Of a stretch of DNA of 64,000 bases, positions 1-64,000 are shown in pieces. The notes below the pieces were generated by a model, which was given only the letters and a program-made list of their open reading frames with translations, was not told the origin of the DNA and searched no databases. Position numbers and translations under genes: made by a program. Each line of letters starts with the position of its first letter. Within the stretch, counting starts at the first letter, position 1. The stretch covers positions 620,001-684,000 of the forward strand of contig NZ_JAODVR010000001.1 in NCBI RefSeq assembly GCF_025399835.1. The letters are read 5' to 3'. This DNA is from Haloarchaeobius sp. HME9146. GTDB lineage: Archaea; Halobacteriota; Halobacteria; Halobacteriales; Natrialbaceae.

Positions 1-452
1 TCCGGTACGAACAGGACTTTAACCCGCCCGTTCGATATTACCATTAGCGCCTGATAGTGGCGCGAGTCCCGTCTCGGGGCGACGACGCACACCGCTCTGC
101 GTCGCTAAACAACGAACCGGCGGAGGTGAGTAAGAATCGGAAAGGGCCTCCGCGTAACACTCGCATCGGGCGGTGTCTCCCTGCTGGCACAGGGGCTGGA
201 ATCCGGCTGGATTCTGATCGCCGTTGCGGTGTTCGCATCGTCTGACGAGCAGTCCGAGTGATACCGTCGGTCGCTGGCACGACCGTCGGCCCTTCGTTTT
301 GCGTTTTTCGCACAGACTACCCGTCTCTGTATCCTACACGTGTCAGTTACGCGTACACGCTCAAATAACTTTACTTCCACCCGGATATCCCAACTCCCCG
401 CGAGACGGCTTATCGATTCGCGCGTCCTACATCCCGTACGGACCCTCCAACC
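1..452. other. Gene-poor leader region upstream of the OsmC-like gene
   Basis: No convincing complete gene is seen in these 452 bases. A TATA-like CTTATCG lies at 409-415, about 37 nt before the ATG at 453, and is the likely promoter of the OsmC-like gene. A short hydrophobic open frame at 130-261 is described separately. Confidence 0.5.
122..261 (+). pseudogene. Possible small membrane-protein remnant without a start codon
   Basis: A perfect Shine-Dalgarno-like GGAGGTGA sits at 122-129. The frame that opens right after it (130-258) codes for about 43 residues with a hydrophobic stretch (WILIAVAVF) and an acidic end (SSDEQSE), ending at TGA 259-261. This is the composition of a haloarchaeal small membrane protein. 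No ATG, GTG or TTG occurs at the expected place: ATC stands at 136, about 7 nt after the SD. It may be a gene whose start codon was lost, or chance. No family was recognised. Confidence 0.15.
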
Positions 453-1049
453 ATGCCAGTCGAGAAGACACAGCACGTACAGGGAATCGACCAGGCGACC
501 CACGACGCGTTCGTCGACTGGGTCGAAGCGAACCCCGCCGCCGCGACCATCGAGTTCAGCGCGACGGGCACGACCGAGGACGTGGCGGTCCACACCGAGG
601 CGACCATCGGCGAGTTCGTCATGGGTGACGAGACCAAGGGCGCAGACCGCGAGCACACCATCGAGGTCGGCCTGCCGGCCGAGATGGAAGACGCGATGGG
701 CTACACCGACCCCACGGACCGTTGCGAGGCCGTCGAACTCGCGCTCGCGGGCCTCACCGCCTGCATCAACGGGACCGTCCAGCTCAACGCCATGCGCGAG
801 GGCATCGCCGTCGAGGACGTGACGACCAGCGTCTCCGTCCCGTTCGACCCCCGGGTCCTGCTCGGTATCCACGACGAGGACCGGGCCAGCGAGATGCTCG
901 GCGACCTCGACATCGAGGTCCAGGTGACCGGGACCGACCTCAGCGAGGCCGACATCGAGCGCATCAAGACGTTCCCGAAGCGCTCGCCCGTGTTCAACCT
1001 CCTGACCGGGGCGCACCCGGCGAAACCGACGGTCCACGTCGCGACCTGA
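453..1049 (+). CDS. OsmC-like protein
   Basis: This 198-residue protein has the OsmC/Ohr fold pattern, a family of cytoplasmic thiol-dependent peroxide or hydroperoxide reductases. The conserved cysteine helix is present (GLTACINGTV, Cys104), with another Cys at 91. The second signature, normally CPx at the start of the late helix, reads RSPVFN, so Ser178 stands where the partner cysteine is expected. Classical two-cysteine Ohr chemistry is therefore doubtful. A role in redox or another thiol reaction is inferred from the fold only. The gene stands alone behind a TATA-like box at 409-415. Confidence 0.8.
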   Translation: MPVEKTQHVQGIDQATHDAFVDWVEANPAAATIEFSATGTTEDVAVHTEATIGEFVMGDETKGADREHTIEVGLPAEMEDAMGYTDPTDRCEAVELALAGLTACINGTVQLNAMREGIAVEDVTTSVSVPFDPRVLLGIHDEDRASEMLGDLDIEVQVTGTDLSEADIERIKTFPKRSPVFNLLTGAHPAKPTVHVAT

Positions 1050-1136
1050 CCGGGCCGTCCCCAGTTCTGTTGGGCAGACGAACGTATCATCGCCTAAACT
1101 GACGAATTTTTACGCACCCAGGGCTGAGAACCGACG

Positions 1137-1724
1137 ATGAGTGGCACGCCGACGGTCCTCGCGGTCAGCGGGAGTCTCCGCGAGACGAGTTACACGAGAA
1201 CCGCCCTGTTGCACGCGCTCGACGCGGCCGAGACCGCGGGCGCCGAGACCGCCCTCCTCGACCTGCGGGAGGCCGCCCTGCCGATGTTCGACCCGGACGA
1301 GGACGACCAGGGTGCAGGCGAGTACGTCCGGCAGGTCCGGGAGGCGGACGCCGTCATCCTCGGCTCGCCGGTCTACCACGGCTCGTACTCGGGTGCGCTG
1401 AAGAACTTCCACGACTACTGCAGCTTCGACGACTACGAGGACACCGTGGTCGGCCTGCTGGCGACCGCCGGTGGCGGCTCCTACGGGCCGACGCTGGAGC
1501 ACATGCGGAGCACGGTCCGCGGGGTCCACGGGCACGTGGTACCCGAGCAGGTCGGCATCCGGTCGGCCTACGACAAGTTCGAGTCGGCCCCCGACGCACC
1601 GGGCGGGCGGGCCTTCACCGACGAGGACATCGCCGAGCGCGTCGCGTCGCTGGGGGCCGCCGTCGTCGCGGCTGCCCGGCGGTTCGAGACGACCTGCGAG
1701 GAGCCGGCCACGGCCGACGACTGA
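1137..1724 (+). CDS. NADPH-dependent FMN reductase family protein
   Basis: 195 residues with a flavodoxin-like fold. The N-terminal strand-loop (VLAVSGSLRETSYTR, residues about 7-21) is the phosphate-binding loop for FMN, and GSPVYHGSYSGALKNFHDY (from residue 76) is the signature of the NADPH-dependent FMN/azo/quinone reductase family. Such proteins move electrons from NAD(P)H through FMN to quinones or other acceptors in the cytoplasm; the acceptor here is unknown. TTTTTAC at about 1107-1113 lies some 24 nt before the ATG and fits a leaderless promoter. Length is normal for the family. Confidence 0.88.
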   Translation: MSGTPTVLAVSGSLRETSYTRTALLHALDAAETAGAETALLDLREAALPMFDPDEDDQGAGEYVRQVREADAVILGSPVYHGSYSGALKNFHDYCSFDDYEDTVVGLLATAGGGSYGPTLEHMRSTVRGVHGHVVPEQVGIRSAYDKFESAPDAPGGRAFTDEDIAERVASLGAAVVAAARRFETTCEEPATADD

Positions 1725-1780
1725 GCCGCCGGCCGCGACGACCTGCCCTCCTTTTGTCGCGTGCGGCCGTAGCGTCCGAT

Positions 1781-2503
1781 ATGACCGACCAGCAACGGGT
1801 GGGAGTCCTCTGTGCCCCCGACCACACGGTGTTCGCGGCGGTCGCGGACAGCCTGCGCGACCGCGGGGTGGGCGTCACCTTCTACGACCCCGAGATTCCC
1901 CTCGACGGAGCGACGGTGGCCGAGCTGGACGCCGTGGTGTCGAAGAAGACCCGACCGGCGACGTTCACCACGCTCCGGCGGGCCGCCGACCGCGGCATCC
2001 CCGCCTGGAACGACTTCGTCGCCTACTGCGTCTTCGGCCTCCGGCTCGTCGGCCTGCACGCGCTCGACGCCGTCGGGTTCCGGACACCGCCGGTCTCGTT
2101 CACGCCACCCGAGGGCGAGTACGTCGCGAAGACCCTGCGGAGCTGGGAGGGGACGCCGGTGGTGAACGAGGAAGGTGACTTCTACCAGCCCCTGCTGCCG
2201 GCGGCACCCATCGACCACAAGTACTACTGCGTCGACGACGGCGAGCAGTATCACGTCCGCGTGCTCGAAGCGTCGTCGAAGCTCGAAGGTGAAAAGCGAA
2301 TCCTCGGCCACCTGGAGCCCGACCCCGAACTCGCGGCCAAGCTCGAGACGCTGGCGGCCCGGACGGGAGCCCACGGCGTCGGCGTCGATATCATCCACGT
2401 CGAGGGGGAGCCCTACGCGGTCGACGTGAACCCGGCACCGAGTTTCCGTGAGACGGGCCTCGAAGCGCCCATCGTCGACTCTATCGCGAGTCTCCTCGAA
2501 TGA
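1781..2503 (+). CDS. ATP-grasp (RimK-like) protein
   Basis: 240 residues from the ATG at 1781; a TTG 27 nt upstream in the same frame is less likely. The C-terminal half shows ATP-grasp features: [23 protein letters not shown], and the metal-binding end [22 protein letters not shown], where the Asp and Asn ligate Mg-ATP in RimK-type ligases. Members join a carboxylate to an amine or thiol through an acyl phosphate. The N-terminal domain ([12 protein letters not shown]) is short and the substrate cannot be inferred. Its 3' end overlaps the opposite-strand GIY-YIG gene by 23 bp. Confidence 0.75.
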
Positions 2504-2735
2504 GCGCCTCCTTCTGCCGGCGCGAGAGCTGTTTTATCTCGTACTCGCGGGACATCGCGGCCGACTTCGACTCGAACGACTCCTCGTAGCGGAGTTCGAC
2601 CGGCGTCCGGCCACGGGTGTACTTCGCGCCCTCGCCCGCGTCGTGTTCCGCCACGCGTCGCTCGACGTCCGTGGTGTAGCCGGTGTACAGCGTCCCGTCG
2701 GCACACTCCAGGACGTAGACGTAGTGGTCACTCAC
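2481..2735 (-). CDS. GIY-YIG nuclease superfamily protein (YhbQ/UPF0213-like)
   Basis: 84 residues that are essentially one GIY-YIG domain. [16 protein letters not shown] gives the two signature strands, and Arg (ERRVAEH) and Glu (YEESFES) stand where catalytic residues are expected. Stand-alone proteins of this size belong to the YhbQ/UPF0213 group, for which DNA nuclease activity has been described in bacteria; the cellular role is not settled. It is convergent with, and overlaps, the ATP-grasp gene. Confidence 0.85.
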
Positions 2736-2816
2736 TGGGCGAGACGTGGGTCGGCGAGTACAGAAAGGCTTCGCGTGGTAGTTGAGGTGCGGCTTCGTCG
2801 CGTCGTCACGTCCTCA

Positions 2817-2966
2817 TCACGTTGTTCGCGCGCGTCGCCGTGCTTCTTCCGCGATTCCTGCGTTCGCCGAGCAGCTCACACAGGCGAGTATCCGTCCGTG
2901 TTCGTCGGCGAAGACGCGGGCGAACTGTTCAGAGACGTGCGCACCGCAATTATCACACGTTGGCAT
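2817..2966 (-). CDS. Small zinc-finger protein (DUF7563-like)
   Basis: 49 residues beginning MPTCDNCGAHVSEQF. Two CxxC knuckles (CDNC and CVSC) can bind one zinc ion, and the protein ends in a basic helix (EEARRRARTT). The ATG at 2964-2966 was chosen because everything upstream in the frame is unlike haloarchaeal coding sequence. Tiny two-CxxC proteins are numerous in haloarchaea and generally uncharacterised; nucleic-acid or protein binding is a guess. Confidence 0.7.
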   Translation of the reverse strand: MPTCDNCGAHVSEQFARVFADEHGRILACVSCSANAGIAEEARRRARTT

Positions 2967-3119
2967 GGTTGTCTCCGGCGGTCGCGGCCGGTAGTCGGTG
3001 GTTGGCAACACATCACCATATACCTGTTCCAGATTCTCACCCAAATTCGGGACAGAGAAAGCAATTTTTTCCTCTTTCTGCTTTCCCTGGTGCCACAACC
3101 GTCTCTCTTTTGCGAAACC

Positions 3120-3370
3120 CGAACAGTTGTTCCTCTATCGGAAAACCGACGGAATTGCCCGGTGAGGGGCGAGTGCCCCGAAAATCAGATGCGCTGACAG
3201 GTGCGCGTGAGCCGCTGTGGGGCGCGCGCGACCGGTCGAACGCCGTCCAGAACCCGCGGGCGAGAGGCAGATGGCTCCACGAGACACCATCCGCCAGCGC
3301 TGGTGGTGAGTCACGCCGACCAGCGAAACGGGCGGGAAAGCCCCGCTGTCTAGCGATTTTCGGGTGAAAC
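3120..3370. ncRNA. Candidate structured non-coding RNA, strand undetermined
   Basis: CCCGAAAATC at about 3177-3186 is perfectly complementary to GATTTTCGGG at about 3354-3363. Inside it, GCT-GACAG (3193-3200) pairs with CTGTC-T-AGC (about 3346-3354), so the outer helix would have up to 18 pairs. Enclosed are smaller hairpins: GATGG...CCATC, CCAG-CG-CTGG, GCGCG...CGCGC and GGGCGGGAAAGCCC. Just outside lie TCGG-AAAA-CCGA and GGGGC-GAGT-GCCCC. No coding frame looks real. It does not show the conserved motifs I know for RNase P or SRP RNA. A non-RNA inverted repeat is the alternative. Confidence 0.33.
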
Positions 3371-3444
3371 GTCGCTGGAACCAACACGACGGTCACCCCC
3401 GCTACACACCGGTCTCAGGGCCTATCACCGCAACATACAGCAAG

Positions 3445-3453
3445 TATTATAAA
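3445..3453 (+). promoter_or_regulatory. TATA box of the DUF1931-like gene
   Basis: TATTATAAA lies 25 nt before the ATG at 3478, the spacing expected when the transcript starts at or next to the start codon. This supports the short 55-residue product over an N-terminally extended one. Confidence 0.7.
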
Positions 3454-3477
3454 GGGGGCGTGGGTAGCACCGCTCGT

Positions 3478-3645
3478 ATGGCAGACCTCATCGTCAAGGC
3501 AGCCGTGAAGGAAGCGCTCAAGGACAAGAACGTCGCATCGGACTTCTACGACGCACTCGACGAGGAAGTCGCTGAGCTCCTCGAGGACGCAGCCCGACGC
3601 GCCGAGGCGAACGACCGGAAGACGGTCCAGCCGCGCGACCTGTAA
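3478..3645 (+). CDS. DUF1931-like small protein, partial histone-fold resemblance
   Basis: 55 residues starting MADLIVKAAVKEAL, fully helical in appearance and acidic, ending in EANDRKTVQPRDL. That end is the helix-2/loop/helix-3 signature of histone-fold proteins (R-KTV-x-x-x-DL). Homologous short proteins are widespread in haloarchaea and assigned to DUF1931; the function is unknown. A histone-fold dimer binding DNA or protein is possible but not shown. The TATA box 25 nt upstream fixes the start, and the gene is monocistronic. Confidence 0.75.
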   Translation: MADLIVKAAVKEALKDKNVASDFYDALDEEVAELLEDAARRAEANDRKTVQPRDL

Positions 3646-3703
3646 ACTCGGTCGCTTTCACTTCTAACCATTCTCTCAGGACAGGGAGCGACAGCGCCGT
3701 TCG

Positions 3704-4390
3704 CTACCGTGTCCGTCGTTCGACACCGTCGTCGAGTCCGACGTGTACCTCGTCGGCCAGGTCGACGAAGAGGCCGTGTTCGACCACGCCGGGGAGTGCC
3801 GACAGGTCGCTCGCGAGCGTGGCGGGGTCGGTGACCGCTCCGAAGTCACAGTCGAAGACGAGGTTCCCGTTGTCGGTGACGACCGGGCCGTCCTTGCGTT
3901 CGGCCGCCCGGAGCGTCGGGTCGCCGCCGAGGTCGGTGATGCTGTCGGCGACGGTCGGGCGTGCGTCCGGGAGCACCTCGACGGGAACCGGGTAGTCCAG
4001 CTCGTCGGCGAGCTTCGAGGGGTCCGCGACGACGACGAAGCGGTCCGCGGCCGCGTCGACGATCTTCTCGCGAGCGTGGGCCGCCCCGCCGCCCTTGACC
4101 AGCGTGAACCCCGCGACCTGGTCGGCTCCATCGATGGCGATGTCGACGGCGTCGACCGCATCGAGCGTGGTCAGGGGAATCCCGTGCTCCAGTGCGAGCT
4201 GGCGCGACTGGAAGGAGGTCGGGATACCCCGGATGTCGAGGCCGCTGTCGACCGCCTGCCCGAGCGCCGCGATGGCGTGGGCCGCCGTCGAGCCGGTCCC
4301 GAGGCCGACGACCATCCCGTCCGCGACGAGGTCGGCCGCACTCTCGCCGGCGCGGCGCTTCTGTTCGGTGGTGCCGCTCGTGTTCTTCAT
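3704..4390 (-). CDS. rpiA: Ribose-5-phosphate isomerase A
   Basis: 228 residues from the ATG at 4388-4390, matching the usual RpiA length; an upstream ATG at 4456 would add 22 unrelated residues. It interconverts ribose 5-phosphate and ribulose 5-phosphate in the cytoplasm. Motifs are VGLGTGSTA (phosphate loop), AIDGADQV (active-site Asp), [11 protein letters not shown] (catalytic region with Lys and Glu) and VVTDNGNLV. In haloarchaea it supplies pentoses for nucleotides. It is divergent from the ABC exporter genes. Confidence 0.93.
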
Positions 4391-4513
4391 GTAGCCGGAT
4401 GCACCCCGAATCGAGTAATCAGTTTCGTCGTCGCGAGCGCTGACAACCGGAGACATACGGAGACGATACCCGCCTGCGAAGTGTTTTTCTCAGTTCCCTG
4501 TGTCCCTACAAGT

Positions 4514-5227
4514 ATGCATTCTGCCGCCACCGATGGGCCAGCCGTCCGTCTCACAGACGTGCGGAAGACCTACCAGGTCGGAGAGCCCGTCCACGCCCTC
4601 GACGGGGTGTCACTCGACATCCCGCGAGGGTCCTACACCGCCGTCATGGGTCCCAGCGGGTCGGGGAAGTCCACACTGATGAACGTCATCGGCTGCCTCG
4701 ACACCCCGACCGAGGGTGAGGTGTTCGTCAACGGGGAGGAGGTCACCGCGATGGGGGACCGCGAACGCACCCGCATCCGGGGGGAGGAGGTCGGCTTCGT
4801 CTTCCAGACGTTCAACCTCATGCCCCGGATGACCGCCGTCGAGAACGTCGCCCTCCCGCTCGTCTTCCGCGGTATCGGCGGTGACGAACGCCGCGAGCAG
4901 GCTGCCGACATCCTCGAACGGGTCGGGCTGGGCGACCGCCTCGACCACGTCCCGAACGAACTCTCCGGGGGCCAGCGCCAGCGCGTCGCCATCGCCCGGG
5001 CACTGGTGTCGGACCCGGCCATCATCCTCGCCGACGAGCCGACCGGCAACCTCGACACCACGACCGGCGAGCAGATCATGAGCCTGTTCGAGGAGCTCCA
5101 CGCCGAGGGGAACACGGTCATGATGGTGACGCACGAGCGCAACATCGCTGAGCACGCCGAGCGTGTCGTCAACATCGTCGACGGGAAGATAGAGTCCGTC
5201 GAGGAGCTGGCCGAGGTCGAGCAGTGA
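4514..5227 (+). CDS. ABC transporter ATP-binding protein, MacB/LolD type
   Basis: 237 residues from the ATG at 4514. Walker A is GPSGSGKST (about 45-53), the Q-loop is VFQTFNL, the signature is [15 protein letters not shown] (about 150), Walker B is [12 protein letters not shown], and the switch His is in MMVTHE. The GNLD ending of Walker B and the length are typical of the MacB/LolD/FtsE class, which powers mechanotransmission-type exporters or lipoprotein release rather than import. It overlaps the permease gene by 4 bp (GTGA), so the two are translationally coupled. The substrate is unknown. Confidence 0.92.
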
Positions 5228-6465
5228 ATCCCCTCACTGGCTTCCGGATGTCGTGGCGGGCCATCCGCTCGCACAAGCTCCGGTCGACCCTGACCACGCT
5301 CGGGGTCGTCATCGGTGTCGCCGCCGTCATCACCTTCGTCACGCTCGGGGCGTCCCTGCAGGCCGGTATCATCGGCGAGGTCAGCCCCGACGACCAGCGC
5401 AACGTGTACGCCTGGGCGGCCCCGGAGAACAGCTCCAACCAGGGCCCACTTTCGGGGGCCCAACCGGTGTTCACCGAGCGTGACACCGCCGAACTGGAGA
5501 AGCTAGAGGCGGTCTCTGCGGCCTACGGCTACACGCCCTTGCCGGCCCAGACCGTGAACCACGACGGGCAACGCATCCCCCGACAGGACGGGGTGGTCGC
5601 GACCGGAAAAGAGTACGTCGACGAGGACGAGATAGCCGAGGGCAGACGCTTCGAGATGGGTGCCCGCGAGGCCGTCCTCAACCCCGCGATGGCTGGCGCG
5701 TTCGAGGAGAACGTCACCGTCGGGGACAACATCACCGTGACCCTCCTCGGCGGCCAGCAGATAGAGGCGACCGTCGTCGGCATCACGAAGACCTCCGACT
5801 CGCGCTCGCCGTTCGAGGGCTTCAACCCGTCGCCGCGGGTGTACGTCCCCATCAACCCGTACTACACCGAACTCGTCTCGCAGGCGGTCGAGACGCCGCG
5901 GTTCTCGGCTGTCGTCGTCGAGGCCACGGGCGTCGGCCAGGTCGAGACAGCCAAGGAGCAGGCCCGCGGCTACCTCGACAGTGACCAGTCCGACGCCGAG
6001 GAGTTGGCGGGTGACGAGCTCACCTACCAGCTCCAGACCAGCACGGAACTGCTCGGTCAGCTCGAAGCCATCTTGGGCCAGCTCCAGGCGTTCGTCATCG
6101 GTATCGCCGCACTCTCGCTGCTCGTGGGGAGTATCGGCATCGCCAACATCATGCTCGTCTCCGTCACCGAGCGAACCCGCGAGATAGGCATCATGAAGGC
6201 CGTCGGTGCGCAGAAGCGCGACATCATCGCCCTGTTCATCACCGAGGCGGTGGTTATCGGCATCATCGGGTCGATACTGGGGACCCTGCTCGGCCTCGCC
6301 GCGGGGTACCTCGGCGCGCAGTACATCGACATCCCGCTCACGTACCCCGTCGAGTGGTTCGGCATCGCGGTCGGGGTCGGGATTCTGGTCGGGGTCCTTG
6401 CTGGACTCTACCCGGCGTGGAGTGCCGCCCGGACCGACCCCATCGACGCGCTGCGGTACGAGTGA
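5224..6465 (+). CDS. ABC transporter permease, MacB-like (FtsX fold)
   Basis: 413 residues with a GTG start overlapping the stop of the ATPase gene. Layout: one N-terminal membrane helix ([23 protein letters not shown]), a large extracellular MacB-type domain (about 45-280), then three C-terminal helices with the FtsX signature around [20 protein letters not shown]. It ends in [13 protein letters not shown], the classic C-terminus of this family. With the preceding ATPase it forms a type VII ABC system. Cargo could be a small molecule, peptide or lipoprotein; nothing nearby decides it. Confidence 0.9.
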
Positions 6466-6519
6466 GATAGCCGGTCCCGGGCGGGACGACGCCCTTTTGC
6501 GTGCGTGTGACCCACGGTC

Positions 6520-6572
6520 GAGTGAAGCAGGACGTTTTCGACGTAGGATACCGAGAACATCCTGCTTCACTC
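6520..6572. repeat. Perfect 13-bp inverted repeat with 27-nt loop
   Basis: GAGTGAAGCAGGA (6520-6532) is exactly complementary to TCCTGCTTCACTC (6560-6572), which is followed by TTTC. It lies in the 208-bp gap between the MacB-like permease and the SDR gene. It could be a transcript-end hairpin for the exporter operon, a remnant of a small mobile element, or a short regulatory RNA. Thirteen perfect pairs are unlikely by chance over this distance. Confidence 0.6.
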
Positions 6573-6673
6573 TTTCAATCGAGCGCATGCGGTCTCGCCG
6601 TCGACCTACGCACCAGCAACGCCGACCGCTTCACCCATACCTAACCCACCGCGCGACCAACCAGTGCTACCAC

Positions 6674-7375
6674 ATGCCACGCACTGCCGTCATCGCCGGC
6701 GTCGGCCCCGGCCTCGGCGCATCGCTCGCCCGGAAGTTCGCAAACGAGGGCTGCTCGGTCGGGCTATTCGCCCGCTCCGAGGAGTACATCGAGGACCTCG
6801 CGGCCGACCTCCGCGAGGAGACGCCCGGCGAAGCGCTCGCCGTCCCCACCGACCTCACCGACCCCGACCAGATTCGCGAGGGCTTCGCGGCCGTCAGAGA
6901 CGAGTTCGGCCCGGTCGACGTCCTCGTCAACCACGCCAGCGCCGCGCCCTGGAAGGGCCTCTCCGAGGTCTCGCACGACGAGTTCCAGCAGGCCCTCGAC
7001 GTGGGCGTGACGGCCGCGCTCCACTGCTCGAAGGAGGCCGTCGCGGACATGCGACAGGGCGACGGCGGCACCGTCATCTTCACCGGCGCGACCACCTCGA
7101 TTCGCGGCCGGAAGGGGTCGGTCGCCTTCTCCGCGGCCAAGTTCGGGGCCCGCGGCCTCGCGGAGTCGATGGCCCGCGAACTCGTCCCCGAAGGCGTCCA
7201 CGTCGCCCACGTCGTCATCGACGGCGGTATCCTGCACCCCGAGCGCGAGGTCGAGCACCCGGGCGAGTACCTCGACCCCGACGCCATCGCGGAGAGCTAC
7301 TGGCACCTCGTCGAACAGGACCGGTCGGCGTGGACGCTGGAACTGGATCTGCGCCCGCACGTCGAGGAGTTCTGA
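6674..7375 (+). CDS. SDR-family protein with Phe in place of the catalytic Tyr
   Basis: 233 residues of Rossmann fold. The nucleotide-binding loop is GVGPGLG (10-15), the strand-4 motif reads VNHAS instead of NNAG, and the catalytic Ser region is TGATTS (Ser142). The usual YxxxK motif reads FSAAK: Phe152 replaces the catalytic tyrosine while Lys156 is kept. Short-chain dehydrogenases need the Tyr to protonate or deprotonate the substrate, so ordinary alcohol/ketone oxidoreduction is doubtful. Such F variants exist in an SDR subgroup of unknown function. The gene stands alone. Confidence 0.82.
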   Translation: MPRTAVIAGVGPGLGASLARKFANEGCSVGLFARSEEYIEDLAADLREETPGEALAVPTDLTDPDQIREGFAAVRDEFGPVDVLVNHASAAPWKGLSEVSHDEFQQALDVGVTAALHCSKEAVADMRQGDGGTVIFTGATTSIRGRKGSVAFSAAKFGARGLAESMARELVPEGVHVAHVVIDGGILHPEREVEHPGEYLDPDAIAESYWHLVEQDRSAWTLELDLRPHVEEF

Positions 7376-7694
7376 ATCAGCGCGTCTCCCCTCGACCTTT
7401 CGATTTTCACTCCGGCGTGCGCTGGCTCGCGTGCCGACGGCCGCGAGTCACAGCCGCGCGAGGGATGAGCACTGGACTGGAGCGAAGCGGAAGGAAGCGC
7501 GCAGTCGGCTGGGGAGGCTGTGGCTGCGGTGCTGTGCGGGACGGTCTCCAGTGCCATCGGCGCGAGTGACCTGCTCGCCCGTCATCTCCCCCGCAAGGAC
7601 GACCCGCCCGTCACTCGTTCTGCCGGCGATGGTCACTTGCCGTAGCCACCAAGAAGGAAACCGAACACGGCCACTCACTCACCCGAACGCTCAC
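7376..7694. other. Intergenic region containing dispersed repeat copy A
   Basis: Apart from the repeat at 7456-7577 described separately, nothing gene-like is seen in these 319 bases. The SDR gene ends on the left, and the opposite-strand CPBP protease gene ends on the right. Confidence 0.5.
7456..7577 (+). repeat. Dispersed intergenic repeat, copy A
   Basis: This roughly 120-bp block starts GCGCGAGGGATGAGC, contains AGCGAAGCGGA, AGTCGGCTGGGGAGG and GCGGTGCTGTGCGGG, and ends GCCATCGGCGCGAG...CTGCTCG. Two related blocks occur at 44660-44780 (same strand) and 44409-44512 (opposite strand), all between convergently ending genes. The order of conserved words is the same in each, with variable spacers. 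This suggests a small dispersed element or an RNA feature. Its nature is not known to me. Confidence 0.65.
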
Positions 7695-8426
7695 TCACCC
7701 GAACGTCAACACCAGGTACAGCATGAATATCTGGACCGCGTTGAACAGCCCGTGCACCAGCGCCACGACGGTCAGGCTCTCGGTCTTGGCGTAGGCGGTC
7801 CCGAACACCAGCGAGCCGACGAAGATGACCGAGAGCGAGGTCGCCAGCGCGCCGTAGTTCGTCGTCCAGAACGCGGGGATGTGGACCAGCGCGAAGATGA
7901 GACTCGTGACGACGATGGCGGCGCGCCGGGAGAACACACGATACAGCGATTTCTGGATGACGTTGCGAAAGAGGAACTCCTCGGCGGGGCCGTTGACCAG
8001 CAGGGCGACGAGGACGAGCAGGAGCAGGTAGTCCGTGTTCCCCGCGAGCCCGGGTGCGAGGTTGACGTTCTCGCTGGTCTCCAGGCTGGTGACGGTGGTG
8101 AGGATGCCGACGACGACGACGAAGGACACCGCGAGGACGGTGAACCCGACGACGGCCTTGAGGCTCTCGCGGTCGAGCGGTTTCAGGTCGAGGAAGCGCC
8201 AGCCCCGGCCCGTGAGGGTCAGGTAGGCGACGCCGACCAGCGTCAGCCCGATGTACCCCACGACGAACAGGAGCGCGTAGATCGGCAGGGTCAGGTCGTC
8301 AGCGTCGAGGGCGAGGAAGACGACGACGGGAATGGTCGCCAGCGCGGAGGCCATGACGCCCGCGACGGCGAGGCCGGCCCCGGCGATGGTCGCACCCACC
8401 TGGCGACGTGTCCGGACAGTATCCAT
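7695..8426 (-). CDS. CPBP-family intramembrane metalloprotease
   Basis: 243 residues with about seven to eight membrane helices. The CPBP/Abi (Rce1-related) motifs are all present: motif 1 is EEFLFRNVI (EExxxR), motif 2 is ALVHIP (His), and motif 3 is LVHGLFN (HxxxN). These residues bind the catalytic metal and activate water inside the membrane. Members process prenylated proteins or bacteriocin-related peptides, or serve as adaptors; the substrate here is unknown. It is a single gene, convergent with the SDR gene across repeat copy A. Confidence 0.88.
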   Translation of the reverse strand: MDTVRTRRQVGATIAGAGLAVAGVMASALATIPVVVFLALDADDLTLPIYALLFVVGYIGLTLVGVAYLTLTGRGWRFLDLKPLDRESLKAVVGFTVLAVSFVVVVGILTTVTSLETSENVNLAPGLAGNTDYLLLLVLVALLVNGPAEEFLFRNVIQKSLYRVFSRRAAIVVTSLIFALVHIPAFWTTNYGALATSLSVIFVGSLVFGTAYAKTESLTVVALVHGLFNAVQIFMLYLVLTFG

Positions 8427-8516
8427 ACCGAAATTACGTGTGCATCAGCGAAAAGGCGAAGCAGCCCCCAGGCTGCTGGGGAATCCGGAAGCAGTGACCG
8501 GTGAGAATCGCCCGCC

Positions 8517-9647
8517 TCAGAGCCGGTCGAGGACGGCGTCGGCGTCGTAGGCGAGGTTGAGTTCGCGCGAGCGCCCGCGGCCTTCCACGTCGGCGTAGGC
8601 GGTGTCGATGATGCCGAGGTCGTCGAGCTTGTTGACGATCTCCGAGTACCGGGTGTAGCCCAGCCCGGAGCGCTCGTGGAACGTCTCGTAGACGGTCCCG
8701 GCCTGTTCGCCCTCCAGCTCGGCGATGACCTCGACGAGGGTTCGCTCGGAGTCGCTCAGTCCGTCGAGCGAGCGCGAGAGGTGGACGAACTTCGACTTCT
8801 CGTAGGCCTTCTCGACGTCCTCGAGTTCGACGGTCTTCGAGGCGCGCATCTCGGCGTTCAGGCCGGCGCGCCGGAGCAGGTCGATGCCGACCCGCAGGTC
8901 ACCGCTCTCTGCGGTCTTCGCGGCCACGTCGTCGAGGACCATCGTCGAGACGACGCCCTCCTGGAAGCCGCGCTCGATGCGTTCGCGCAGGATGTCGACG
9001 ATCTCGTGCTGGTCGTACGGCGGGAAGTAGATGTCCTCGGGGCGGAACACCGACTGGACGCGGGTGTCGAGTTCGTCCATCACGTCGAGGTTCGGGTCCG
9101 AGGAGACGACGACGACGCCGATGCGGGCTCCCGAGTGCTCCTCGTGGGCGCGCAACAGCGAGTAGAGCGTGTCGGAGGCCTCGCCCTCGTAGAACAGGTA
9201 GTTCACGTCGTCGAGCGCGACGACGAGGACCTCCTCCTGTTCGACCAGCTTCTCGGTGACCTGGCCGAACAGCTTCTTGAACGAGATGCCCGACGCCGGG
9301 GGTTCGTAGTCGAACATCCCCTCGAACAGCCGCGAGAACACGGAATAGCGGGTCGCGTTCATCTGGCAGTTCACGCGCACCGTGCGCACGTCGCTGGTCT
9401 CGGCCTGGAGCTCGGAGAAGAGCTTCTGGACGCCGGTCGTCTTGCCGGTGCCGGGTGGGCCGCGGACGACGGCGTTGAGCGGCCGCGAGCCGCGGACGGC
9501 CGGACGCAGGACGTACTGTAAGCTCTGCATCTGGCTCTCGCGGTGTTCGAACGTCTCGGGGACGTAGTCGATCTCGAAGACGCGTTCGTTGCGGAAGACG
9601 GATTCGTCCCACGACAACATCCCCTCGTCCGGAGGGTCCCCAGCCAT
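8517..9647 (-). CDS. Orc1/Cdc6 replication initiator
   Basis: 376 residues from the ATG at 9645-9647 (MAGDPPDEGMLSW), chosen over an ATG three codons upstream. AAA+ core: Walker A GPPGTGKTT, Walker B VVALDDVNYLF, sensor 1 VVVSSDPN, then the lid and a C-terminal winged helix (ERSGLGYTRYSEIVNKL). Orc1/Cdc6 proteins bind origin recognition boxes and load MCM. Haloarchaea carry several paralogues. I saw no origin-box array or AT-rich unwinding element in the roughly 100 bp upstream, so this copy is not obviously at an active origin. Confidence 0.92.
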   Translation of the reverse strand: MAGDPPDEGMLSWDESVFRNERVFEIDYVPETFEHRESQMQSLQYVLRPAVRGSRPLNAVVRGPPGTGKTTGVQKLFSELQAETSDVRTVRVNCQMNATRYSVFSRLFEGMFDYEPPASGISFKKLFGQVTEKLVEQEEVLVVALDDVNYLFYEGEASDTLYSLLRAHEEHSGARIGVVVVSSDPNLDVMDELDTRVQSVFRPEDIYFPPYDQHEIVDILRERIERGFQEGVVSTMVLDDVAAKTAESGDLRVGIDLLRRAGLNAEMRASKTVELEDVEKAYEKSKFVHLSRSLDGLSDSERTLVEVIAELEGEQAGTVYETFHERSGLGYTRYSEIVNKLDDLGIIDTAYADVEGRGRSRELNLAYDADAVLDRL

Positions 9648-9752
9648 TACTTTCACCCAGCCTCGCAGACTACTTAGGTCTTCGGCAGACGTCAGTCAGA
9701 CGCGTTCGTGTCTCGAAAAAACGAGTTCCCGTCGGCGGAATCTGCGGTCGGG

Positions 9753-9917
9753 TCAGGCCTGCAGTTTCTTGATGTTGCTCTTGATCTGCCCGGCGTTCAT
9801 GCTCATGCCGTGGACGTCCTGGGCGTGCTTGCGGACCATCGAGACGATCTCGTCGTCGTTGTCCGAATGGATGGTGAAATGACAGTCCTCGACGCTGCAG
9901 CTGAACTCTTGTACCAT
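9753..9917 (-). CDS. DUF1059 family small protein (copy 1)
   Basis: 54 residues starting MVQEFSCSVEDCHFTIHS. The DUF1059 pattern is clear: two early Cys (FSCSVEDC), an Asp/Glu run followed by a helix (DDDEIVSMVRKHAQDVHGM), and a C-terminal helix. The Cys and His residues could form a small metal site. The biochemical function of the family is not established. A paralogue lies 144 bp upstream on the same strand (10061-10219). Confidence 0.85.
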   Translation of the reverse strand: MVQEFSCSVEDCHFTIHSDNDDEIVSMVRKHAQDVHGMSMNAGQIKSNIKKLQA

Positions 9918-10060
9918 GTCGCGTGTTGACGTGCTGCGCGGTATAACCGATTGTCCCGCTAGCGAGGAAGGTCACCGTCGAGATACCGTCCGGTTCGACG
10001 ACAGCACCGGGCCGGTGGCTGGCCCCTGACTGAACCGGCACTCGGTCGAGAGCCGCGGTG

Positions 10061-10219
10061 TCAGAGCACGTCCAGCGCGTCCTCGACGACGCCGCGGTCG
10101 ATGGCCATCCCGTGCGCCTCGGCCGTGTGCTGGGTCGCGATGGCGAGAATCTCCTCGTCGTCTGTTCGCCGGACGACGAACGGGCAGCCGTGTTTCTGGC
10201 AGCGGAACTCGTATGGCAT
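10061..10219 (-). CDS. DUF1059 family small protein (copy 2)
   Basis: 52 residues starting MPYEFRCQKHGCPFVV. It has the same design as the neighbouring copy: Cys pair (CQKHGC), acidic turn DDEE, helix ILAIATQHTAEAHGM, and a short C-terminal helix. The two share the xEFxC, C-F and AxxHGM positions but differ elsewhere, so the duplication is old. The start ATG overlaps a second ATG on the other strand. Function unknown. Confidence 0.8.
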   Translation of the reverse strand: MPYEFRCQKHGCPFVVRRTDDEEILAIATQHTAEAHGMAIDRGVVEDALDVL

Positions 10220-10304
10220 GGGAATCACCTCAAACAGGGCGAGTAACCGGTGGGGTGGGAAAAGTAACGCGTGATTAGTGCCGGAAACCCTGAGATTCGC
10301 CCGC

Positions 10305-12275
10305 TCAGAACTTCTCCAGTAACCGGTCGTAGAAGTCGGTCTCGGCCTCGCCCGCGAGCTTCTCGACGATGAGTTCCGGGGTCGAACGCGCGAGGTGGTC
10401 CTTGACGGGCGAGCGGTTCACGACGAGTTCGCCGTCCTCCAGCCCGACCGCCTCGATGCCGTCGATGGTCACCGCGAAGTCGGCCATCTCCCGTATCTCC
10501 CCGGCGAGGTGGGAGACGAACACCGCGGTCGACCCGTTCTCGTGCAGGGCTTCGAGGATGCCCGCGATGATCTTCGCCGAGGCACCCGGCTCGGTGATGG
10601 ATTCGAGTTCGTCCACCAGCACGAGCGAGTCCGCGCCGCCCTCGGCCAGCCCGGCGAACTCCCGAACCGTCGATTCGAACGCCCCGGCGTCGAGGGTGCC
10701 CTGGGTCTTCGCGTGGTAGTGCAGGTCGGCGAAACGCTGCAGGCGGACCTCGTCGGCCGGAACGGGCAGGCCCATGTGCGCGAGGACGACGACCGCGGCG
10801 ACGAGGTCGAGCGTCGAAGTCTTCCCACCGGAGTTCACGCCCGAGAGGAGCGCGACGCCGGCCACGTCGTAGTCGACCGGGTCGACCGCGTCGATGGGGA
10901 CGTCGAGCAGGGGCGACCGCCCGGCGTCGATGGCGAAGCCGTCGCCGCCGAACGCGGGCATCGTGCAGTCGAAGTCGCGGGCGAACCGCGCGATCGCGAG
11001 CTCCACGTCGAGTTCCAGCGCGTTCCTGACCAGGGCCTCGGCGTCCGGCCGCTGGTCGGCGAGGTCGGCCGCGAGTTCGCGCTTCAGCCGGGTCTCGCGG
11101 CGCTCCTTCGCCGCCTTCAGGTCCTCACGCAGCCGCGAGATGGCCTGTTCCTCGTGTTCGACGGGGTACGTCGGCTCGTCGCCGAAGGCACGCCGGGCGA
11201 CCTCGGCCTCGCCCGCGTCGAGCGAGAGGGCATCCACGAGGTGGTCGCGGGCCGCGTCGACCGCGGCGGCGTACTCGTCGGCGAGTTCGCGCGACAGCAA
11301 CGAGTCCACGCCGGCACCACGCTCGACCAGCGAGAGCAGGTCCGCGCCCTCGATGGTCACGTCCTTCTCCTGGATGGCCTCGCGCAACCGGTCGTTGGCG
11401 ACGTTCTCGGACATGCTCACGGCCGAATCCAGGTCGTCGATGGCGGTGGCGAGTCGGTCGACCTCCGCGTCGCCCGTGATGCCACCCGCGTCGTCGAGTC
11501 GGTCCAGCGCGGACTCGAGCGTCTCGAGGTCGGCGGCCGGCTCCAGGCTCGATTCGCGGGTGACGGCGACGGCGGCCCGGAGCCGGTCGCGGTTCGTGGC
11601 GAAGAAGGCCAGCACGCGCTCGGGGACGATCTCGCTCGGGTTCTCCAGCGCATCCGGTTCGACCCGCACGTCGCCCTCCACGTCGATGCCGGCGAAGGTC
11701 TCGTCGAGCGCGATGACCGTCGAGTAGGCCCGCGCGAGTTCGGCCAGCCCGCGGGCGTCCTCGACCACCTCGACGGGCAGTTCGGGAATCTCGTCCCTGG
11801 CCTTCGAGTAGGTCTCGGCGTCGGTCGTCGCCAGACAGCGGTCCCGGACCGTCACGTCCCGCGGTGGGTCCAGCGGCTTCACCCCGGCGAGCGCGTCGAG
11901 CACGGCCTCGTCGGGGTCGCGCGCCATCGCCTCCTCGGTGAACGCTTGCACCTCCTCGATGCGGGACGCGGCGGCGCTCGGGTAGAAGGTCGCCACGCGC
12001 TTGGCCGCGTAGTCGGTGACGGTCCGCTCGCGCAGCCGGTCGAGCATCGCCTCGTACACCTCGCGGGCGCGGGTCGTCGCGAGGAACCCGCCGGGGTCGT
12101 CGTGTTCCTGCCGAATGGCCGCCCGGGCGATGCGGGCGGCGCGTCCCTCCGAGATGCCCGGTGCCTGTGCGAGTATCGCGACGTCACCCGTCTGCAGCGC
12201 CGTCTCCGGGTCGTCGAGTTGCGCCAGCGCGTCGGCTGTCTTCTCGCCCACGCCGGGAATCGCCGAGAGCTCCAT
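10305..12275 (-). CDS. MutS2/MutS5-like ATPase with N-terminal helix-hairpin-helix
   Basis: 656 residues. The N-terminus (MELSAIPGVGEKTADALAQL and APGISEGRAARIARA) carries two helix-hairpin-helix repeats for non-specific DNA binding. The middle is long, helical and acidic, and the C-terminus is the MutS ATPase: Walker A SGVNSGGKTST (about 473-483), Walker B SLVLVDELES (about 545-554), and the H-loop region VFVSHLA. There is no mismatch-recognition domain I and no C-terminal Smr nuclease domain. The archaeal MutS2/MutS5 branch is thought to act on recombination or branched DNA rather than in classical mismatch repair. Confidence 0.87.
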   Translation of the reverse strand: MELSAIPGVGEKTADALAQLDDPETALQTGDVAILAQAPGISEGRAARIARAAIRQEHDDPGGFLATTRAREVYEAMLDRLRERTVTDYAAKRVATFYPSAAASRIEEVQAFTEEAMARDPDEAVLDALAGVKPLDPPRDVTVRDRCLATTDAETYSKARDEIPELPVEVVEDARGLAELARAYSTVIALDETFAGIDVEGDVRVEPDALENPSEIVPERVLAFFATNRDRLRAAVAVTRESSLEPAADLETLESALDRLDDAGGITGDAEVDRLATAIDDLDSAVSMSENVANDRLREAIQEKDVTIEGADLLSLVERGAGVDSLLSRELADEYAAAVDAARDHLVDALSLDAGEAEVARRAFGDEPTYPVEHEEQAISRLREDLKAAKERRETRLKRELAADLADQRPDAEALVRNALELDVELAIARFARDFDCTMPAFGGDGFAIDAGRSPLLDVPIDAVDPVDYDVAGVALLSGVNSGGKTSTLDLVAAVVVLAHMGLPVPADEVRLQRFADLHYHAKTQGTLDAGAFESTVREFAGLAEGGADSLVLVDELESITEPGASAKIIAGILEALHENGSTAVFVSHLAGEIREMADFAVTIDGIEAVGLEDGELVVNRSPVKDHLARSTPELIVEKLAGEAETDFYDRLLEKF

Positions 12276-12355
12276 TGGCCGTCTCTATTTGCGGGGCCAG
12301 CAAAAAGTTCCCGCCCGCCACGACGCTTTTTACCCCGAACCGACCTATATCAGGC

Positions 12356-12472
12356 ATGAACCGGCGACGATACGGGCCGATACTCCGGCTCGTGGGACTC
12401 GGGCTCTTCCTGTTAGCCCTCGCCATCGTCTTCGGCGTCGCGATAGACGGCGCGCTCCTCGTCAGCCCGTGA
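12356..12472 (+). CDS. Single-helix small membrane protein
   Basis: 38 residues: a basic N-terminus (MNRRRYGPILR) followed by one hydrophobic helix (LVGLGLFLLALAIVFGVAI) and a short outside tail. The ATG at 12356 was preferred to upstream starts, which would read through the promoter of the divergent MutS-like gene. No family was recognised. Confidence 0.55.
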   Translation: MNRRRYGPILRLVGLGLFLLALAIVFGVAIDGALLVSP

Positions 12473-12491
12473 TTCTCGGTCCCCAGGTGCC

Positions 12492-13118
12492 TCAGCGGTA
12501 CGCGGTGTCGCCTTCCCGGAGGACTGTTTGCTCCCCGCCGTCGACCCTGACCTCGGTGACCGCGCAGTTGCCCTGGCTGTGCTCGGTCAGGGCCTCGACC
12601 AGGTCCCGGTCCTGCAGGTACCCGAGCAGGACGTAGAGCGGCCCGCCGTGGGTCACGACGGCCACGGTTTCGCCCGGCGTGAGCGAGCCGACGACCGACC
12701 GCCAGCCTGCGAGAACGCGCTCTCGTGACTCCAGCAGCGTCTCACCACCCTCGGGTTCGGTCTCGAACGCAGCGACCCCCGTCTCCTGCACCGCGAACTC
12801 CGGGTAGCCCTCGAACAACTCCTCGTAGCCGAGGCCCTGGTACACCCCGAAGTTCCGCTCGCGCCAGCTCGGGTCGAATTCGACCGGCACCCCGAGTGCG
12901 TGGTTGACCAGCCGCGCCGTCTCCTTCGTCCGCCGGAGGTCAGAGGCGACCAGCCGGTCCACGTCGTAGCTGTCTGCGAGGTGGTCCCCGAGCACGCGGG
13001 CCTGCTCGCGGCCCGCGTCGTTCAGGGGCGCGGGTGCCCAGCCCTGGATTCGTCGCTCGCGGTTCCACTCCGTCTCACCGTGGCGGGCGAGGACGACCGT
13101 CGCGTCGTCGGCACTCAT
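12492..13118 (-). CDS. Histidine phosphatase family protein (phosphoglycerate-mutase-like)
   Basis: 208 residues. VVLARHGETEWN holds the catalytic His of the RHG motif, SDLRRTKETA the second Arg, and VTHGG the second His. ERNFGVYQGL carries the usual proton-donor Glu. The branch-1 histidine phosphatases include cofactor-dependent phosphoglycerate mutases, alpha-ribazole phosphatase (CobC) and various sugar phosphatases. The sequence does not decide among them. Nothing adjacent suggests a pathway. Confidence 0.88.
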   Translation of the reverse strand: MSADDATVVLARHGETEWNRERRIQGWAPAPLNDAGREQARVLGDHLADSYDVDRLVASDLRRTKETARLVNHALGVPVEFDPSWRERNFGVYQGLGYEELFEGYPEFAVQETGVAAFETEPEGGETLLESRERVLAGWRSVVGSLTPGETVAVVTHGGPLYVLLGYLQDRDLVEALTEHSQGNCAVTEVRVDGGEQTVLREGDTAYR

Positions 13119-13183
13119 GCTGGCGACTCGGGACGGGCGCGAGAAGTGTCTACCGGGTTAGCGAACCGAAAACCGCGGCCGGC

Positions 13184-14803
13184 TTACGCCCGCCGCTTGG
13201 CGATGAACAGCGACGCCTCGAACAGCACCACGAGGCCGACCGTGAGCGCGATTGCCTCGGTCTGGGGCAGCGCCACCTCGGTCATGACCCGACCCAGTAT
13301 CGAGTTCTGCGTGCCCAGGTAGCCCGCCAGGAGGGCGGTGAGCCAGACGACCGGCCGGCCCTTCCGCAGGGCGCGCCAGAGCTTCACGCTGCCGTAGTAG
13401 TTCTTGTTCGTGTACGCCACGAGTTCGTACACGAAGACGACGGCCGCACTGAGCAGGAACGGCGTGGCGTTACCGAGCCCGAGCAGTGCCAGATTGTCGG
13501 TCACGGCGGCCGGGAGCTGCTGGTAGTAGCCGTCCGGCACCGGGGCCGCGCTGGCGGCGTAGCCGAAGATACCGATGAGCAGCCAGATGTACGGGCGACG
13601 CTCGCCCATCTCCTCGGCGGTCGGAATCGGCGAGGAGCTGTCGGTCCACCGCAGGAGCAACAGCGTCCCCTCGAACAGCACGACCATCGACAGCGCGATG
13701 ATGATGGGGGCCATCCCCGTCGGGTCCGGCGCGAACACGAACGCGATGGCGACGAACGCACCCCAGAAGAGGATGCGCTTGGACTCCAGCCAGCGCCGGC
13801 TCGTCACGCCCATCATGATGGCGAGCATGATGAACAGCGGAATCTGGAAGACGATGGCCTGGAACGCCATCAGCGTGATGATGAGGTTGAAGGTATCGGA
13901 AAGCGCGAACGCGATCTCCGCGGAGCCCTCGGTGTAGTACAGGAAGTACTCGAACAGCGCGGGCAGCACGAGGAAGTACGCGAAGGCCATCCCGGCGACC
14001 GCGAGGATGAGACTCGTCGGGACGGACGCGAGGTAGTACCGGCGCTCTTTCGGGTAGAGCCCGGGGCGCATGAACAGGTAGGATTCGTACACGAACAGCG
14101 GCAGCGCGACCACGATGCCGGAGAGGCTCGCGACCTTGATCTTCGTCAGGATGAATTCGAGGGGTGAGTACACGCGTGGGCGTGTCAGCTCGCCCGCCGA
14201 GGGCAGGAGGTCGAACCACATCGTCGTGATGATCGCCTCCGAGGCGAAGATGGAGAGCGCGGTGGCGGCGGCCGCCGCGATGATGACGATGCCGAGGCGG
14301 CTGACCATCTCCTCGATGTGGACCGCCAGCGGCATCTCCTCGTCGTCCGGGGGGCGTTCGAAGTCGTCTACGGTTTCGTCGTAGCCGAAGTCGGGTTCGG
14401 TGAACGAGTCGTCGTCGACGGTCGACTCAGCTGCCGGCCGGGCCGCACCGGTGGCGTGTCCGACGGGCACGTCCTCGCCACCGTCTGCGTCTGCCTGCGG
14501 CGGGTTCTCGGTCACGTCGGTCGGGTCGGTGACGCCGTACGGCGCGTCGTCCTCGACCGGGTGGTCCGTGCCGTCGGCTGGCGCGTCCGCGTCACCGCTG
14601 TCGGGGGCGTCGTCGACGTGCTGGAACTGGTCCGGCACCTCGGGTTCCCCGCCGATCGGGCCCTCCTTCTCGGGCGCGTCGGCGTCGTCGGCCGCGGGCG
14701 GCGCGCTCGGTTCGTGCTCCGCCGGCTCGGTCTCGGGCGGTTCCGGTCGGGACTCTTCGTCGTCGACCTTGGATAGCCCGGACTCTTCAGACTCGTCCGC
14801 CAT
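13184..14803 (-). CDS. tatC: Twin-arginine translocase subunit TatC (single-TatC form)
   Basis: 539 residues. A very acidic cytoplasmic N-terminal extension (about 1-165) precedes a six-helix TatC core that begins PLAVHIEEMVSRLG, the HxxEL signature. The core includes the loop SPLEFILTKIKVA and FAPDPTGMAP (the xPPDPxxQ motif). Further hydrophobic helices follow, so the protein has more spans than bacterial TatC. TatC binds the twin-arginine signal of folded substrates. Haloarchaea use Tat for much of their secretome, and this window alone encodes several Tat lipoproteins. It is divergent from the fused TatC gene, with 133 bp between them. Confidence 0.9.
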   Translation of the reverse strand: MADESEESGLSKVDDEESRPEPPETEPAEHEPSAPPAADDADAPEKEGPIGGEPEVPDQFQHVDDAPDSGDADAPADGTDHPVEDDAPYGVTDPTDVTENPPQADADGGEDVPVGHATGAARPAAESTVDDDSFTEPDFGYDETVDDFERPPDDEEMPLAVHIEEMVSRLGIVIIAAAAATALSIFASEAIITTMWFDLLPSAGELTRPRVYSPLEFILTKIKVASLSGIVVALPLFVYESYLFMRPGLYPKERRYYLASVPTSLILAVAGMAFAYFLVLPALFEYFLYYTEGSAEIAFALSDTFNLIITLMAFQAIVFQIPLFIMLAIMMGVTSRRWLESKRILFWGAFVAIAFVFAPDPTGMAPIIIALSMVVLFEGTLLLLRWTDSSSPIPTAEEMGERRPYIWLLIGIFGYAASAAPVPDGYYQQLPAAVTDNLALLGLGNATPFLLSAAVVFVYELVAYTNKNYYGSVKLWRALRKGRPVVWLTALLAGYLGTQNSILGRVMTEVALPQTEAIALTVGLVVLFEASLFIAKRRA

Positions 14804-14936
14804 CTACGGGAGAGTAGTCGGCCCGCGCGTTATAGACCTTTTTCTTACCGGGGCGTCGTCGGCGTAGTTTCGTTCCCTCCGGGCGTCCCCGTAGAAGAAG
14901 ATTGATGTTCGCGAGGTTGGTACCTCTCGGCATCCA

Positions 14937-17387
14937 ATGAGCTCCGTGGTCGGAGAGGACACTGCGCGCACCATCAACCAGGGGCGTGAGAGCCTCGGCG
15001 TGTTGTTGCGCACCGCGCAGAAGCACCTCCAGAAGGTATTCATCGTCTTCCTGATCGGGTTGCTCGGCACCATCTACGCGTTGCGGCTGTTCATCTGGGA
15101 CTTCCTCAGGGCGAACACCCAACAGCGGATGTCGGCGAACGTCGCCGAGCAGGTCGACGTCATCGCGAGGACACCCTTCGACGTTATCCTGTTACAGGTG
15201 AAGATCGGTCTCGTCGTGGGTATCCTCTTCGCGCTGCCTGTGCTGTTGTACTACGCCCGCGACTCGCTGGCACAACGCGGCTTCCGCCCGAAGGTGCCAC
15301 TGTCGCGCTTCCAGATAGTCGGGTTCATCTCGCTCGGTGTCTTCCTCTTCACGCTCGGGGTCATCTACGCGTACGCGGTCTTCTTCCCGTTCATGTTCCA
15401 GTTCCTGGCGACCAACGCCGTGAACGCGTCCATCAAACCGAGCTACGACATCACGATGTGGACGCAGTTCATCGTCCTGCTGACCTTCTCGTTCGGGCTG
15501 GCGGCCCAGCTCCCACTCGCCATGTCCGCGCTCTCGTACACGGAGATAATCCCGTACGAGCAGTGGCGCGACAAGTGGCGCTACGCGTTCGTCGCCATCT
15601 TCGTCTTCGGGGCGGTGTTCTCGCCGCCGGACCCGTTCACGCAGATCATGTGGGCGCTCCCGCTGGTCTCGCTGTACGTCCTGAGTCTCGGCTTCTCGAA
15701 GGTCGTCACCAACCTCCACCGGGCCGGTGAGAACTCGCCCTCGGGTGGCAGCAACCTGCTGCGGACGCGCATCTACCAGCTGCTCGGCATCGTCGGCCTG
15801 ACCGCCGTCGCCTCGTTCTTCGCGGTCGGCGCGGGCGGGCTGGAGACGATAAACCGGCAGGTCATCTCGCAGTTCCCGGAGTGGGTCCCCATCGGGCCGC
15901 TGTCCATCGAGGGGCTGACGCCGCTCACCGGTACCGCGGGCCAGATTCTCGTCGCCATCGAAGCCGGGCTCATCGTCGGGACGATCATCCTCGTCGCCTA
16001 CACAGTCGTCGTGCTCCGCCAGCCGACCGTGCCACGCGGTGGCCGTCGGACCGGTGACCCGGCGAGCATCGACCTCGACACCCTCGACGCCGCCGGCGTG
16101 CAGGCCGCCCCGATAGAGGCCTTCATGGAGCTCTCGGAGGACAAGGCGCTCAAGCACGCCCGAAAAGCGATGGACGAGGACGACTCCGAGAAGGCACAGG
16201 CGCTGCTGGACCGCTTCGACGAGGCCCAGGAGATAAAGGAGATGCAGGAGGCGGCCGAGGCCGGCGACCAGCCGAAGTCCCTGGCCGACCCGTCCTCGAT
16301 GGGCGGCGACGTGGCTCCCGAGGACGCCGAGGAAGAGAGCAACGTCCTGTCCCGGACCGCGGCCGGCGTGCTCAACCCCTTCACCGAGGAGGAGACAACC
16401 GAAGACGACATCGGCGGGTACTACTACGACCTCGCGTTCATCCTGCAGTCACTGACCTCGAAGTTCTTCCGTCTCATCGCGCTGTTCATGGTCGTCCTGG
16501 TCGGCTCGTTCGGCTGGCTGTACGGCGGCGGGCTCGGTGAGATCAAGCGGAACTTCATCTCCCGCGTGCCGCCCGCCATCCGGGGCGACCCGGCCGCGGT
16601 CGGCTTCGAGGAGTTCTTCGTCGCCGGCCAGCCCCTCACGGACGCCATGACGGTCATGCCCGGCGTCCCCGAGGCAGCCACCGTCGGCCCGACGAACCCC
16701 GGTGCGGTCGTCGGTGCACACCCCTACGAGCAGATCGTCAACGCGATGGGCGGCCCCAGCGAGGTCGGTCTCATCGTCGCGCTCCACCCCGTCGAGGCGC
16801 TCATCTTCGAGGTGAAGGTGAGTACCCTGCTGGCGGCGGTGACGACGCTCCCGCTCTTGCTGTACTACGCCTGGCCCGCGATGAAAGAGCGCGGTCTCGT
16901 GAAGTCCGGCAACAACAACACGTTCCTCATCTGGGGCGTCGCCCTGTTCATCGGCTTCATCATCGGGAGTGTCCTCGGGTTCTTCGTCGTGGCCCCGACC
17001 ATCATCTCCTACCTGGTCTCGGACGCCATCCAGGCGGACATCATCATCTCCTACCGCCTGCAGAGCTTCTTCTGGCTCATCTTCTTCACCACGGCGGGCA
17101 TCGGGATATTCATCGATATCCCGGTCACGATGCTGTTGTTCCACCGCGGGCGCATCGTCCGGTACGAGGCGTTCCGTGAGTACTGGCGGCCCATCATCCT
17201 CGGCATCTTCGCCCTGGCGGCGATCTTCACGCCCTCGGGCGTCCTGACGATGCTCATCCTCGCCATCCCCATCTCGCTGGCGTACGGCATCGGGCTGGTG
17301 TTGCTCGGGCTGGTGACGTTCCCGTGGCGGCTCCGTGGCGGTGGCGGTGGCTCGAAGCCCGAGGAACCCGAGCCAGAATCAGTGTAA
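14937..17387 (+). CDS. Tandem-fused TatC protein (TatCt-type)
   Basis: 816 residues holding two TatC domains. The first (about 20-260) has PFDVILLQVKIGL and FSPPDPFTQ. An acidic linker without membrane spans follows (about 360-470), and then the second domain (about 495-800) has VEALIFEVKVSTL and the degenerate FTPSGVLT in place of PPDP. This fusion is characteristic of haloarchaea. In other haloarchaea both a single and a fused TatC occur and are important for growth. The degenerate second motif suggests only the first half contacts signal peptides in the classical way (inference). Confidence 0.92.
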   Translation: MSSVVGEDTARTINQGRESLGVLLRTAQKHLQKVFIVFLIGLLGTIYALRLFIWDFLRANTQQRMSANVAEQVDVIARTPFDVILLQVKIGLVVGILFALPVLLYYARDSLAQRGFRPKVPLSRFQIVGFISLGVFLFTLGVIYAYAVFFPFMFQFLATNAVNASIKPSYDITMWTQFIVLLTFSFGLAAQLPLAMSALSYTEIIPYEQWRDKWRYAFVAIFVFGAVFSPPDPFTQIMWALPLVSLYVLSLGFSKVVTNLHRAGENSPSGGSNLLRTRIYQLLGIVGLTAVASFFAVGAGGLETINRQVISQFPEWVPIGPLSIEGLTPLTGTAGQILVAIEAGLIVGTIILVAYTVVVLRQPTVPRGGRRTGDPASIDLDTLDAAGVQAAPIEAFMELSEDKALKHARKAMDEDDSEKAQALLDRFDEAQEIKEMQEAAEAGDQPKSLADPSSMGGDVAPEDAEEESNVLSRTAAGVLNPFTEEETTEDDIGGYYYDLAFILQSLTSKFFRLIALFMVVLVGSFGWLYGGGLGEIKRNFISRVPPAIRGDPAAVGFEEFFVAGQPLTDAMTVMPGVPEAATVGPTNPGAVVGAHPYEQIVNAMGGPSEVGLIVALHPVEALIFEVKVSTLLAAVTTLPLLLYYAWPAMKERGLVKSGNNNTFLIWGVALFIGFIIGSVLGFFVVAPTIISYLVSDAIQADIIISYRLQSFFWLIFFTTAGIGIFIDIPVTMLLFHRGRIVRYEAFREYWRPIILGIFALAAIFTPSGVLTMLILAIPISLAYGIGLVLLGLVTFPWRLRGGGGGSKPEEPEPESV

Positions 17388-17419
17388 ACGCGATTTCGTT
17401 CTCTTTTCGCTGACGGCCG

Positions 17420-17920
17420 TCAGTCGAGTAACGCCTGGAGTGCCTCGTCGTCGTAGTTGACGAGGAGGCGCGACTCCTGCTTGACCGTCCGGAGGACGAC
17501 GTTGGTCGAGGAGTCGACGACGCCGTCCATGTCGATGATGCGGTCGATGAGTTGCTGGAGTTCCTCGTGGCCCCTGACCTGGGAGATGACGAGGAACGAC
17601 ACCTCACCCAGCATCTGGTGCACCTGCTGGACGCCCGAGATGTCCGCGAGCTTCTCGCCGACGTCGTCGTACGCATCGCCGTAGTCGCTCTGTATCTGGG
17701 TTACTGCGGTCAGTTCGAACCCGAGCACCTGGGGGTCGAGTTCTGCGACTCGTCCGTCGAAGAGACCGTTCTCGCGGTAGGTCTCGATACGGTAGTAGAC
17801 GGTGGACGTGCTCACGCCGAGTTCCTCGGCGAGTTCGTTCGCGTCTACCTCTCCGTGTTCGTCGAGCTGGGTCAGAATCTCGATATCGGTTTCGTCAAGC
17901 TCCATTATGTCGTCTGTCAC
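17420..17920 (-). CDS. Lrp/AsnC-family transcriptional regulator
   Basis: 166 residues: an N-terminal winged helix (LDETDIEILTQLDEHGEVDANELAEEL, recognition helix STSTVYYRI) and a C-terminal RAM-type ligand/oligomer domain (VQQVHQMLGEVSFLVISQV). Lrp-type proteins bind small metabolites and act as repressors or activators. Its gene is 30 bp downstream of the PotA-like ATPase gene on the same strand, so the two are probably co-transcribed. It may regulate the divergent PotA/PotDBC promoters (inference). Confidence 0.88.
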   Translation of the reverse strand: MTDDIMELDETDIEILTQLDEHGEVDANELAEELGVSTSTVYYRIETYRENGLFDGRVAELDPQVLGFELTAVTQIQSDYGDAYDDVGEKLADISGVQQVHQMLGEVSFLVISQVRGHEELQQLIDRIIDMDGVVDSSTNVVLRTVKQESRLLVNYDDEALQALLD

Positions 17921-17950
17921 TGGTCGCGTCGCGTCTGTTTCCCGCTCGGT

Positions 17951-19021
17951 TCACTCGAACACCACCGGTCCGTCGTCGACGAGTTCGAAGTGGGCGGTGT
18001 CTCCACGGTCGACGGGGGTCTGACGGCCTTGCATGACCACCTGTACGTTCGAGAGGGCAGGCGAGGCCGGTTCGACCACGTAGTTGGTCTGGTCGCCCTG
18101 GAAGTATCGCTCGACGATATCACCTGTGAACGCGCTGTCCTCAGGAGTGGTCAAAGAAATATCCTCCGGCCGGACCGAGACCGTCACCTCGCCCTCGACG
18201 GACTCGTCCGTGGTGAAGTCGAAGCCGTCGTCACCACCGACCGAGACGACCGTCCCGTCACCGTTCTGCTCTGCCTGCGCGTCGAAGAGGTTCGTATCGC
18301 CGATGAAGTCTGCGACGAACGGCGTGGCTGGGTTGCGATAGATCTCTTCGGGTCGTCCGACCTGCTCGATCTGCCCTTCGTTCATCACCGCCATCCGGTC
18401 GGAGAGGGTCATCGCGACCTCCTGGTCGTGGGTGACGTAGAAGAACGCGCCCTGGGTCTTCTCGTGGAGCTTTCGCAGTTCGACCTGCATCTGTTTTCGG
18501 AGCTTCCGGTCCAGGCTGGACAGCGGTTCGTCCAGCAAGAGGACGGCGGGTTCGTTGATCAACGCCCGCGCGAGCGCGACACGCTGTTGCTGGCCGCCGG
18601 AGAGTTCGCCGGGGTCCCGTTCCTCGAAGCCGCCGAGGTCGACGAGTTCGAGGTACTCGCTGGCCTTTCGTTTGCGTTCGGCCTCGTCGACGCCGGCCTT
18701 CTGCAGGCCGTAGGTGACGTTCTTTCCGACGGACATGTGCGGGAACAGCGAGAGGTGCTGGAACACGAGGTTCGTGTCGCGGTCCTCGGGTGGGATGCTC
18801 CGCATCTCCATCCCGTCGAGCCGGAGGTTGCCGTCGGTCGGTGTTTCGAAGCCGCTTATCATCCGGAGGGTCGTCGTCTTGCCACACCCGGACGGTCCGA
18901 CCAGCGAAAAGAACTCACCCTGTCGGATGGTGAGGTCGATGCCATCGACAGCGGTGACCGACCCGAACTCCTTTCGCACGTCGGCCAGTTCGATGAGCGC
19001 ACGTTCGTCATGCGGTGACAT
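17951..19021 (-). CDS. ABC transporter ATP-binding protein, PotA-like
   Basis: 356 residues. Walker A is GPSGCGKTT, the Q-loop [11 protein letters not shown], the signature [15 protein letters not shown], Walker [13 protein letters not shown], and the switch His is in [10 protein letters not shown]. The C-terminal part (about 240-356) is a TOBE domain, as in PotA/CysA/FbpC importers. It would energise the divergently encoded PotB/PotC-like permeases. Polyamine is the usual substrate of this family, but putative relatives carry thiamine, iron or other solutes. The start at 19021 lies 23 nt from a TATA-like TTTATTAG. Confidence 0.9.
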
Positions 19022-19164
19022 ACCGCTCGGTTTACTCCCGTCCCTAATAAATCTCGGGGAATTTGGAAACTTAGCTGATTTCAGAGCGTATTGTCCGTCC
19101 CAGTGCTGAAATAAACTGGTTCGGCTGGTGAAGTTTTAATAGCCTCCAGAATGTTCCCCAACAT
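19022..19164. promoter_or_regulatory. Divergent promoters of the Pot-like transporter genes
   Basis: On the minus strand TTTATTAG (19044-19051) lies 23 nt before the PotA-like start. On the plus strand TTTTAAT (19134-19140) lies 25 nt before the PotD-like start. Both spacings fit leaderless transcripts. The 143-bp region would let one regulator, such as the neighbouring Lrp-type protein, control both sides. Confidence 0.6.
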
Positions 19165-20307
19165 ATGCCACGCGGTAACAAAGGTCAGCACGAGGGTGAA
19201 ACGGAGTCGACACCGACCAGGCGGCGGACGTTCCTGAAAAGCGCAGGCGCGGCGAGCGCAGCGTCGATGCTGGGTCTCGCAGGGTGCCTCGGTGGTCTGA
19301 CCGGCGGTGGTGGGACGACGACCATCAACATCTACACCTGGGAGGAGTACAAGGACTTCAAAGAGCAGATCGAGGACAAACTCGACATCACGGTGGAGTA
19401 CACCATCGGGACGTCCTCGGCGAAGATGTTCTCGGCGTTCAACTCGGGACAGGACTCCCAGTACGACGTCGTCATCCCGAACAACAACTACATCCCCAAA
19501 CTGCAGCAGGCGGGGCTGCTGGCACCGCTCCAGAAGGACGCCGTGCCGAACTTCGACAACCTGTACGGGAAGTTCAAGGAGTTCGCCAACACGCAGTTCG
19601 CCGCCGACGGAGACATCTACGGCGTCCCCATCCGGTTCGGCTGGTACGGTGTCTCCTACGACTCCCGCAAGATCGAGAACCCCGAGAAGTCCTACTCCGA
19701 GCTCTGGAACGAGGAGAACAAGGGGGACATCATCATGTACGACAACCACTTCAAGTCGATGAGCGCGGCGGCGCTCTCACTCGGGTACACGGAGGCGTTC
19801 GAGGGCTCGAAGGTGAGCCTCTCCGATTCGCAGATCGAGAAGGTCAAAGAGAAGCTCATCGAGCAGAAGTCCCTGCTCCAGGGGTACATCGCGGCGGACC
19901 CGACGTACATCAAGTCCTTCCGCCAGGGCAACCACACCATCGGCCTCTCGGGTCGTAACGAGATCGTCGAGATGTGGGCCAACGGTGACGACTGGCCCGA
20001 ACTGTACGTCCCGAAGGAGGGGTCGCTCGCGTGGTTCGAGGGCGCGGGCGTCTCCGCGAAGTCTGACAACAAGGAGATGGCCTGGAAGGTCGTCAACGAG
20101 TACATCGGCGCGAAGACGGGTGCCGAACTGGCCAAGGTGGGCTACTCGCCCAGCTGTAACCCGAGCACCCAGGAGCACCTCTCCAGCGAACAGAACGAGA
20201 TGTTCGGCAAGGTCGACCCGGGCCGCCTCGACGGGTTCATCCCGTTCAAGGCGGTCGAGAACGAGGAGAAGTGGGTGACCGCCTGGGAGGACGTGAAGAC
20301 CGCCTAG
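19165..20307 (+). CDS. Extracellular substrate-binding lipoprotein, PotD-like
   Basis: 380 residues. The N-terminus has a Tat motif (TRRRTFLKSAG) and a lipobox (LGLAGC), so it is exported folded and lipid-anchored outside the membrane. The mature part begins TTINIYTWEEYKDF, the start strand of PotD/PotF-like binding proteins, and contains YDVVIPNNNYIPKLQQAGLL and FGWYGVSYDS typical of that fold. It feeds a solute to the PotB/PotC-like channel. Substrate specificity (polyamine or another cationic or organic solute) cannot be read from the sequence. Confidence 0.9.
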   Translation: MPRGNKGQHEGETESTPTRRRTFLKSAGAASAASMLGLAGCLGGLTGGGGTTTINIYTWEEYKDFKEQIEDKLDITVEYTIGTSSAKMFSAFNSGQDSQYDVVIPNNNYIPKLQQAGLLAPLQKDAVPNFDNLYGKFKEFANTQFAADGDIYGVPIRFGWYGVSYDSRKIENPEKSYSELWNEENKGDIIMYDNHFKSMSAAALSLGYTEAFEGSKVSLSDSQIEKVKEKLIEQKSLLQGYIAADPTYIKSFRQGNHTIGLSGRNEIVEMWANGDDWPELYVPKEGSLAWFEGAGVSAKSDNKEMAWKVVNEYIGAKTGAELAKVGYSPSCNPSTQEHLSSEQNEMFGKVDPGRLDGFIPFKAVENEEKWVTAWEDVKTA

Positions 20308-20328
20308 GGTCGAACGAGGAACATATTT

Positions 20329-21246
20329 ATGTCAAACGAGCAGACGAAGCGGAAGCGACTGGTGGCGGCGTTCAGCGGGCGAACCCGCCAGCTCCAGCTG
20401 GCGCTCCTCCCGAGCAGCCTCTGGCTGGTGTTGCTCCTGCTGGCCCCCATCACGTTCATGGTGACCGTCAGCTTCCTGCAGGTCAACGACGCCTACCAGA
20501 TCGTCTGGGAACCGACGCTGCAAAACTACACCACGCTGTTCAGCGGCTCGGGCCCGTTCTGGGAGTCGTCGTTCTACAAGTCGCTGATCCTGTCGTACGA
20601 GATCGCGCTGGTGACGACCATCCTGTGTCTGGTGCTGGCGTTCCCGCTCGCGTACTTCCTGGCACAGGCCGACGGACGGACGTTCAAGATCGTCATCTTC
20701 CTCGTCCTGTTGCCGTTCTTCACGATGTACCTCGTCCGGGCGTACTCGTGGTTCCTGATGTTCGGGCCGAACGGGGTGATAAACGCGACGTTGCAGACGG
20801 TCGGCATCGTCGACGGCCCGGTGGAACTGTTCAACTTCGGGAAGCTCGCCATCATCGTCGGGCTGGTCCACGCGTACTTCCCGTACATGCTGCTGTCGCT
20901 GTACGCCAGCCTCGACGGCATCGACTTCACCCTGATAGAGGCCGCACGCGACCTCGGCGCGAGCCGGGCAACCGTGGTCAAGGACATCATCGTTCCGCTG
21001 ACCCTGCCCGGCATCATCAGCGGGAGCCTGTTCGTGTTCGTGCCCGCGCTGGGCGCGTTCATCACGCCGCGCTTCCTGGGTCAGGGGAAGGTGCTCATGA
21101 TCGGCCAGCTCATCGAGGAACGAATCAACTCGCTGTACGCTATCGACTACGGCAGTGCGGCGTCGATGTTCATCGTCGTCTCCATCGTCGTCGCGTTCGC
21201 CGTGGCGTTCCGGTACGTCAGCATCGAAGACATCGGAGGTGTGTGA
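20329..21246 (+). CDS. ABC permease, PotB-like
   Basis: 305 residues with six membrane helices. The cytoplasmic coupling loop EAARDLGASRATVVKDIIVPLTLPGI (residues about 204-229) is the EAA motif of binding-protein-dependent importers. It follows the binding-protein gene by 21 bp and precedes the second permease by 1 bp, so the three are one operon. It forms half of the translocation channel. Confidence 0.9.
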   Translation: MSNEQTKRKRLVAAFSGRTRQLQLALLPSSLWLVLLLLAPITFMVTVSFLQVNDAYQIVWEPTLQNYTTLFSGSGPFWESSFYKSLILSYEIALVTTILCLVLAFPLAYFLAQADGRTFKIVIFLVLLPFFTMYLVRAYSWFLMFGPNGVINATLQTVGIVDGPVELFNFGKLAIIVGLVHAYFPYMLLSLYASLDGIDFTLIEAARDLGASRATVVKDIIVPLTLPGIISGSLFVFVPALGAFITPRFLGQGKVLMIGQLIEERINSLYAIDYGSAASMFIVVSIVVAFAVAFRYVSIEDIGGV

Positions 21247-21247
21247 G

Positions 21248-22117
21248 ATGGCAACCGAGACACGAACCGACACCGGCACCGAGACGTCGTCCGAACTGGT
21301 CGGCCACGAACTGCGCGAGCGACTGTTGAGCGGCGGCTTCCGCGTCCTCGCGGGTGCGTTGCTCGTGTTCCTGTGGATTCCGCTCGGGGTGATGGTCATC
21401 CTCTCGTTCATGGAGAACTCGAGCACGTTCTTCCCGTTCCGCGGGGTCACGCTCGACCACTACGCGGCCACGTTCGCGGACGAGGCACTGATGAGTTCGC
21501 TGTTCACGAGCGTCCAGGTCGCGACGTTCTCGGCGGTCATCGCGACCGTCCTCGGCGTGCTCGCGAGCTTCGGTCTCGCCCGGTACGACTTCCCGTACAA
21601 GGAGATGTACCGGACGCTGGGCATCCTGCCGATGGTCATCCCGGGGGTCGTCCTGGGCATCGCGTTGCTCATCTACTTCCAGACGCTGCTGGGCATCTCG
21701 CCAGGGTTCCTGACGCTCGTGTTGACCCACTCGGTGTACGGCTTCCCGTTCGTCCTGCTCATCGTGACGGCACGGATGTATACCTTCGACGAGTCCCTCG
21801 AGGAGGCGGCCCGTGACCTCGGGGCGGACCCCCTGACGGTGTTCAGGGACGTGACGTTCCCGGTCATCGCACCGGCTATCGGTGCCGGGTTCCTGTTCGC
21901 GTGGATCCGGTCGTTCGAGGACTTCATCCGCGCACATTTCGTCAAGGGCGTGATGGACGTCCTGACGACGACCATGTTCGGGATGATAAAGTTCGGCGCG
22001 GCTCCGAAGATGAACGCCATCTCGTCGTTCATCGTCCTCATCATCGGCGTCGTCCTCGCGGTCGCGATGAACCTGGGGAACGTCACCGAGTACGTCGCCG
22101 GGACCGAGGGCGAGTAG
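21248..22117 (+). CDS. ABC permease, PotC-like
   Basis: 289 residues from the ATG at 21248. It has six membrane helices and the EAA loop EAARDLGADPLTVFRDVTFP. The N-terminus is rich in Thr and Glu and probably cytoplasmic. It completes the PotD-B-C set, with the PotA-like ATPase encoded on the other strand. An inverted repeat (22131-22147) follows the stop codon. Confidence 0.9.
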   Translation: MATETRTDTGTETSSELVGHELRERLLSGGFRVLAGALLVFLWIPLGVMVILSFMENSSTFFPFRGVTLDHYAATFADEALMSSLFTSVQVATFSAVIATVLGVLASFGLARYDFPYKEMYRTLGILPMVIPGVVLGIALLIYFQTLLGISPGFLTLVLTHSVYGFPFVLLIVTARMYTFDESLEEAARDLGADPLTVFRDVTFPVIAPAIGAGFLFAWIRSFEDFIRAHFVKGVMDVLTTTMFGMIKFGAAPKMNAISSFIVLIIGVVLAVAMNLGNVTEYVAGTEGE

Positions 22118-22130
22118 CCGGCCCCTCGAT

Positions 22131-22147
22131 TTTGGAGTTTCTCCAAA
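22131..22147. repeat. Inverted repeat between the Pot-like operon and the crotonase gene
   Basis: TTTGGAG-TTT-CTCCAAA forms a 7-bp perfect hairpin 14 nt after the PotC-like stop. It could end the transporter transcript or act as an operator for the next operon. A second, weaker symmetry (AGATAT...ATATCT) follows at about 22155-22175. Confidence 0.4.
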
Positions 22148-22203
22148 CTCGGGGAGATATAGTACATAATATCTTATACGAAGTCCAAAAATTCGCAACT
22201 CTC

Positions 22204-22213
22204 CTTATCTTTT
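22204..22213 (+). promoter_or_regulatory. TATA-like box of the crotonase/acyl-CoA synthetase operon
   Basis: CTTATCTTTT lies about 33 nt before the ATG at 22246, in a conspicuously AT-rich stretch (22135-22245). This suggests the enzyme genes have their own promoter and do not depend only on read-through from the transporter. Confidence 0.5.
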
Positions 22214-22245
22214 AGTGTCTTGTTCGTGTATTACACAATCGAGTA

Positions 22246-23046
22246 ATGTCTGCTTCCGAATCACTGCAGAACACACCCGTCGACTACGAGTACGACGATG
22301 CGGCGGACGTCGCTCGTATCACGCTGTCGCGCCCCGACAGTCTGAACGCCGTCACCAGACCGCTGTACGACGGCGTCCGGGCCGGCCTCGACGCCGCTGC
22401 GGCCGACGACGCCAGGGTCGTCGTCCTGCAGGGCGAGGGTCGCGCCTTCTGCGTCGGTGCCGATATGAAGGGACACGACGAGGCCGAGCGCACGCCGGCC
22501 GAGAAGCGAGCGTACGTCGAGGCCGCACAGGAGACCTGTCTGGCGGTCCAGACGCATCCTGCACCCGTGGTCGTGAAGGTCCAGGGGTACGCCATCGGCG
22601 CGGGCGCGGAACTGGCGCTGAGTGCCGATTGCATCGTGATGGCCACGGACGCCGAGATGCGATTCCCCGAGGTGTCCATCGGTACCTACGTCGGCGGCGG
22701 CGTCACGTACACGCTCCCCGAGCGCGTCGGGCGGGCGAAGGCCCGCGAACTCGTCCTGACCGCGGCGACCGTCGAGGGGACCGAGGCCGGTGAGATGGGC
22801 CTCGCGACCGAGGTCGTCCCACCGGCGGCCCTCGACGAGGCGGTCGACGACCTCGCGGAGACCCTCGCCAGCCACGCCCCCATCCCGATGCAGCACGCGA
22901 AAGAACAGTTCCGGCGGGAACCCGACCGCGACCACCTGTTGACCGCGGAGGCCGACGCCCTGCTGGCCTGTATGGAGACGGACGACTGGCAGGAGGGCGT
23001 CGACGCGTTCGCCGAGGACCGAGAACCGGTGTTCAGGGGTGAGTGA
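22246..23046 (+). CDS. Enoyl-CoA hydratase/isomerase (crotonase) family protein
   Basis: 266 residues. Crotonase features: the oxyanion-hole segment GRAFCVGADM, the second loop GYAIGAGAELALSADC with the Glu matching catalytic Glu144 of mammalian crotonase, and FPEVSIGTYVGGG with the Glu matching Glu164. With both acids present, hydration of a trans-enoyl-CoA is plausible. The gene overlaps the following acyl-CoA synthetase gene by 8 bp, and a second crotonase follows that. The three probably process one CoA-bound acid; which one is unknown. Confidence 0.88.
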   Translation: MSASESLQNTPVDYEYDDAADVARITLSRPDSLNAVTRPLYDGVRAGLDAAAADDARVVVLQGEGRAFCVGADMKGHDEAERTPAEKRAYVEAAQETCLAVQTHPAPVVVKVQGYAIGAGAELALSADCIVMATDAEMRFPEVSIGTYVGGGVTYTLPERVGRAKARELVLTAATVEGTEAGEMGLATEVVPPAALDEAVDDLAETLASHAPIPMQHAKEQFRREPDRDHLLTAEADALLACMETDDWQEGVDAFAEDREPVFRGE

Positions 23047-25234
23047 CGTGCACGACGACCAGCTCCAGCGCATCCTCGCCCCGGACTCCGTGGCGGTCGT
23101 CGGTGCCTCGACGGACCCGCAAAAGCGCGGGCACCAGGCCATCGCCACCCTCGAAGCGGGCGGCTACGAGGGTGACGTCTACCCCGTCAACCCCAGCGCG
23201 GACGAGATCCGCGGGCGGACCGTCTACGACAGCGTCTCCGACATCCCCGAGCCGGTGGACCTCGCGCTCGTCGTGGTGCCCGCACCCGTCGTCCCGAGCG
23301 TCCTGGAGGACTGCGCCGACACCGACCTCGCCGGGGCGGTCGTCGTCGCTGTCGGCTTCGGCGAGACCGGCGACGAGGGCGAGGCACTCGAACGGCGCAT
23401 CGTCGACCTCGCGAACCAGCACGACATCCGGCTCATCGGGCCGAACACGTCCGGGATGATAAATGTCCACGAGGGGCTGAACCTCGTCGGCGCGGAGAAC
23501 GTTCCGGCCGGTGACGTCGCCTTGCTCTGCCAGAGCGGGAACCTCGCCATCGCGCTGTTCATGGAGGCGATGGGCGTCCCCGGACTCGGCTTCAGCCACT
23601 ACGTCGGCGTCGGCAACGAGTCCGACCTCCGGTTCGACGAGTACCTGCCGTTCTACGCCGAAGACGACGAGACAGCGGCCATCACGCTGTACGTCGAGGG
23701 GATGAGCGACGGCCGGGCGTTCCTCCAGCGCGCCCGCGAGGTCACCCCGGACACCCCCATCGTCGCGCTGAAGGGCGGCCGTTCGGAGGTCGGCAAGCAG
23801 TCGACCAGCTCGCACACCGGTTCGATGGCCGGCGACGCCGCGGTCGCGGACGCCGTCTTCGGGCAGGCCGGCGTGATCAGCGTCGAGCGCGCTGACGAAC
23901 TGCTGCCGACGGCCGGGGCGCTGGGGTCGCTCCCACCAGCCGACGGTGAGAACGTCGCCATCCTCGCGGACGGGGGTGGACACGCGACCCTCGCCGCCGA
24001 CGCGCTCGCCGAACAGGGGCTTTCGGTGCCTGACCTCACCGCCGAGACCCAGGACCGACTCCGGGAGGTCCTGCCCGATGCGGCGAGCGTCGTCAACCCG
24101 GTCGACGTGGCCGGCGGCACCGACGACGACCCGACCGTCTTCTACGACTGTGCCGCCGCCATCGCGGCCGACCCGAACGTCGACGCCCTGCTGCTCTCGG
24201 GGTTGTTCGGCGGCTACGGCATCCGGTTCTCGGATGCCCTCGCGGAACCGGAACTCGACGCGGCCCACGACATCGCGGGCCTCGTCGACGAGCAGGACAT
24301 CCCCGTCGTGGTCCAGAGCGCCTACGAGAGCGCCGAGCCAGACGCTCACGCGGTCCTGCGCGAGCGGGGCATCCCGGTTCAGGAATCGCTGGAGGTGGCC
24401 ACCCGGACCATCGCCGCGCTCGCGACCTACGGCGACCACTGCGCGCGGGCCGACCGGAAGTCGGATTTCCGGCTCACCCCCGACGCCGCGGACGACGCGA
24501 CCCTCGCCGGGGCCGTCGACGACACCGGTGGCGACCTCTCGGAGTACGAGGCCCGCGAGGTGGTCTCGCAACACGACGTGCCGCTCTCGCCCTACGAACT
24601 GGCGACCGGGGCCGAGGATGCGGCCGCGGCGGCCGACCGGTTCGACGGGCCGGTCGCGATGAAGGTCGTCTCGCCCGACATCGTCCACAAGTCCGACGTC
24701 GGCGGGGTCGCCCTCGACGTGACCGACGACCCGGGCGACACCTACCGCGACCTCGTCGGGGCCGCACGGGACCACGACGCCGACGCGACCGTCGAGGGCG
24801 TGCTCGTCTCCCCGATGCGCGAGGACGGCGTCGAGCTCGTCGTCGGCGTCGTCGAGGACGAGCAGTTCGGCCACGTGGCCATGGTCGGCATCGGCGGTGT
24901 GTTCGTGGAGGTACTGGAGGACGTGGCGTTCAGGGCCCTGCCCCTGACACAGGCCGACGCCCGCGAGATGCTGGCCGACCTCGACGCCCAGGAACTCCTC
25001 GACGGGGCTCGCGGCGCGGAGCCGGTCGACCGCGCGGCGCTGGTCGACCTGCTCGTGGCGGTCTCGCGGTTCGTCGAGGCGAACCCGCGCGTCACGGAAC
25101 TCGACCTCAACCCGGTGCTCGCGAGCGGGAGCGACGTGGAGGCGCTCGACGCCGCGATGACGGTCCGACCGGCGGGCCGGAACGGGTCCGGGGAGCCGGC
25201 CGAGCAGGCCAGCGAGGAGTCCGCCGATGACTGA
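23039..25234 (+). CDS. Acyl-CoA synthetase, ADP-forming (acetate-CoA ligase family)
   Basis: 731 residues from GTG 23039; GTG 23048 is an equally possible start. It has the fused alpha-beta layout: CoA-binding Rossmann domain (DSVAVVGASTDPQKRG, from about 16), succinyl-CoA-ligase-like domains with the phosphorylated His in SSHTGSMAG (His259), and a C-terminal ATP-grasp domain (SEYEAREVVSQHDVPLSPYELA onward, KVVSPDIVHKSDVGGV). These enzymes couple acid + CoA + ATP to acyl-CoA + ADP + phosphate, reversibly, and can make ATP from acyl-CoA. Flanked by two crotonases, it probably handles an organic acid other than acetate (inference). Confidence 0.9.
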   Translation: MSDVHDDQLQRILAPDSVAVVGASTDPQKRGHQAIATLEAGGYEGDVYPVNPSADEIRGRTVYDSVSDIPEPVDLALVVVPAPVVPSVLEDCADTDLAGAVVVAVGFGETGDEGEALERRIVDLANQHDIRLIGPNTSGMINVHEGLNLVGAENVPAGDVALLCQSGNLAIALFMEAMGVPGLGFSHYVGVGNESDLRFDEYLPFYAEDDETAAITLYVEGMSDGRAFLQRAREVTPDTPIVALKGGRSEVGKQSTSSHTGSMAGDAAVADAVFGQAGVISVERADELLPTAGALGSLPPADGENVAILADGGGHATLAADALAEQGLSVPDLTAETQDRLREVLPDAASVVNPVDVAGGTDDDPTVFYDCAAAIAADPNVDALLLSGLFGGYGIRFSDALAEPELDAAHDIAGLVDEQDIPVVVQSAYESAEPDAHAVLRERGIPVQESLEVATRTIAALATYGDHCARADRKSDFRLTPDAADDATLAGAVDDTGGDLSEYEAREVVSQHDVPLSPYELATGAEDAAAAADRFDGPVAMKVVSPDIVHKSDVGGVALDVTDDPGDTYRDLVGAARDHDADATVEGVLVSPMREDGVELVVGVVEDEQFGHVAMVGIGGVFVEVLEDVAFRALPLTQADAREMLADLDAQELLDGARGAEPVDRAALVDLLVAVSRFVEANPRVTELDLNPVLASGSDVEALDAAMTVRPAGRNGSGEPAEQASEESADD

Positions 25235-26015
25235 CGTGGTCCGGGTCGAGCGGCCGACCGAGCACGTCGCGACGGTCTGGCTCGACCGACCGGACGCGAT
25301 GAACGCCTACAACGAGGCGTTGTTGACCGGGCTCGTGGCCGAACTCGAATCGCTGGACGATGACGACTCGGTCCGCGCCGTGGTCCTGACCGGTGCCGGC
25401 GAGGCGTTCTGTGCCGGCGTCGACCTGACCGATATGCCCCTGACCCCGGAGATGGACTTCGCGGACTACGAACACGGCCTCGGCCTGTTCCAGGACGTCG
25501 TTCGGACGATCCGGTCGCTGTCGGTCCCGGTCGTCGCCGCGGTGAACGGGTACGCCCTCGGCGCGGGCTGCGACACGGCGCTCGCGTGTGACTTCCGGAT
25601 GGTCTCGACCGAGGCGACGATGGGTGAGACGTTCATCGACGTGGGGTTCGTGCCGGGAGACGGCGGGGCGTACCTCCTGCCCCGGCTGGTCGGCGAGGAG
25701 CGCGCGAAAGAACTCATCTTCACCGGGAAGAAGCTCTCCGGCGAGGAGCTCGTCGAGTGGGGACTGGCGCGGTCGTGCGAACCCGCGGGTGACCTGCGGG
25801 AGGCCGCCGAATCGTTCGCCGCGGCCCTCACCGAACAGCCCCCCATCGCGCTCGCACAGAGTAAACGGCTCGTCAACGAGAGCCACGAGGTCGACCTGGA
25901 GACCGCGTTCGACCACGCGACCCGGGCCCAGCGCATCTGCTCGCAGACGCGGGACCACGAGGAGGCGGTCGCGGCGTTCCGGGAGGACCGGGAGCCGGAG
26001 TTCGAGGGCCGCTAG
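25227..26015 (+). CDS. Crotonase-family protein, isomerase-like active site
   Basis: 262 residues overlapping the previous gene by 8 bp. The oxyanion segment is EAFCAGVDLTDM. The second loop reads GAGCDTALACDF, so Asp stands at the Glu144 position. The next motif, FIDVGFVPGDGG, lacks the Glu164 of hydratases but carries the FxxxGFxPxxGG pattern of PaaG-like isomerases. Double-bond isomerisation or another crotonase reaction is therefore more likely than simple hydration. It ends the three-gene CoA operon and runs into the convergent aldolase gene with a 4-bp overlap. Confidence 0.86.
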   Translation: MTDVVRVERPTEHVATVWLDRPDAMNAYNEALLTGLVAELESLDDDDSVRAVVLTGAGEAFCAGVDLTDMPLTPEMDFADYEHGLGLFQDVVRTIRSLSVPVVAAVNGYALGAGCDTALACDFRMVSTEATMGETFIDVGFVPGDGGAYLLPRLVGEERAKELIFTGKKLSGEELVEWGLARSCEPAGDLREAAESFAAALTEQPPIALAQSKRLVNESHEVDLETAFDHATRAQRICSQTRDHEEAVAAFREDREPEFEGR

Positions 26016-26767
26016 TCCCCGAGTCTGGCGGCCAGCCCGTCTCGCGCGAGCGAGCAGTCGCCGCCGAGCAGGAAGAACCGGAATCCCCGTTCCGCCCGAC
26101 GCTCTCGCGCCGCACGGTCACGGGCGGCGACCCCGGCGTGGATGCCGGCGTCGCTGGCGGCTCGGCGCACCGTCTCGACACCGTCTTGCACCGCGTCTCG
26201 TCCCTTCTCGCCGGGTGTCCCGTATGACGCCGACAGGTCGTTCTCGCCGACGAACGCCACGTCGACAGCCGGCACGGAGACGATGTCGTCGGCGTTCTCG
26301 ACGCCCGCTGCGGTCTCTATCTGGACGACGACCAGCGTCTCGGCGTCCGCCGTCGCGACGTGCTCGTCGAACCCCTCGCCGAACCCGTTCGCCCGGACGC
26401 TGCCGGCGACGCCGCGGTCGCCATCGGGTGGGAACGTCGCGGCCCGGACCGCCGCCTCGGCGTCGGCCGCGGACTCGACGCGGGGGACGATGACCCCGCC
26501 AGCCCCGGCGTCGAGTGCGAGCTTGCAGCCCCTCGCCACGGCGTACTCGACGGACGGGAGTCGCACGATGGGCGTCGCCTCGGGTTCGATGGCGCGGACG
26601 AGCGATTCCACCTCGCGGGGTCCGACCGGTGTGTGTTCCATGTCGATGCCGAGCCAGTCGAGCCGGGTGGTCGAGAGCGCCTCGGCCAGCCGGGGACTCG
26701 CGGACTCGACCCAGGCACCGAGCGCCGACTCGCCGGCTGCCAGCGCGGCTGCCGTCGCGTTCGTCAT
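26012..26767 (-). CDS. HpcH/HpaI-family aldolase
   Basis: 251 residues from the ATG at 26765-26767. It is a TIM-barrel class II pyruvate aldolase: LDWLGIDMEHTP, the loop arginine in PIVRLPSV, GVIVPRVESAADAEAAVRA, metal-binding Glu in VVVQIETAAGVEN, and Asp in DVAFVGENDLSASYG. Family members cleave or form 2-keto-3-deoxy acids using pyruvate and a divalent metal. The aldehyde partner is unknown. It is a single gene, convergent with the CoA operon and divergent from the RHH gene. Confidence 0.88.
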   Translation of the reverse strand: MTNATAAALAAGESALGAWVESASPRLAEALSTTRLDWLGIDMEHTPVGPREVESLVRAIEPEATPIVRLPSVEYAVARGCKLALDAGAGGVIVPRVESAADAEAAVRAATFPPDGDRGVAGSVRANGFGEGFDEHVATADAETLVVVQIETAAGVENADDIVSVPAVDVAFVGENDLSASYGTPGEKGRDAVQDGVETVRRAASDAGIHAGVAARDRAARERRAERGFRFFLLGGDCSLARDGLAARLGD

Positions 26768-26857
26768 GGCCCACCTGTCGGTCCGACTCGACAAAACGGT
26801 CGGGGGTGGTGGCGCCGCGCCGTCGTGACCGGTCGGGGACAGGTCGCAGGCATATCG

Positions 26858-26864
26858 CTTATAC
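26858..26864 (+). promoter_or_regulatory. TATA box of the RHH gene
   Basis: CTTATAC ends 23 nt before the ATG at 26888, fitting a leaderless transcript and supporting that start. Confidence 0.65.
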
Positions 26865-26887
26865 CCTTCTGTGGGTATTCTCCGAGT

Positions 26888-27064
26888 ATGCCCAAGATAA
26901 GCGTCGAGATTCCGCAGGAACTCCTCGACGACCTGGACGACCACGTCGGCGACGACGGGAAGTTCGTGAACCGGAGCGACGCCATCCGGTCGTCGATCCG
27001 GAAGAATCTGGATATCCTCGACGAGATAGACGCACGTCACGACCGGCTGGACGACGATTCGTAG
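26888..27064 (+). CDS. Ribbon-helix-helix transcriptional regulator
   Basis: 58 residues: MPKISVEIPQELLDDLDDHV (DNA-contact strand and first helix), then FVNRSDAIRSSIRKNLD (turn and second helix), with an acidic tail. This is the CopG/NikR-type fold, which dimerises to bind DNA. No antitoxin partner gene is adjacent: the next gene is a histidine kinase on the opposite strand. A free-standing small regulator is the best reading. Confidence 0.85.
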   Translation: MPKISVEIPQELLDDLDDHVGDDGKFVNRSDAIRSSIRKNLDILDEIDARHDRLDDDS

Positions 27065-27079
27065 CGCCTCCCCGGAAAT

Positions 27080-28615
27080 TCAGGGACGGTCGACGCCGGT
27101 GAACTCGAAGCGCGCGCCACCCGACTCGCTCTCCGTGATGGCGACCGACCAGCCGTGGCCCTCGGCGACCTGCGAGACGATGGCGAGACCGAGGCCGGTC
27201 CCGTCGGAACCGGAGTAGCCGGATTCGAGCACCTGCTCCCGGTCGGCTTCGGCGATGCCCGACCCGTCGTCGGCGACGTAGAATCCCTCGGTGTCGGGGC
27301 ACTGGTCGACGGTCACGGTCACGCCCGACCCGCCGTGTTCAACTGAATTTCGGAAGAGGTTCTCGAGCACCTGCGCGAGGCGTGACTCGTCGGCGAGCAG
27401 GTAGCCACAGCCGTCGCCGACCCGGAGGGTCGCGTCCTGCGTGTCGACGCTGCTCCACGCACGGTCGACGGCGACGCCGAGGTCGACGACGGCCGCCTCG
27501 TAGGCGTCGCGGCCCTCGCGGGCGAGCTGGAGCACGTCGGCGACGAGTTCCTCCATCCGGTCCAGCGACTCGTCGATGGCCTCGACGGCGTCGTCGTCGA
27601 CCGCCTCGTGGTCCGTATCGAGTTCGCCGAGATATGCCTGGGCGACCCCGAGCGGGTTACGCAAATCGTGGCTGACTATGCTCGCGAACGTGTCGAGGCG
27701 CTCGTTCTGCCGGCGCAGCGCGACGCGCGTCTCGGTCGCGTTGATGGCGTACGCGATGGTGTCGCCCAGCTCGGCGAGGACGGTGCGCTCGGTCTCGTCG
27801 AGGCCGTCGGAGGCCACCGACCCGAGTGCGACCACCCCGTAGGTCGTGCCCTGGTAGGCGATGGGGACCGCGGCGACCGCCTGCGGCGTCTCCTCGGTCA
27901 TCTCGGCCCAGTCCTCGCAGGCCGCGATGCCGCTCGCGACGGCCACCTCCTCGCCGTCGAGTGCGGTCGGGAGCGGCGTGGCGTCGGCAGGCATCGCGTC
28001 CCGTTCCTCGCCGTCACAGACCACGGCTGCGGTCTCCAGCGTGTCGGAGCCGGGGGTGCCCCACCAGGCGAACGAGTAGCCGCGGTCGCCCGCGAGCTGG
28101 TCGCACACCGTCGTCTCGATCTCGCTCCGGTCGGCGGCCCGGACGAGCGACTGGTTCACGTCCCGGATGACCTCGTTGATACGCGCCTGTCGCTCGGCGC
28201 GGCGGTCGGCTCGCCGGAAGGCGACAGCGCGCTCGACGCGCCCGATGAGGCGCTGGTAGGACTGTTCGGCGGCGGTGCGAGGGACGTACTCGGTGACCCC
28301 GCGGGCGATGGCGGTCTCGGCGATGGCCTCGTTCCCCACGTCGGTGAAGAGGACGAACGGGAGGTCGCCGTCGACCTCGCGGACGGTCTCGAGGAGTTCG
28401 AACGCCCCGACGAACTCGATGCCGTCCGGGCGGGGTATCTCGAAGTTGCTCACGACGCAGTCGATGTCGCCGGTCTCGACGACCCCCCTGGCGTCGGAGA
28501 CGTCGCTGGAGAGGCGGAGGCGCATCTCGTCCGTCTGGTCCTCGATGTGGCGGACGGTCTCGGCTGCGGACTCCAGTCGGTCTACCACCAGCACGTCGAT
28601 GGTCTCCGACTTCAT
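27080..28615 (-). CDS. GAF sensor histidine kinase with degenerate receiver domain
   Basis: 511 residues. Residues 1-125 have a response-regulator fold, but the phosphoacceptor Asp is Asn57 (VVSNFEIP) and the conserved Lys is Arg113 (YVPRTA), so it is a pseudo-receiver. A GAF domain spans about 150-300, HisKA has the phosphorylated His316 (IVSHDLRNPLG), and the ATPase domain has the N-box (ENLFRNSVEHGG), DDGSGI and GTGLGLAI. There are no membrane helices, so the sensor is cytoplasmic. No response regulator is adjacent. It is divergent from the TrmB-like gene, which may be a target or partner (inference). Confidence 0.9.
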   Translation of the reverse strand: MKSETIDVLVVDRLESAAETVRHIEDQTDEMRLRLSSDVSDARGVVETGDIDCVVSNFEIPRPDGIEFVGAFELLETVREVDGDLPFVLFTDVGNEAIAETAIARGVTEYVPRTAAEQSYQRLIGRVERAVAFRRADRRAERQARINEVIRDVNQSLVRAADRSEIETTVCDQLAGDRGYSFAWWGTPGSDTLETAAVVCDGEERDAMPADATPLPTALDGEEVAVASGIAACEDWAEMTEETPQAVAAVPIAYQGTTYGVVALGSVASDGLDETERTVLAELGDTIAYAINATETRVALRRQNERLDTFASIVSHDLRNPLGVAQAYLGELDTDHEAVDDDAVEAIDESLDRMEELVADVLQLAREGRDAYEAAVVDLGVAVDRAWSSVDTQDATLRVGDGCGYLLADESRLAQVLENLFRNSVEHGGSGVTVTVDQCPDTEGFYVADDGSGIAEADREQVLESGYSGSDGTGLGLAIVSQVAEGHGWSVAITESESGGARFEFTGVDRP

Positions 28616-28691
28616 TACCCACCTCGATGCGAGGGGTCGGTAAAAGCGTTCGGCCCACGCGTTTTATCTGATTGCCCGCCCCTTCCGGGGT

Positions 28692-29432
28692 ATGGATGGG
28701 ATGGTCACCGTCGAGCACGGTCGCGAGGCGGCACTCGACAGACTTGCAGACCACGTCGACGCGGCCGACCGTGAGGTGATCTTGCTCACGTCGGCGGGCG
28801 TCGTCGAAGCGCTCGAAGCGGAACTCGTCGCCGCCCGCGAGCGTGGCGTGCTCGTGGCGGTGCTGTTCGCCGGCGGCGAGCAACTCGAACCGGCGGTGCT
28901 GGAGCAGATGACGAGCGTCGCCCGCCGCTGGGACACCGCCGAAGGCGGCCTGAACATCGCCGCCTTCGACGGCGAGGCGTCGATGGTCGCCGGCCCCGGC
29001 GCGCTCACGACCGACAAGGGGCTGCGAACCGTCTTCCTCGCCGACCAGTTCTTCGAGGGCCTCGCGTTCAGCGCGTGCTTCGGGAACTTCTGGCCCGTCG
29101 CCGAGGACCTGTACACCGCCGACCCGGAACCACTGCCGCGGACGTTCGTGAGCCTCCGCCACGCCGCCTGTACGGCGGCCCTGCACCTCCGGGCGGGGCG
29201 GACGCTCACGGCGACCGTCGAAGCTATCGAGACCGAGACCGGCGAACAGCGCACGCTCTCGGGGCAGGTCATCAACGCCAGACAGAGCATCGTCACCCCC
29301 ATCACGGCCTCGTTCCCGCTGGAGAACAGCCTCATCCTCTCCTCGCCGTTCGGCCGGGTCAGCGTCGGCGGCGAGGGCGCGTTCTTCGAGGACTACGGCG
29401 CGAGCGAGGTCAAACTCACGCGCCGCGAGTGA
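28692..29432 (+). CDS. TrmB-type effector domain protein without HTH
   Basis: 246 residues. The first half (REVILLTSAGVVEALEAELVAARERGVLVAVLF) is the PLD-like segment found after the HTH in haloarchaeal TrmB regulators. The second half (GGLNIAAFDGEASMVAGPG... TDKGLRTVFLADQFFEGLAFSACFGNFWPVAEDL) continues the TrmB C-terminal region that binds sugars or other ligands. The usual N-terminal winged helix is missing, since the frame begins directly with the effector part. It may be a ligand-binding partner for a full TrmB protein. M1 or M4 could be the start. Confidence 0.72.
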   Translation: MDGMVTVEHGREAALDRLADHVDAADREVILLTSAGVVEALEAELVAARERGVLVAVLFAGGEQLEPAVLEQMTSVARRWDTAEGGLNIAAFDGEASMVAGPGALTTDKGLRTVFLADQFFEGLAFSACFGNFWPVAEDLYTADPEPLPRTFVSLRHAACTAALHLRAGRTLTATVEAIETETGEQRTLSGQVINARQSIVTPITASFPLENSLILSSPFGRVSVGGEGAFFEDYGASEVKLTRRE

Positions 29433-29448
29433 GCTACTCCTCACGGGT

Positions 29449-29498
29449 CGCTTCGCTCCCCGTTCTGGATTGGAGATTCTCACTCCGTTCGAATCTCC
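29449..29498. terminator. Hairpins between convergent genes
   Basis: ACGGG...CCCGT (about 29448-29463) and GGAGATT...AATCTCC (29472-29498) form two hairpins in the short gap between the TrmB-like gene and the opposite-strand rlmE gene. They are candidates for bidirectional transcript ends; no long T tract is seen. Confidence 0.35.
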
Positions 29499-30281
29499 CT
29501 ACTCTTCGTCGACCGGCTTCGCGAAACCGAAGCGTGGCTTCAGCCCGGTCACCTCGATGTCGAGCTCGTCGCCCGTCTCGACGCCCTCGACGAACAGCGT
29601 GTAGCCCTCGACCTTCGCGATACCGTCGCCCTCGCTGCCCACGTCCTCGATGGTCACGGAGAGCACGTCGCCCTCGCGGACCGGCGCGGTCAGGCGGTGC
29701 TTGGCGATGAGGTACGTCTCGGAGGACTCGTCACGCGAGGCCTTCGGGGTCGTGGTGCGGACGTACTGGAACTCCTTCTCCATGTCCTTCCGGAGGTCGT
29801 CCACGTCGGGGCCCTGGAACACCTTCACGGCGAAGTCGCCGCCGGTGTCGAGCACGTCGAGTGCGGTCTCGAACGCCTGCCGGGCGAGGTACACCGACCG
29901 GGCGTGGTCGAGGTTGTACTCGCCGGTCATGTTCGGTGCCATGTCCGAGATGACCACGTCGACCTCGCCGCCGGCGAGTTCCTTGACGCGCTCTTTCGTG
30001 TCGTCCTCGGTCATGTCGCCCTTGATGGTCTCTATCTCGGCGTCGTACTCGTCGCCGAAGCCCTTGATACGCTGGAAGTCCACGCCGATGACCTTCCCAC
30101 CCTCGCCGACCTCCTCGGCGGCGACCTGTATCCAGCCGCCGGGGGCCGCACCCAGGTCGACCACCGTGTTGCCGGGGCCGAACAGGCCCTCTCGCTGGTC
30201 GAGCTGCTTGAGCTTGAAGGACGCTCGTGTCCGGTAGCCCTGCTGTTTCGCCCTGTTGTACCATTGGTCCTTGCGCGCCAT
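29499..30281 (-). CDS. rlmE: 23S rRNA 2'-O-methyltransferase RlmE with TRAM domain
   Basis: 260 residues. The N-terminal FtsJ/RrmJ domain has the KDKE residues in place: Lys in ASFKLKQLD, SAM loop VVDLGAAPGGW, Asp in VVISDMAPN, Lys in FAVKVFQG, and Glu in SSETYLIAK. The C-terminal 60 residues (REGDVLSVTIEDVGSEGDGIAKVEGYTLFV) are a TRAM RNA-binding domain, a fusion common in haloarchaea. It methylates the ribose of a uridine in 23S rRNA. It runs convergent to the TrmB-like gene. Confidence 0.94.
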   Translation of the reverse strand: MARKDQWYNRAKQQGYRTRASFKLKQLDQREGLFGPGNTVVDLGAAPGGWIQVAAEEVGEGGKVIGVDFQRIKGFGDEYDAEIETIKGDMTEDDTKERVKELAGGEVDVVISDMAPNMTGEYNLDHARSVYLARQAFETALDVLDTGGDFAVKVFQGPDVDDLRKDMEKEFQYVRTTTPKASRDESSETYLIAKHRLTAPVREGDVLSVTIEDVGSEGDGIAKVEGYTLFVEGVETGDELDIEVTGLKPRFGFAKPVDEE

Positions 30282-30421
30282 AGTCGATTGCTGGTAGATA
30301 TCGGGCCGAGTCGGTTAGGGGTGTCGCATCGCGTTCGACAGGCTCTGTGAGAGGTTCACGCGGTGGGTCGGGCCGTCGTTCTCGACCGGAAGCGAAGGGG
30401 TCCGGATGGGTCGGAGAGGGG

Positions 30422-31669
30422 TCAGCGACGGCGGCCGAGCAGGGCGAGACAGGTCAGTGCGACGAGTGCGCCCAGGAGGGTGAAGCCGGGAACCTCGTCG
30501 GTCTGCGGGTTGTCGGAAGCGCTCGCCGTCTCCGGAAACGGGGTGGTCGGCCCGATAGGGGTCGGCGTGGTGTTGATGGCGGTCGTGGTGGTCGGCGTCG
30601 ATGCTGTGCTGGTCGTCGCCGTCGTGGTCGTCTCGGAGCGTGTCGTGGTGGTCACTGCGGGAACGACGAACCGTTCCTCGTGGACGGGAACCCGCGTCCC
30701 GTTCCGCTGGACCACCTGTACCTTCGCGACGACCGTCGTGTTCGGCTCGATGTGGGAGATGTCGACCGGCAGCCGATACTGGTCGACGTACCGGCTCTCG
30801 TCGGACGCCTGGGAAGTGATCGCCTCGTGCCACGGGACGACCGTCGCGGGCCAGATGGTCGGGCCGGTCTCGTTCGTTCCCGTCCCCAGCAACCGCACTC
30901 GGAACCGTTCGCCGGGGGAGACCCCTGCCATCTGCACCGTCAACTGTGCGGTGGTTCGGGTGACTGTCGATGACACGGTCTGTACGGCGAGACAGTTCGT
31001 TCTGAAGAACTGGGCTGGGGTCTCTCCGCTCGACTCCTCGAACGCGAGAGTCACGCCCCACTGGTCGGAACAGTCGATGCCGTGACTGTTGCGGATATCA
31101 GTTCCCTCGTCGATGTCGACGGTTTCGAGGTCGACGACCTGGTAGTACGTCTCGTTCTCGGGTCCGGGAACCAGCACGGTTGCTGCCGGGTCGGTCACGA
31201 CGATTCTGTCGTACATGTGGTCGGTATCCTGTGGGATGCTCTCGCCCCGGTAGAGACGCTGGACCGGGTTACTGTGGCTGGCGTAGAACGTCGCGTTGGT
31301 CTCGTTCACGAACCGGTGGAACCGGGTCGTGAGGTTCGACCCGTCGTAGCCTGCGAGGGTCGACCGGAGGCCGGGTGCCTCGAACCGGATTACGACGGTG
31401 TCGTCGACGCTCACCATGTTGTCCGTGACGAGCGTTCCGTTCTCCTCGGCACGCCGTATCGCGGCGTAGGAGTCCAGCGATTCCCGTTCGAGTGACGTCC
31501 GGAGGATGGTGACGTTGCTGGCAGTGAGCGTGCTGTTCTCCGGGTCGGCCGTCGCCGCTTCAGACCGGTCGAGCTCGACAGCAGGGGACGGCCCTGCCGA
31601 CCCGACCACTGCGACCGGGATGGCGAGGACGAGGAGGGCAGTGACGAGGAGGGCGCGGGGGACGTTCAC
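30422..31669 (-). CDS. PGF-CTERM surface glycoprotein
   Basis: 415 residues: a Sec-type signal peptide (VPRALLVTALLVLAIPVAVVGSA), a beta-rich extracellular region with many N-x-S/T sequons (about 50-330), a Thr-rich stalk (TTTTATTSTASTPTTTT, about 345-375), and the PGF-CTERM tail (PGF at 394-396, hydrophobic helix, RRR). Such tails are processed by archaeosortase A and replaced by a lipid anchor. The domain type was not recognised beyond its similarity in style to other haloarchaeal surface proteins. It is divergent from a Tat lipoprotein gene. Confidence 0.8.
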   Translation of the reverse strand: MNVPRALLVTALLVLAIPVAVVGSAGPSPAVELDRSEAATADPENSTLTASNVTILRTSLERESLDSYAAIRRAEENGTLVTDNMVSVDDTVVIRFEAPGLRSTLAGYDGSNLTTRFHRFVNETNATFYASHSNPVQRLYRGESIPQDTDHMYDRIVVTDPAATVLVPGPENETYYQVVDLETVDIDEGTDIRNSHGIDCSDQWGVTLAFEESSGETPAQFFRTNCLAVQTVSSTVTRTTAQLTVQMAGVSPGERFRVRLLGTGTNETGPTIWPATVVPWHEAITSQASDESRYVDQYRLPVDISHIEPNTTVVAKVQVVQRNGTRVPVHEERFVVPAVTTTTRSETTTTATTSTASTPTTTTAINTTPTPIGPTTPFPETASASDNPQTDEVPGFTLLGALVALTCLALLGRRR

Positions 31670-31882
31670 AGTCTGGGGTTATCGTCCACCTGTGAATTAA
31701 CTGGGCATGAATGGTCTTGGGCAGGCGTCGAAACGGGCTGCACTCGTGCGGAGGTGACGGGGTCGGGCGAGCCGAACTGGTGTCAGCACTATGGAAGAGG
31801 TGCGTCGGCCTGGTCACCTGCTGGTGAAAATAATGTGCCTGAAACGTGCGATTTATGCATCTCTCACACGAGCGACCTAGCC

Positions 31883-32473
31883 ATGGACCGGTCAAGGAGC
31901 CAACAACAACTACGGGAATCTGGTTCTCTCGGGGGAGTGGACCGGGTCTCACGACGCTCACTGTTGAGCGCCACCGTGGGTGCGGTCATCGCCACGGCAG
32001 GGTGCATGAACGGCTCGTCGACATCATCGACGACAGAATCACGCGACGAACCGACGGCGTCACTCACCACAGCGGCGCAGGGACGAACGCAGACGGAAAC
32101 GGGCGCACCAACTGCCGCCTCGACAGCCGACGCGGTACGGATATTCCGGTCCAATCTCCGGTCTGCAGAGATCGATGTCGAGTCGCTCACCTACGACGAT
32201 GCGACGAACCGCGTCGAATTATCGTACGTGAGTGCCGAGCCTGGCTCCCGGGAGACTGTCACGACCGAGGTCGGTATCATCACCGCCGAGTTCTACAATA
32301 CCATCGCCGCTGGACTCCGAGCGCAACGACTCGATTCGACGATCATCGGACCGGAAGGGACGGACCAGCTCAGGTGGTATGCCGAGCGTGAATGGTTCAC
32401 GGAGTTCCAGGATGGCAAGATATCGGAGGATGAACTGATATTGCGTGTCATCGAGACCGTCGAACAGGTTTGA
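31883..32473 (+). CDS. Tat lipoprotein of unknown function
   Basis: 196 residues from the ATG at 31883. VSRRSLLSATVGAVIATAGC gives a twin-arginine motif and lipobox, followed by a Ser/Thr-rich linker (about 45-85) and a compact domain of about 110 residues with no recognised family. TTTATGC (31852-31858) lies 24 nt upstream and supports this start over ATGs further up. The codon choice looks less GC-rich than that of its neighbours. Confidence 0.72.
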   Translation: MDRSRSQQQLRESGSLGGVDRVSRRSLLSATVGAVIATAGCMNGSSTSSTTESRDEPTASLTTAAQGRTQTETGAPTAASTADAVRIFRSNLRSAEIDVESLTYDDATNRVELSYVSAEPGSRETVTTEVGIITAEFYNTIAAGLRAQRLDSTIIGPEGTDQLRWYAEREWFTEFQDGKISEDELILRVIETVEQV

Positions 32474-32718
32474 GGTCCTTCCCGTATCGATTGAACCTGC
32501 TCCTGAGTCGCGCTGGAGATGCACACTGTTCCTGTTTCTGACTATTCGATTAGCACATCACCAATGGTGACACAATCGCGGTTGGTGGCCTGTTGGCGCG
32601 GGTTCACGGTGCCTACCGCTACGTAACCAGTACTTATAATCTCTGAAAAAAGAAGGTATATCTTGCCAATATGTTCAATGGGGCAACATTTAAGTGACAG
32701 TGGTTTAATCTGTCGGCC
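32474..32718. promoter_or_regulatory. Upstream region of the surface-assembly operon
   Basis: This is a 245-bp AT-richer region. ACATTTAAGTG (about 32686-32696) ends 22 nt before the ATG at 32719 and fits a leaderless promoter. A second TATA-like ACTTATAAT lies at about 32631-32639 and could serve a longer transcript. CACCAATGGTG (32569-32579) is a perfect palindrome that could bind a regulator. Confidence 0.5.
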
Positions 32719-35700
32719 ATGCGGACTGATGGGAAATGGGTAATTAAACTCACTGTGTCACTACTGCTTCTGGCCGTGGTGGCTGGGGCCCTGTCGGGTG
32801 GGGTTGCCGCCACGCCAGGTGACAACGTCACCACGGGTGGGGACACAGTGGACGATGAGAACAGTTCGGTCTACTCAGCGACGACAGCTGGGTCCGATAC
32901 TGATGGAGCACAGCTTATGGATAGCGACGACTCGTGTTGCGACGACCCCGAAGTCGCGGTGACGGTCGTCCCGACCGGGTCGTCGTTTTCGAGTGACGAG
33001 ACGATGACCATCTACGTGGGTGCGTACAACGACACGACGCCCGTACCCACGGCGGTCGCCAACGAGAACATCAACGTCACCGTCACGCGACCCGACGGGA
33101 CGACGACGAACTACTCGGTGACGACCGATTCGGACGGGAAAGCACAGGTCGACTACGACCTCTCGGCCGACAGCCAGAACGGCACGTACTCGGTCACCGT
33201 CTCTCGCGACGGTAGCTCCGAAACTGCGACGGTGAACCCGGACGTCGGTCCGGCAGTCACCGCTGCAGAACGGGACTACGAGGACGTCCTGACCAACGAG
33301 ACGACCGACGTGACGTTCCTCGTTCGGAACGGTGGGAACGGGAGTGCTGACACTCAGCTCAACGTCACCATCACGGACCCCACTGGGAGCGTCGTCGAGA
33401 CACGGCAGGTCCGAACGGATTCGGATGGCTTCGTGAACGTCTCCGTGACGCCCTCGCAGCAGGGCCAGTACGAGGTGACCGCCAGTCTGGTCGATTCCGG
33501 GTCGAGTGCCAGCCAGACCTTCGATGCACACCAGGTCGTCCTTCGCACCACTTACGAACTCGGCCGGGGTGCCGAGAACGAGACGTTCGTCTACGGCGGA
33601 TATCTCAAGGACCAGAACGGGCTCTTGCAGAACGAACCGGTCACCGTCGAGATATACAACAGCACCACGACCGTCGAGAACATCAGCACGACCACCGGGA
33701 GCAACGGGTTCTTCCTCGTCGAATCCGAGATCAACAGTTCCGACTGGTACGACGTCGATGTCACGGTCAACGGGACCACCATCCGGGACAGTATCGACGT
33801 CGAAGACCCGTACCCCGGTAGTAGCGGCGGTGGTGGCAGCGCCGATGTCACGATCACTGCATCGCCCCGGGACTACGACGTCGCACCGGGGTCGAACGCG
33901 ACGTTCGACATCGAAGCCACGGAGAACGGCTCTGCCATCGCCAACGAGCAGGTGCCGGTGTTCGTCCGGCTCGACTACGACGGCGCACCGCTGCTGTCGA
34001 CGACCGTTACGACCGACGAGAACGGTGCCGCAGTCGTCGACGTCCCGATTCCGGCAGGGATCGCCGGTGAGGCCGACATCGATGGCGAAGTCGCCATCAC
34101 GCACAACAACACGACTGCGACCGACAGCCTGTACGGCGACATACAGAAGTACGACTTCAACTTCGACTTCGATTACAGTGCGCAGGTCGGGTCGACGGCG
34201 ACCTTCGGCGTTGACGTGACTGCTATCGACGGCACCAGTAGTGTCGAGAACCTGCCGATCCAGTACAACGCACTCTACGACGGCAACGGGTTCGAGTCCT
34301 ACGCCACGGGGCAACTGGTCACCAACCAGACCGGGAGTGCCACGGAGGCGGTGTACGTTCCCCGTACTCTGGAGCCGTACCGTGCCGTCGTCCCCTTCTC
34401 TCAGAACGAGAACGCGAGAGACGCGAGTCTCTACTACGTGAACATGTTCGAGTTCCCGGGGACGCTGGCGATCGAAGGCGTGTCCGAGGACCAATACGGC
34501 AATCCCGTCGTGAAGCCGGGCGAGCAGATGACGCTCAACTTCACGACGCCCAATGGGTCGGCTGCCTCGGGTATCGCGTTCACCGATATCGAACACAACA
34601 GCTCCGAGAGCTACGTCGACGTGTCGCTCGGGACCGACATCAGTACCGGCTCGGACGCGACCCTGACGATTCCGGAGTACGCGGCCGATGACTCCTACGT
34701 CAGTGTGACGGTCTGGACCGCGGATTCACAGGGCCGGTTCTACACCGACGAAGTCTACTTCGAGATCAACTCGTCGGCGGACGACGGGCCGATCGACGCC
34801 TCCCTCACGTCGTCGACGGACACCGTCGAAGCCGGGAACAGCTTCACCCTGGACGCGACAGCCAACCAGTCCGTCCAGGAGTACCGCTGGGACTTCGACA
34901 GCGATGGGGCGGTCGACCGGACCACGACGAGTTCGACGGTCTCCATCGTGGCCGATACCCTCGGTGACAACACGATCACGGTCACGGCGGTCGGCACCGA
35001 CGGCGACACCGCCTCGGCGACGACGCAGGTCACCGTGACCGACACGACGGCACCGACCGTCGCCCTGACCGGGCCGGAGACGGTCGTCGTCGGCGAATCC
35101 GTGGCGTTCAACGCGAGCAACAGCACGGACAACAGCGACATCGACTCCTACGCCTGGGAGGTCACGAACGACACCGGGACGGTCACCACGCAGACGACCA
35201 ACACGAGCACCACCTCGCTCTCGTTCCCCGCGACCGGGGACTACACGGTCTCGATGACGGCGACCGACCTGGCCGGGAACACGAACACGACGACCCAGCA
35301 GGTCACGGTCGTCGCCGGTGCGAACCTCGAGACGACGGTCACCGTCACCGATGCCCAGTACACGGAGAACGTGACGGCGACCATCACGGTGACCAACACC
35401 GGCAACGAACAGGTCACCGCTCCGTTCACGATCGCCTACGATTACACGGGTAGCCAGCACGCGAGCGGAACCACCGCCAGTGCGGCTGGCAACCTCTCCA
35501 TCGACACGACCATCGCGGGTAACAGCTCGATTCAGCGGACGGTCAACATCACCGACTGGGTCCGGCAGAACCGCATCACCGGCGACGTCGTCGTCACTGC
35601 GAACGCAGACCCCGACGACAACGTCTCCGAAGCACGGACCGAAGACAACGTCGACACCGGCGAGTTGACCATCACCTACGCCGACCTGGAGACGTCGGTC

Positions 35701-37680
35701 AGCAGTCCCACGGCGGCGACCAACGCCTCCGAGACCCCGATTCGCGCGTACGTCGGGAACAACGGGACCGCGAACAGCACGGCGACGAGCGTGAACATCA
35801 CGGTCACGGACAGTAGCGGGACGGTCGTGGTGACCCAGACCGCACCGGTCGAGGCACTCACGACGACCGAACAGAACCTGACCCGCCTCACGCCCACGCT
35901 GGAGGCCGGTACCTACACCGTGACCGCCGCGGTCGACGACGCCGACTTCCCGGCCGGGAACGTCTCCACGACGACGATAACCGTCGAGGAGTACAACCTG
36001 ACCGCCGAGCGCGTGAACACGCCCTCGGAGCTCGAGGTCGGACAGGGAACGACCGTCGCGTTCGCCTTCCAGCCGAACGACGACGCCCCGGTGAACGCGA
36101 CGCTCTCGCTCGACGGTTCGGGACTCGCGTTCCAGAACAGTCAGAACGACAGCGTCTCGACGGTCATCACGCCGGACCCGAACCAGCCGAACGTCGTCAC
36201 CTACGACCTGGAGGCGGTCAACACGACCACCACGCCGACGACGCTGAACTTCGCGGTCACCGAGACCAACGGGTCCGATTCCGCGAGCCTGACCGCGTCG
36301 ACGAACGTGACGGTCGTCACCAGGACGGTGACGAACTCCACGGCTATCGTCCACGATAGCGCGCAGGAGACCGCGACCTTCGACGTCCACGACAGCGGCG
36401 TGACCGAGTCGCACAACGTCAGTATCAGCGTCCAGGCCGGTGCCAACGGCCGGACGCTGCAGGGACTCGAGTACCTGGTCCAGTACCCGTACGGCTGCGT
36501 CGAGCAGACCACCTCGGCGTTCCTCGGTGCACTCAACACCGACCAGTACTACCGTGACCGGCCGGACTCGGAGATCGACCAGAGCCAGCAGGAAGAAATC
36601 AACGGCTCGATCGCCGAGGGCATCGCCCGACTCAACGAGAGTGGCATCCGTGCCCAGCAGGACGACGGGTCCTGGAACATGTGGGGCAACGAAGACGTCG
36701 AGGGTGACACGTTCTACAGCGTCTACGCGCTGTACGGCACCTCCGAGGTCGCCAACGACCCGATATACGGGCCGAAGAACGACGACTCGCTCGATGGGGT
36801 CGACTTCGACCAGGCGGTCGTCTGGCTGAACGACGAGGACCAGAACGCCGACGGCTCGTTCAGCGCCTACTCCTACATCGAGGACGAGGAGGCGATGACC
36901 GGGTTCACCATCGTCGCGGTGAACAAGACCGCACAGACCGAGCGCGTGGACGCCGGTACCCACGCCAACATCACCGAACTGCAGGGTGAAGGCGTGGACT
37001 ACCTGCTCGACGCGCAGAACGAGACGTCCGGTGCGTGGAACAACGGGAACGCGCGCTCGACGGCGCTGGCCGTCCACGGGCTGCAGGTCGCCCTCGACGC
37101 GGGGGCTGCCGCGGACGCGGAGGCCAACGCCAGCGAGATCCAGGCTGCTATCGACGACGGTCGCGAGTGGCTGGTCGCGAACCAGAACGGCGACGGCTCG
37201 TGGGACCCGTACCACGACTCGAGCTACTGGAACGAAGCGGGCGACACCAGCGTGACGACCGCGTACGCGCTGCTGGCTCTCGACGAGACCGGCATGCAGG
37301 CGACCAACCAGACCATCGTCAACGGGACCGACTACCTGACGGCGGTCTACGAACGGGATGGCTCGTGGGGGTACCCCCGCGCGACCGCCATCTCCATCGA
37401 GGCGCTCGACCAGCTCACCGGAGCCAAGAGCAGCGGGACGATGACCGTCACCCTCGACGGTGCGAACGGCACCGTCACGAAGACGGTCACGGTCAACGAG
37501 ACGACCCCGCGGGTGACGGTCTCCCTGACCGACTCCGAACTCCAGACGCTCCGGGCAGCCGGGAACGGAACGACCACGGTGACGGTGACGGTGTCCGACG
37601 ACGGTGACTCCGGCACGATCATCGTCGGTATCGAGAGCACGCAGGAGATCGTCGACGAATCGGAGGGGGATGATTCATGA
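32719..37680 (+). CDS. Giant secreted protein with alpha-2-macroglobulin-type thioester domain
   Basis: 1653 residues. A Sec signal (KWVIKLTVSLLLLAVVAGAL) is followed by several macroglobulin-like or Ig-like beta modules (about 70-685), two PKD-like domains (about 690-862, WDFDSDG) and two CARDB-like domains (about 866-1090). A toroid-type all-helical domain (about 1245-1565) starts with YPYGCVEQTTS: Cys1260-Val-Glu-Gln1263 matches the CxEQ thioester of bacterial and animal alpha-2-macroglobulins. Repeats of the QNxDGSW type follow, and a beta domain closes it. The protein is acidic and full of N-glycosylation sequons. It has no C-terminal anchor, so it must be held by a partner. It overlaps the dockerin gene by 4 bp. 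Confidence 0.85.
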   Translation: MRTDGKWVIKLTVSLLLLAVVAGALSGGVAATPGDNVTTGGDTVDDENSSVYSATTAGSDTDGAQLMDSDDSCCDDPEVAVTVVPTGSSFSSDETMTIYVGAYNDTTPVPTAVANENINVTVTRPDGTTTNYSVTTDSDGKAQVDYDLSADSQNGTYSVTVSRDGSSETATVNPDVGPAVTAAERDYEDVLTNETTDVTFLVRNGGNGSADTQLNVTITDPTGSVVETRQVRTDSDGFVNVSVTPSQQGQYEVTASLVDSGSSASQTFDAHQVVLRTTYELGRGAENETFVYGGYLKDQNGLLQNEPVTVEIYNSTTTVENISTTTGSNGFFLVESEINSSDWYDVDVTVNGTTIRDSIDVEDPYPGSSGGGGSADVTITASPRDYDVAPGSNATFDIEATENGSAIANEQVPVFVRLDYDGAPLLSTTVTTDENGAAVVDVPIPAGIAGEADIDGEVAITHNNTTATDSLYGDIQKYDFNFDFDYSAQVGSTATFGVDVTAIDGTSSVENLPIQYNALYDGNGFESYATGQLVTNQTGSATEAVYVPRTLEPYRAVVPFSQNENARDASLYYVNMFEFPGTLAIEGVSEDQYGNPVVKPGEQMTLNFTTPNGSAASGIAFTDIEHNSSESYVDVSLGTDISTGSDATLTIPEYAADDSYVSVTVWTADSQGRFYTDEVYFEINSSADDGPIDASLTSSTDTVEAGNSFTLDATANQSVQEYRWDFDSDGAVDRTTTSSTVSIVADTLGDNTITVTAVGTDGDTASATTQVTVTDTTAPTVALTGPETVVVGESVAFNASNSTDNSDIDSYAWEVTNDTGTVTTQTTNTSTTSLSFPATGDYTVSMTATDLAGNTNTTTQQVTVVAGANLETTVTVTDAQYTENVTATITVTNTGNEQVTAPFTIAYDYTGSQHASGTTASAAGNLSIDTTIAGNSSIQRTVNITDWVRQNRITGDVVVTANADPDDNVSEARTEDNVDTGELTITYADLETSVSSPTAATNASETPIRAYVGNNGTANSTATSVNITVTDSSGTVVVTQTAPVEALTTTEQNLTRLTPTLEAGTYTVTAAVDDADFPAGNVSTTTITVEEYNLTAERVNTPSELEVGQGTTVAFAFQPNDDAPVNATLSLDGSGLAFQNSQNDSVSTVITPDPNQPNVVTYDLEAVNTTTTPTTLNFAVTETNGSDSASLTASTNVTVVTRTVTNSTAIVHDSAQETATFDVHDSGVTESHNVSISVQAGANGRTLQGLEYLVQYPYGCVEQTTSAFLGALNTDQYYRDRPDSEIDQSQQEEINGSIAEGIARLNESGIRAQQDDGSWNMWGNEDVEGDTFYSVYALYGTSEVANDPIYGPKNDDSLDGVDFDQAVVWLNDEDQNADGSFSAYSYIEDEEAMTGFTIVAVNKTAQTERVDAGTHANITELQGEGVDYLLDAQNETSGAWNNGNARSTALAVHGLQVALDAGAAADAEANASEIQAAIDDGREWLVANQNGDGSWDPYHDSSYWNEAGDTSVTTAYALLALDETGMQATNQTIVNGTDYLTAVYERDGSWGYPRATAISIEALDQLTGAKSSGTMTVTLDGANGTVTKTVTVNETTPRVTVSLTDSELQTLRAAGNGTTTVTVTVSDDGDSGTIIVGIESTQEIVDESEGDDS

Positions 37681-38966
37681 GTTCGCGTTCGATAGCAACA
37701 GTGACACTTGCGGTGCTGCTGGCTGTCAGCTTCGCCACCCCGATGGCCGGGACGGTAGCTGCCGACGACCACGCGGCACACGACGTTCGTATCGACACGA
37801 CCACGCTGACTTCCGGCACGGAGCAGATGGTCGAGATAACGGTCACCAACAACCAGTCGAGCGACATGGTCTCGCCGGTTGTCGAGATTCCGCTTCGCAA
37901 CGGGCTGTCCGTTACCGACGACCGTCGCTCGACGGACGGCGGCACCGAGTTCGTCGACGGCGTGACGGTCACGACGTCCAGCGGGACGGTGAGCCGAACG
38001 GCGTTCATCGACGACAGTTCCTTCCGCGGAACTGATGCACTCTACGTCGAGGGCGTCGTGGTGCCGGCCGGCGAGAGCCGGACCTACGCGGTTCCGCTGA
38101 CGGTCAGCGGGTCCAACGAGATCACCCTCGAAACCGACGTCCGGCCGCTGAACAACGTGGACCAGAACGTCCGCGTCTCACGCTCCATCGAGCCGGCCGT
38201 CCCGGGCACCATCGACGCCTCGTACGCAAGCGGGAGCGGCGACATCACGGTCTCCGGGAGTGCGATAGACAGCCAGACCGGCAGCGACTCCGTCGAGACG
38301 GACGTTCCGAGTGGCCAGTCCTACGACGTGTCGACGACGCTGTCGGGACTCGACGAGACGGTCACCGTCAGCGGGCTGCAGGTCGGTGAGTTCGAGACGG
38401 AGACGGTCCGCTTCGTCGACCCGTCACAGCGTGACTCGCTCTCGCCGATGGTCGTTGGCCGCACCAGCAGTCAGGCCAGCGTCGTCGACGGGAGCGTCCT
38501 CCGCTCGACGTCCGACGGGACGGCCGAGACCAGGACGACCCAGACGGTGACGTTCGACCTGGTCGCCGGCGGTGGCCAGACGGTCGTGGCTGTCGGCACG
38601 GACGCCGACCTCCCGATGGCGTCGCTCTCGTCGACGACCGGTGTCGACGACGCTCGATTCGCGACGGACGCGGCACCCGGGGTTGCCATCCTGAACACTT
38701 CTGGCGCGGTCGACACGACCGTGACCGTCCAGTTACAGGGGCGCTACCTCGGTGACGTCGATGCCGACGACACGGTCGACGGCAACGACGCGTCGTCGAT
38801 CGCGGCCGCCCTCGCGTCGAACTCGACCGATTCGCTCACCGAGTACGCCGACGTGAACGACGACGGCGAGGTCTCTGCCATCGACGCGATGCAGACCCAG
38901 CAGTACGCAGAAGGGAACAGAACGGCCGACTACTCCAACACGACTGACGAGGAGGAGGATAACTGA
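37677..38966 (+). CDS. Secreted dockerin-domain protein
   Basis: 429 residues with a Sec signal (TVTLAVLLAVSFATPMAGTVAA). The region about 35-350 is beta-rich and unassigned. Residues about 357-420 are a type I dockerin: two EF-hand-like calcium loops, GDVDADDTVDGNDAS and ADVNDDGEVSAIDA, each followed by a helix. Dockerins bind cohesins with high affinity in a calcium-dependent way. There is no membrane anchor. Its ATG overlaps the stop of the thioester-protein gene, and its stop overlaps the ATG of the cohesin gene, so the three are translationally coupled and probably made together. Confidence 0.85.
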   Translation: MSSRSIATVTLAVLLAVSFATPMAGTVAADDHAAHDVRIDTTTLTSGTEQMVEITVTNNQSSDMVSPVVEIPLRNGLSVTDDRRSTDGGTEFVDGVTVTTSSGTVSRTAFIDDSSFRGTDALYVEGVVVPAGESRTYAVPLTVSGSNEITLETDVRPLNNVDQNVRVSRSIEPAVPGTIDASYASGSGDITVSGSAIDSQTGSDSVETDVPSGQSYDVSTTLSGLDETVTVSGLQVGEFETETVRFVDPSQRDSLSPMVVGRTSSQASVVDGSVLRSTSDGTAETRTTQTVTFDLVAGGGQTVVAVGTDADLPMASLSSTTGVDDARFATDAAPGVAILNTSGAVDTTVTVQLQGRYLGDVDADDTVDGNDASSIAAALASNSTDSLTEYADVNDDGEVSAIDAMQTQQYAEGNRTADYSNTTDEEEDN

Positions 38967-40060
38967 TGACATCGAGAGAACTGCGTTCGTGGCTACAGGC
39001 CGCGCTCGTCGCCGCTGTCGTCTGTGGGATGTTCGCCGCCGCGGTAGCCGGTCCAGTCGGGGCACAGTCCTCGACAGTGGTCGCGTTCAGCTCCGACAGC
39101 ACCAGCTTCGAGGACTCGACGACGATGAAGCTGATGGCGACCAACGCACCGACGGACGACGGTATCGGTGCGTACGAACTGACCCTGACGTACGACAGCG
39201 ACGTGGTCGATGTCGACGTCTCGGGGACCGACCGCTTCGACGTGTCCACCGACACGGACGGGTCCAGTGGCGAGGTGACGATGACGGTCGTCGGGTACAC
39301 CGGGGCCACGAACGCCTCGGGAGCGAACGTGACGCTCGCGACGGTGACCGTCACGTCGAAGGTCGATAGTGCCGATACGTCGCTGTCTGTCGGCAGCATC
39401 GAGACGTTCGCGGACACCAACGGTGACCCCATCAGCCACAGCAACGACGCCAGCGTCGACCTCGGCGTCGAGAGTAGCGGTGACGGTGACAGCGGTGGTG
39501 GCGGCGGTGGCGGTGGCGGTCAGAGCGATGGCCCCGCCGGCACGGTCAAGATCAGCGACTGGTCGGTCTCGGACGAGACGGTCGCACCTGGCGAGCAGGT
39601 GACGATGACGGTCACCGTCTCGAACACCGCCGACGAGACGAAGACCATCACGCCCGCGCTCTACGTCGACGGCGAACTCATCGAGGGCAAGCGGCTGTCG
39701 GTGCTGAAGGGCACGGAGCGGACCGTGAACTTCACCTATCGGTTCGAAGAGACCGGCACGCACAGCCTGAGCCCGGACGGAACGGATTTCAAATTCGTCA
39801 CCGTCGAAGGTGCGGGCGAAACCTCGACGGCCCCGCCGTCGACGACAGAGACCCAGACGCCAACGCCGACTGAAACCGACGAGCAAGCCGAGACGACTGC
39901 CGGAACGGTGGCATCGGACGATGAATCGACGGGTTCACCAGAACCGACGGATACGACCGAATCAGGAGCGTCGAGCGGGGGTATCCCAGGGTTCACCACG
40001 ACGGCCGCGATGGTGGCACTGTTGAGTGTCGCGTTCCTGGCCCGTTCACGGATGGAGTAA
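38966..40060 (+). CDS. Cohesin-domain PGF-CTERM surface anchor protein
   Basis: 364 residues: Sec signal, a cohesin-like beta sandwich (about 36-168: VAFSSDSTSFEDSTTMKLMATNAP, IGAYELTLTYDSDVVDV, ATVTVTSK), a nine-glycine linker, and a CARDB-like domain (about 188-285). A Thr/Glu/Pro stalk and a PGF-CTERM tail (IPGF at about 340-343, helix, ARSRME) close the protein. The tail predicts archaeosortase-dependent lipid anchoring. It would display a cohesin on the cell surface for the dockerin protein encoded just upstream. Cohesin assignment rests on pattern and context, not on a profile search. Confidence 0.82.
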   Translation: MTSRELRSWLQAALVAAVVCGMFAAAVAGPVGAQSSTVVAFSSDSTSFEDSTTMKLMATNAPTDDGIGAYELTLTYDSDVVDVDVSGTDRFDVSTDTDGSSGEVTMTVVGYTGATNASGANVTLATVTVTSKVDSADTSLSVGSIETFADTNGDPISHSNDASVDLGVESSGDGDSGGGGGGGGGQSDGPAGTVKISDWSVSDETVAPGEQVTMTVTVSNTADETKTITPALYVDGELIEGKRLSVLKGTERTVNFTYRFEETGTHSLSPDGTDFKFVTVEGAGETSTAPPSTTETQTPTPTETDEQAETTAGTVASDDESTGSPEPTDTTESGASSGGIPGFTTTAAMVALLSVAFLARSRME

Positions 40061-40212
40061 CCTCCGTTCCCTCGGTTTCCTCGTTGTAACCAGCGTGGTA
40101 GCCGACACCTGTGCACGGCTCAGAGCCGGCTCGCCGGTGTCGTGCAACTGCGCACGAGTGCTCACCTGCGCGTCGCCTCGCACGCGGCGCACACACGCGC
40201 CTGAAAGGGTGT

Positions 40213-40219
40213 CTTTTTA
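40213..40219 (+). promoter_or_regulatory. TATA-like box of the PCNA gene
   Basis: TTTTTAG lies 27 nt before the ATG at 40247, so PCNA has its own promoter despite following the surface operon on the same strand. Confidence 0.5.
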
Positions 40220-40246
40220 GGGCCCGATTTCGTACCCTGACTCAAC

Positions 40247-40990
40247 ATGTTCAAGGCCATCGTGAGCGCGGAGACGCTCAAGACGACGCTCGATTCCGTG
40301 AGCGTCCTGGTGGACGAGTGTAAGATCCACCTGAACGACGACGGGCTGGAGATTCGTGCCGTGGACCCGGCGAACGTCGGGATGGTCGACCTGCGGCTCT
40401 CTGCCAGCGCGTTCGAGTCCTACGAGGCGGACGGCGGCATCATCGGCGTCAACCTCTCGCGACTCGAAGACATCGCCGGCATGGCGGACTCGGGCCAGCT
40501 GGTCGAACTCGAACTCGACGAGGAGACGCGCAAGCTCCACATCCAGATAGAGGGCCTGGAGTACACGCTCGCGCTCATCGACCCGGACTCCATCCGCAAG
40601 GAGCCGGACATCCCGGACCTCGACCTCCCGGCATCGGTGAAGATCGAGGGCAAGGACATCAACCGCGCCGTCAAGGCCGCGGACATGGTCTCCGACCACA
40701 TCGCGCTGGGCGTCGATTCGGACGCCGGCCTGTTCTACGTCGACGCGGAGGGCGACACCGACGACGTCCACCTCGAACTCGACGAGACGGACCTCATCGA
40801 CCTGCAGGCGGGCGAGGCACACTCCCTGTTCAGTCTGGACTACCTGAAGGACATGGACAAGGCCATCCCGAAGGACGCCGAGGTCACGCTCGAACTCGGC
40901 GAGGAGTTCCCGGTCAAGCTCTACTTCGACATCGCCGAGGGCCAGGGGACGGTCCTGTTCGTGCTCGCGCCGCGCATCCAGAGCGACTGA
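40247..40990 (+). CDS. pcn: DNA polymerase sliding clamp (PCNA)
   Basis: 247 residues with the normal length and order of archaeal [40 protein letters not shown], the interdomain connector with [21 protein letters not shown], and the C-terminal [23 protein letters not shown]. It forms a homotrimeric ring that tethers polymerases, ligase and Fen1 to DNA. As expected for halophiles, it is very acidic. The start is fixed by the conserved N-terminus and a TATA-like box 27 nt upstream. Confidence 0.96.
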
Positions 40991-41002
40991 GACCGAGACC
41001 GC

Positions 41003-41377
41003 TCACTTCTCTCTCGTTTCCCACGCCGCGTAGCCGAGCGCGGCGGCGACCGGACACACCAGACTCCCGACGGCGAGCAGCAGCGCTGGCGAGAGCGACC
41101 ACGTCGGGAGGATGGCCAGGCCGCCGACGATGGCGGCCGCGATGGCACCCGTCAGGAGGGCGATCTCGGTGTCGCCACCGCCGAGGGCGACCCCGGCGAC
41201 GAACGCGTGGCCCGCGGCGAGGAGGGTCCCACCTATGGCGAGCAGCACGGGCCAGTCGCCAACGAGTGCGAAGTAGGCGAGTATCGGGACGATAGAGACG
41301 ACGACCGGCCAGCCGTAGCGGCGGACGTTCGCGACGACGGGGGCGTACCGGTCGGTCGATGACTCGGTCGCGGTCAT
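41003..41377 (-). CDS. Membrane protein of unknown function
   Basis: 124 residues with four hydrophobic segments (WPVVVSIVPILAYFALVG; LLAIGGTLLAAGHAFVAG; ALLTGAIAAAIVGGLAIL; ALLLAVGSLVCPVAAALG) and a hydrophilic N-terminus. No family recognised. It is convergent with PCNA, 12 bp apart. Confidence 0.65.
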   Translation of the reverse strand: MTATESSTDRYAPVVANVRRYGWPVVVSIVPILAYFALVGDWPVLLAIGGTLLAAGHAFVAGVALGGGDTEIALLTGAIAAAIVGGLAILPTWSLSPALLLAVGSLVCPVAAALGYAAWETREK

Positions 41378-41434
41378 TGCCTCCAGTTGGGAAGGCGGTG
41401 TGAAAAACGTGCCGTGGTCGGGCGGTTCCGCGCG

Positions 41435-42058
41435 TCAGAGACTGCGGTCGATGACGGCCTTGGCCTCCCGCGCTGCCTGTTTCCAGCCGTAGCCGGCCTC
41501 GAATACGTGTCGCTTCGAGTCGACGAGGTCCTCGGGCGTCTCCTCGGCGAAGCCGCCGCGTCGCCAGGTGCCGGACTCGTCGAGCCACTCCAGCACCTGT
41601 TCGCGGGTCTCCTCCCACGTCAGGCCGACCATCTCGTAGTAGGCCACCATGGCGAACACGCTGTTGTCGTGACAGCCGGGCACCGAGCCCTTCTCGTAGA
41701 TGGTCTTCACGGGTTCGTACTGCGGCTTCGTGAGTCTATCCCGGTACTCGTCGGGGTCCAGCAGTTCGAGGCGGTCACGACGCTCCTCGACGCGCTGGAC
41801 GTTGCGCAGGTACCGCAGGGCACCGTGGTGCAGGCGGCCCCAGTCGGCGAACTCGTCGACGGCGTCACGGAGCTCCTCTTCGCCGGTGACGCCGCTGGAG
41901 AGGACGGCCAGAATGTCCGCGTAGGCCTTCTCGACGTCGTGCCACTCGACGCCGGCGAACTCGCAGTCCGGGTCGTGGAGGTCGTTCGTGCTCCGACAGT
42001 CCGGACAGGGGTACTCGAAGTGACGCGCCACTGGTCGCAAAAGCGGGAGGCGAAACAA
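41435..42058 (-). CDS. Uncharacterised protein with N-terminal zinc knuckle
   Basis: 207 residues from the ATG at 42058; a GTG at 42031 (reading MARHFEYPCPDC) is a plausible alternative that removes nine unlikely residues. The N-terminus has CPDC and a later DPDC, a possible zinc-binding ribbon. The rest is helical and acidic with WLDESGTWRRGGFAEETPEDL and GYGWKQAAREAKAVI. It appears to be a conserved haloarchaeal protein; no function can be assigned. AAATAAA at about 42085-42091 on the same strand could be its TATA element. Confidence 0.62.
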   Translation of the reverse strand: MFRLPLLRPVARHFEYPCPDCRSTNDLHDPDCEFAGVEWHDVEKAYADILAVLSSGVTGEEELRDAVDEFADWGRLHHGALRYLRNVQRVEERRDRLELLDPDEYRDRLTKPQYEPVKTIYEKGSVPGCHDNSVFAMVAYYEMVGLTWEETREQVLEWLDESGTWRRGGFAEETPEDLVDSKRHVFEAGYGWKQAAREAKAVIDRSL

Positions 42059-42116
42059 AGAGCCTACTGGTTCGTCGATGGGTTTATTTCGCAGAGTGAG
42101 GTGACAGCTAGAATAG

Positions 42117-42494
42117 ATGCACGTCCGCCACTTCCGCTACCTGGGTGTCTTCCTCCTGTTGATTCCGACGGTGTACCTGGCCGTCTTCGGGCTCGAACCA
42201 GTCATGCACCTCGAAACCGGGGTCTGGCTCGGGTTCAGTGTCCTGTCGGGGGTCGCGTTCGTCCTCGCCGGGCTCGACCGCGGGCCGTACTCGACCCGGA
42301 CGCGACTCGCGGTCGCCTACCTGCTCGCCGGGGTCGGAGCCGGGTCGAATCTGGTGGCTGTCCTCGTCACGGGAGACTGGGGCGGTGCGGACGCCTTCGC
42401 GGTCACCATGGGTGTGACGGCGCTCTGTTTCCTGTACTTCGCGTACGCCATCGGGACCGACAACGGGGCCTTCGAGTTCGACTTCGAGGCGTGA
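42117..42494 (+). CDS. Four-helix membrane protein, unknown
   Basis: 125 residues with four hydrophobic segments, starting MHVRHFRYLGVFLLLIPTVYLAVFG and ending in an acidic tail. No recognised family. It shares its short upstream region with the divergent zinc-knuckle gene. Confidence 0.55.
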   Translation: MHVRHFRYLGVFLLLIPTVYLAVFGLEPVMHLETGVWLGFSVLSGVAFVLAGLDRGPYSTRTRLAVAYLLAGVGAGSNLVAVLVTGDWGGADAFAVTMGVTALCFLYFAYAIGTDNGAFEFDFEA

Positions 42495-42579
42495 GTCTCC
42501 CCGGCCGACTGGTCATATCGCCGAAACGTGTCAATCAATGTCCCACGTTACTTATCGTTCCCAATACTGTTCGGGACGT

Positions 42580-42951
42580 ATGCGCCGACGTGTGTTCCTC
42601 CCCCTCGGGAGCATACTACTTCTGGCACCGCTCTGGCTGACGCTCGCGTTCGGGACCGACTGGAACGCGCACCCAGCGGTGGGTGTCCCGGTCGCCCTGC
42701 TCGTCGTCACGGCGGTGTCGCTCGGGCTCATCGGGGTCGACTCGCTGCGGGTCGACCCGACACAGCTCATACTCCTCGCACTGCTCAGTGCGGGTACTGC
42801 CCTGGTGGCGAACCCCTTCCTTGCGGTGGCCACGCAGACGCCCACGGACGTCTTCGGCCCGGTCGCCGCGCTCCTCGTCGGGGCGCTCTCGCTCTATCTC
42901 GCGGCGGTCTCGGTCGCCATCGAGCCGAACAGCGTCGTGGTCGGGGCCTGA
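42580..42951 (+). CDS. Membrane protein, unknown
   Basis: 123 residues from the ATG at 42580, which lies 22 nt after a TATA-like CTTATCG (42551-42557); a longer form from 42538 would begin upstream of that box. It has four hydrophobic segments (LGSILLLAPLWLTLAFG; VALLVVTAVSLGLIGV; LILLALLSAGTALVA; VAALLVGALSLYLAAVSVAI). No family recognised. Confidence 0.55.
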   Translation: MRRRVFLPLGSILLLAPLWLTLAFGTDWNAHPAVGVPVALLVVTAVSLGLIGVDSLRVDPTQLILLALLSAGTALVANPFLAVATQTPTDVFGPVAALLVGALSLYLAAVSVAIEPNSVVVGA

Positions 42952-42982
42952 CGCCCGCCCGATTCCGTTCTCCTCCTCCTCC

Positions 42983-44272
42983 TTACTCCCGAACGAACGC
43001 CAGCAACAGCCCCAGCACCGGGAGGAGCAACAGCCCGCCCACGATGAACGGGACCCAGTGGAACGCGAAGGCGTAGAGCCCGGCCATCGCCGGGGGTCCC
43101 ACCGTCCGGCCGAGGCTCCCGGCACCCTGGGTGACACCGAAGGCGCTGCCCTGTGATTCCGCGCTCGCCGACTTCGACACCAGCGCGCCCAGCGCCGCAT
43201 TGAGTAGTCCATTTCCGAACGAGAGCAGCGGCAGGACGAGCACGACCGCCAGTGCGCCGGCCGGCAGTGGCCCGAGGCTCGGCAGGAGCGTCCCCAGCGT
43301 CGGCGCGAACGGGATGCTCGCGACGCCGAGGGCCAGCGCCGACCCGCCCAGGACAGCCATGCGCTCGTCGCCCAGTCGCCTCGAGACCTTCCCGACGAGG
43401 CCGGCCTGGACGATGACGCCGAGCACGCCCACGTAGGTCATGAACAGCGCGGCCTGCTCGGACTCGTAGCCGAAGGTGTCCGCGAGCCACGGGATGAACG
43501 CGATGGTGACACCCGAGAACGCGACCGAGACGAGGAAGAACGCGAGGACCAGTCCTCGCAGGTCGGGGTCGCCCAGCGCGTTGCGGAACTGCCCGACCAG
43601 CGTCTGGCGCTCCCCCGCGGGCCGTAACCGGTCGGGCTCGGGCAGGAACGCCAGCGCGACCCCCACGCCCAGCAGCGACATCCCGGCCGCGGCGAAGCTC
43701 GGGATGGAGAACTGGGTCACCGGAACCGCCGCCGGGAGCACGTCGCGCGCCACGGCCAGCACCGGGTCGCTGGCGAAGAATCCGCCGAGGGCCGGTCCGA
43801 AGATGAACCCCAGCGCGAACGACGCGCCGAGGATGCCCAGCGCCTTCGCCCGCTCCGCGGCCGGCGTCACGTCCGCGACGTACGCCTGCGCGGTCGCGAT
43901 GTTCCCGCCCATCGCCCCGGCGAGCATCCGCGCCAGGAACAGCACCCAGAGCGCGCCCGCCAGCCCGAAGATGATCCACGCGACGACGCTCCCCAGGAGG
44001 GAGAGCACGAGGACCGGTCGCCGTCCCCGCTGGTCCGAGAGGCGACCGAGCCACGGCGCGGCCAGGAACTGCATGATGGAGTACGAGGCCGCGAGCAGCC
44101 CGATGAAGAAATCCGACACCGCGAACGACCGGACGTAAAAGGGCAGGATGGGGATGACGATGCCGAACCCCACGAGGTCGAGGAAGACCACGAGGACGAC
44201 CACCGCCATGGCGCGCTTGCGGGGTATCTCCGTGGGGTCCGGGACCGCCTCCTGCGCGTGGGTCGCCGCCAT
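42983..44272 (-). CDS. MFS transporter, drug-efflux type
   Basis: 429 residues with twelve predicted helices. The motif A loop between helices 2 and 3 reads GRLSDQRGRRPVLVLSLLGS, the hallmark of the major facilitator superfamily. The helix-5 region (NIATAQAYVADVTPAAERAKALG) resembles the TetA/MdtG antiporters. It probably exports a small molecule in exchange for protons or sodium; the substrate is unknown. Downstream on the window lies the repeat-rich region 44273-44860. Confidence 0.88.
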   Translation of the reverse strand: MAATHAQEAVPDPTEIPRKRAMAVVVLVVFLDLVGFGIVIPILPFYVRSFAVSDFFIGLLAASYSIMQFLAAPWLGRLSDQRGRRPVLVLSLLGSVVAWIIFGLAGALWVLFLARMLAGAMGGNIATAQAYVADVTPAAERAKALGILGASFALGFIFGPALGGFFASDPVLAVARDVLPAAVPVTQFSIPSFAAAGMSLLGVGVALAFLPEPDRLRPAGERQTLVGQFRNALGDPDLRGLVLAFFLVSVAFSGVTIAFIPWLADTFGYESEQAALFMTYVGVLGVIVQAGLVGKVSRRLGDERMAVLGGSALALGVASIPFAPTLGTLLPSLGPLPAGALAVVLVLPLLSFGNGLLNAALGALVSKSASAESQGSAFGVTQGAGSLGRTVGPPAMAGLYAFAFHWVPFIVGGLLLLPVLGLLLAFVRE

Positions 44273-44408
44273 TTGGTTGGGCGTCGCAGGGTGGCAGGTT
44301 AGGTGTTGGGTTGCTGTCGGGCGTTCGACGGGGTGGTTTCGATGTTCGCCGGTTGTCGGTAGAGTCTGGGTGGGTGACGGTCGCTGCTGACCCGGGTGTT
44401 CGTGACGA

Positions 44409-44512
44409 CGAGCAGGTCACTCGCGCTGGTGCAATGGGGACCGCCCCGCACCACAGCCTCCCCAGCCGACTCCCTCCGTTCCGCTGTGCTTCACTCCCGT
44501 CGTCCCTCGCGC
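44409..44512 (-). repeat. Dispersed intergenic repeat, copy C (inverted)
   Basis: Read on the minus strand it starts GCGCGAGGGACGA, contains AGTCGGCTGGGGAGGCTGT and GTGCGGGGCGGT, and ends GCGCGAGTGACCTGCTCG. The last 18 bases are identical to the end of copy A. It is shorter than copies A and B by a gap near the GGTGCTGTGCGG word. Confidence 0.6.
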
Positions 44513-44659
44513 GGCACCGGCTCGTGGCCTCGCTCGCGCTCGGCACACTCACCAGCGCACGCCAGACCGTCGTCGAGACAGCAATCGCTGGCAGATGCAT
44601 CTGCTGTTGGCGCGCGTGGTCGAGACCGGTGAGCGACAGCGAACCGTGTCGGTGGCGAC

Positions 44660-44780
44660 GCGCGAGGGATGAGCACCGCAGCGAAGCGGAGCGTAGCGAG
44701 GAGCACAGTCGGCTGGGGAGGGCGAGGTGCGGTGCTGTGCGGGGCGGTTTCCACTGCCATCGGCGCGAGCACGCTGCTCG
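44660..44780 (+). repeat. Dispersed intergenic repeat, copy B
   Basis: Starts GCGCGAGGGATGAGCAC, contains AGCGAAGCGGA, CAGTCGGCTGGGGAGG and GCGGTGCTGTGCGGG, and ends TGCCATCGGCGCGAG...CTGCTCG. The order matches copy A throughout, with substitutions mostly in the spacers. Confidence 0.65.
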
Positions 44781-44860
44781 TCGAATCTGATTACGGTACC
44801 TGGTGGCCCCCGAAGGACTGCATCGACCGACTCGAAAATCGGTCGTTCACCTCGACGAAC

Positions 44861-45898
44861 TCACGACTGCCAGGTCAGACAGGTCGCGGCCCAGGTGTAG
44901 CCGGTCCCGGCAGCCAGGAACAGCACCGAATCCCCACTAGCCACCAGCCCGCGCTCCAGCCCCTCAGACAGGGCCAGAATCTGGTCGGCGGACTGGACGT
45001 GGCCGTAGTCGTCGAGGTAGTAGCTCTCCGAGCCGGGGTCACACCCCAGCTCTTCACACAGTAACTCGTGGAACGACCGCTTCATGTGCGTCAGCGAGAC
45101 GAAATCCACGTCCTCCACGCTGGAGCGCTCCATCGCGGTCTCGGCGACTTCGCGGAAGTTCGGGAGGCTGACCTCGGCGAGGCGTTCCTTCATGCCCTGC
45201 TGGTCGGGCACGTCGAGGGTATGCAGGCCGTGCTGGACCGTCTCGGCGCTGGCGGGGCGGGCCGAGCCACCGGCGGGCATCACCACGTCGCGGGAGAACG
45301 ACCCGTCGGTGATTGCGGCGCTCTCGTGGACGTGGGCGCGAACCTGCCCCGGTTCAGCATCGGACTCCAGCACCATCGCGGTGGCCCCGGAACCGAAGTT
45401 GAACATGAACGAGGAGCGCTCATTGTCGTAGTCGACGAGGTCTTCCTCGCGGCTGGCCGTCACGAGCAGTGCGGTGTCGACGTGGTCGGCGAGCAGTTGC
45501 GCTTTGACCTGCCGGATGGCGATTGGCGCGCCGGCACAGAGCGAGTAGCTCTCGGTGGCGAACGCGTCCGAACAGCCCAGGCGGGCCGCGATGTCGGCCG
45601 CGGCCGACCAGACGACGTGGTCCTTGTACTCGCTGCCGTGGTAGAGCACGAGGTCCACCTCGTCCGGGTCCACCCCGGCGTCCGCGAGTGCGTCTCGGCC
45701 CGCCTCCACACACATGTCGCTGCAGTGGTCCGCCTCCGGTGGGCAGACGTGCTTCCGGCGCAGGCCCATCTTCTCGGTGACCACGTCCTCGGGAATCCCG
45801 CTCCGCGCGGCGATTTCCGCGCCAGAAACGGTCTGGTCGGGAACGTAGGTCCCGAAGCCGGTGAGGGCGACTGCCCCTGCGTACTCCTCCCGGCTCAC
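44861..45898 (-). CDS. FabH/thiolase-fold (ketoacyl synthase III-like) protein in the Liv operon
   Basis: 345 residues. The thiolase fold of KAS III/HMG-CoA synthase-like enzymes is visible from GFGTYVPDQTVSG through VDLVLYHGSEYKDHV. The nucleophile is Cys121 (ESYSLCAGAP) and the catalytic His is 271 (LTHMKRSF). The third residue, Asn in the GN motif of KAS III, is His300 here (YGHVQSADQ). It could acylate itself with an acyl-CoA and condense or transfer it. Its gene overlaps that of LivM by 4 bp at the end of the transporter operon, an unusual association. Confidence 0.82.
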   Translation of the reverse strand: MSREEYAGAVALTGFGTYVPDQTVSGAEIAARSGIPEDVVTEKMGLRRKHVCPPEADHCSDMCVEAGRDALADAGVDPDEVDLVLYHGSEYKDHVVWSAAADIAARLGCSDAFATESYSLCAGAPIAIRQVKAQLLADHVDTALLVTASREEDLVDYDNERSSFMFNFGSGATAMVLESDAEPGQVRAHVHESAAITDGSFSRDVVMPAGGSARPASAETVQHGLHTLDVPDQQGMKERLAEVSLPNFREVAETAMERSSVEDVDFVSLTHMKRSFHELLCEELGCDPGSESYYLDDYGHVQSADQILALSEGLERGLVASGDSVLFLAAGTGYTWAATCLTWQS

Positions 45899-47262
45899 TT
45901 CAGGTACCTCTGGATGTGCGCCGGCAGTCGCTTCGCGACCGTCCCACCGAGGCGCACCCGGAGCGTCCCGAGCAGGCCGTGGGGGACGTAGAGGACGAAC
46001 ACGACGAACAGCAGGCCGATGTAGAGGCCGGCCCGGCCGTTCAGGAACACCTCGATACCCTCACCGACGGTGAAGCCGTTCAGGAGCACCGTGTCGAGGG
46101 TGCCCTGGCCGAGGGTCTCGCGGAGGTACGGCAGGAGCCCGCCGCCCTCCTTCGAGAGGAACTCGTGCAGCCCCTCGTGGAACAGGCGACCGAACAGCGG
46201 CCCGGCGAGGGTGCCGAACCCGCCGATGATCGATGCCAGGAGCGCGTCACCCGCCGCGAGGAAGTAGAAGGAGTTCTCGGGGGCGACCGAGCCTTTGAAC
46301 CCGGCGAGCAGGCCGCCACCGATGGCTCCGAAGAACCCGGAGATGGCGAACGCGCCCATCTTGACCCGGAAGGTGTCGTAGCCGACGGCGCGGGCGCGTT
46401 CCTCGTTCTCGCGGATGGCGACCATGGCGCGGCCGAAGGGCGAGTGGAGGATGCGCTGCATCGCGAAGTAACACACCACGACCACGAGACCGACCATGTA
46501 GTACGACACCTCGGTCGGGCCGAGCGCGATGGTGTGGCTGATGGGCGCCAGGAAGCCCAGTCCGGTGAGCTGGACGAAGTCCATCCCCCAGACGAACTGG
46601 TCGCCGAGCAGCCGCCCGATGCGCATGTTCAGCGCGTCGACGTAGGGCACGCCGATGGCGAAGCCCTCCTGGATGGAGGCGGAGACGCCGTCTTGCGGGC
46701 TGTCGGAGACGAAGTCCCAGTTCGAGAACAGCACGTAGAGGATCTGGGAGAATCCCAACGTGATCATCGCGAAGTACACCCCGGAGAGCCGGAACGACAC
46801 CGCCCCGACGAGCAGGGCGAGCAGCGCCGCCAGGATACCGGCGACGACCAGGCTCACCATGAACGGGGTCTCCGGCCCCAGCACCGGTATCTTCCCGTTG
46901 GCTACGAGGATGACGAAGTACGCGCCGAGACCGTAGAAGGCCGCGTGGCCGAACGAGAGGTAGCCGGTGTAGCCGCTGATGAAATCGAACGACATGGCGA
47001 ACAGGCCGAAGTAGAACACCGTGACCATGGTGTCCACGCGCGGCAGGAACATCGCCATCTCGGCGGCGACCGGGGATTCGAGCAGGAAGGTGTAGACGAA
47101 CGGGTACAGTCCCAGCAGCACGATGACCGCGAGGTGGACAGACTGCTCGCGGGCGTACTGGAGCAGGTAGTGCTCGTCGGTCGATTCCGTGGTCTGCGTG
47201 GCCGACCCGGACCGTGTGGACTCCCCTGCCGGGGACTCCGCGGTCGCGTCGCTAATGGCCAC
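45895..47262 (-). CDS. Branched-chain amino acid-type ABC permease, LivM-like
   Basis: 455 residues; a hydrophilic N-terminal 30 residues precede about ten helices. LivM features: FDFISGYTGYLSFGHAAFYGLGAY (GYxGxxSFGHAAF), VVCYFAMQRILHSPFGRAMVAIRENEERARAVGYD (the cytoplasmic coupling loop), and GGFGTLAGPLFG near the end. Together with the LivH-like protein it forms the channel. The N-terminus overlaps the LivH gene by 11 bp. LivHM channels carry branched amino acids but also urea, amides and aromatic or aliphatic acids in other organisms. Confidence 0.92.
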   Translation of the reverse strand: MAISDATAESPAGESTRSGSATQTTESTDEHYLLQYAREQSVHLAVIVLLGLYPFVYTFLLESPVAAEMAMFLPRVDTMVTVFYFGLFAMSFDFISGYTGYLSFGHAAFYGLGAYFVILVANGKIPVLGPETPFMVSLVVAGILAALLALLVGAVSFRLSGVYFAMITLGFSQILYVLFSNWDFVSDSPQDGVSASIQEGFAIGVPYVDALNMRIGRLLGDQFVWGMDFVQLTGLGFLAPISHTIALGPTEVSYYMVGLVVVVCYFAMQRILHSPFGRAMVAIRENEERARAVGYDTFRVKMGAFAISGFFGAIGGGLLAGFKGSVAPENSFYFLAAGDALLASIIGGFGTLAGPLFGRLFHEGLHEFLSKEGGGLLPYLRETLGQGTLDTVLLNGFTVGEGIEVFLNGRAGLYIGLLFVVFVLYVPHGLLGTLRVRLGGTVAKRLPAHIQRYLK

Positions 47263-48265
47263 CCACCTCCTCGACGCCGTAGAGGCCCTGCGGTTTCACG
47301 ACCAGCATCACCACCAGGATGAGGAATATCATCAGCTCCGGCAACGCGGAGAAGCTGACGATGTTGCTGGTGAACAGTTCGGTCGTGACCGCGTCGACGA
47401 AGCCGACGAGGATGCCCGCGATGACGGTCCCCCGGAAGGTCCCGAGGCCGCCGACGATGACGACGACGAACGCGGGCAACAGCACCTCGGCCCCGAGGCC
47501 GATGCTGGCGGCCCACGCCACGTCCCACATCAGCAGCGTCCCGGCGATACCGGTGACGCCGACGCCGATGCCGAAGACGACGGTGAACGCCTGCCGGATG
47601 TTGATGCCGAGCGCCTCGGCCATCTCGGTGTCCTCGCTCCCGGCGCGGATGTAGAGGCCGTACCGGGTCTTCGTGAGGAACGCCCAGAGGCCGGCGACGA
47701 CGACGGCCCCGAAGACGATCTCGAACAGTTCGAGCCCCTGCACACGTGCGCCGAGCACGAGGAAGCTGTTCTCCGGCGACAGGAGGTCGGGCTTCGTGCC
47801 GAGGGCCTCCTGCCAGTCCGTCGAGGGCTGGACGTCGTAGAACAGCAGCACCATCCGGAGCACCTCCTCGAGGACCAGCGTCACCCCGAAGGTGAGCAGT
47901 ATCTGGTACAGCGGCGGCCGGTCGTACAGCGGCCGGATGAGCTTCACCTCGAGCAGGCTCCCGAAGCCGGTCAGGAGCGCGAACACGACGACGACCGCGA
48001 CGAAGAACAACCCGAGCCGCGCCACGTCGCCGCTGGCCTGCGAGACGAGTGTCACCATCAGCAGGCCGCCGAGGTACGCCCCGATGGTCGTCAGCGAGCC
48101 GTGGGCGAAGTTGAGTACGCCCATCAGGCCGAAGATGAGGGTCAACCCGGCGGCGATCATGATGTAGAGCGACGCCTTCGCCAGCCCGTCGAGCACGATG
48201 CCGACGAGGACGCCGAGGTCGAGGAAGTGCAGGATGGCGTCGACGAAGGAGACCATGGGAATCAC
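47252..48265 (-). CDS. Branched-chain amino acid-type ABC permease, LivH-like
   Basis: 337 residues. LivH motifs are GLTLIFGLMGVLNFAHGSLTTIGAY near the N-terminus and GGLGTFRGTVIAGILVG towards the end; SEDTEMAEALGINIRQAFTVVF is the coupling loop. It is about 40 residues longer than E. coli LivH because of an insertion around YDVQPSTDWQEALGTK, which would face outside. The gene overlaps that of the LivF-like ATPase by 4 bp. Confidence 0.92.
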   Translation of the reverse strand: MIPMVSFVDAILHFLDLGVLVGIVLDGLAKASLYIMIAAGLTLIFGLMGVLNFAHGSLTTIGAYLGGLLMVTLVSQASGDVARLGLFFVAVVVVFALLTGFGSLLEVKLIRPLYDRPPLYQILLTFGVTLVLEEVLRMVLLFYDVQPSTDWQEALGTKPDLLSPENSFLVLGARVQGLELFEIVFGAVVVAGLWAFLTKTRYGLYIRAGSEDTEMAEALGINIRQAFTVVFGIGVGVTGIAGTLLMWDVAWAASIGLGAEVLLPAFVVVIVGGLGTFRGTVIAGILVGFVDAVTTELFTSNIVSFSALPELMIFLILVVMLVVKPQGLYGVEEVGGH

Positions 48266-49026
48266 GTCAGGTACCTCCGTATCTCCTCGTCGTCCGCACT
48301 GACGCCGTCGGTGGTGTCCGAGTGGACGACCTGCCCGTTGTCCATCAGGTAGAACCGGTCGGCGAGGTCCATCGCCAGCGGGAAGTTCTGCTCGACGAGC
48401 AGGAGCGAGGCCTCCTCCGAGACCTCACGGAGCGCCTGCGCGACGTTCTCGACGATCTGCGGGGCGAGTCCCTCACTGGGTTCGTCTACCAGCAAGAGGT
48501 CGTTCTCGCCGACGAGCCCGCGGGCGATGGCGACCATCTGTTGCTGGCCGCCCGAGAGGTTCCCGGCCTTCTTCTCGCGGAACTCCACGAGGTCGGGGAA
48601 CGCCGAGAACGCGGTGTCGAGGTGTGACTCGACGTCCTCGCCATCCTTGACCGCGACGCGGATGTTCTCCTCGACGGAGAGTTGCGAGAACATCCGGCGG
48701 TCCTCGGGAATCCAGCCCATGCCGGCGCGGGCGACCTCGTGGGTCGCCGAACCGGTGACGTCCTCGCCACGGAGGCGAACCGTCCCTTCCCGGGGCGGCG
48801 TGAGCTGGAGCGCGGTCCGGAGCGTCGTCGTCTTGCCGACGCCGTTTCGCCCGACGAGGGCGACCGTCTCACCGGGGTCGACGTGGAGCGAGACGCCCTC
48901 GAGGATGTGGCTCTCGCCGTAGTAGGTGTGGACGTCGGACAGTTCGAGCAGATGACTCCCCCTGTCGCTCGAACGATTTCCCCCGTCGGTCGTGCTGTCC
49001 TGTCCACCCGTGCTGGACTCGCTCAT
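48262..49026 (-). CDS. ABC ATP-binding protein, LivF-like
   Basis: 254 residues with a hydrophilic N-terminus (STGGQDSTTDGGNRSS). Walker A is GRNGVGKTT, the signature LSGGQQQMVAIARGL, Walker B LLLVDEPSEGLAP and the switch His region is replaced by LLVEQN, as is typical of LivF. The GLAP ending of Walker B is diagnostic for the LivF group. It pairs with the LivG-like ATPase encoded next to it. Confidence 0.92.
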   Translation of the reverse strand: MSESSTGGQDSTTDGGNRSSDRGSHLLELSDVHTYYGESHILEGVSLHVDPGETVALVGRNGVGKTTTLRTALQLTPPREGTVRLRGEDVTGSATHEVARAGMGWIPEDRRMFSQLSVEENIRVAVKDGEDVESHLDTAFSAFPDLVEFREKKAGNLSGGQQQMVAIARGLVGENDLLLVDEPSEGLAPQIVENVAQALREVSEEASLLLVEQNFPLAMDLADRFYLMDNGQVVHSDTTDGVSADDEEIRRYLT

Positions 49027-49850
49027 ACGGCACCCCCTCCGGTACCGCCAGTCGTGCCGCTGTTCGAACTCGCGACGTGCTCGGCGTCGGCGTCGTAGCC
49101 GCCGAGGTACGCCTCCTGGACCGCCTCGTCCTCGCGGACGGCCTCGGGCTCACCGTCGGCGATGAGGCTGCCGCGGTGCAACACGGCGATTCGGTCGGCG
49201 AGGTCCATCACCACGTCCATGTTATGCTCGACGAGCAGGACGGCGTGGTCGCCCGCGACGTCCCGGATGAGGTCGACGATGTCGCCGACGCTCTCGGAGG
49301 AGACGCCCGCGGCGGGTTCGTCCAGCAGGAGCACGTCGGGGTCGCCCGCGAGGGCGATGCCGAGTTCGAGCTGGCGCTTCTCGCCGTGACTGAGGTTCTG
49401 TGCGACCGTCTCCGTCTTCCCACCAAGGCCGACCCGGTCGAGGATGGCCTCGGCCTCCGCGACGAACTCGGGGAACGCGTCGACGTTGCGCCAGAAGCGC
49501 ACCGTCGCGTCGCTGTGGGCCTGGGCGGCCACGCGGACGTTCTCCAGGACCGTCGCGGTCGGGAAGACGTTCGTTATCTGGTACGAGCGGTGGAGCCCGA
49601 CCGACGCGGTCTGGTCGGGCCCGTGGTCCGTGATGTCTCGCCAGTCGCCGTCGACGCGGAACTCGACGCGCCCCTCGGAGGGCGCGAGCGCCCCCGTGAG
49701 CAGGTTGAAGAACGTCGTCTTGCCGGCCCCGTTCGGGCCGATGAGCGCACAGCACTCGTCGTCCGCGAGCCCGAAGTCCACGCCGTCGACCGCCGTCACA
49801 CCGCCGAACCGTTTCGTCAGGCCGCTCGTCCTGAGCAGCTGTGCGGCCAT
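49023..49850 (-). CDS. ABC ATP-binding protein, LivG-like
   Basis: 275 residues. Walker A is GPNGAGKTTFFNLLTG, the signature LSHGEKRQLELGIAL, Walker B VLLLDEPAAGVS and the switch His is in LLVEHNMDVVM. SHGEKRQLE is the LivG form of the signature. It overlaps the LivF gene by 4 bp and follows the binding-protein gene by 4 bp. Confidence 0.92.
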   Translation of the reverse strand: MAAQLLRTSGLTKRFGGVTAVDGVDFGLADDECCALIGPNGAGKTTFFNLLTGALAPSEGRVEFRVDGDWRDITDHGPDQTASVGLHRSYQITNVFPTATVLENVRVAAQAHSDATVRFWRNVDAFPEFVAEAEAILDRVGLGGKTETVAQNLSHGEKRQLELGIALAGDPDVLLLDEPAAGVSSESVGDIVDLIRDVAGDHAVLLVEHNMDVVMDLADRIAVLHRGSLIADGEPEAVREDEAVQEAYLGGYDADAEHVASSNSGTTGGTGGGAV

Positions 49851-49854
49851 CGGC

Positions 49855-51282
49855 CTACAGCGAGCACCCCATCTGGTCCGACCCTTCAGGGATGGTGACC
49901 TCGTCCGCGCTGACCCGGGCGACCGGGTCGCCGGGCATGATGGCTGCGCCCCAGTTGGACTTCCACTGGTCGCTGGTCGGCACCGGGTACGCGACCGTCA
50001 TCTCGGAGCGCGCCTGGCCGTTGTACTCCTGGTAGGTGTAGCCGTCGGGCCCCTTCGGGGTATCCGCGACGGTCATGCCGGTGAGCGCCTCCCGGATATC
50101 GACGCCCTCGGTCGACCCCGACACCTGCACCGCCTGGTGCAGCGAGGAGGCCGCGGTGAACGTCCCCGAGGTGAACAGGTCGGGCACCTTCCCGTAGGCG
50201 CTGGTGTACATGTCGACGAAGGCGCTGTTGATCTCGTTGTCGTACTGGTTCCAGTGGTAGCGGGTGGTGAACGGCCCGACCTCGGCGTCCTGGATCTTCT
50301 GGGTCGTCAGCGGCTTGCCGAGGATGTTCTGGAGGACCGACCCGACCACGGAGTTCGTGATCTCGGTGGCGAACCCACCGAAGACGCGCACGTCGTAGTT
50401 CGCGGCCGTGGTCATGAAGTTCGGCAGCGTCGCGACGGTGAACCCGCCGACGACGGCGTCTGCCCCCGAATCGACGGCGGCCTGGAACAGCCCGTCGAAC
50501 TCGGAGTAGCCCTGCGGGACGAACCGTTCGCCCGTGATGGTGATGCCGTTCGCCTCGAGCACGTTCCGGTAGTTGTTGACGACGGCCTTCCCGAAGGAGT
50601 AGTCCGCGCCCATCAGGAACACCTTCTCGATGTCGGTCTCCTTGGCGACGTAGGTCCCGCCGGAGCGGGCGTCCATCGCGGTGTTCTCGTTCGCGCGGAA
50701 CACCTGGTTCGAGCAGGTGCTCTCGCTGGAGGTGATGTCCGCCGACGCCGCGGGCCCGGCGATGAACGGGATGTCGACCGCCGGGGTCTTCACGACCGTC
50801 TCGATGACGCGGGTCGCCGAGGCCGAGGAGGTACAGCCGAACAGCACGTCGACCTCCTCGTTCTGGACGAGGTCGGTCGCGATCGTCTGGGCCTTGTCGG
50901 CCGAGAAGCCGGTGTCCTTGAAGTGCAGCTCCCAGGTCACGTCCCCATCCTCGACGGTCCGGGTGCCGGTCTTCACGTCGGTCAGCGGGTCGGTGTCGGT
51001 CCGGTAGGCCAGCCCCGAGAGGAAGCCCCAGATGGACTGCATCCCGTAGTACTGGAGGTCACCCGACATCGGCTGCATGACGCCGACCTTGACCGTCCCC
51101 GACGCCGACACGTCGGCCTGCGTCGTGGTCTTGGTTCCGCCACCGCCGCCACCGCCACCGTCGGTGGCCGTGGTGTCTGTCTCGGTCTCCTGTCCGCCAC
51201 TCGTACACCCGGCGAGGCCGCCGACCCCGAGTGCACCCAACGTTCCCAGCATTCGTCTTCGTGAGATGTCCACGCGCGACAT
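49855..51282 (-). CDS. ABC substrate-binding lipoprotein, LivJ/K-like
   Basis: 475 residues. The N-terminus carries RRRMLGTLGALGVGGLAGC, a Tat motif plus lipobox, then a Thr/Gly-rich linker. The mature part is a type I periplasmic-binding fold of the Leu/amide group: VKVGVMQPMSGDLQYYG at the start, VDVLFGCTSSASATRVIETV, SNQVFRANEN, and VFLMGADYSFGKAVVNNYRNVL. AmiC/urea/aromatic-acid binders share this fold. It is the first gene of the six-gene transporter/FabH-like operon and has the shared 17-bp element in its promoter. Confidence 0.9.
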   Translation of the reverse strand: MSRVDISRRRMLGTLGALGVGGLAGCTSGGQETETDTTATDGGGGGGGGTKTTTQADVSASGTVKVGVMQPMSGDLQYYGMQSIWGFLSGLAYRTDTDPLTDVKTGTRTVEDGDVTWELHFKDTGFSADKAQTIATDLVQNEEVDVLFGCTSSASATRVIETVVKTPAVDIPFIAGPAASADITSSESTCSNQVFRANENTAMDARSGGTYVAKETDIEKVFLMGADYSFGKAVVNNYRNVLEANGITITGERFVPQGYSEFDGLFQAAVDSGADAVVGGFTVATLPNFMTTAANYDVRVFGGFATEITNSVVGSVLQNILGKPLTTQKIQDAEVGPFTTRYHWNQYDNEINSAFVDMYTSAYGKVPDLFTSGTFTAASSLHQAVQVSGSTEGVDIREALTGMTVADTPKGPDGYTYQEYNGQARSEMTVAYPVPTSDQWKSNWGAAIMPGDPVARVSADEVTIPEGSDQMGCSL

Positions 51283-51321
51283 GTTAAGGTCTATCGGGGA
51301 ATATTAGGCAATAATTACAAG

Positions 51322-51338
51322 GTTAACATATCAACCTC
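51322..51338 (-). promoter_or_regulatory. Putative operator 1, in front of the Liv-type operon
   Basis: On the minus strand GAGGTTGATATGTTAAC lies 39 nt before the start of the binding-protein gene, just upstream of TATA-like TAATTAT/CTAATAT (51301-51317). The same 17 bases occur in front of the MaoC-like gene. The position upstream of the TATA box fits an activator site. Confidence 0.72.
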
Positions 51339-51371
51339 TGCCGAGAACGGGCCGTACTCCGGCGGTCGCCG

Positions 51372-52076
51372 CTACTCGTCGAGTTCCGAGAGTGCGTCGA
51401 CCACGCGCTCGACCATCTTCTGTTGACCGCGCCGGAGGTTCTTCGACACCGCCGGTTTCGAGACGCCGAACTCGTCGGCGAGGTCGCCCAATGTGGTCTC
51501 CCGGGGGCTCTCGAAGTAGCCCTCGCTGGCGGCGGTCTCGAGGGTCTTCCGTTCGACGTCCGAGAGGTCGCGACAGCCGTCGATGAGCGACATGGCGGCA
51601 CCCGCGTTCCGGACGATATCGTTCATCGAGGGGAGCGTGGTCGACTCCCGTTCGAGCACCTCGAACTCGTTGTGCTTCTCCAGTTCCGAGAGGGTGCCGT
51701 TCGCGCGCCCCTCGTCGTCGAACCCGACGTGCCACATCTCGCTGCCGTCCTCGATGTAGAACGGGCCGGTGATGTAGCCGTCGTTGCGGCGGATGGTCGC
51801 CATCGCGTCGGTCTGTCCCATCACGGTCCGCAGGTGCGCGACGTTCTCCCGCTTGGCGAGCAGGTCGATATCGTGCATCTGGCCGTGGTCCTGCAAGGCG
51901 TGCAGGCCGTTGTCGAGCGCGCCTCTATCCGCTCCTTCGACGACCATCCGACACTCCAGCTCCTCCGCGACCGGGTTGAACTCCCAGTGAGCGGCCGCGA
52001 AGGCGACGTCATGGTCCGCAGTGGTGTCGATGAACGGGCAGTCGTACTGCTCCATGTCCATCGAGATGTCTATCAT
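51372..52076 (-). CDS. HTH-10 (bacterio-opsin-activator-like) transcriptional regulator
   Basis: 234 residues. The N-terminal domain (about 1-165) is the haloarchaeal sensor-like region seen in HTH-10 proteins. The C-terminus has the HTH-10 pattern LSDVERKTLETAASEGYFESPRETTLGDLADEFGVSKPAVSKNLRRG. It lies directly upstream of the Liv-type operon on the same strand, 89 bp away. It is the obvious candidate for the protein that binds the 17-bp element (inference). Its own promoter has the near-palindrome TGTGTGACTAGTACACA (52082-52098). Confidence 0.88.
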   Translation of the reverse strand: MIDISMDMEQYDCPFIDTTADHDVAFAAAHWEFNPVAEELECRMVVEGADRGALDNGLHALQDHGQMHDIDLLAKRENVAHLRTVMGQTDAMATIRRNDGYITGPFYIEDGSEMWHVGFDDEGRANGTLSELEKHNEFEVLERESTTLPSMNDIVRNAGAAMSLIDGCRDLSDVERKTLETAASEGYFESPRETTLGDLADEFGVSKPAVSKNLRRGQQKMVERVVDALSELDE

Positions 52077-52209
52077 GATAGTGTGTGACTAGTACACAGG
52101 CAACGGGCCGGGCGTTGATAAGGGTTTTCGTACTGGTAGCTCCATTCCGGTTACTGCTTTCGATGGCAAGCCTGCGAGGGTTTTTGCCGATACGGGCTAA
52201 CGTCGAGAT

Positions 52210-52968
52210 ATGAATTCAACCCCGCAGTTCGTCGGCGTCGATGGGAGTCCCGACGGATGGGTGGCGGTGCGGTACAGCGAGGCTGGCTTCGAAGACGTGC
52301 AGCGATACGACGCCATTCAGGAGCTGTGGGAAGAGAATTCGGCAGCGGAGACGATTCTGGTGGACATTCCTATCGGGCTGGCGAAGGACGCGGCTGCGCG
52401 GGAGCCCGAGAAGGCAACCCGAGAGAAGTTGACGGGACGCACCAGCAGCGTGTTCAACGTCCCGATTCGCGGGGTGCTGGATATCGAGGACTACGACGAA
52501 GCCAACGAGGAACAGAAGGACGAGATAGACAAGGGACTCCAGAAGCAGACGTTCAACATCACCCCGCGTATCCGCGAGGTAGACGAGTTGTTGCTGGACG
52601 ACAATTCGGACGCGACACAGGAAACGCTCCGAGAATCACACCCCGAAGTCTGCTTCTGGGCGTTTCATGGAGAACCGATGCAGTACTCGAAGACCGGGCA
52701 GCCAGCCGCCGCCTTCTGGGAGCGCGTCGAGGTGTTAAAAGAGGTCGACAACTCCTTCACCAGCAATCTTGCCACGGCCGGGGAGACAATTGTCGGATGG
52801 GGGAAACCCGAACTCTCCAACGACGACCTACTGGACGCCTTCGTGCTTGCGCTGACGGCGAAGCAGGGTCACGAAAACGACTACCAGACGCTGCCGGAGA
52901 AGCCGACGCGGGACGAAAAGGAACTCAACATGGAGATGGTGTACGCCCAGCCTGAGTCAGGGAACTGA
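52210..52968 (+). CDS. DUF429 family protein of atypical composition
   Basis: 252 residues: FVGVDGSPDGWVAVRY (an RNase H-like first strand with Asp), ILVDIPIGL, TGRTSSVFNVPIRGVL, ESHPEVCFWAFHG and LLDAFVLALTA are the DUF429 landmarks. The fold resembles RNase H; activity is unknown. The DNA is visibly less GC-rich, with codons such as ATT, GAA, AAA and TTG more frequent than in neighbours. This suggests recent acquisition between the regulator and the CoA-ligase genes. A T6 run follows the stop codon. Confidence 0.82.
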   Translation: MNSTPQFVGVDGSPDGWVAVRYSEAGFEDVQRYDAIQELWEENSAAETILVDIPIGLAKDAAAREPEKATREKLTGRTSSVFNVPIRGVLDIEDYDEANEEQKDEIDKGLQKQTFNITPRIREVDELLLDDNSDATQETLRESHPEVCFWAFHGEPMQYSKTGQPAAAFWERVEVLKEVDNSFTSNLATAGETIVGWGKPELSNDDLLDAFVLALTAKQGHENDYQTLPEKPTRDEKELNMEMVYAQPESGN

Positions 52969-53000
52969 CTTTTTTCAGACACGGCCACCTACCGCCGGCC

Positions 53001-53369
53001 ATGCAGGCACGAATCAGGTCGATCTACGGTGCGTTCCTCCTCGCACTCGCCGCCTCGATGGCCGTCCTCGTCCCCGACGCGCGGTCGGAGCCACTCACGG
53101 CGCTCTACGTCGTCCTGTTTGGACTCGCCGGTGTGTTGTATCTGGCGAGCAGTCACCCGCCGGCAGGGTTCGACCGATTCCAGTTCCGGGGTGCCGGCGA
53201 GGTGAGTCTCGGACTGGCCTTCTTCGTCATGGTGGTCGGCGGGGCGTTCGGGCCGGACCCGTGGTGGGCAACCGCCGTTCTCGGCACGCTCGTCGGCGTC
53301 TCGATGGTGTGGATAGGCGTCCAGCGCGTTCGCGGTGTCGCCAGTCCCGGGACGTCGTGGCCGTGGTGA
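53001..53369 (+). CDS. Membrane protein, unknown
   Basis: 122 residues with four hydrophobic segments (GAFLLALAASMAVLV; LYVVLFGLAGVLYLA; VSLGLAFFVMVVGGAFG; ATAVLGTLVGVSMVWIGV). No family recognised. Its stop lies 1 bp from the stop of the convergent acyl-CoA ligase gene. Confidence 0.6.
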   Translation: MQARIRSIYGAFLLALAASMAVLVPDARSEPLTALYVVLFGLAGVLYLASSHPPAGFDRFQFRGAGEVSLGLAFFVMVVGGAFGPDPWWATAVLGTLVGVSMVWIGVQRVRGVASPGTSWPW

Positions 53370-53370
53370 C

Positions 53371-54936
53371 CTACTCCCCGCCGAACCGCGCTTTCACGGC
53401 TTCACGGTCTATCTTTGACGGCCCCGAGGTCGGCATCTCGTCGACGAAGTCGAGGTGTCGGGGACGCTTGAACCGCGCCAGCTTCCCCTCCAGGAAGTCG
53501 GTCAGCTCCTCCAGCGTGAGGCTCGCGTCGCCTTCGACCACCGCCTTCCCGACCTGCCCCCACTGCTCGTCGGGGACGGGAATCACGACCACCTCCTCGA
53601 CCTTCGGGTGCTTCGCAACCACGTCCTCGACCTCGGCGGGGTAGACGTTCTCGCCGCCCGAGACGTACATGTTCTTCTTGCGACCCTCGATGTAGACGTA
53701 GCCCTCGTCGTCCCGGCGGGCGAGGTCGCCGGTGCTGACCCAGCCCGAACCGAACGTCTCCGTGGTCTCCTCGGGTGCGTTCCAGTACTCGTGGGCGGCG
53801 TGCGGACTCCTGATCTCGAGTTCGCCGATGTCGCCGTCGGGGACCGCCTCGCCCTCGGAATCCACGATACGGATGTCCACGTGCATCGCGGGGACGCCGA
53901 CGCTGTCGGCCTTCTCGTGGGGCCAGCCGTCGGGCATGGCGAAGTTGTTCGGGCCGCACTCGGTGAGGCCGTAGCCCTGCGAGAGGTCGACGCCGCGAGA
54001 CCACCACTCCTCCATGACGGTCTCGCGGCAGGGGCCACCGCCCGACTTCGCGAACCGGAGCGTCGAGAGGTCGGCGGTCTCCCAGCCGTCGGCCTGGGTC
54101 ATCATCCGCAGGACCGCGGGGACCGCCACGAGGACGGTCGCGTCGCGCTCGTCGACGATTCTGAGTACCTCCTCGGGGTCGAACTCGCGGGCGATGACGA
54201 CCTCTGCACCGAGGTGGAAGAGGGGGACGGTGAGGACGTTCCAGCCGCCGGTGTGGAACATCGGGAACACCATCGGGGTCACGTCCTCGGGGCGCAGTCC
54301 CCACGCCGTGATGGTGTTGAACGAGTTCCAGACGATGCTCCCGTGCGTGATGACGGTCTCCTTGGGCGTGCCGGTCGACCCGCCGGTGTGCAGGAACAGG
54401 TGCGGGTCGTCCATGGACAGGTCGGCCGTCTCGACCGGCGAATCGTCGTCGGGACGGGCGTCGACCAGTCCCGGGAACTCCGAGTCGCCCAGCCCCAGTA
54501 CCGGGCCGTCGTAGTCGCACGCGTCGTGGGCGAGGGCCTCGGTCAGCAGGTCGTCGAAGGGGCCTTCAACGACGACGAGCTCGGGCGCGACGTCCGCCAG
54601 CAGCGCGGCCAGTTCCCGCTTCGCGAGGCGGTGTGAGAGGGGGGCGAGCACGCCGCCGGTCTTCCCCGTCGCGAAGAAGAGGTCGACGAGTTCGGGGCGG
54701 TTGCGTGAGAGGACGACGACGCGCCCACCTGCCTCACCCGAGCCGGTCTCCGGCCGGCTTTCGACGCCGTGTTCGCGGAGCAGTCGGGCGGTCCGGTTCG
54801 CGCGCCGGTCCAGCTCGGCGTAGGTGTACGCCTCGCCCGTCGTCGCGTCGCGCAGCCCCACTGCGTCGGGTGACAGGCTGGCGCGGCGTTCGGACCACGC
54901 GCCGACCCACTCGGCGGGGGTCGCGCTACGGTGCAT
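53371..54936 (-). CDS. AMP-forming acyl-CoA ligase
   Basis: 521 residues of the class I adenylate-forming family. The P-loop is LHTGGSTGTPKETVITH, the A5 motif QGYGLTECGP, the A7 motif STGDLARRDDEGYVYIEGRKKN, the hinge MYVSGGENVYPAEVE and the catalytic Lys is in GPSKIDREA near the C-terminus. It activates a carboxylic acid with ATP and forms its CoA thioester. The acid is unknown; the binding pocket segment FPMFHTGGWNVL resembles medium-chain or aromatic acid ligases. Its start overlaps the hydrolase gene by 11 bp, so the two form an operon. Confidence 0.92.
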   Translation of the reverse strand: MHRSATPAEWVGAWSERRASLSPDAVGLRDATTGEAYTYAELDRRANRTARLLREHGVESRPETGSGEAGGRVVVLSRNRPELVDLFFATGKTGGVLAPLSHRLAKRELAALLADVAPELVVVEGPFDDLLTEALAHDACDYDGPVLGLGDSEFPGLVDARPDDDSPVETADLSMDDPHLFLHTGGSTGTPKETVITHGSIVWNSFNTITAWGLRPEDVTPMVFPMFHTGGWNVLTVPLFHLGAEVVIAREFDPEEVLRIVDERDATVLVAVPAVLRMMTQADGWETADLSTLRFAKSGGGPCRETVMEEWWSRGVDLSQGYGLTECGPNNFAMPDGWPHEKADSVGVPAMHVDIRIVDSEGEAVPDGDIGELEIRSPHAAHEYWNAPEETTETFGSGWVSTGDLARRDDEGYVYIEGRKKNMYVSGGENVYPAEVEDVVAKHPKVEEVVVIPVPDEQWGQVGKAVVEGDASLTLEELTDFLEGKLARFKRPRHLDFVDEMPTSGPSKIDREAVKARFGGE

Positions 54937-55759
54937 CGGCCTCGACGTGCTCGCGGATAGCCGCCGTCACGGCATCGGCCGACTCGATGAAGAACAGGTG
55001 CGAGCCGTGCTCGTACAGGTCGAGGTCGCTCTCTGGCAGACGCTCGTGCAGCCGTTTCCCGTTCTCGACGGGGAGGACGCGGTCGGCGGTCCCGTGCAGG
55101 ACCATGGTCGGCAAGTCGAGGTCGTCGAGCCACGGCGTGCTGTCGAAGGCGGCGACCGCGCCGGCCTGGGCCAGCCGGGCCTCTGGTGGCGCGTCGGAGG
55201 TCAGCCGCCAGTCGATGATCTCCTCGACGAGGTCGTCGTTGTCCTCCCAGAAGTCGTCGGACATCGCGGGCTGCATCTTGTAGCGCAGCGCCTCGCGCTC
55301 GTCGTACTCCGGCGGGACGTTGAACATCCGTTCCTGGGTCTCCGGGGGCGTCGGGACCGCCTCCTCACCGCCGTGGGAGGTACACAGCAAGGTGAGGCTC
55401 TCGGCGCGGTCGTAGTCCTTCGCGTACCGCTGGGCCGTCATCCCGCCCATGCTCGCGCCGACGACGTGCGCGGAATCCACCCCCTCGGCGTCCAGCACGG
55501 TCTCCAGGTCGCTGGCGAACAGTTCGATACTGTACCGCGGTTCTTCATCCTCGGCTGCCGGTTCGGGCACGTCCGAGTCGCCAGTGCCGCGGTTGTCGAA
55601 GACGATGGTCCGGTACTCGTCGAGCCGCCGTCGCTGGAAGCGCCACATCCAGCGCCCGTACCCGAGCCCCTCGCAGAAGGCGATGACGGGAGCGTCCGCC
55701 GGTCCGTCGACCTCGTAGGCGATATGAGTCTCGTCCTCGTCGTTTTTGACGCGTTCCAT
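54926..55759 (-). CDS. Alpha/beta hydrolase
   Basis: 277 residues. The nucleophile elbow is VVGASMGGMTAQ (Ser in GxSxGG), the oxyanion strand VIAFCEGLGYG, the acid Asp probably in LHGTADRVLP, and the catalytic His in YEHGSHLFF. It is typical of the haloperoxidase/MhpC-like hydrolases that cleave esters, lactones or C-C bonds of ring-fission products. It is co-transcribed with the acyl-CoA ligase. Its promoter carries the diverged third copy of the shared operator. Confidence 0.88.
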   Translation of the reverse strand: MERVKNDEDETHIAYEVDGPADAPVIAFCEGLGYGRWMWRFQRRRLDEYRTIVFDNRGTGDSDVPEPAAEDEEPRYSIELFASDLETVLDAEGVDSAHVVGASMGGMTAQRYAKDYDRAESLTLLCTSHGGEEAVPTPPETQERMFNVPPEYDEREALRYKMQPAMSDDFWEDNDDLVEEIIDWRLTSDAPPEARLAQAGAVAAFDSTPWLDDLDLPTMVLHGTADRVLPVENGKRLHERLPESDLDLYEHGSHLFFIESADAVTAAIREHVEADAP

Positions 55760-55796
55760 GCCGGTGGCAACGGCCGAGACGATAGAAAAGACCCCT

Positions 55797-55813
55797 CTTC
55801 ACATGTTAACCTC
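55797..55813 (-). promoter_or_regulatory. Putative operator 3, diverged copy, in front of the hydrolase/ligase operon
   Basis: On the minus strand GAGGTTAACATGTGAAG matches the 17-bp element at 13 positions. Its first 13 bases differ only by two transitions. It ends 37 nt before the hydrolase start, the same spacing as in the other two promoters. Confidence 0.55.
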
Positions 55814-55921
55814 CCACGGTGGGGGGACAAATCGCGTTCGCTCGCTATCTCGCCCGCTTCCGGGCGTGATTTCGAAGGTAGATGTCGACTCCGGTTCACG
55901 AACTACGGCGATATTCCCGGC

Positions 55922-55938
55922 GAGGTTGATATGTTAAC
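55922..55938 (+). promoter_or_regulatory. Putative operator 2, in front of the MaoC-like gene
   Basis: GAGGTTGATATGTTAAC is identical to operator 1. A TATA box CTTATAC follows at 55945-55951 and the ATG at 55975, so the element ends 36 nt before the start and sits just upstream of the basal promoter. Confidence 0.75.
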
Positions 55939-55974
55939 GCATAACTTATACCCTTTCAGGGTAAGGCTCCGTTT

Positions 55975-56415
55975 ATGGCAGTAGCTACGGTGGGTGATCT
56001 GGCGACTGCGACGATGACAGTAGAGACTGATGATATCGAAGCCTATGCGGCTCTCGTCGGCGACGAGAACCCCATTCACATGGAGGAATCGTACGCCGAG
56101 GAGACGATGTTCGACGGACGCATCGCACACGGGATGCTGTCGGCCGGCGTCGTCAGCGCCGCCCTCGCCGACCTCCCGGGCGACGTTATCTATCTCTCAC
56201 AGGACCTCCAGTTCCAGGCACCAGTTCAACCAGGTGACACGGTCGAAGCAACGGCCGAGGTCGTCGAGCAGGTCGGCGACAACAGACTCCGCGTGACCAC
56301 GACGGTCGACGTGGCTGAGACGACGGTGCTCGCGGGCGAAGCGGTCGTCATGTCGGTCCCCCACGAATCCCCCGAAGCGGGCGTCGGCTCCGAGGCCGAA
56401 GCAGGCGCGGACTGA
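55975..56415 (+). CDS. MaoC-like (R)-specific enoyl-CoA hydratase
   Basis: 146 residues with the hot-dog fold. The hydratase-2 motif GDENPIHMEESYAEET holds the catalytic Asp and His, and FDGRIAHGMLSAGVVSAAL completes the PhaJ/MaoC signature. The enzyme hydrates trans-2-enoyl-CoA to (R)-3-hydroxyacyl-CoA in the cytoplasm. It has an acidic C-terminal tail. It is monocistronic behind operator 2 and divergent from the hydrolase operon. Shared regulation suggests it acts on the same acyl-CoA chain. Confidence 0.9.
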   Translation: MAVATVGDLATATMTVETDDIEAYAALVGDENPIHMEESYAEETMFDGRIAHGMLSAGVVSAALADLPGDVIYLSQDLQFQAPVQPGDTVEATAEVVEQVGDNRLRVTTTVDVAETTVLAGEAVVMSVPHESPEAGVGSEAEAGAD

Positions 56416-56505
56416 CCCACACGACCGAGACGAACCGCTGTTTTCTGCTGACGGTCGCACCGGCGACCGTCGCGTTTATCCGCGCGCACCCGGAACTGAC
56501 CCTCG

Positions 56506-57534
56506 ATGGAGCGTCTTCACGCCCGGTATCCGTTCTTCGCGGCGGCCCGCGAGGCGGTCGACGAGGCGGCGGTCGACCTCGGCGAGTTGGTGGCTCGCGA
56601 GGACGACCCCGCGGTCGACCGTGCCATCGAGCGGGTCACGACGGCCCTGACGGAACACACGACCGGCGAGATGCGACGCGATAACCGGACCGAACTCCTC
56701 TCGTACCCGGTGGCGCGCGTACTCGTCTCGCTCGTCGACGACCCGGTCGTCACGCAGACCTACGCGAAGGCGGAGGCCGCCACGGCCCACGAGCGCGTCC
56801 TCTCCGACCTCGATACCACGACCCAGCTGAAGTCCGCGAGCGGGAGCGACCTCACCGTCGAGCGACTGCTCCGCGAGTTCGACCTCGCGGGCGCGGTCCA
56901 GGACGCCGACACCGGCTACCGCGTCGCTGTCGGCGCGTACCTGCGGCTGACGGGTGACCTCGACGACGACGCTTGGCGGCTCCCCCGACGCAGTCTCGCC
57001 GACGGGACCGTTCCCGTGGGCCGTGACGAACTCCTCACGCTGCTCCGTGGCGCAATCGAGGAGCGGGTCATGCTCGGACTTCCGTTCCAGGTACCCGACG
57101 TCATCGCGGACCACCTCGTCGACGAGGTGGCGAGTATCGAGGACGTGCTCTCGGACCCCGCCCTCCCGACCTCGTTCGACACCGTCGACGCCAGCTCGTT
57201 CCCGCCGTGTATCGAGCACCTGCTCGAACGGGCACAGGACGACGAGGACGAACTCGCGCCGCCGTCGTGGTTCACGCTCTGTGCGTTCTGTGCGACCGTC
57301 GGGATGGACCCCGAGGAGGTCGTGGCGGTGACCCGCGCCGTCGACGAGACGGCCGAGCGCATCCGCTACCAGATGGACAAGCTCGCGCGCGAGGACGGCG
57401 CTATCGAGTACCCGCCGGTCTCGTGTACGACCGTCCAGGCCTACGGCGACTGCGTGAACCAGGACGAGGTCTGTGCAGAGATATCGCATCCGCTGGCGTA
57501 CTACCAGCAGCGAGTAGAAGCCGCAGACGACTGA
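56506..57534 (+). CDS. priL: DNA primase large subunit PriL
   Basis: 342 residues. The N-terminal domain is helical (MERLHARYPFFAAAREAV). The C-terminal part has the conserved cysteines of the iron-sulfur domain: FPPCIEHLLERA, FCATVGMD, then CTTVQAYGDCVNQDEVC. With PriS it forms the archaeal/eukaryotic type primase that starts Okazaki fragments; PriS is not in this window. It starts 90 bp after MaoC. Confidence 0.93.
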   Translation: MERLHARYPFFAAAREAVDEAAVDLGELVAREDDPAVDRAIERVTTALTEHTTGEMRRDNRTELLSYPVARVLVSLVDDPVVTQTYAKAEAATAHERVLSDLDTTTQLKSASGSDLTVERLLREFDLAGAVQDADTGYRVAVGAYLRLTGDLDDDAWRLPRRSLADGTVPVGRDELLTLLRGAIEERVMLGLPFQVPDVIADHLVDEVASIEDVLSDPALPTSFDTVDASSFPPCIEHLLERAQDDEDELAPPSWFTLCAFCATVGMDPEEVVAVTRAVDETAERIRYQMDKLAREDGAIEYPPVSCTTVQAYGDCVNQDEVCAEISHPLAYYQQRVEAADD

Positions 57535-57561
57535 TTCGGGCGTCGGTCGCCCGGTCGATGC

Positions 57562-57780
57562 TTACTCTTCGTCGAGGTCGAGCCAGTACTTGCGGGTGTA
57601 CCCGATGATAGCCATCAGGACGACGAAGAAGGCGATCGCGTACGCGAGAATCTGACCGCCTTCCGAGGTGAGGACGCCATTGTCGCCGCCGTAGGTCATC
57701 CCGATGTAGACCATGATGCCGATGATGGTCACAACGGCCCCGGAGGAGACCACGACCTCTTTGAGTGTCTCCGAATCCAT
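57562..57780 (-). CDS. Two-helix small membrane protein
   Basis: 72 residues from the ATG at 57778-57780. Two hydrophobic segments (VVVSSGAVVTIIGIMVYIGM and ILAYAIAFFVVLMAIIGY) are joined by a short loop and closed by an acidic tail. It is 46 bp downstream of the P19-like lipoprotein gene on the same strand and may belong to that operon. No family recognised. Confidence 0.65.
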   Translation of the reverse strand: MDSETLKEVVVSSGAVVTIIGIMVYIGMTYGGDNGVLTSEGGQILAYAIAFFVVLMAIIGYTRKYWLDLDEE

Positions 57781-57826
57781 GTCGTTGCGTCGCGCTTCCC
57801 GCGGGCCGGACAAAAGCGTGTCGTAG

Positions 57827-58879
57827 TTACGCTACGGTGAACGTCGCCTCCGACATGTCGATGAAGGCTGTCTCGTAGCCCTCGTGACGGGCAGCCTGCG
57901 GCGGGATGGTCGGTCGAAGCGTCACCTCGTCACCGGATTCGATGGTCCCGACGGACGCGCCGTAGTGGTGGTGCAACTCGGGGTCGAACGTCGGGGTCAG
58001 GTCGCCGTCGAACACTGTCTCGCCGTCGCGGGTGACCGTCGCGGCCAGTCCCATCGAGGGGAGCACCATCCGGTTGTACGGCGACCGCGCGGACACGGCG
58101 AGGTAGGTCCCGTCGCCGAAGCGGTCGGCGTCGACAGCCTGCGTCGCCAGCACCGCGTCACCCGATTTCGGGGCGTCGAGCGCGCGACCCGGGAGGTCCG
58201 CCTGGGCGGGCGCGACACCGAGGGGCATCTGCATCTCCATCGGCGGGACGGCCTCGAGCGCGCCGGCGCGGTCCTCGGTGTTCTTGTACATGATCTGCTC
58301 CTTCTCGCCTTCGCTGTAGCTCAGGTCGAGGGTGACGGCGGCGGACTCCTCGAACTTCCCCTCGAACGCGCCGGTGGTCTCGACGCCAGAGAGCCCGCCG
58401 ATGGACACCTCAACATCGTAACTCGCGGTTCCATCCAGTGGGAAGTTCGCGCCGTAGTGAAAGCCCATGGGCTGGGAGAGCATCGCGTAGATGGTCTCCT
58501 CGGTGACGAGTTCACCGTCTTTCGTGACCTCGATGCTCACGCCGGCGTCGGGTAGGACGACCTTGGTCTCGGGGTCCCAGACCGCGACCATCAGGTGGAC
58601 CGCGTCGTCTGACTCGATGTCGACGAGTTCGGTCTCGGTCGCAGATACCGTCCAGAAGCGGTGCGGGTAGCTGTACATCAGCCCGACCGCGTAGTCGCCG
58701 CTCGTGGCCATGTTCTCCATCTTCATGCCCTCGACGTGGGTCGGGTAGTAGACCGCGTCGGGGCGGTCCGAGAGGACGGGCGGGACGCCAGCGGTCTGTG
58801 TCTCTAGCAGACCAGCACAGCCCGCGAGTCCTGCCGCGGTGGCGCTGGCCCCGGCCGCGAGGAACGTGCGTCGTCTCAT
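57827..58879 (-). CDS. P19/Tp34-like iron-transport lipoprotein
   Basis: 350 residues from the ATG at 58877-58879. MRRRTFLAAG and GLAGC give a Tat motif and lipobox. The first domain (about 30-200) matches the Fe2+ transport protein family (P19/Tp34): YAVGLMYSYPHRFW, VHLMVAVWDPET, MGFHYGANFPLDGTASYDVEV. A second, similar beta domain follows (about 215-350, MVLPSMGLAATV, HHHYGASVGTI), suggesting an internal duplication. P19-type proteins bind metal outside the membrane and work with iron permeases. It follows the DyP-fold lipoprotein gene by 77 bp. Confidence 0.8.
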   Translation of the reverse strand: MRRRTFLAAGASATAAGLAGCAGLLETQTAGVPPVLSDRPDAVYYPTHVEGMKMENMATSGDYAVGLMYSYPHRFWTVSATETELVDIESDDAVHLMVAVWDPETKVVLPDAGVSIEVTKDGELVTEETIYAMLSQPMGFHYGANFPLDGTASYDVEVSIGGLSGVETTGAFEGKFEESAAVTLDLSYSEGEKEQIMYKNTEDRAGALEAVPPMEMQMPLGVAPAQADLPGRALDAPKSGDAVLATQAVDADRFGDGTYLAVSARSPYNRMVLPSMGLAATVTRDGETVFDGDLTPTFDPELHHHYGASVGTIESGDEVTLRPTIPPQAARHEGYETAFIDMSEATFTVA

Positions 58880-58956
58880 GGTGGTCTCTCGGAACTTCGG
58901 GGAAAAGCGGCTTCTGGTTCTTCCGTCGAAATCGGCTGGTTCGCGCGTCGAACCCA

Positions 58957-60267
58957 CTACTGCGGGTTCGGTTCGGGGAGCGCGCGGTGAGCCCGCGGCG
59001 GGAGCAGGAAGTTCCCGCGGCGCTTGACGAACGTGTACTCGAGGATGCCGTTGTTGACGCGCTGGCGGATGGTCGGGTGCTTCGTCTGGTCGGTGCCGTT
59101 CATCGCTTCGCGGGTCTTCTCGAAGTCCGCGATGGAGCGCTGGACCGCGAGGAAGTGCAGGCCGGCCTCGTCCTTGTCGGTGGAGTCGAAGTCCCGGCGG
59201 ATGATGAGCGGGCTGCCGTCCTCGCGGGCGGCCGCGGTCTTCTGGGTGTGGCCGATCTTCCCGTAGTTCCTCGCATCGTCGTCGATGGACTCGACACAGC
59301 CCGCTTCCTCCACGCCCGAGGAGGTGCCGAGGTTGTCCCCTGCACCCTCGACCTTCCCCTCCCTGGCGTGGGCGGGACAGAACATCTTCGCGACGTTCTC
59401 CTCCCTATCGTTCTCGGTGTACCAGTCGTCGAGGCGCAGGCGGATGCGCGAGACGTGCTGGGTCGTCCCGCCGGCGAATGGACCCTCGGGAATGGTGACG
59501 AAGTCCTCGCTGGCCTGGTTCTTCTTGAAGCCCGACTTGAAGCCCATGAACAGCGGTGAGTCCTCGTCGATGTCCACGTCGCCGGGGATACCGGCCACGT
59601 CCTGGTGTTCGGCGGGCAGGCCCGCGCCGATGAACCCGGTCCGGCGGCCGGGGAAGTCACTCGGGAAGTCGAACACGTCGCCGAGGTGGGCGTCCATCGT
59701 CACGCCGTTGGCTTCCTCGCGGGCGCCCTTCAGGGCCTCCTCGGCTTCGAGGACGACCGACCCGTGGTCGCTGGCGAGGTGGACGACCGCGTCGTTCGTG
59801 TCGAACTCGGGTTCCTCGAACGGCGAGAGCGCCTTCGGCTCGGCCATGCCCGCCGACTCGGGCAACTCGTCGTCGAACCGGGCGAAGTACGCCGGGGAGT
59901 AGCCGACCGTGAACAGCAACCCCTCGTTCGACCACTCGAAGGCGCGTTCGAGGCTCTGGAGGGCGGCCTCGACGGTCTCGCGCTCGTCGCTACTCGGCGT
60001 CCCGTCGCCCGCGTAGTCGAGGTAGAGCAGGAGGTGGTGGCGTGGGGCGACATCGTTGCCGTGGTCGTCGGTCGCGAGGAACCGGTTCCAGGTGTGCTGG
60101 CCGCTCGGGAGACTCGTCGGGTCGTCGCTACCCGTGGGAATCGCGGCGGCGTCGTCACCGCTTCGCTCCCGGTCCAGGCAGGCGGCGAGGGCGGCCGTCC
60201 CGCCGATGGCGACGGCCGATTTGACGAACTCGCGGCGGGGAATTCCGCGGTTGTCGCGTGCTGTCAT
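58957..60267 (-). CDS. DyP-peroxidase-fold Tat lipoprotein with altered GxxDG motif
   Basis: 436 residues. IPRREFVKSAVAIGGTAALAAC is a Tat signal with lipobox. The DyP layout is clear: LLFTVGYSPAYFARF (GxGPSxF), DAVVHLASD, GPFAGGTTQHVSRIRLRLDDW, then His340 (GHTQKT), which is the likely haem ligand, and IIRRDFD. The distal GxxDG motif reads GFKSG (242-246), so Ser245 replaces the Asp of DyP peroxidases. In bacteria DyP (EfeB) works with iron uptake, and here the next gene is a P19-like iron protein. A non-peroxidase role in haem or iron handling is possible. Confidence 0.78.
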   Translation of the reverse strand: MTARDNRGIPRREFVKSAVAIGGTAALAACLDRERSGDDAAAIPTGSDDPTSLPSGQHTWNRFLATDDHGNDVAPRHHLLLYLDYAGDGTPSSDERETVEAALQSLERAFEWSNEGLLFTVGYSPAYFARFDDELPESAGMAEPKALSPFEEPEFDTNDAVVHLASDHGSVVLEAEEALKGAREEANGVTMDAHLGDVFDFPSDFPGRRTGFIGAGLPAEHQDVAGIPGDVDIDEDSPLFMGFKSGFKKNQASEDFVTIPEGPFAGGTTQHVSRIRLRLDDWYTENDREENVAKMFCPAHAREGKVEGAGDNLGTSSGVEEAGCVESIDDDARNYGKIGHTQKTAAAREDGSPLIIRRDFDSTDKDEAGLHFLAVQRSIADFEKTREAMNGTDQTKHPTIRQRVNNGILEYTFVKRRGNFLLPPRAHRALPEPNPQ

Positions 60268-60474
60268 CGGCGTTCGCTAGGAACTGCCCCGCAAAAAACG
60301 GCGTGGTGCATGCGTCGAAAGGGCGAACAGGCGACACGTGGGCGTCGAGGCTGGTCTGGCGTCGGCTCCCGCCGAAGTCGACACCATGTCGTGTGGCGGC
60401 TGGTCGCGCACCCGCTGCCCGCCACACGGTCACTGGTCAGGACATGGCGGGGCTGGCCCCGTCCTCGTATAAAA

Positions 60475-60987
60475 TCACTCGGCCAGCAGGTCGTCGACCA
60501 GCCGGGTGAACCGGTCCACCAGCCGAGCCGGCAGCGTCGGCGTCACGTCCGCCAAGAGGTCGCCGGTCCGTTCGGGGTCGGCGAGCACCAGCGTCACGCG
60601 GTTGCGCGAGTCGCGTTCCTTCTCGACGAGGCCGGCCTCACAGAGGTTGTCGAGGTGGTGTTCGAGCGTCGAGCGCGCCACACCCACATCCTCGGCCACC
60701 GCCGCCGGCCGTGAGGGCCCTGCCTCGATGAGGACGGCGAGGATGTCGCGGGTGGTCTCGCGGCGGACCAGCGCGATGGCGGCGCGTTCGAACTCGTCGT
60801 AGCTGGGTGGAAAGTAGTGAGTCCGGCCGAACAGCTCGTCGCGGAGAATCGACTCGTCGGCGACCAGCGAGCGGACGTGGTACTGGACGTGGCCGGCCGC
60901 AAAGGGGAGCGACCGGACGAGTTCGTTGAAGTGGACGCCGGGCTGTGCTGCGATCTCGTGCTCGATGCGGGTGCGTGCGTCGGTCAT
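60475..60987 (-). CDS. Winged-helix transcriptional regulator with two HTH units
   Basis: 170 residues from the ATG at 60985-60987. The first wHTH is PGVHFNELVRSLPFAAGHVQYHVRSLV. The second, GPSRPAAVAEDVGVARSTLEHHLDNLCEAGLVEKERDSRNRVTLVLADP, is ArsR/MarR-like. Two consecutive wHTH units are common in haloarchaeal regulators. Its gene overlaps by 4 bp that of a four-helix membrane protein, which could be its signal partner. It lies upstream of the iron genes on the same strand, but 207 bp apart. Confidence 0.85.
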   Translation of the reverse strand: MTDARTRIEHEIAAQPGVHFNELVRSLPFAAGHVQYHVRSLVADESILRDELFGRTHYFPPSYDEFERAAIALVRRETTRDILAVLIEAGPSRPAAVAEDVGVARSTLEHHLDNLCEAGLVEKERDSRNRVTLVLADPERTGDLLADVTPTLPARLVDRFTRLVDDLLAE

Positions 60988-61328
60988 GTGTCGTCGGTAC
61001 CTCGTCCCTGCCGGATCTCGCGGGCGTACCACACCGCGCCGACCACGAGCGCGGTCATCACCACGTCGAGGCCGTGTTCCGCGAGGTGGTGGTCGGCGTC
61101 GGTGAGCGGCCCCATCATGGCGAGCCAGGCGACCAGTGACCGGCCCGCGATGGTGGCGAGCGCCAGCGCGACCAGCAGATACGGGCGTGAGCGCCGCCGG
61201 ACGTACGCTGCGAGCCCGAGCCCGAGCAACAGCGCGGACCCGAGCCCGGCGAGGGTGAGGACGCCCAGCAGCAGCGGGCTGACCGCGGTGCTGGCGTGCA
61301 GCGGTGCGAGCCCCGGCAGGGGTTCCAT
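60984..61328 (-). CDS. Four-helix membrane protein paired with wHTH regulator (DUF7471-like)
   Basis: 114 residues with four hydrophobic segments (VSPLLLGVLTLAGLGSALLLGLGLAAYV; PYLLVALALATIAGRSLVAWLAMMG; LDVVMTALVVGAVWYA) and Cys-free. The His-rich loop DADHHLAEH lies before the last helix. It overlaps the regulator gene by 4 bp. Membrane-protein/wHTH pairs of this kind recur in haloarchaea; the function is unknown. Confidence 0.7.
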   Translation of the reverse strand: MEPLPGLAPLHASTAVSPLLLGVLTLAGLGSALLLGLGLAAYVRRRSRPYLLVALALATIAGRSLVAWLAMMGPLTDADHHLAEHGLDVVMTALVVGAVWYAREIRQGRGTDDT

Positions 61329-61535
61329 CGTACTGCGCTAGCGGGTCCAGTCACCTGAACTGTTCGATTGTGTGGGCTGTGCACGACCGGTGTTCTAATG
61401 GGGTCGGAACGGCCGAAATCGCGGTCGAAATCGGGCCGAATCGACGGTTTCGGGTGAAAGGCTTACGCTCGCAGAACCCGTACTTCAACTCGAAGCCGGA
61501 CACCGGCATAGCCCACGCTCCGGCGGTGAATACGC

Positions 61536-62174
61536 ATGACGCACACCAGAAGCACACCCGCGTCACAGAAGACGAACCTGCCCGTGCCCAGCGACGCCCA
61601 TCTCGACGAGCGGTCGCGTCGCGCACGCGAAGAACCGATGCTCGTCACCGCGTTCGGCGGCGACGTGTACGAGGTCGAGACCGAACCCGGTCATCGCTAC
61701 CTCGCGAACGTCGTGGCGGGCCGCTGCACCTGTCCGGACCACCTGTTCCGCGACGCGCGCTGTAAGCACCTCCGCCGGGTCGCCATCGAGATAACCGAAG
61801 GGCGAGTCCCGCCGCCGGGCCACGTCGCGGTCCCCTGCGCGGTCTGTTCCGAGGAGGTGTTCGTCCGCACCGCCTCTGCCGACCCGCATCTCTGCCCGCG
61901 CCACCGCTTCCAGCGCGGGGACGTGGCGCGCGACCGCGAGACCGGCGGGCTCGTCCTCGTCGTGGCGGTGTCGAACCGTCGCGCGGACGAGGTTCGGATT
62001 CCCAGCCAGGACTGCACGGTCGCCGAGTACGCCACCAACCGGGCGTACCCGGCGAGCGACCCGGTCGTGAGCGCGGTGTACCCGGCGGTCCGGGTCACGG
62101 GTGACGGGCCGGCCCCTGAGTCACTCCGCGTGTACTCGTTCCCCGTCTCGCGTCTCGTGCGGCCCGAATCCTGA
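61536..62174 (+). CDS. SWIM zinc-finger protein
   Basis: 212 residues. The SWIM motif CxCxnCxH is seen in RCTCPDHLFRDARCKHLRRVAI (about 64-85). A second Cys/His cluster follows (PCAVCSEEVF and HLCPRHRF), and then a C-terminal beta domain. SWIM domains bind DNA or proteins. No SWI2/SNF2 partner is adjacent. The N-terminal 30 residues are basic and probably flexible. Confidence 0.82.
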   Translation: MTHTRSTPASQKTNLPVPSDAHLDERSRRAREEPMLVTAFGGDVYEVETEPGHRYLANVVAGRCTCPDHLFRDARCKHLRRVAIEITEGRVPPPGHVAVPCAVCSEEVFVRTASADPHLCPRHRFQRGDVARDRETGGLVLVVAVSNRRADEVRIPSQDCTVAEYATNRAYPASDPVVSAVYPAVRVTGDGPAPESLRVYSFPVSRLVRPES

Positions 62175-62510
62175 CTGCAGACTGTTTCCAATTCGCACGA
62201 AAATACGGTCTGGAGCATGCCACCGCCGCGGCGGAGCCCGAGGAGAAGGCCACGAGTACTACTGCATCCCGCACGCCGCGGCCGGCATGGAAGGCACGAT
62301 AGTCGTCGAAGAGTAAGCACGACACCATCCCTGACCGCTGACGCTGCAACTGTCCTCCCACCTGCCGCTGTCGTCCCATCCTTTTTACCAGAAAACGCGG
62401 CCACCACCGGTGTGCCCCCACGAGCCACCGTCCGTGTGCCAGCGGTTGCGCGGTGAACACACGGACGGCCCGCGATCACCGCCTGTCCGCCAGGAGAGCA
62501 CCCAGCGACG
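62175..62510. other. Intergenic region with blue-copper remnant
   Basis: 336 bases between the SWIM gene and the convergent hjc gene. Besides the cupredoxin fragment at 62220-62316 nothing is recognised; the rest is GC-rich without a sensible frame. Confidence 0.5.
62220..62316 (+). pseudogene. C-terminal fragment of a halocyanin/plastocyanin-like gene
   Basis: The frame ending at TAA 62314-62316 reads EGHEYYCIPHAAAGMEGTIVVEE. This is the classic C-terminus of type 1 copper proteins, with the Cys, His and Met copper ligands correctly spaced. Upstream the frame shows no cupredoxin sequence and no signal peptide, so only about 30 codons of a gene of 130 or more remain. The fragment looks like the leftover of a deletion or rearrangement. 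Confidence 0.65.
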
Positions 62511-62939
62511 CTATTCGTCGTAGTCGGTCAGACTCCGCTTTCGCGGGCCGCCGACGAACTCCTCGAAGTCGGTCCCGTCAGCGAGTGCCGTCTCCTTCTT
62601 TACCCGGTAGTTGCCCCCGTCGGTGACGTACAGGTCGGCCGGATGGAAGAAGTACCAGTCCTCGCGGTCGAAACGCACGCCGACGCGCGCCTTCGCGCCG
62701 AAGTTCTGTGCGAAAAAGAGCAGCGCTTCGATCTCCTCTCCATCGAGGTAGATGGGCCGCCCCGATGACGACTTCGCCTCGATCGCGTAGAACACGTCGC
62801 CGTTGCCGGCGAGGACGTCGGGGAGCTCGCGCTCGGTCGCGCTGCCACTCGCCGGCGCACGCATGACCGCGAACCCGGCCTCGTCGAGCTTGTTGACGAG
62901 CTCGCGCTCCATGCGGTCACCCTTCCGGTTCGAACTCAT
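62511..62939 (-). CDS. hjc: Holliday junction resolvase Hjc
   Basis: 142 residues. [61 protein letters not shown] contains the PD-(D/E)xK nuclease core: Glu in the first helix, LPDVLA with Asp, and IEAKSS with Glu and Lys. Archaeal Hjc cuts four-way junctions symmetrically during recombination. The gene is convergent with the SWIM gene region. Start and length agree with the family. Confidence 0.94.
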
Positions 62940-63004
62940 GTTCCCCTCTCGGAGACGGGGGATGATAAGTCGGGCGACCCGAGAATCGCGTTCAGGAACA
63001 GGAG

Positions 63005-64000
63005 TCAGTCGGCCGATTCCTCGTCGGTGTCGGCCTCGTCGGCCGTGTCCTCGCCACCGTCAGTTTCGGCTGTGGCTTCGACCGCCCCATCTTCGTCCGG
63101 CACGGCGTCGTCAGCACTCTCTGCCGCCACCTCGTTCGCGTCGGCCTCAGCCTCGCCGGAGTCGCTCTGGTCCTCGGTGGTCTCGGTCTGCGTGGTCGCC
63201 GAGGTCGCGCTCTCATCGCCGTCGGCGATGCCGCTGGCCAGCCCGCCCGGCTGGAGATACCACCAGCCGCCCAGGATGACCGCGCCGAGGACGAACGAGC
63301 TGAGCGCCAGCGATGCCGACCCGGTCGCCGCGAGGACGAACGAGAGCAGGACGCCGCCGGAGCCGAGCCCCAGCAACAGGAGCGCCCGGATGCTGTTGTC
63401 GACCCGCTGGACGATGACGTCGTCGACGGTCCGCTCGGTGACGTACTCGTCTTCGAGCAGGTCGTGGAGCGCCGTGACGTCGTCGTCGGTCGACTCCCGC
63501 AGGTCGGACATGTCCGATTCGAGGGTCGACTGCATCTCCGCCAGGTTCGCTTCCATGTCGTCGCGGAGGTCACCAGCCGCGGCCTCGCGTTCGCGCCGAA
63601 CCGCCTCGAGGTCGTTCTCGAAGTCCTTGCGGGCGTCCTCGACGGCCGCCGAGAGGTCGCTTCGCGCGTCCTCGATGGTCGATTCGAGGTCCGTTCTGAG
63701 TTCGTCGGTCGCCTTCTCGCGCTCCTCGCGGAGCGTCTCGAGGCCCTCGTCGAGAGTGTCGACGCGGTCTTCGAGGTCTCGGAGCGCCGCGGCCCGCGCG
63801 GCGAGGTCGTCGAGTCGCGCGAGATCGCGTTCGGCCTCGGCCAGTCCCCGGACCGTCGCGGAGCGATGGTCGAGCGCATCGACCTCCTCCGTGAGGGCCT
63901 CGAGGTCGTCGGCGCGAGCGGCGGCCTCGTCTAGCTCGGCCAGCCGGTCTTCGACGCCGTCGACGCGCGCGTCGGTCGCGGCGTCCGCGGCCAGCTGGTC
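63005..64000 (-). CDS. Coiled-coil membrane protein, 5' end outside the window
   Basis: The frame is open from the stop at 63005-63007 to the window edge, 331 codons, and the start is not included. The visible N-terminal part is a long coiled coil with heptad-like Leu/Val and many Asp/Glu/Arg ([18 protein letters not shown] ... [19 protein letters not shown], to about residue 170). Two hydrophobic helices follow ([20 protein letters not shown] and [19 protein letters not shown]), then a very acidic Asp/Glu/Thr tail. No family is recognised; a role in membrane organisation or chromosome handling is speculation. Confidence 0.75.

Follow-up and report, generated by a model that had tools for sequence, protein, structure and literature searches.

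Thioester proteins form the core of complement and alpha-2-macroglobulin (A2M) defence in animals and serve as protease traps in bacteria. In the 64,000-nucleotide stretch of Haloarchaeobius sp. HME9146 DNA analysed here (the window), an operon appears to encode such a protein together with a dockerin protein and a cohesin protein, which raises the question of whether an archaeal thioester protein is held at the cell surface by a cohesin-dockerin joint, and what it would do there. The first-pass annotation of this DNA had proposed a calcium-dependent, cell-anchored complex of these three proteins that could attach covalently to proteases, other cells or surfaces. Here we examine the domains on which that proposal depends, the conservation of the locus, and the explanations that compete to account for it.

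Organization of the operon

Three open reading frames, designated P0001, P0002 and P0003, follow one another on the same strand (Table 1). The genes for P0001 and P0002 overlap by 4 bp and those for P0002 and P0003 by 1 bp, and both the coordinates and the lengths are exactly those that the first-pass annotation had given. Each of the three proteins starts with a hydrophobic signal segment, while a C-terminal hydrophobic segment is limited to P0003, in agreement with the earlier view that P0001 lacks an anchor of its own. A TATA-like CATTTAAG is located 24-31 bp upstream of the P0001 ATG, a position that would fit a leaderless haloarchaeal transcript. The locus had originally been taken to span 32719-40060; the three reading frames fill this span precisely, but it is too narrow, as a fourth conserved gene, encoding a Tat-signal lipoprotein, belongs to the locus as well.

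Table 1. Coordinates of genes, domains and motifs of the locus within the window.
Feature	Position	Strand	Remarks
Tat-signal lipoprotein gene	~31883..32473	+	~196 aa, start codon uncertain; RRSLL...AGC lipobox; upstream of operon
Thioester protein gene, P0001	32719..37680	+	1653 aa, signal peptide, no anchor
MG2 macroglobulin domain, P0001 residues 112-168	33052..33222	+	Pfam MG2, 3e-13
PKD domain, P0001 residues 777-864	35047..35310	+	Pfam PKD_4, 1e-8
CARDB domain, P0001 residues 988-1075	35680..35943	+	Pfam CARDB, 7.5e-5, above cut-off
Alpha/alpha-toroid thioester domain (predicted), P0001 ~residues 1241-1566	36439..37416	+	AlphaFold model, Foldseek, CD109 profile alignment
Thioester motif CVEQ, Cys1260 to Gln1263	36496..36507	+	Cys, Glu and Gln invariant in 24 homologs
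Dockerin protein gene, P0002	37677..38966	+	429 aa, secreted
Type I dockerin, P0002 residues 358-407	38748..38897	+	Pfam Dockerin_1, 8e-9; profile matches to solved dockerins
Cohesin protein gene, P0003	38966..40060	+	364 aa, signal peptide, CARDB domain
Cohesin domain, P0003 residues 45-158	39098..39439	+	Pfam 2e-5, just above cut-off; fold match
PGF-CTERM anchor signal, P0003 residues 340-362	39983..40051	+	Pfam 4.8e-5

P0001 resembles complement and A2M proteins in its predicted fold

Residues 1070-1653 of P0001 were modelled together with 23 homologs (AlphaFold, pLDDT 82.3). The model contains a macroglobulin-like beta domain followed by beta strands, an alpha/alpha toroid and more beta strands, and the strands that flank the toroid on both sides correspond to a split CUB-like arrangement. 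When the model was compared with the PDB using Foldseek, the 50 best matches were all C3/C4/C5, CD109, A2M, A2ML1 or TEP1 (C3b among them; best E 4e-24). In addition, the P0001 profile is collinear with CD109 over a stretch that starts ahead of the CUB domain and runs to the end of the thioester domain. Based upon these fold matches and the CD109 alignment, P0001 is predicted to be a true member of the A2M/C3/TEP thioester superfamily, although the Pfam TED model remained below threshold on P0001 itself (Pfam calls TED_complement in relatives, with E of 1e-5 to 1e-12). As far as sequence and model can tell, it shows the domain order of C3/A2M, namely macroglobulin - split CUB - thioester domain, and its CxEQ motif is intact. 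The N-terminal half contains one MG2 match plus several Ig/PKD/CARDB domains as detected by Pfam. The toroid also matched squalene cyclase, a candidate that was ruled out by the CxEQ motif, the CUB strands and the C3/A2M fold match.

The thioester motif is exactly where the first-pass annotation had placed it, in the context YPYGCVEQ (Cys1260-Gln1263). Its Cys, Glu and Gln are unchanged across 24 homologs, the most distant with 24% identity. Most Haloferax relatives (L017-L023) have no cysteine besides the thioester Cys in a protein of 1870-1950 aa. A motif retained in this way is not a product of chance. The chemistry of such thioesters depends in part on a catalytic His, which in C3 is found ~110 residues after the Cys and makes the protein ester-forming; A2M has no His at this position and is amine-reactive. 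In the haloarchaeal sequences this His seems to be absent, with Tyr or Ser at the corresponding position of P0001 according to an uncertain gapped alignment of the loop, and in most fused relatives with CVEQ (described below) it is His, likewise by gapped alignment. The apparent absence of the C3-type His in P0001 would favour the formation of amide bonds to proteins.

A single dockerin and a single cohesin in the genome

The dockerin of P0002 has two complete calcium loops, GDVDADDTVDGNDA and ADVNDDGEVSAIDA (D360-D371 and D392-D403), in which every calcium ligand is present; these are the two F-hand loops of a type I dockerin, with ligands at positions 1, 3, 5, 9 and 12. For the cohesin of P0003, the fold comparison was decisive. 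We folded the domain with nine homologs (pLDDT 71.6) and obtained a model of 8 strands, whose 30 best PDB fold matches (Foldseek) were all cohesins (prob 1.00). Comparison of the same domain with PDB chains by sequence and profile returned antibody linkers, ribosomal S11 and one non-significant cohesin (E 0.65). The PGF-CTERM signal that ends P0003 belongs to a class of proteins processed by archaeosortase A, and an archaeosortase A gene was found in the window genome (E 2.5e-90). Pfam and Foldseek thus bear out all three domains named in the first-pass annotation, including the A2M-type thioester, the dockerin with both of its calcium loops, and the cohesin with its PGF-CTERM signal.

A search of the whole window genome recovered P0002 as its sole dockerin and P0003 as its only credible cohesin. 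Two further cohesin candidates were rejected, one at C1:299220 because it overlaps a stronger CARDB match, and one at C1:3172648 that gave no cohesin match on follow-up. Two genomes of the same genus as H. gibbonsii (G152 and G190) likewise encode a single dockerin and a single cohesin, in each case within the operon. Since there is one of each per genome and both are in the operon, the predicted dockerin and cohesin of these three genomes can hardly have other partners within their own genome.

Conservation of the locus and a fused form in other classes

Loci for comparison were chosen solely by homology to the thioester domain, yielding 26 in total: 11 from haloarchaea (the window and L014-L023) and 15 from other classes of the phylum (14 and that of Methanogenium marinum). 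In named genomes, relatives were found by a profile search only; a single-sequence search with P0001 (six peptide patterns) detected none. Across the phylum, the profile search gave thioester matches in 22 genomes from 14 genera; matches were weak (E 1e-8 to 1e-11) in five genomes of the phylum (G305, G379, G392, G404 and G410). The plasmid collection yielded three distant Deinococcus A2M matches only. In all 26 loci, thioester, dockerin and anchored-cohesin parts occur together, so that the trio proved to be co-located in every relative examined, a check that the first-pass annotation had called for.

Among the haloarchaea, the trio consists of three genes in all 11 loci, and in the ten relatives of the window locus the dockerin and cohesin genes follow in unchanged order, accompanied by the Tat-lipoprotein gene. 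The Haloferax relatives include H. gibbonsii ATCC 33959 (L063). Homologs of the lipoprotein adjoin the thioester gene in 11 of 11 haloarchaeal loci, and a search of 292 genomes gave precisely these loci as its 11 best matches (E <= 3e-59), with the next match at E 5e-25. Among the haloarchaeal genomes searched, this lipoprotein subfamily is confined to thioester loci. No Pfam family matched the lipoprotein, and we rejected it as an exclusive marker of the locus, since it belongs to a broad family found in 177 of the 292 genomes and only the subfamily is locus-specific. The N-terminal halves of the thioester proteins differ wholly from one relative to another, and may contain PKD/MG2, a PQQ propeller, a subtilase or CARDB.

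Outside the haloarchaea, each of the 15 loci encodes the thioester protein as a single chain of 1267-2362 aa, in which the thioester domain is followed by a tail of ~400 residues that usually ends in a dockerin. Residues 33-419 of P0002 are homologous to this tail (profile-profile probability 99.7, E 2e-25), and a P0002 profile finds it in 14 of the 15 fused proteins; in L168 the tail is present and its dockerin looks degenerate. The gene adjoining the fused thioester gene encodes a protein of ~250 aa with a signal peptide, a cohesin-like domain, a linker and a C-terminal hydrophobic segment, and homology links this neighbour to the P0003 cohesin (probability 98, E 7e-14), with the assignment in L165 depending on a weak match (E 1e-3). 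Next comes a further large, membrane-anchored gene with cohesin-like matches. Several of the fused proteins also start with a cohesin.

Because the homology with the C-terminal region of the fused proteins covers the whole of P0002, the dockerin gene of haloarchaea resembles a tail that has come away from the thioester protein, and the same gene order and content in both forms suggest that one chain was split in two in haloarchaea. The cohesin, in turn, looks like the membrane anchor of the thioester protein. A fused thioester-dockerin chain with an adjoining anchored cohesin argues for the predicted complex more strongly than co-location by itself. In haloarchaea, the thioester protein has neither dockerin nor cohesin, and its tie to P0002 rests on this gene-split argument.

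Subtilases are recurrent neighbours

In 18 of the 26 loci, a subtilase is fused to the thioester gene or found beside it. In L014 the thioester protein carries it as an N-terminal fusion. In Haloferax type B and the majority of the fused loci, the subtilase is encoded beside the thioester gene and has a dockerin and sometimes a cohesin. Neither the window locus nor Haloferax type A, L173, L177 and L178 has a subtilase. Cohesins are more widespread among haloarchaea, occurring in 89 of 242 genomes, and in five scanned loci they belong to a two-gene unit made up of a subtilase-dockerin gene and a smaller neighbour, which in the one neighbour scanned is an anchored cohesin. Pairs of subtilase-dockerin and anchored-cohesin genes also exist in haloarchaea without any thioester gene. 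Given these units, the haloarchaeal cohesin-dockerin joint would also serve surface subtilases, so the thioester protein would represent a second kind of cargo.

Relation to known systems

P0001 shares its macroglobulin - CUB - TED - CUB layout and PYGCxEQ thioester with C3/C4/C5, CD109, A2M and insect TEP1. However, those proteins circulate or bear a GPI anchor, whereas the window system is proposed to be tethered via a separate cohesin-dockerin joint. The bacterial A2M proteins (YfhM/ECAM and Salmonella A2M), whose thioester motif region aligns with the P0001 profile, are also cell-anchored, but they are single lipoproteins, while the proposed anchor in the window is a second protein joined by cohesin and dockerin. 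A dockerin-bearing component held by an anchored cohesin is reminiscent of the cellulosome; in contrast to it, the window has one cohesin and one dockerin, and the locus contains no scaffoldin or carbohydrase. We rejected a cellulosome, as the genome has one cohesin and no glycoside hydrolase is found among the operon proteins. Non-cellulosomal cohesins and dockerins are known on surface proteins of Archaeoglobus and ANME, and archaeal pairs are reported to bind (cited in PMC9012536), where no macroglobulin or subtilisin protein is mentioned for them.

A 2021 study (PMC8416519) described archaeal A2M/TEP homologs with CxEQ, comprising 27 proteins from 24 genomes that include H. gibbonsii, and proposed a role for them in conflict or immunity. 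Like the window protein, they are secreted and have Ig-like domains, a TED and an intact CxEQ. Their neighbourhoods include other surface proteins, endoproteases and antimicrobial peptide transporters, and they were described alongside VARTIG; Haloferax gibbonsii WP_050459478.1 is one of them. arCOG14565 is reported to come after haloarchaeal A2M genes. The words cohesin and dockerin do not occur in the text of PMC8416519, and the accessible part of that text makes no mention of a fused/split relation, an anchored cohesin, a lipoprotein or a dockerin-bearing subtilase. In the open-access literature, we found no paper joining archaeal thioester proteins with cohesin or dockerin. The first-pass annotation had regarded the combination as previously unknown, and this holds for the cohesin-dockerin context, but not for the thioester homologs and their neighbourhoods. 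What appears to be new is a known protein family as part of a conserved cohesin-dockerin surface assembly.

Possible functions of the locus

Taken as a whole, the locus probably encodes a cell-anchored complement/A2M-like thioester system assembled by a cohesin-dockerin joint. In such a system, the thioester and dockerin proteins would go back to one ancestral chain, of which the dockerin protein is the split-off tail, and would still associate; the P0002 dockerin would bind the anchored P0003 cohesin with calcium, thereby holding the thioester protein at the membrane. A protease cut or contact might then expose the Cys-Gln thioester, which could bond, as an amide or ester, to anything in contact with the cell, such as a protease that attacks or competes, another cell nearby or a surface. 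Covalent attachment of P0001 to such targets, as originally envisaged, may follow from this scheme. The subtilase that is tied to the locus in many relatives, by fusion or through a dockerin that it carries, could plausibly activate the thioester protein or work with it, though the window has none, and the Tat-lipoprotein may be an accessory or guard.

Several targets can be considered for the thioester. P0001 might be a surface protease trap, an A2M-like defence in which foreign or stray proteases cleave the anchored protein and are then captured covalently, which would shield the S-layer and the secreted enzymes. The predicted fold is of the A2M type, the PYGCVEQ motif is the same as in the bacterial A2M-type loci compared, the position of the C3 His is not His in P0001, as in amine-reactive A2M, and proteases recur as neighbours in relatives; yet the wholly variable N-terminal halves are ill-suited to one conserved mechanism, and this function is possible but doubtful. 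The same variability, along with anchoring, great length, Ig/PKD/CARDB repeats and 59 N-glycosylation sequons that suit a surface protein, would be expected of a covalent adhesin that bonds sugars or proteins of other cells or surfaces, as Gram-positive thioester adhesins do, with an A2M-type domain in their place. We consider this quite unlikely, as no known adhesin or sugar-binding domain was found in the protein and a thioester exposed at all times would be lost to hydrolysis; in the A2M family, the thioester is normally protected until the protein is cleaved.

The recurrence of subtilases in or beside 18 of the 26 loci, several with a dockerin, and of subtilase-dockerin and anchored-cohesin pairs elsewhere in haloarchaea, could instead point to an extracellular proteolysis complex, in which subtilases sit on a cohesin-dockerin frame and the thioester protein takes hold of substrate protein or regulates the protease. 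The window locus and the others that lack a subtilase speak against this reading, as does the lack of any other dockerin in the window genome to bring a subtilase in, and we regard it as unlikely. It is very improbable that P0001 is a structural surface protein whose CxEQ and toroid are remnants of a dead thioester: the family is sporadic, which speaks for this reading, but the Cys, Glu and Gln are invariant even in distant homologs, and the Cys has been retained in most Haloferax relatives as their sole cysteine.

A more specific variant would be an archaeal complement-like surface machine, in which a dedicated subtilase cleaves a C3-like protein anchored by cohesin and dockerin, and the thioester bonds foreign cells or proteins. 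This variant is distinctly unlikely in our estimation; if true, it would amount to a protease-plus-thioester machine for conflict or recognition built by cohesin-dockerin joints. Such a subtilase is part of the thioester protein in one haloarchaeon and would be joined to it through a dockerin of its own in others. In the other classes, the several thioester proteins that have both a cohesin and a dockerin could, on this view, be linked into surface chains.

The broader reading of a cell-anchored thioester system would supply archaeal thioester proteins with a predicted context, consisting of a membrane anchor, a calcium-dependent joint and a recurrent protease partner. Non-cellulosomal archaeal cohesin-dockerin pairs, long called enigmatic, would gain a specific cargo. 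Since the locus is present in Haloferax, which is genetically tractable, the existence of a complement-like system in archaea can be tested directly.

Distribution and origin

The thioester locus is present in 9 of 292 Halobacteria genomes and 3 of 77 genera, a sporadic distribution that we counted against the main explanation. In the window, a block of ~10 kb comprising the operon, the lipoprotein gene and the gene for a 415-aa surface protein sits between rlmE and PCNA. The rlmE-PCNA gap measures 0.2 to 1.6 kb in four sister species. This block, together with the scattered distribution, suggests that the operon may have been gained by transfer.

A probable insertion between rlmE and PCNA

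In four sister species, rlmE and PCNA lie close together, without the block that separates them in the window. GC drops to 0.60 at window 32-34 kb, within this block. The 415-aa surface protein encoded there has no homolog at other thioester loci. ORFs resembling IS200/IS605-type TnpB, as judged by eye, at 15234-16538 in L020 and 5780-7066 in L014, lie close to these two haloarchaeal thioester loci and would fit mobility of the locus.

Features of the inserted block
Feature	Window position	Strand	Remarks
Block separating rlmE from PCNA	30282-40246		Absent from four sister species
415-aa surface protein	30422-31669	-	PGF-like C-terminus (EVPGFTLLGALVALTCLALLGRRR); same inserted block as thioester operon

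Variant thioester proteins

At L014 (9901-17907), a subtilase and an A2M-type thioester domain are parts of a single chain of ~2624 aa, the former at its N-terminus and the latter at its C-terminus. CPEQ replaces CVEQ in the fused thioester proteins of archaeal loci L177 (5938-11910), L178 (6119-11992) and L174-L176; several of these run in the order cohesin, thioester domain, dockerin, and such chains, bearing both cohesin and dockerin, would in theory be able to join head to tail. In Asgard archaeal contigs L067 and L129 (Harpocratesius, Heimdallarchaeota), proteins of ~2000 aa contain PYGCVEQ, a motif that they share with bacterial A2M.

Cohesins and dockerins with subtilases

In one haloarchaeal genus, clusters of ~20-30 kb are rich in cohesins (14-17): L179 and L180 (G043:C1:466000-496000), and G208:C1:77854-110285. 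Subtilases in these clusters bear dockerin and cohesin, and the multi-cohesin protein is 1260 aa in G043, where it ends in a PGF-like anchor, and 2089 aa in G208. The clusters look like a protease version of the cellulosome. Multi-cohesin scaffoldins were absent from the archaea known earlier (PMC9012536).

A unit of two genes, encoding a secreted subtilase and an adjoining smaller anchored protein, occurs at haloarchaeal loci L192-L198. The subtilases carry a C-terminal dockerin, some of them also a cohesin, and a cohesin was confirmed in the smaller neighbour at L192.
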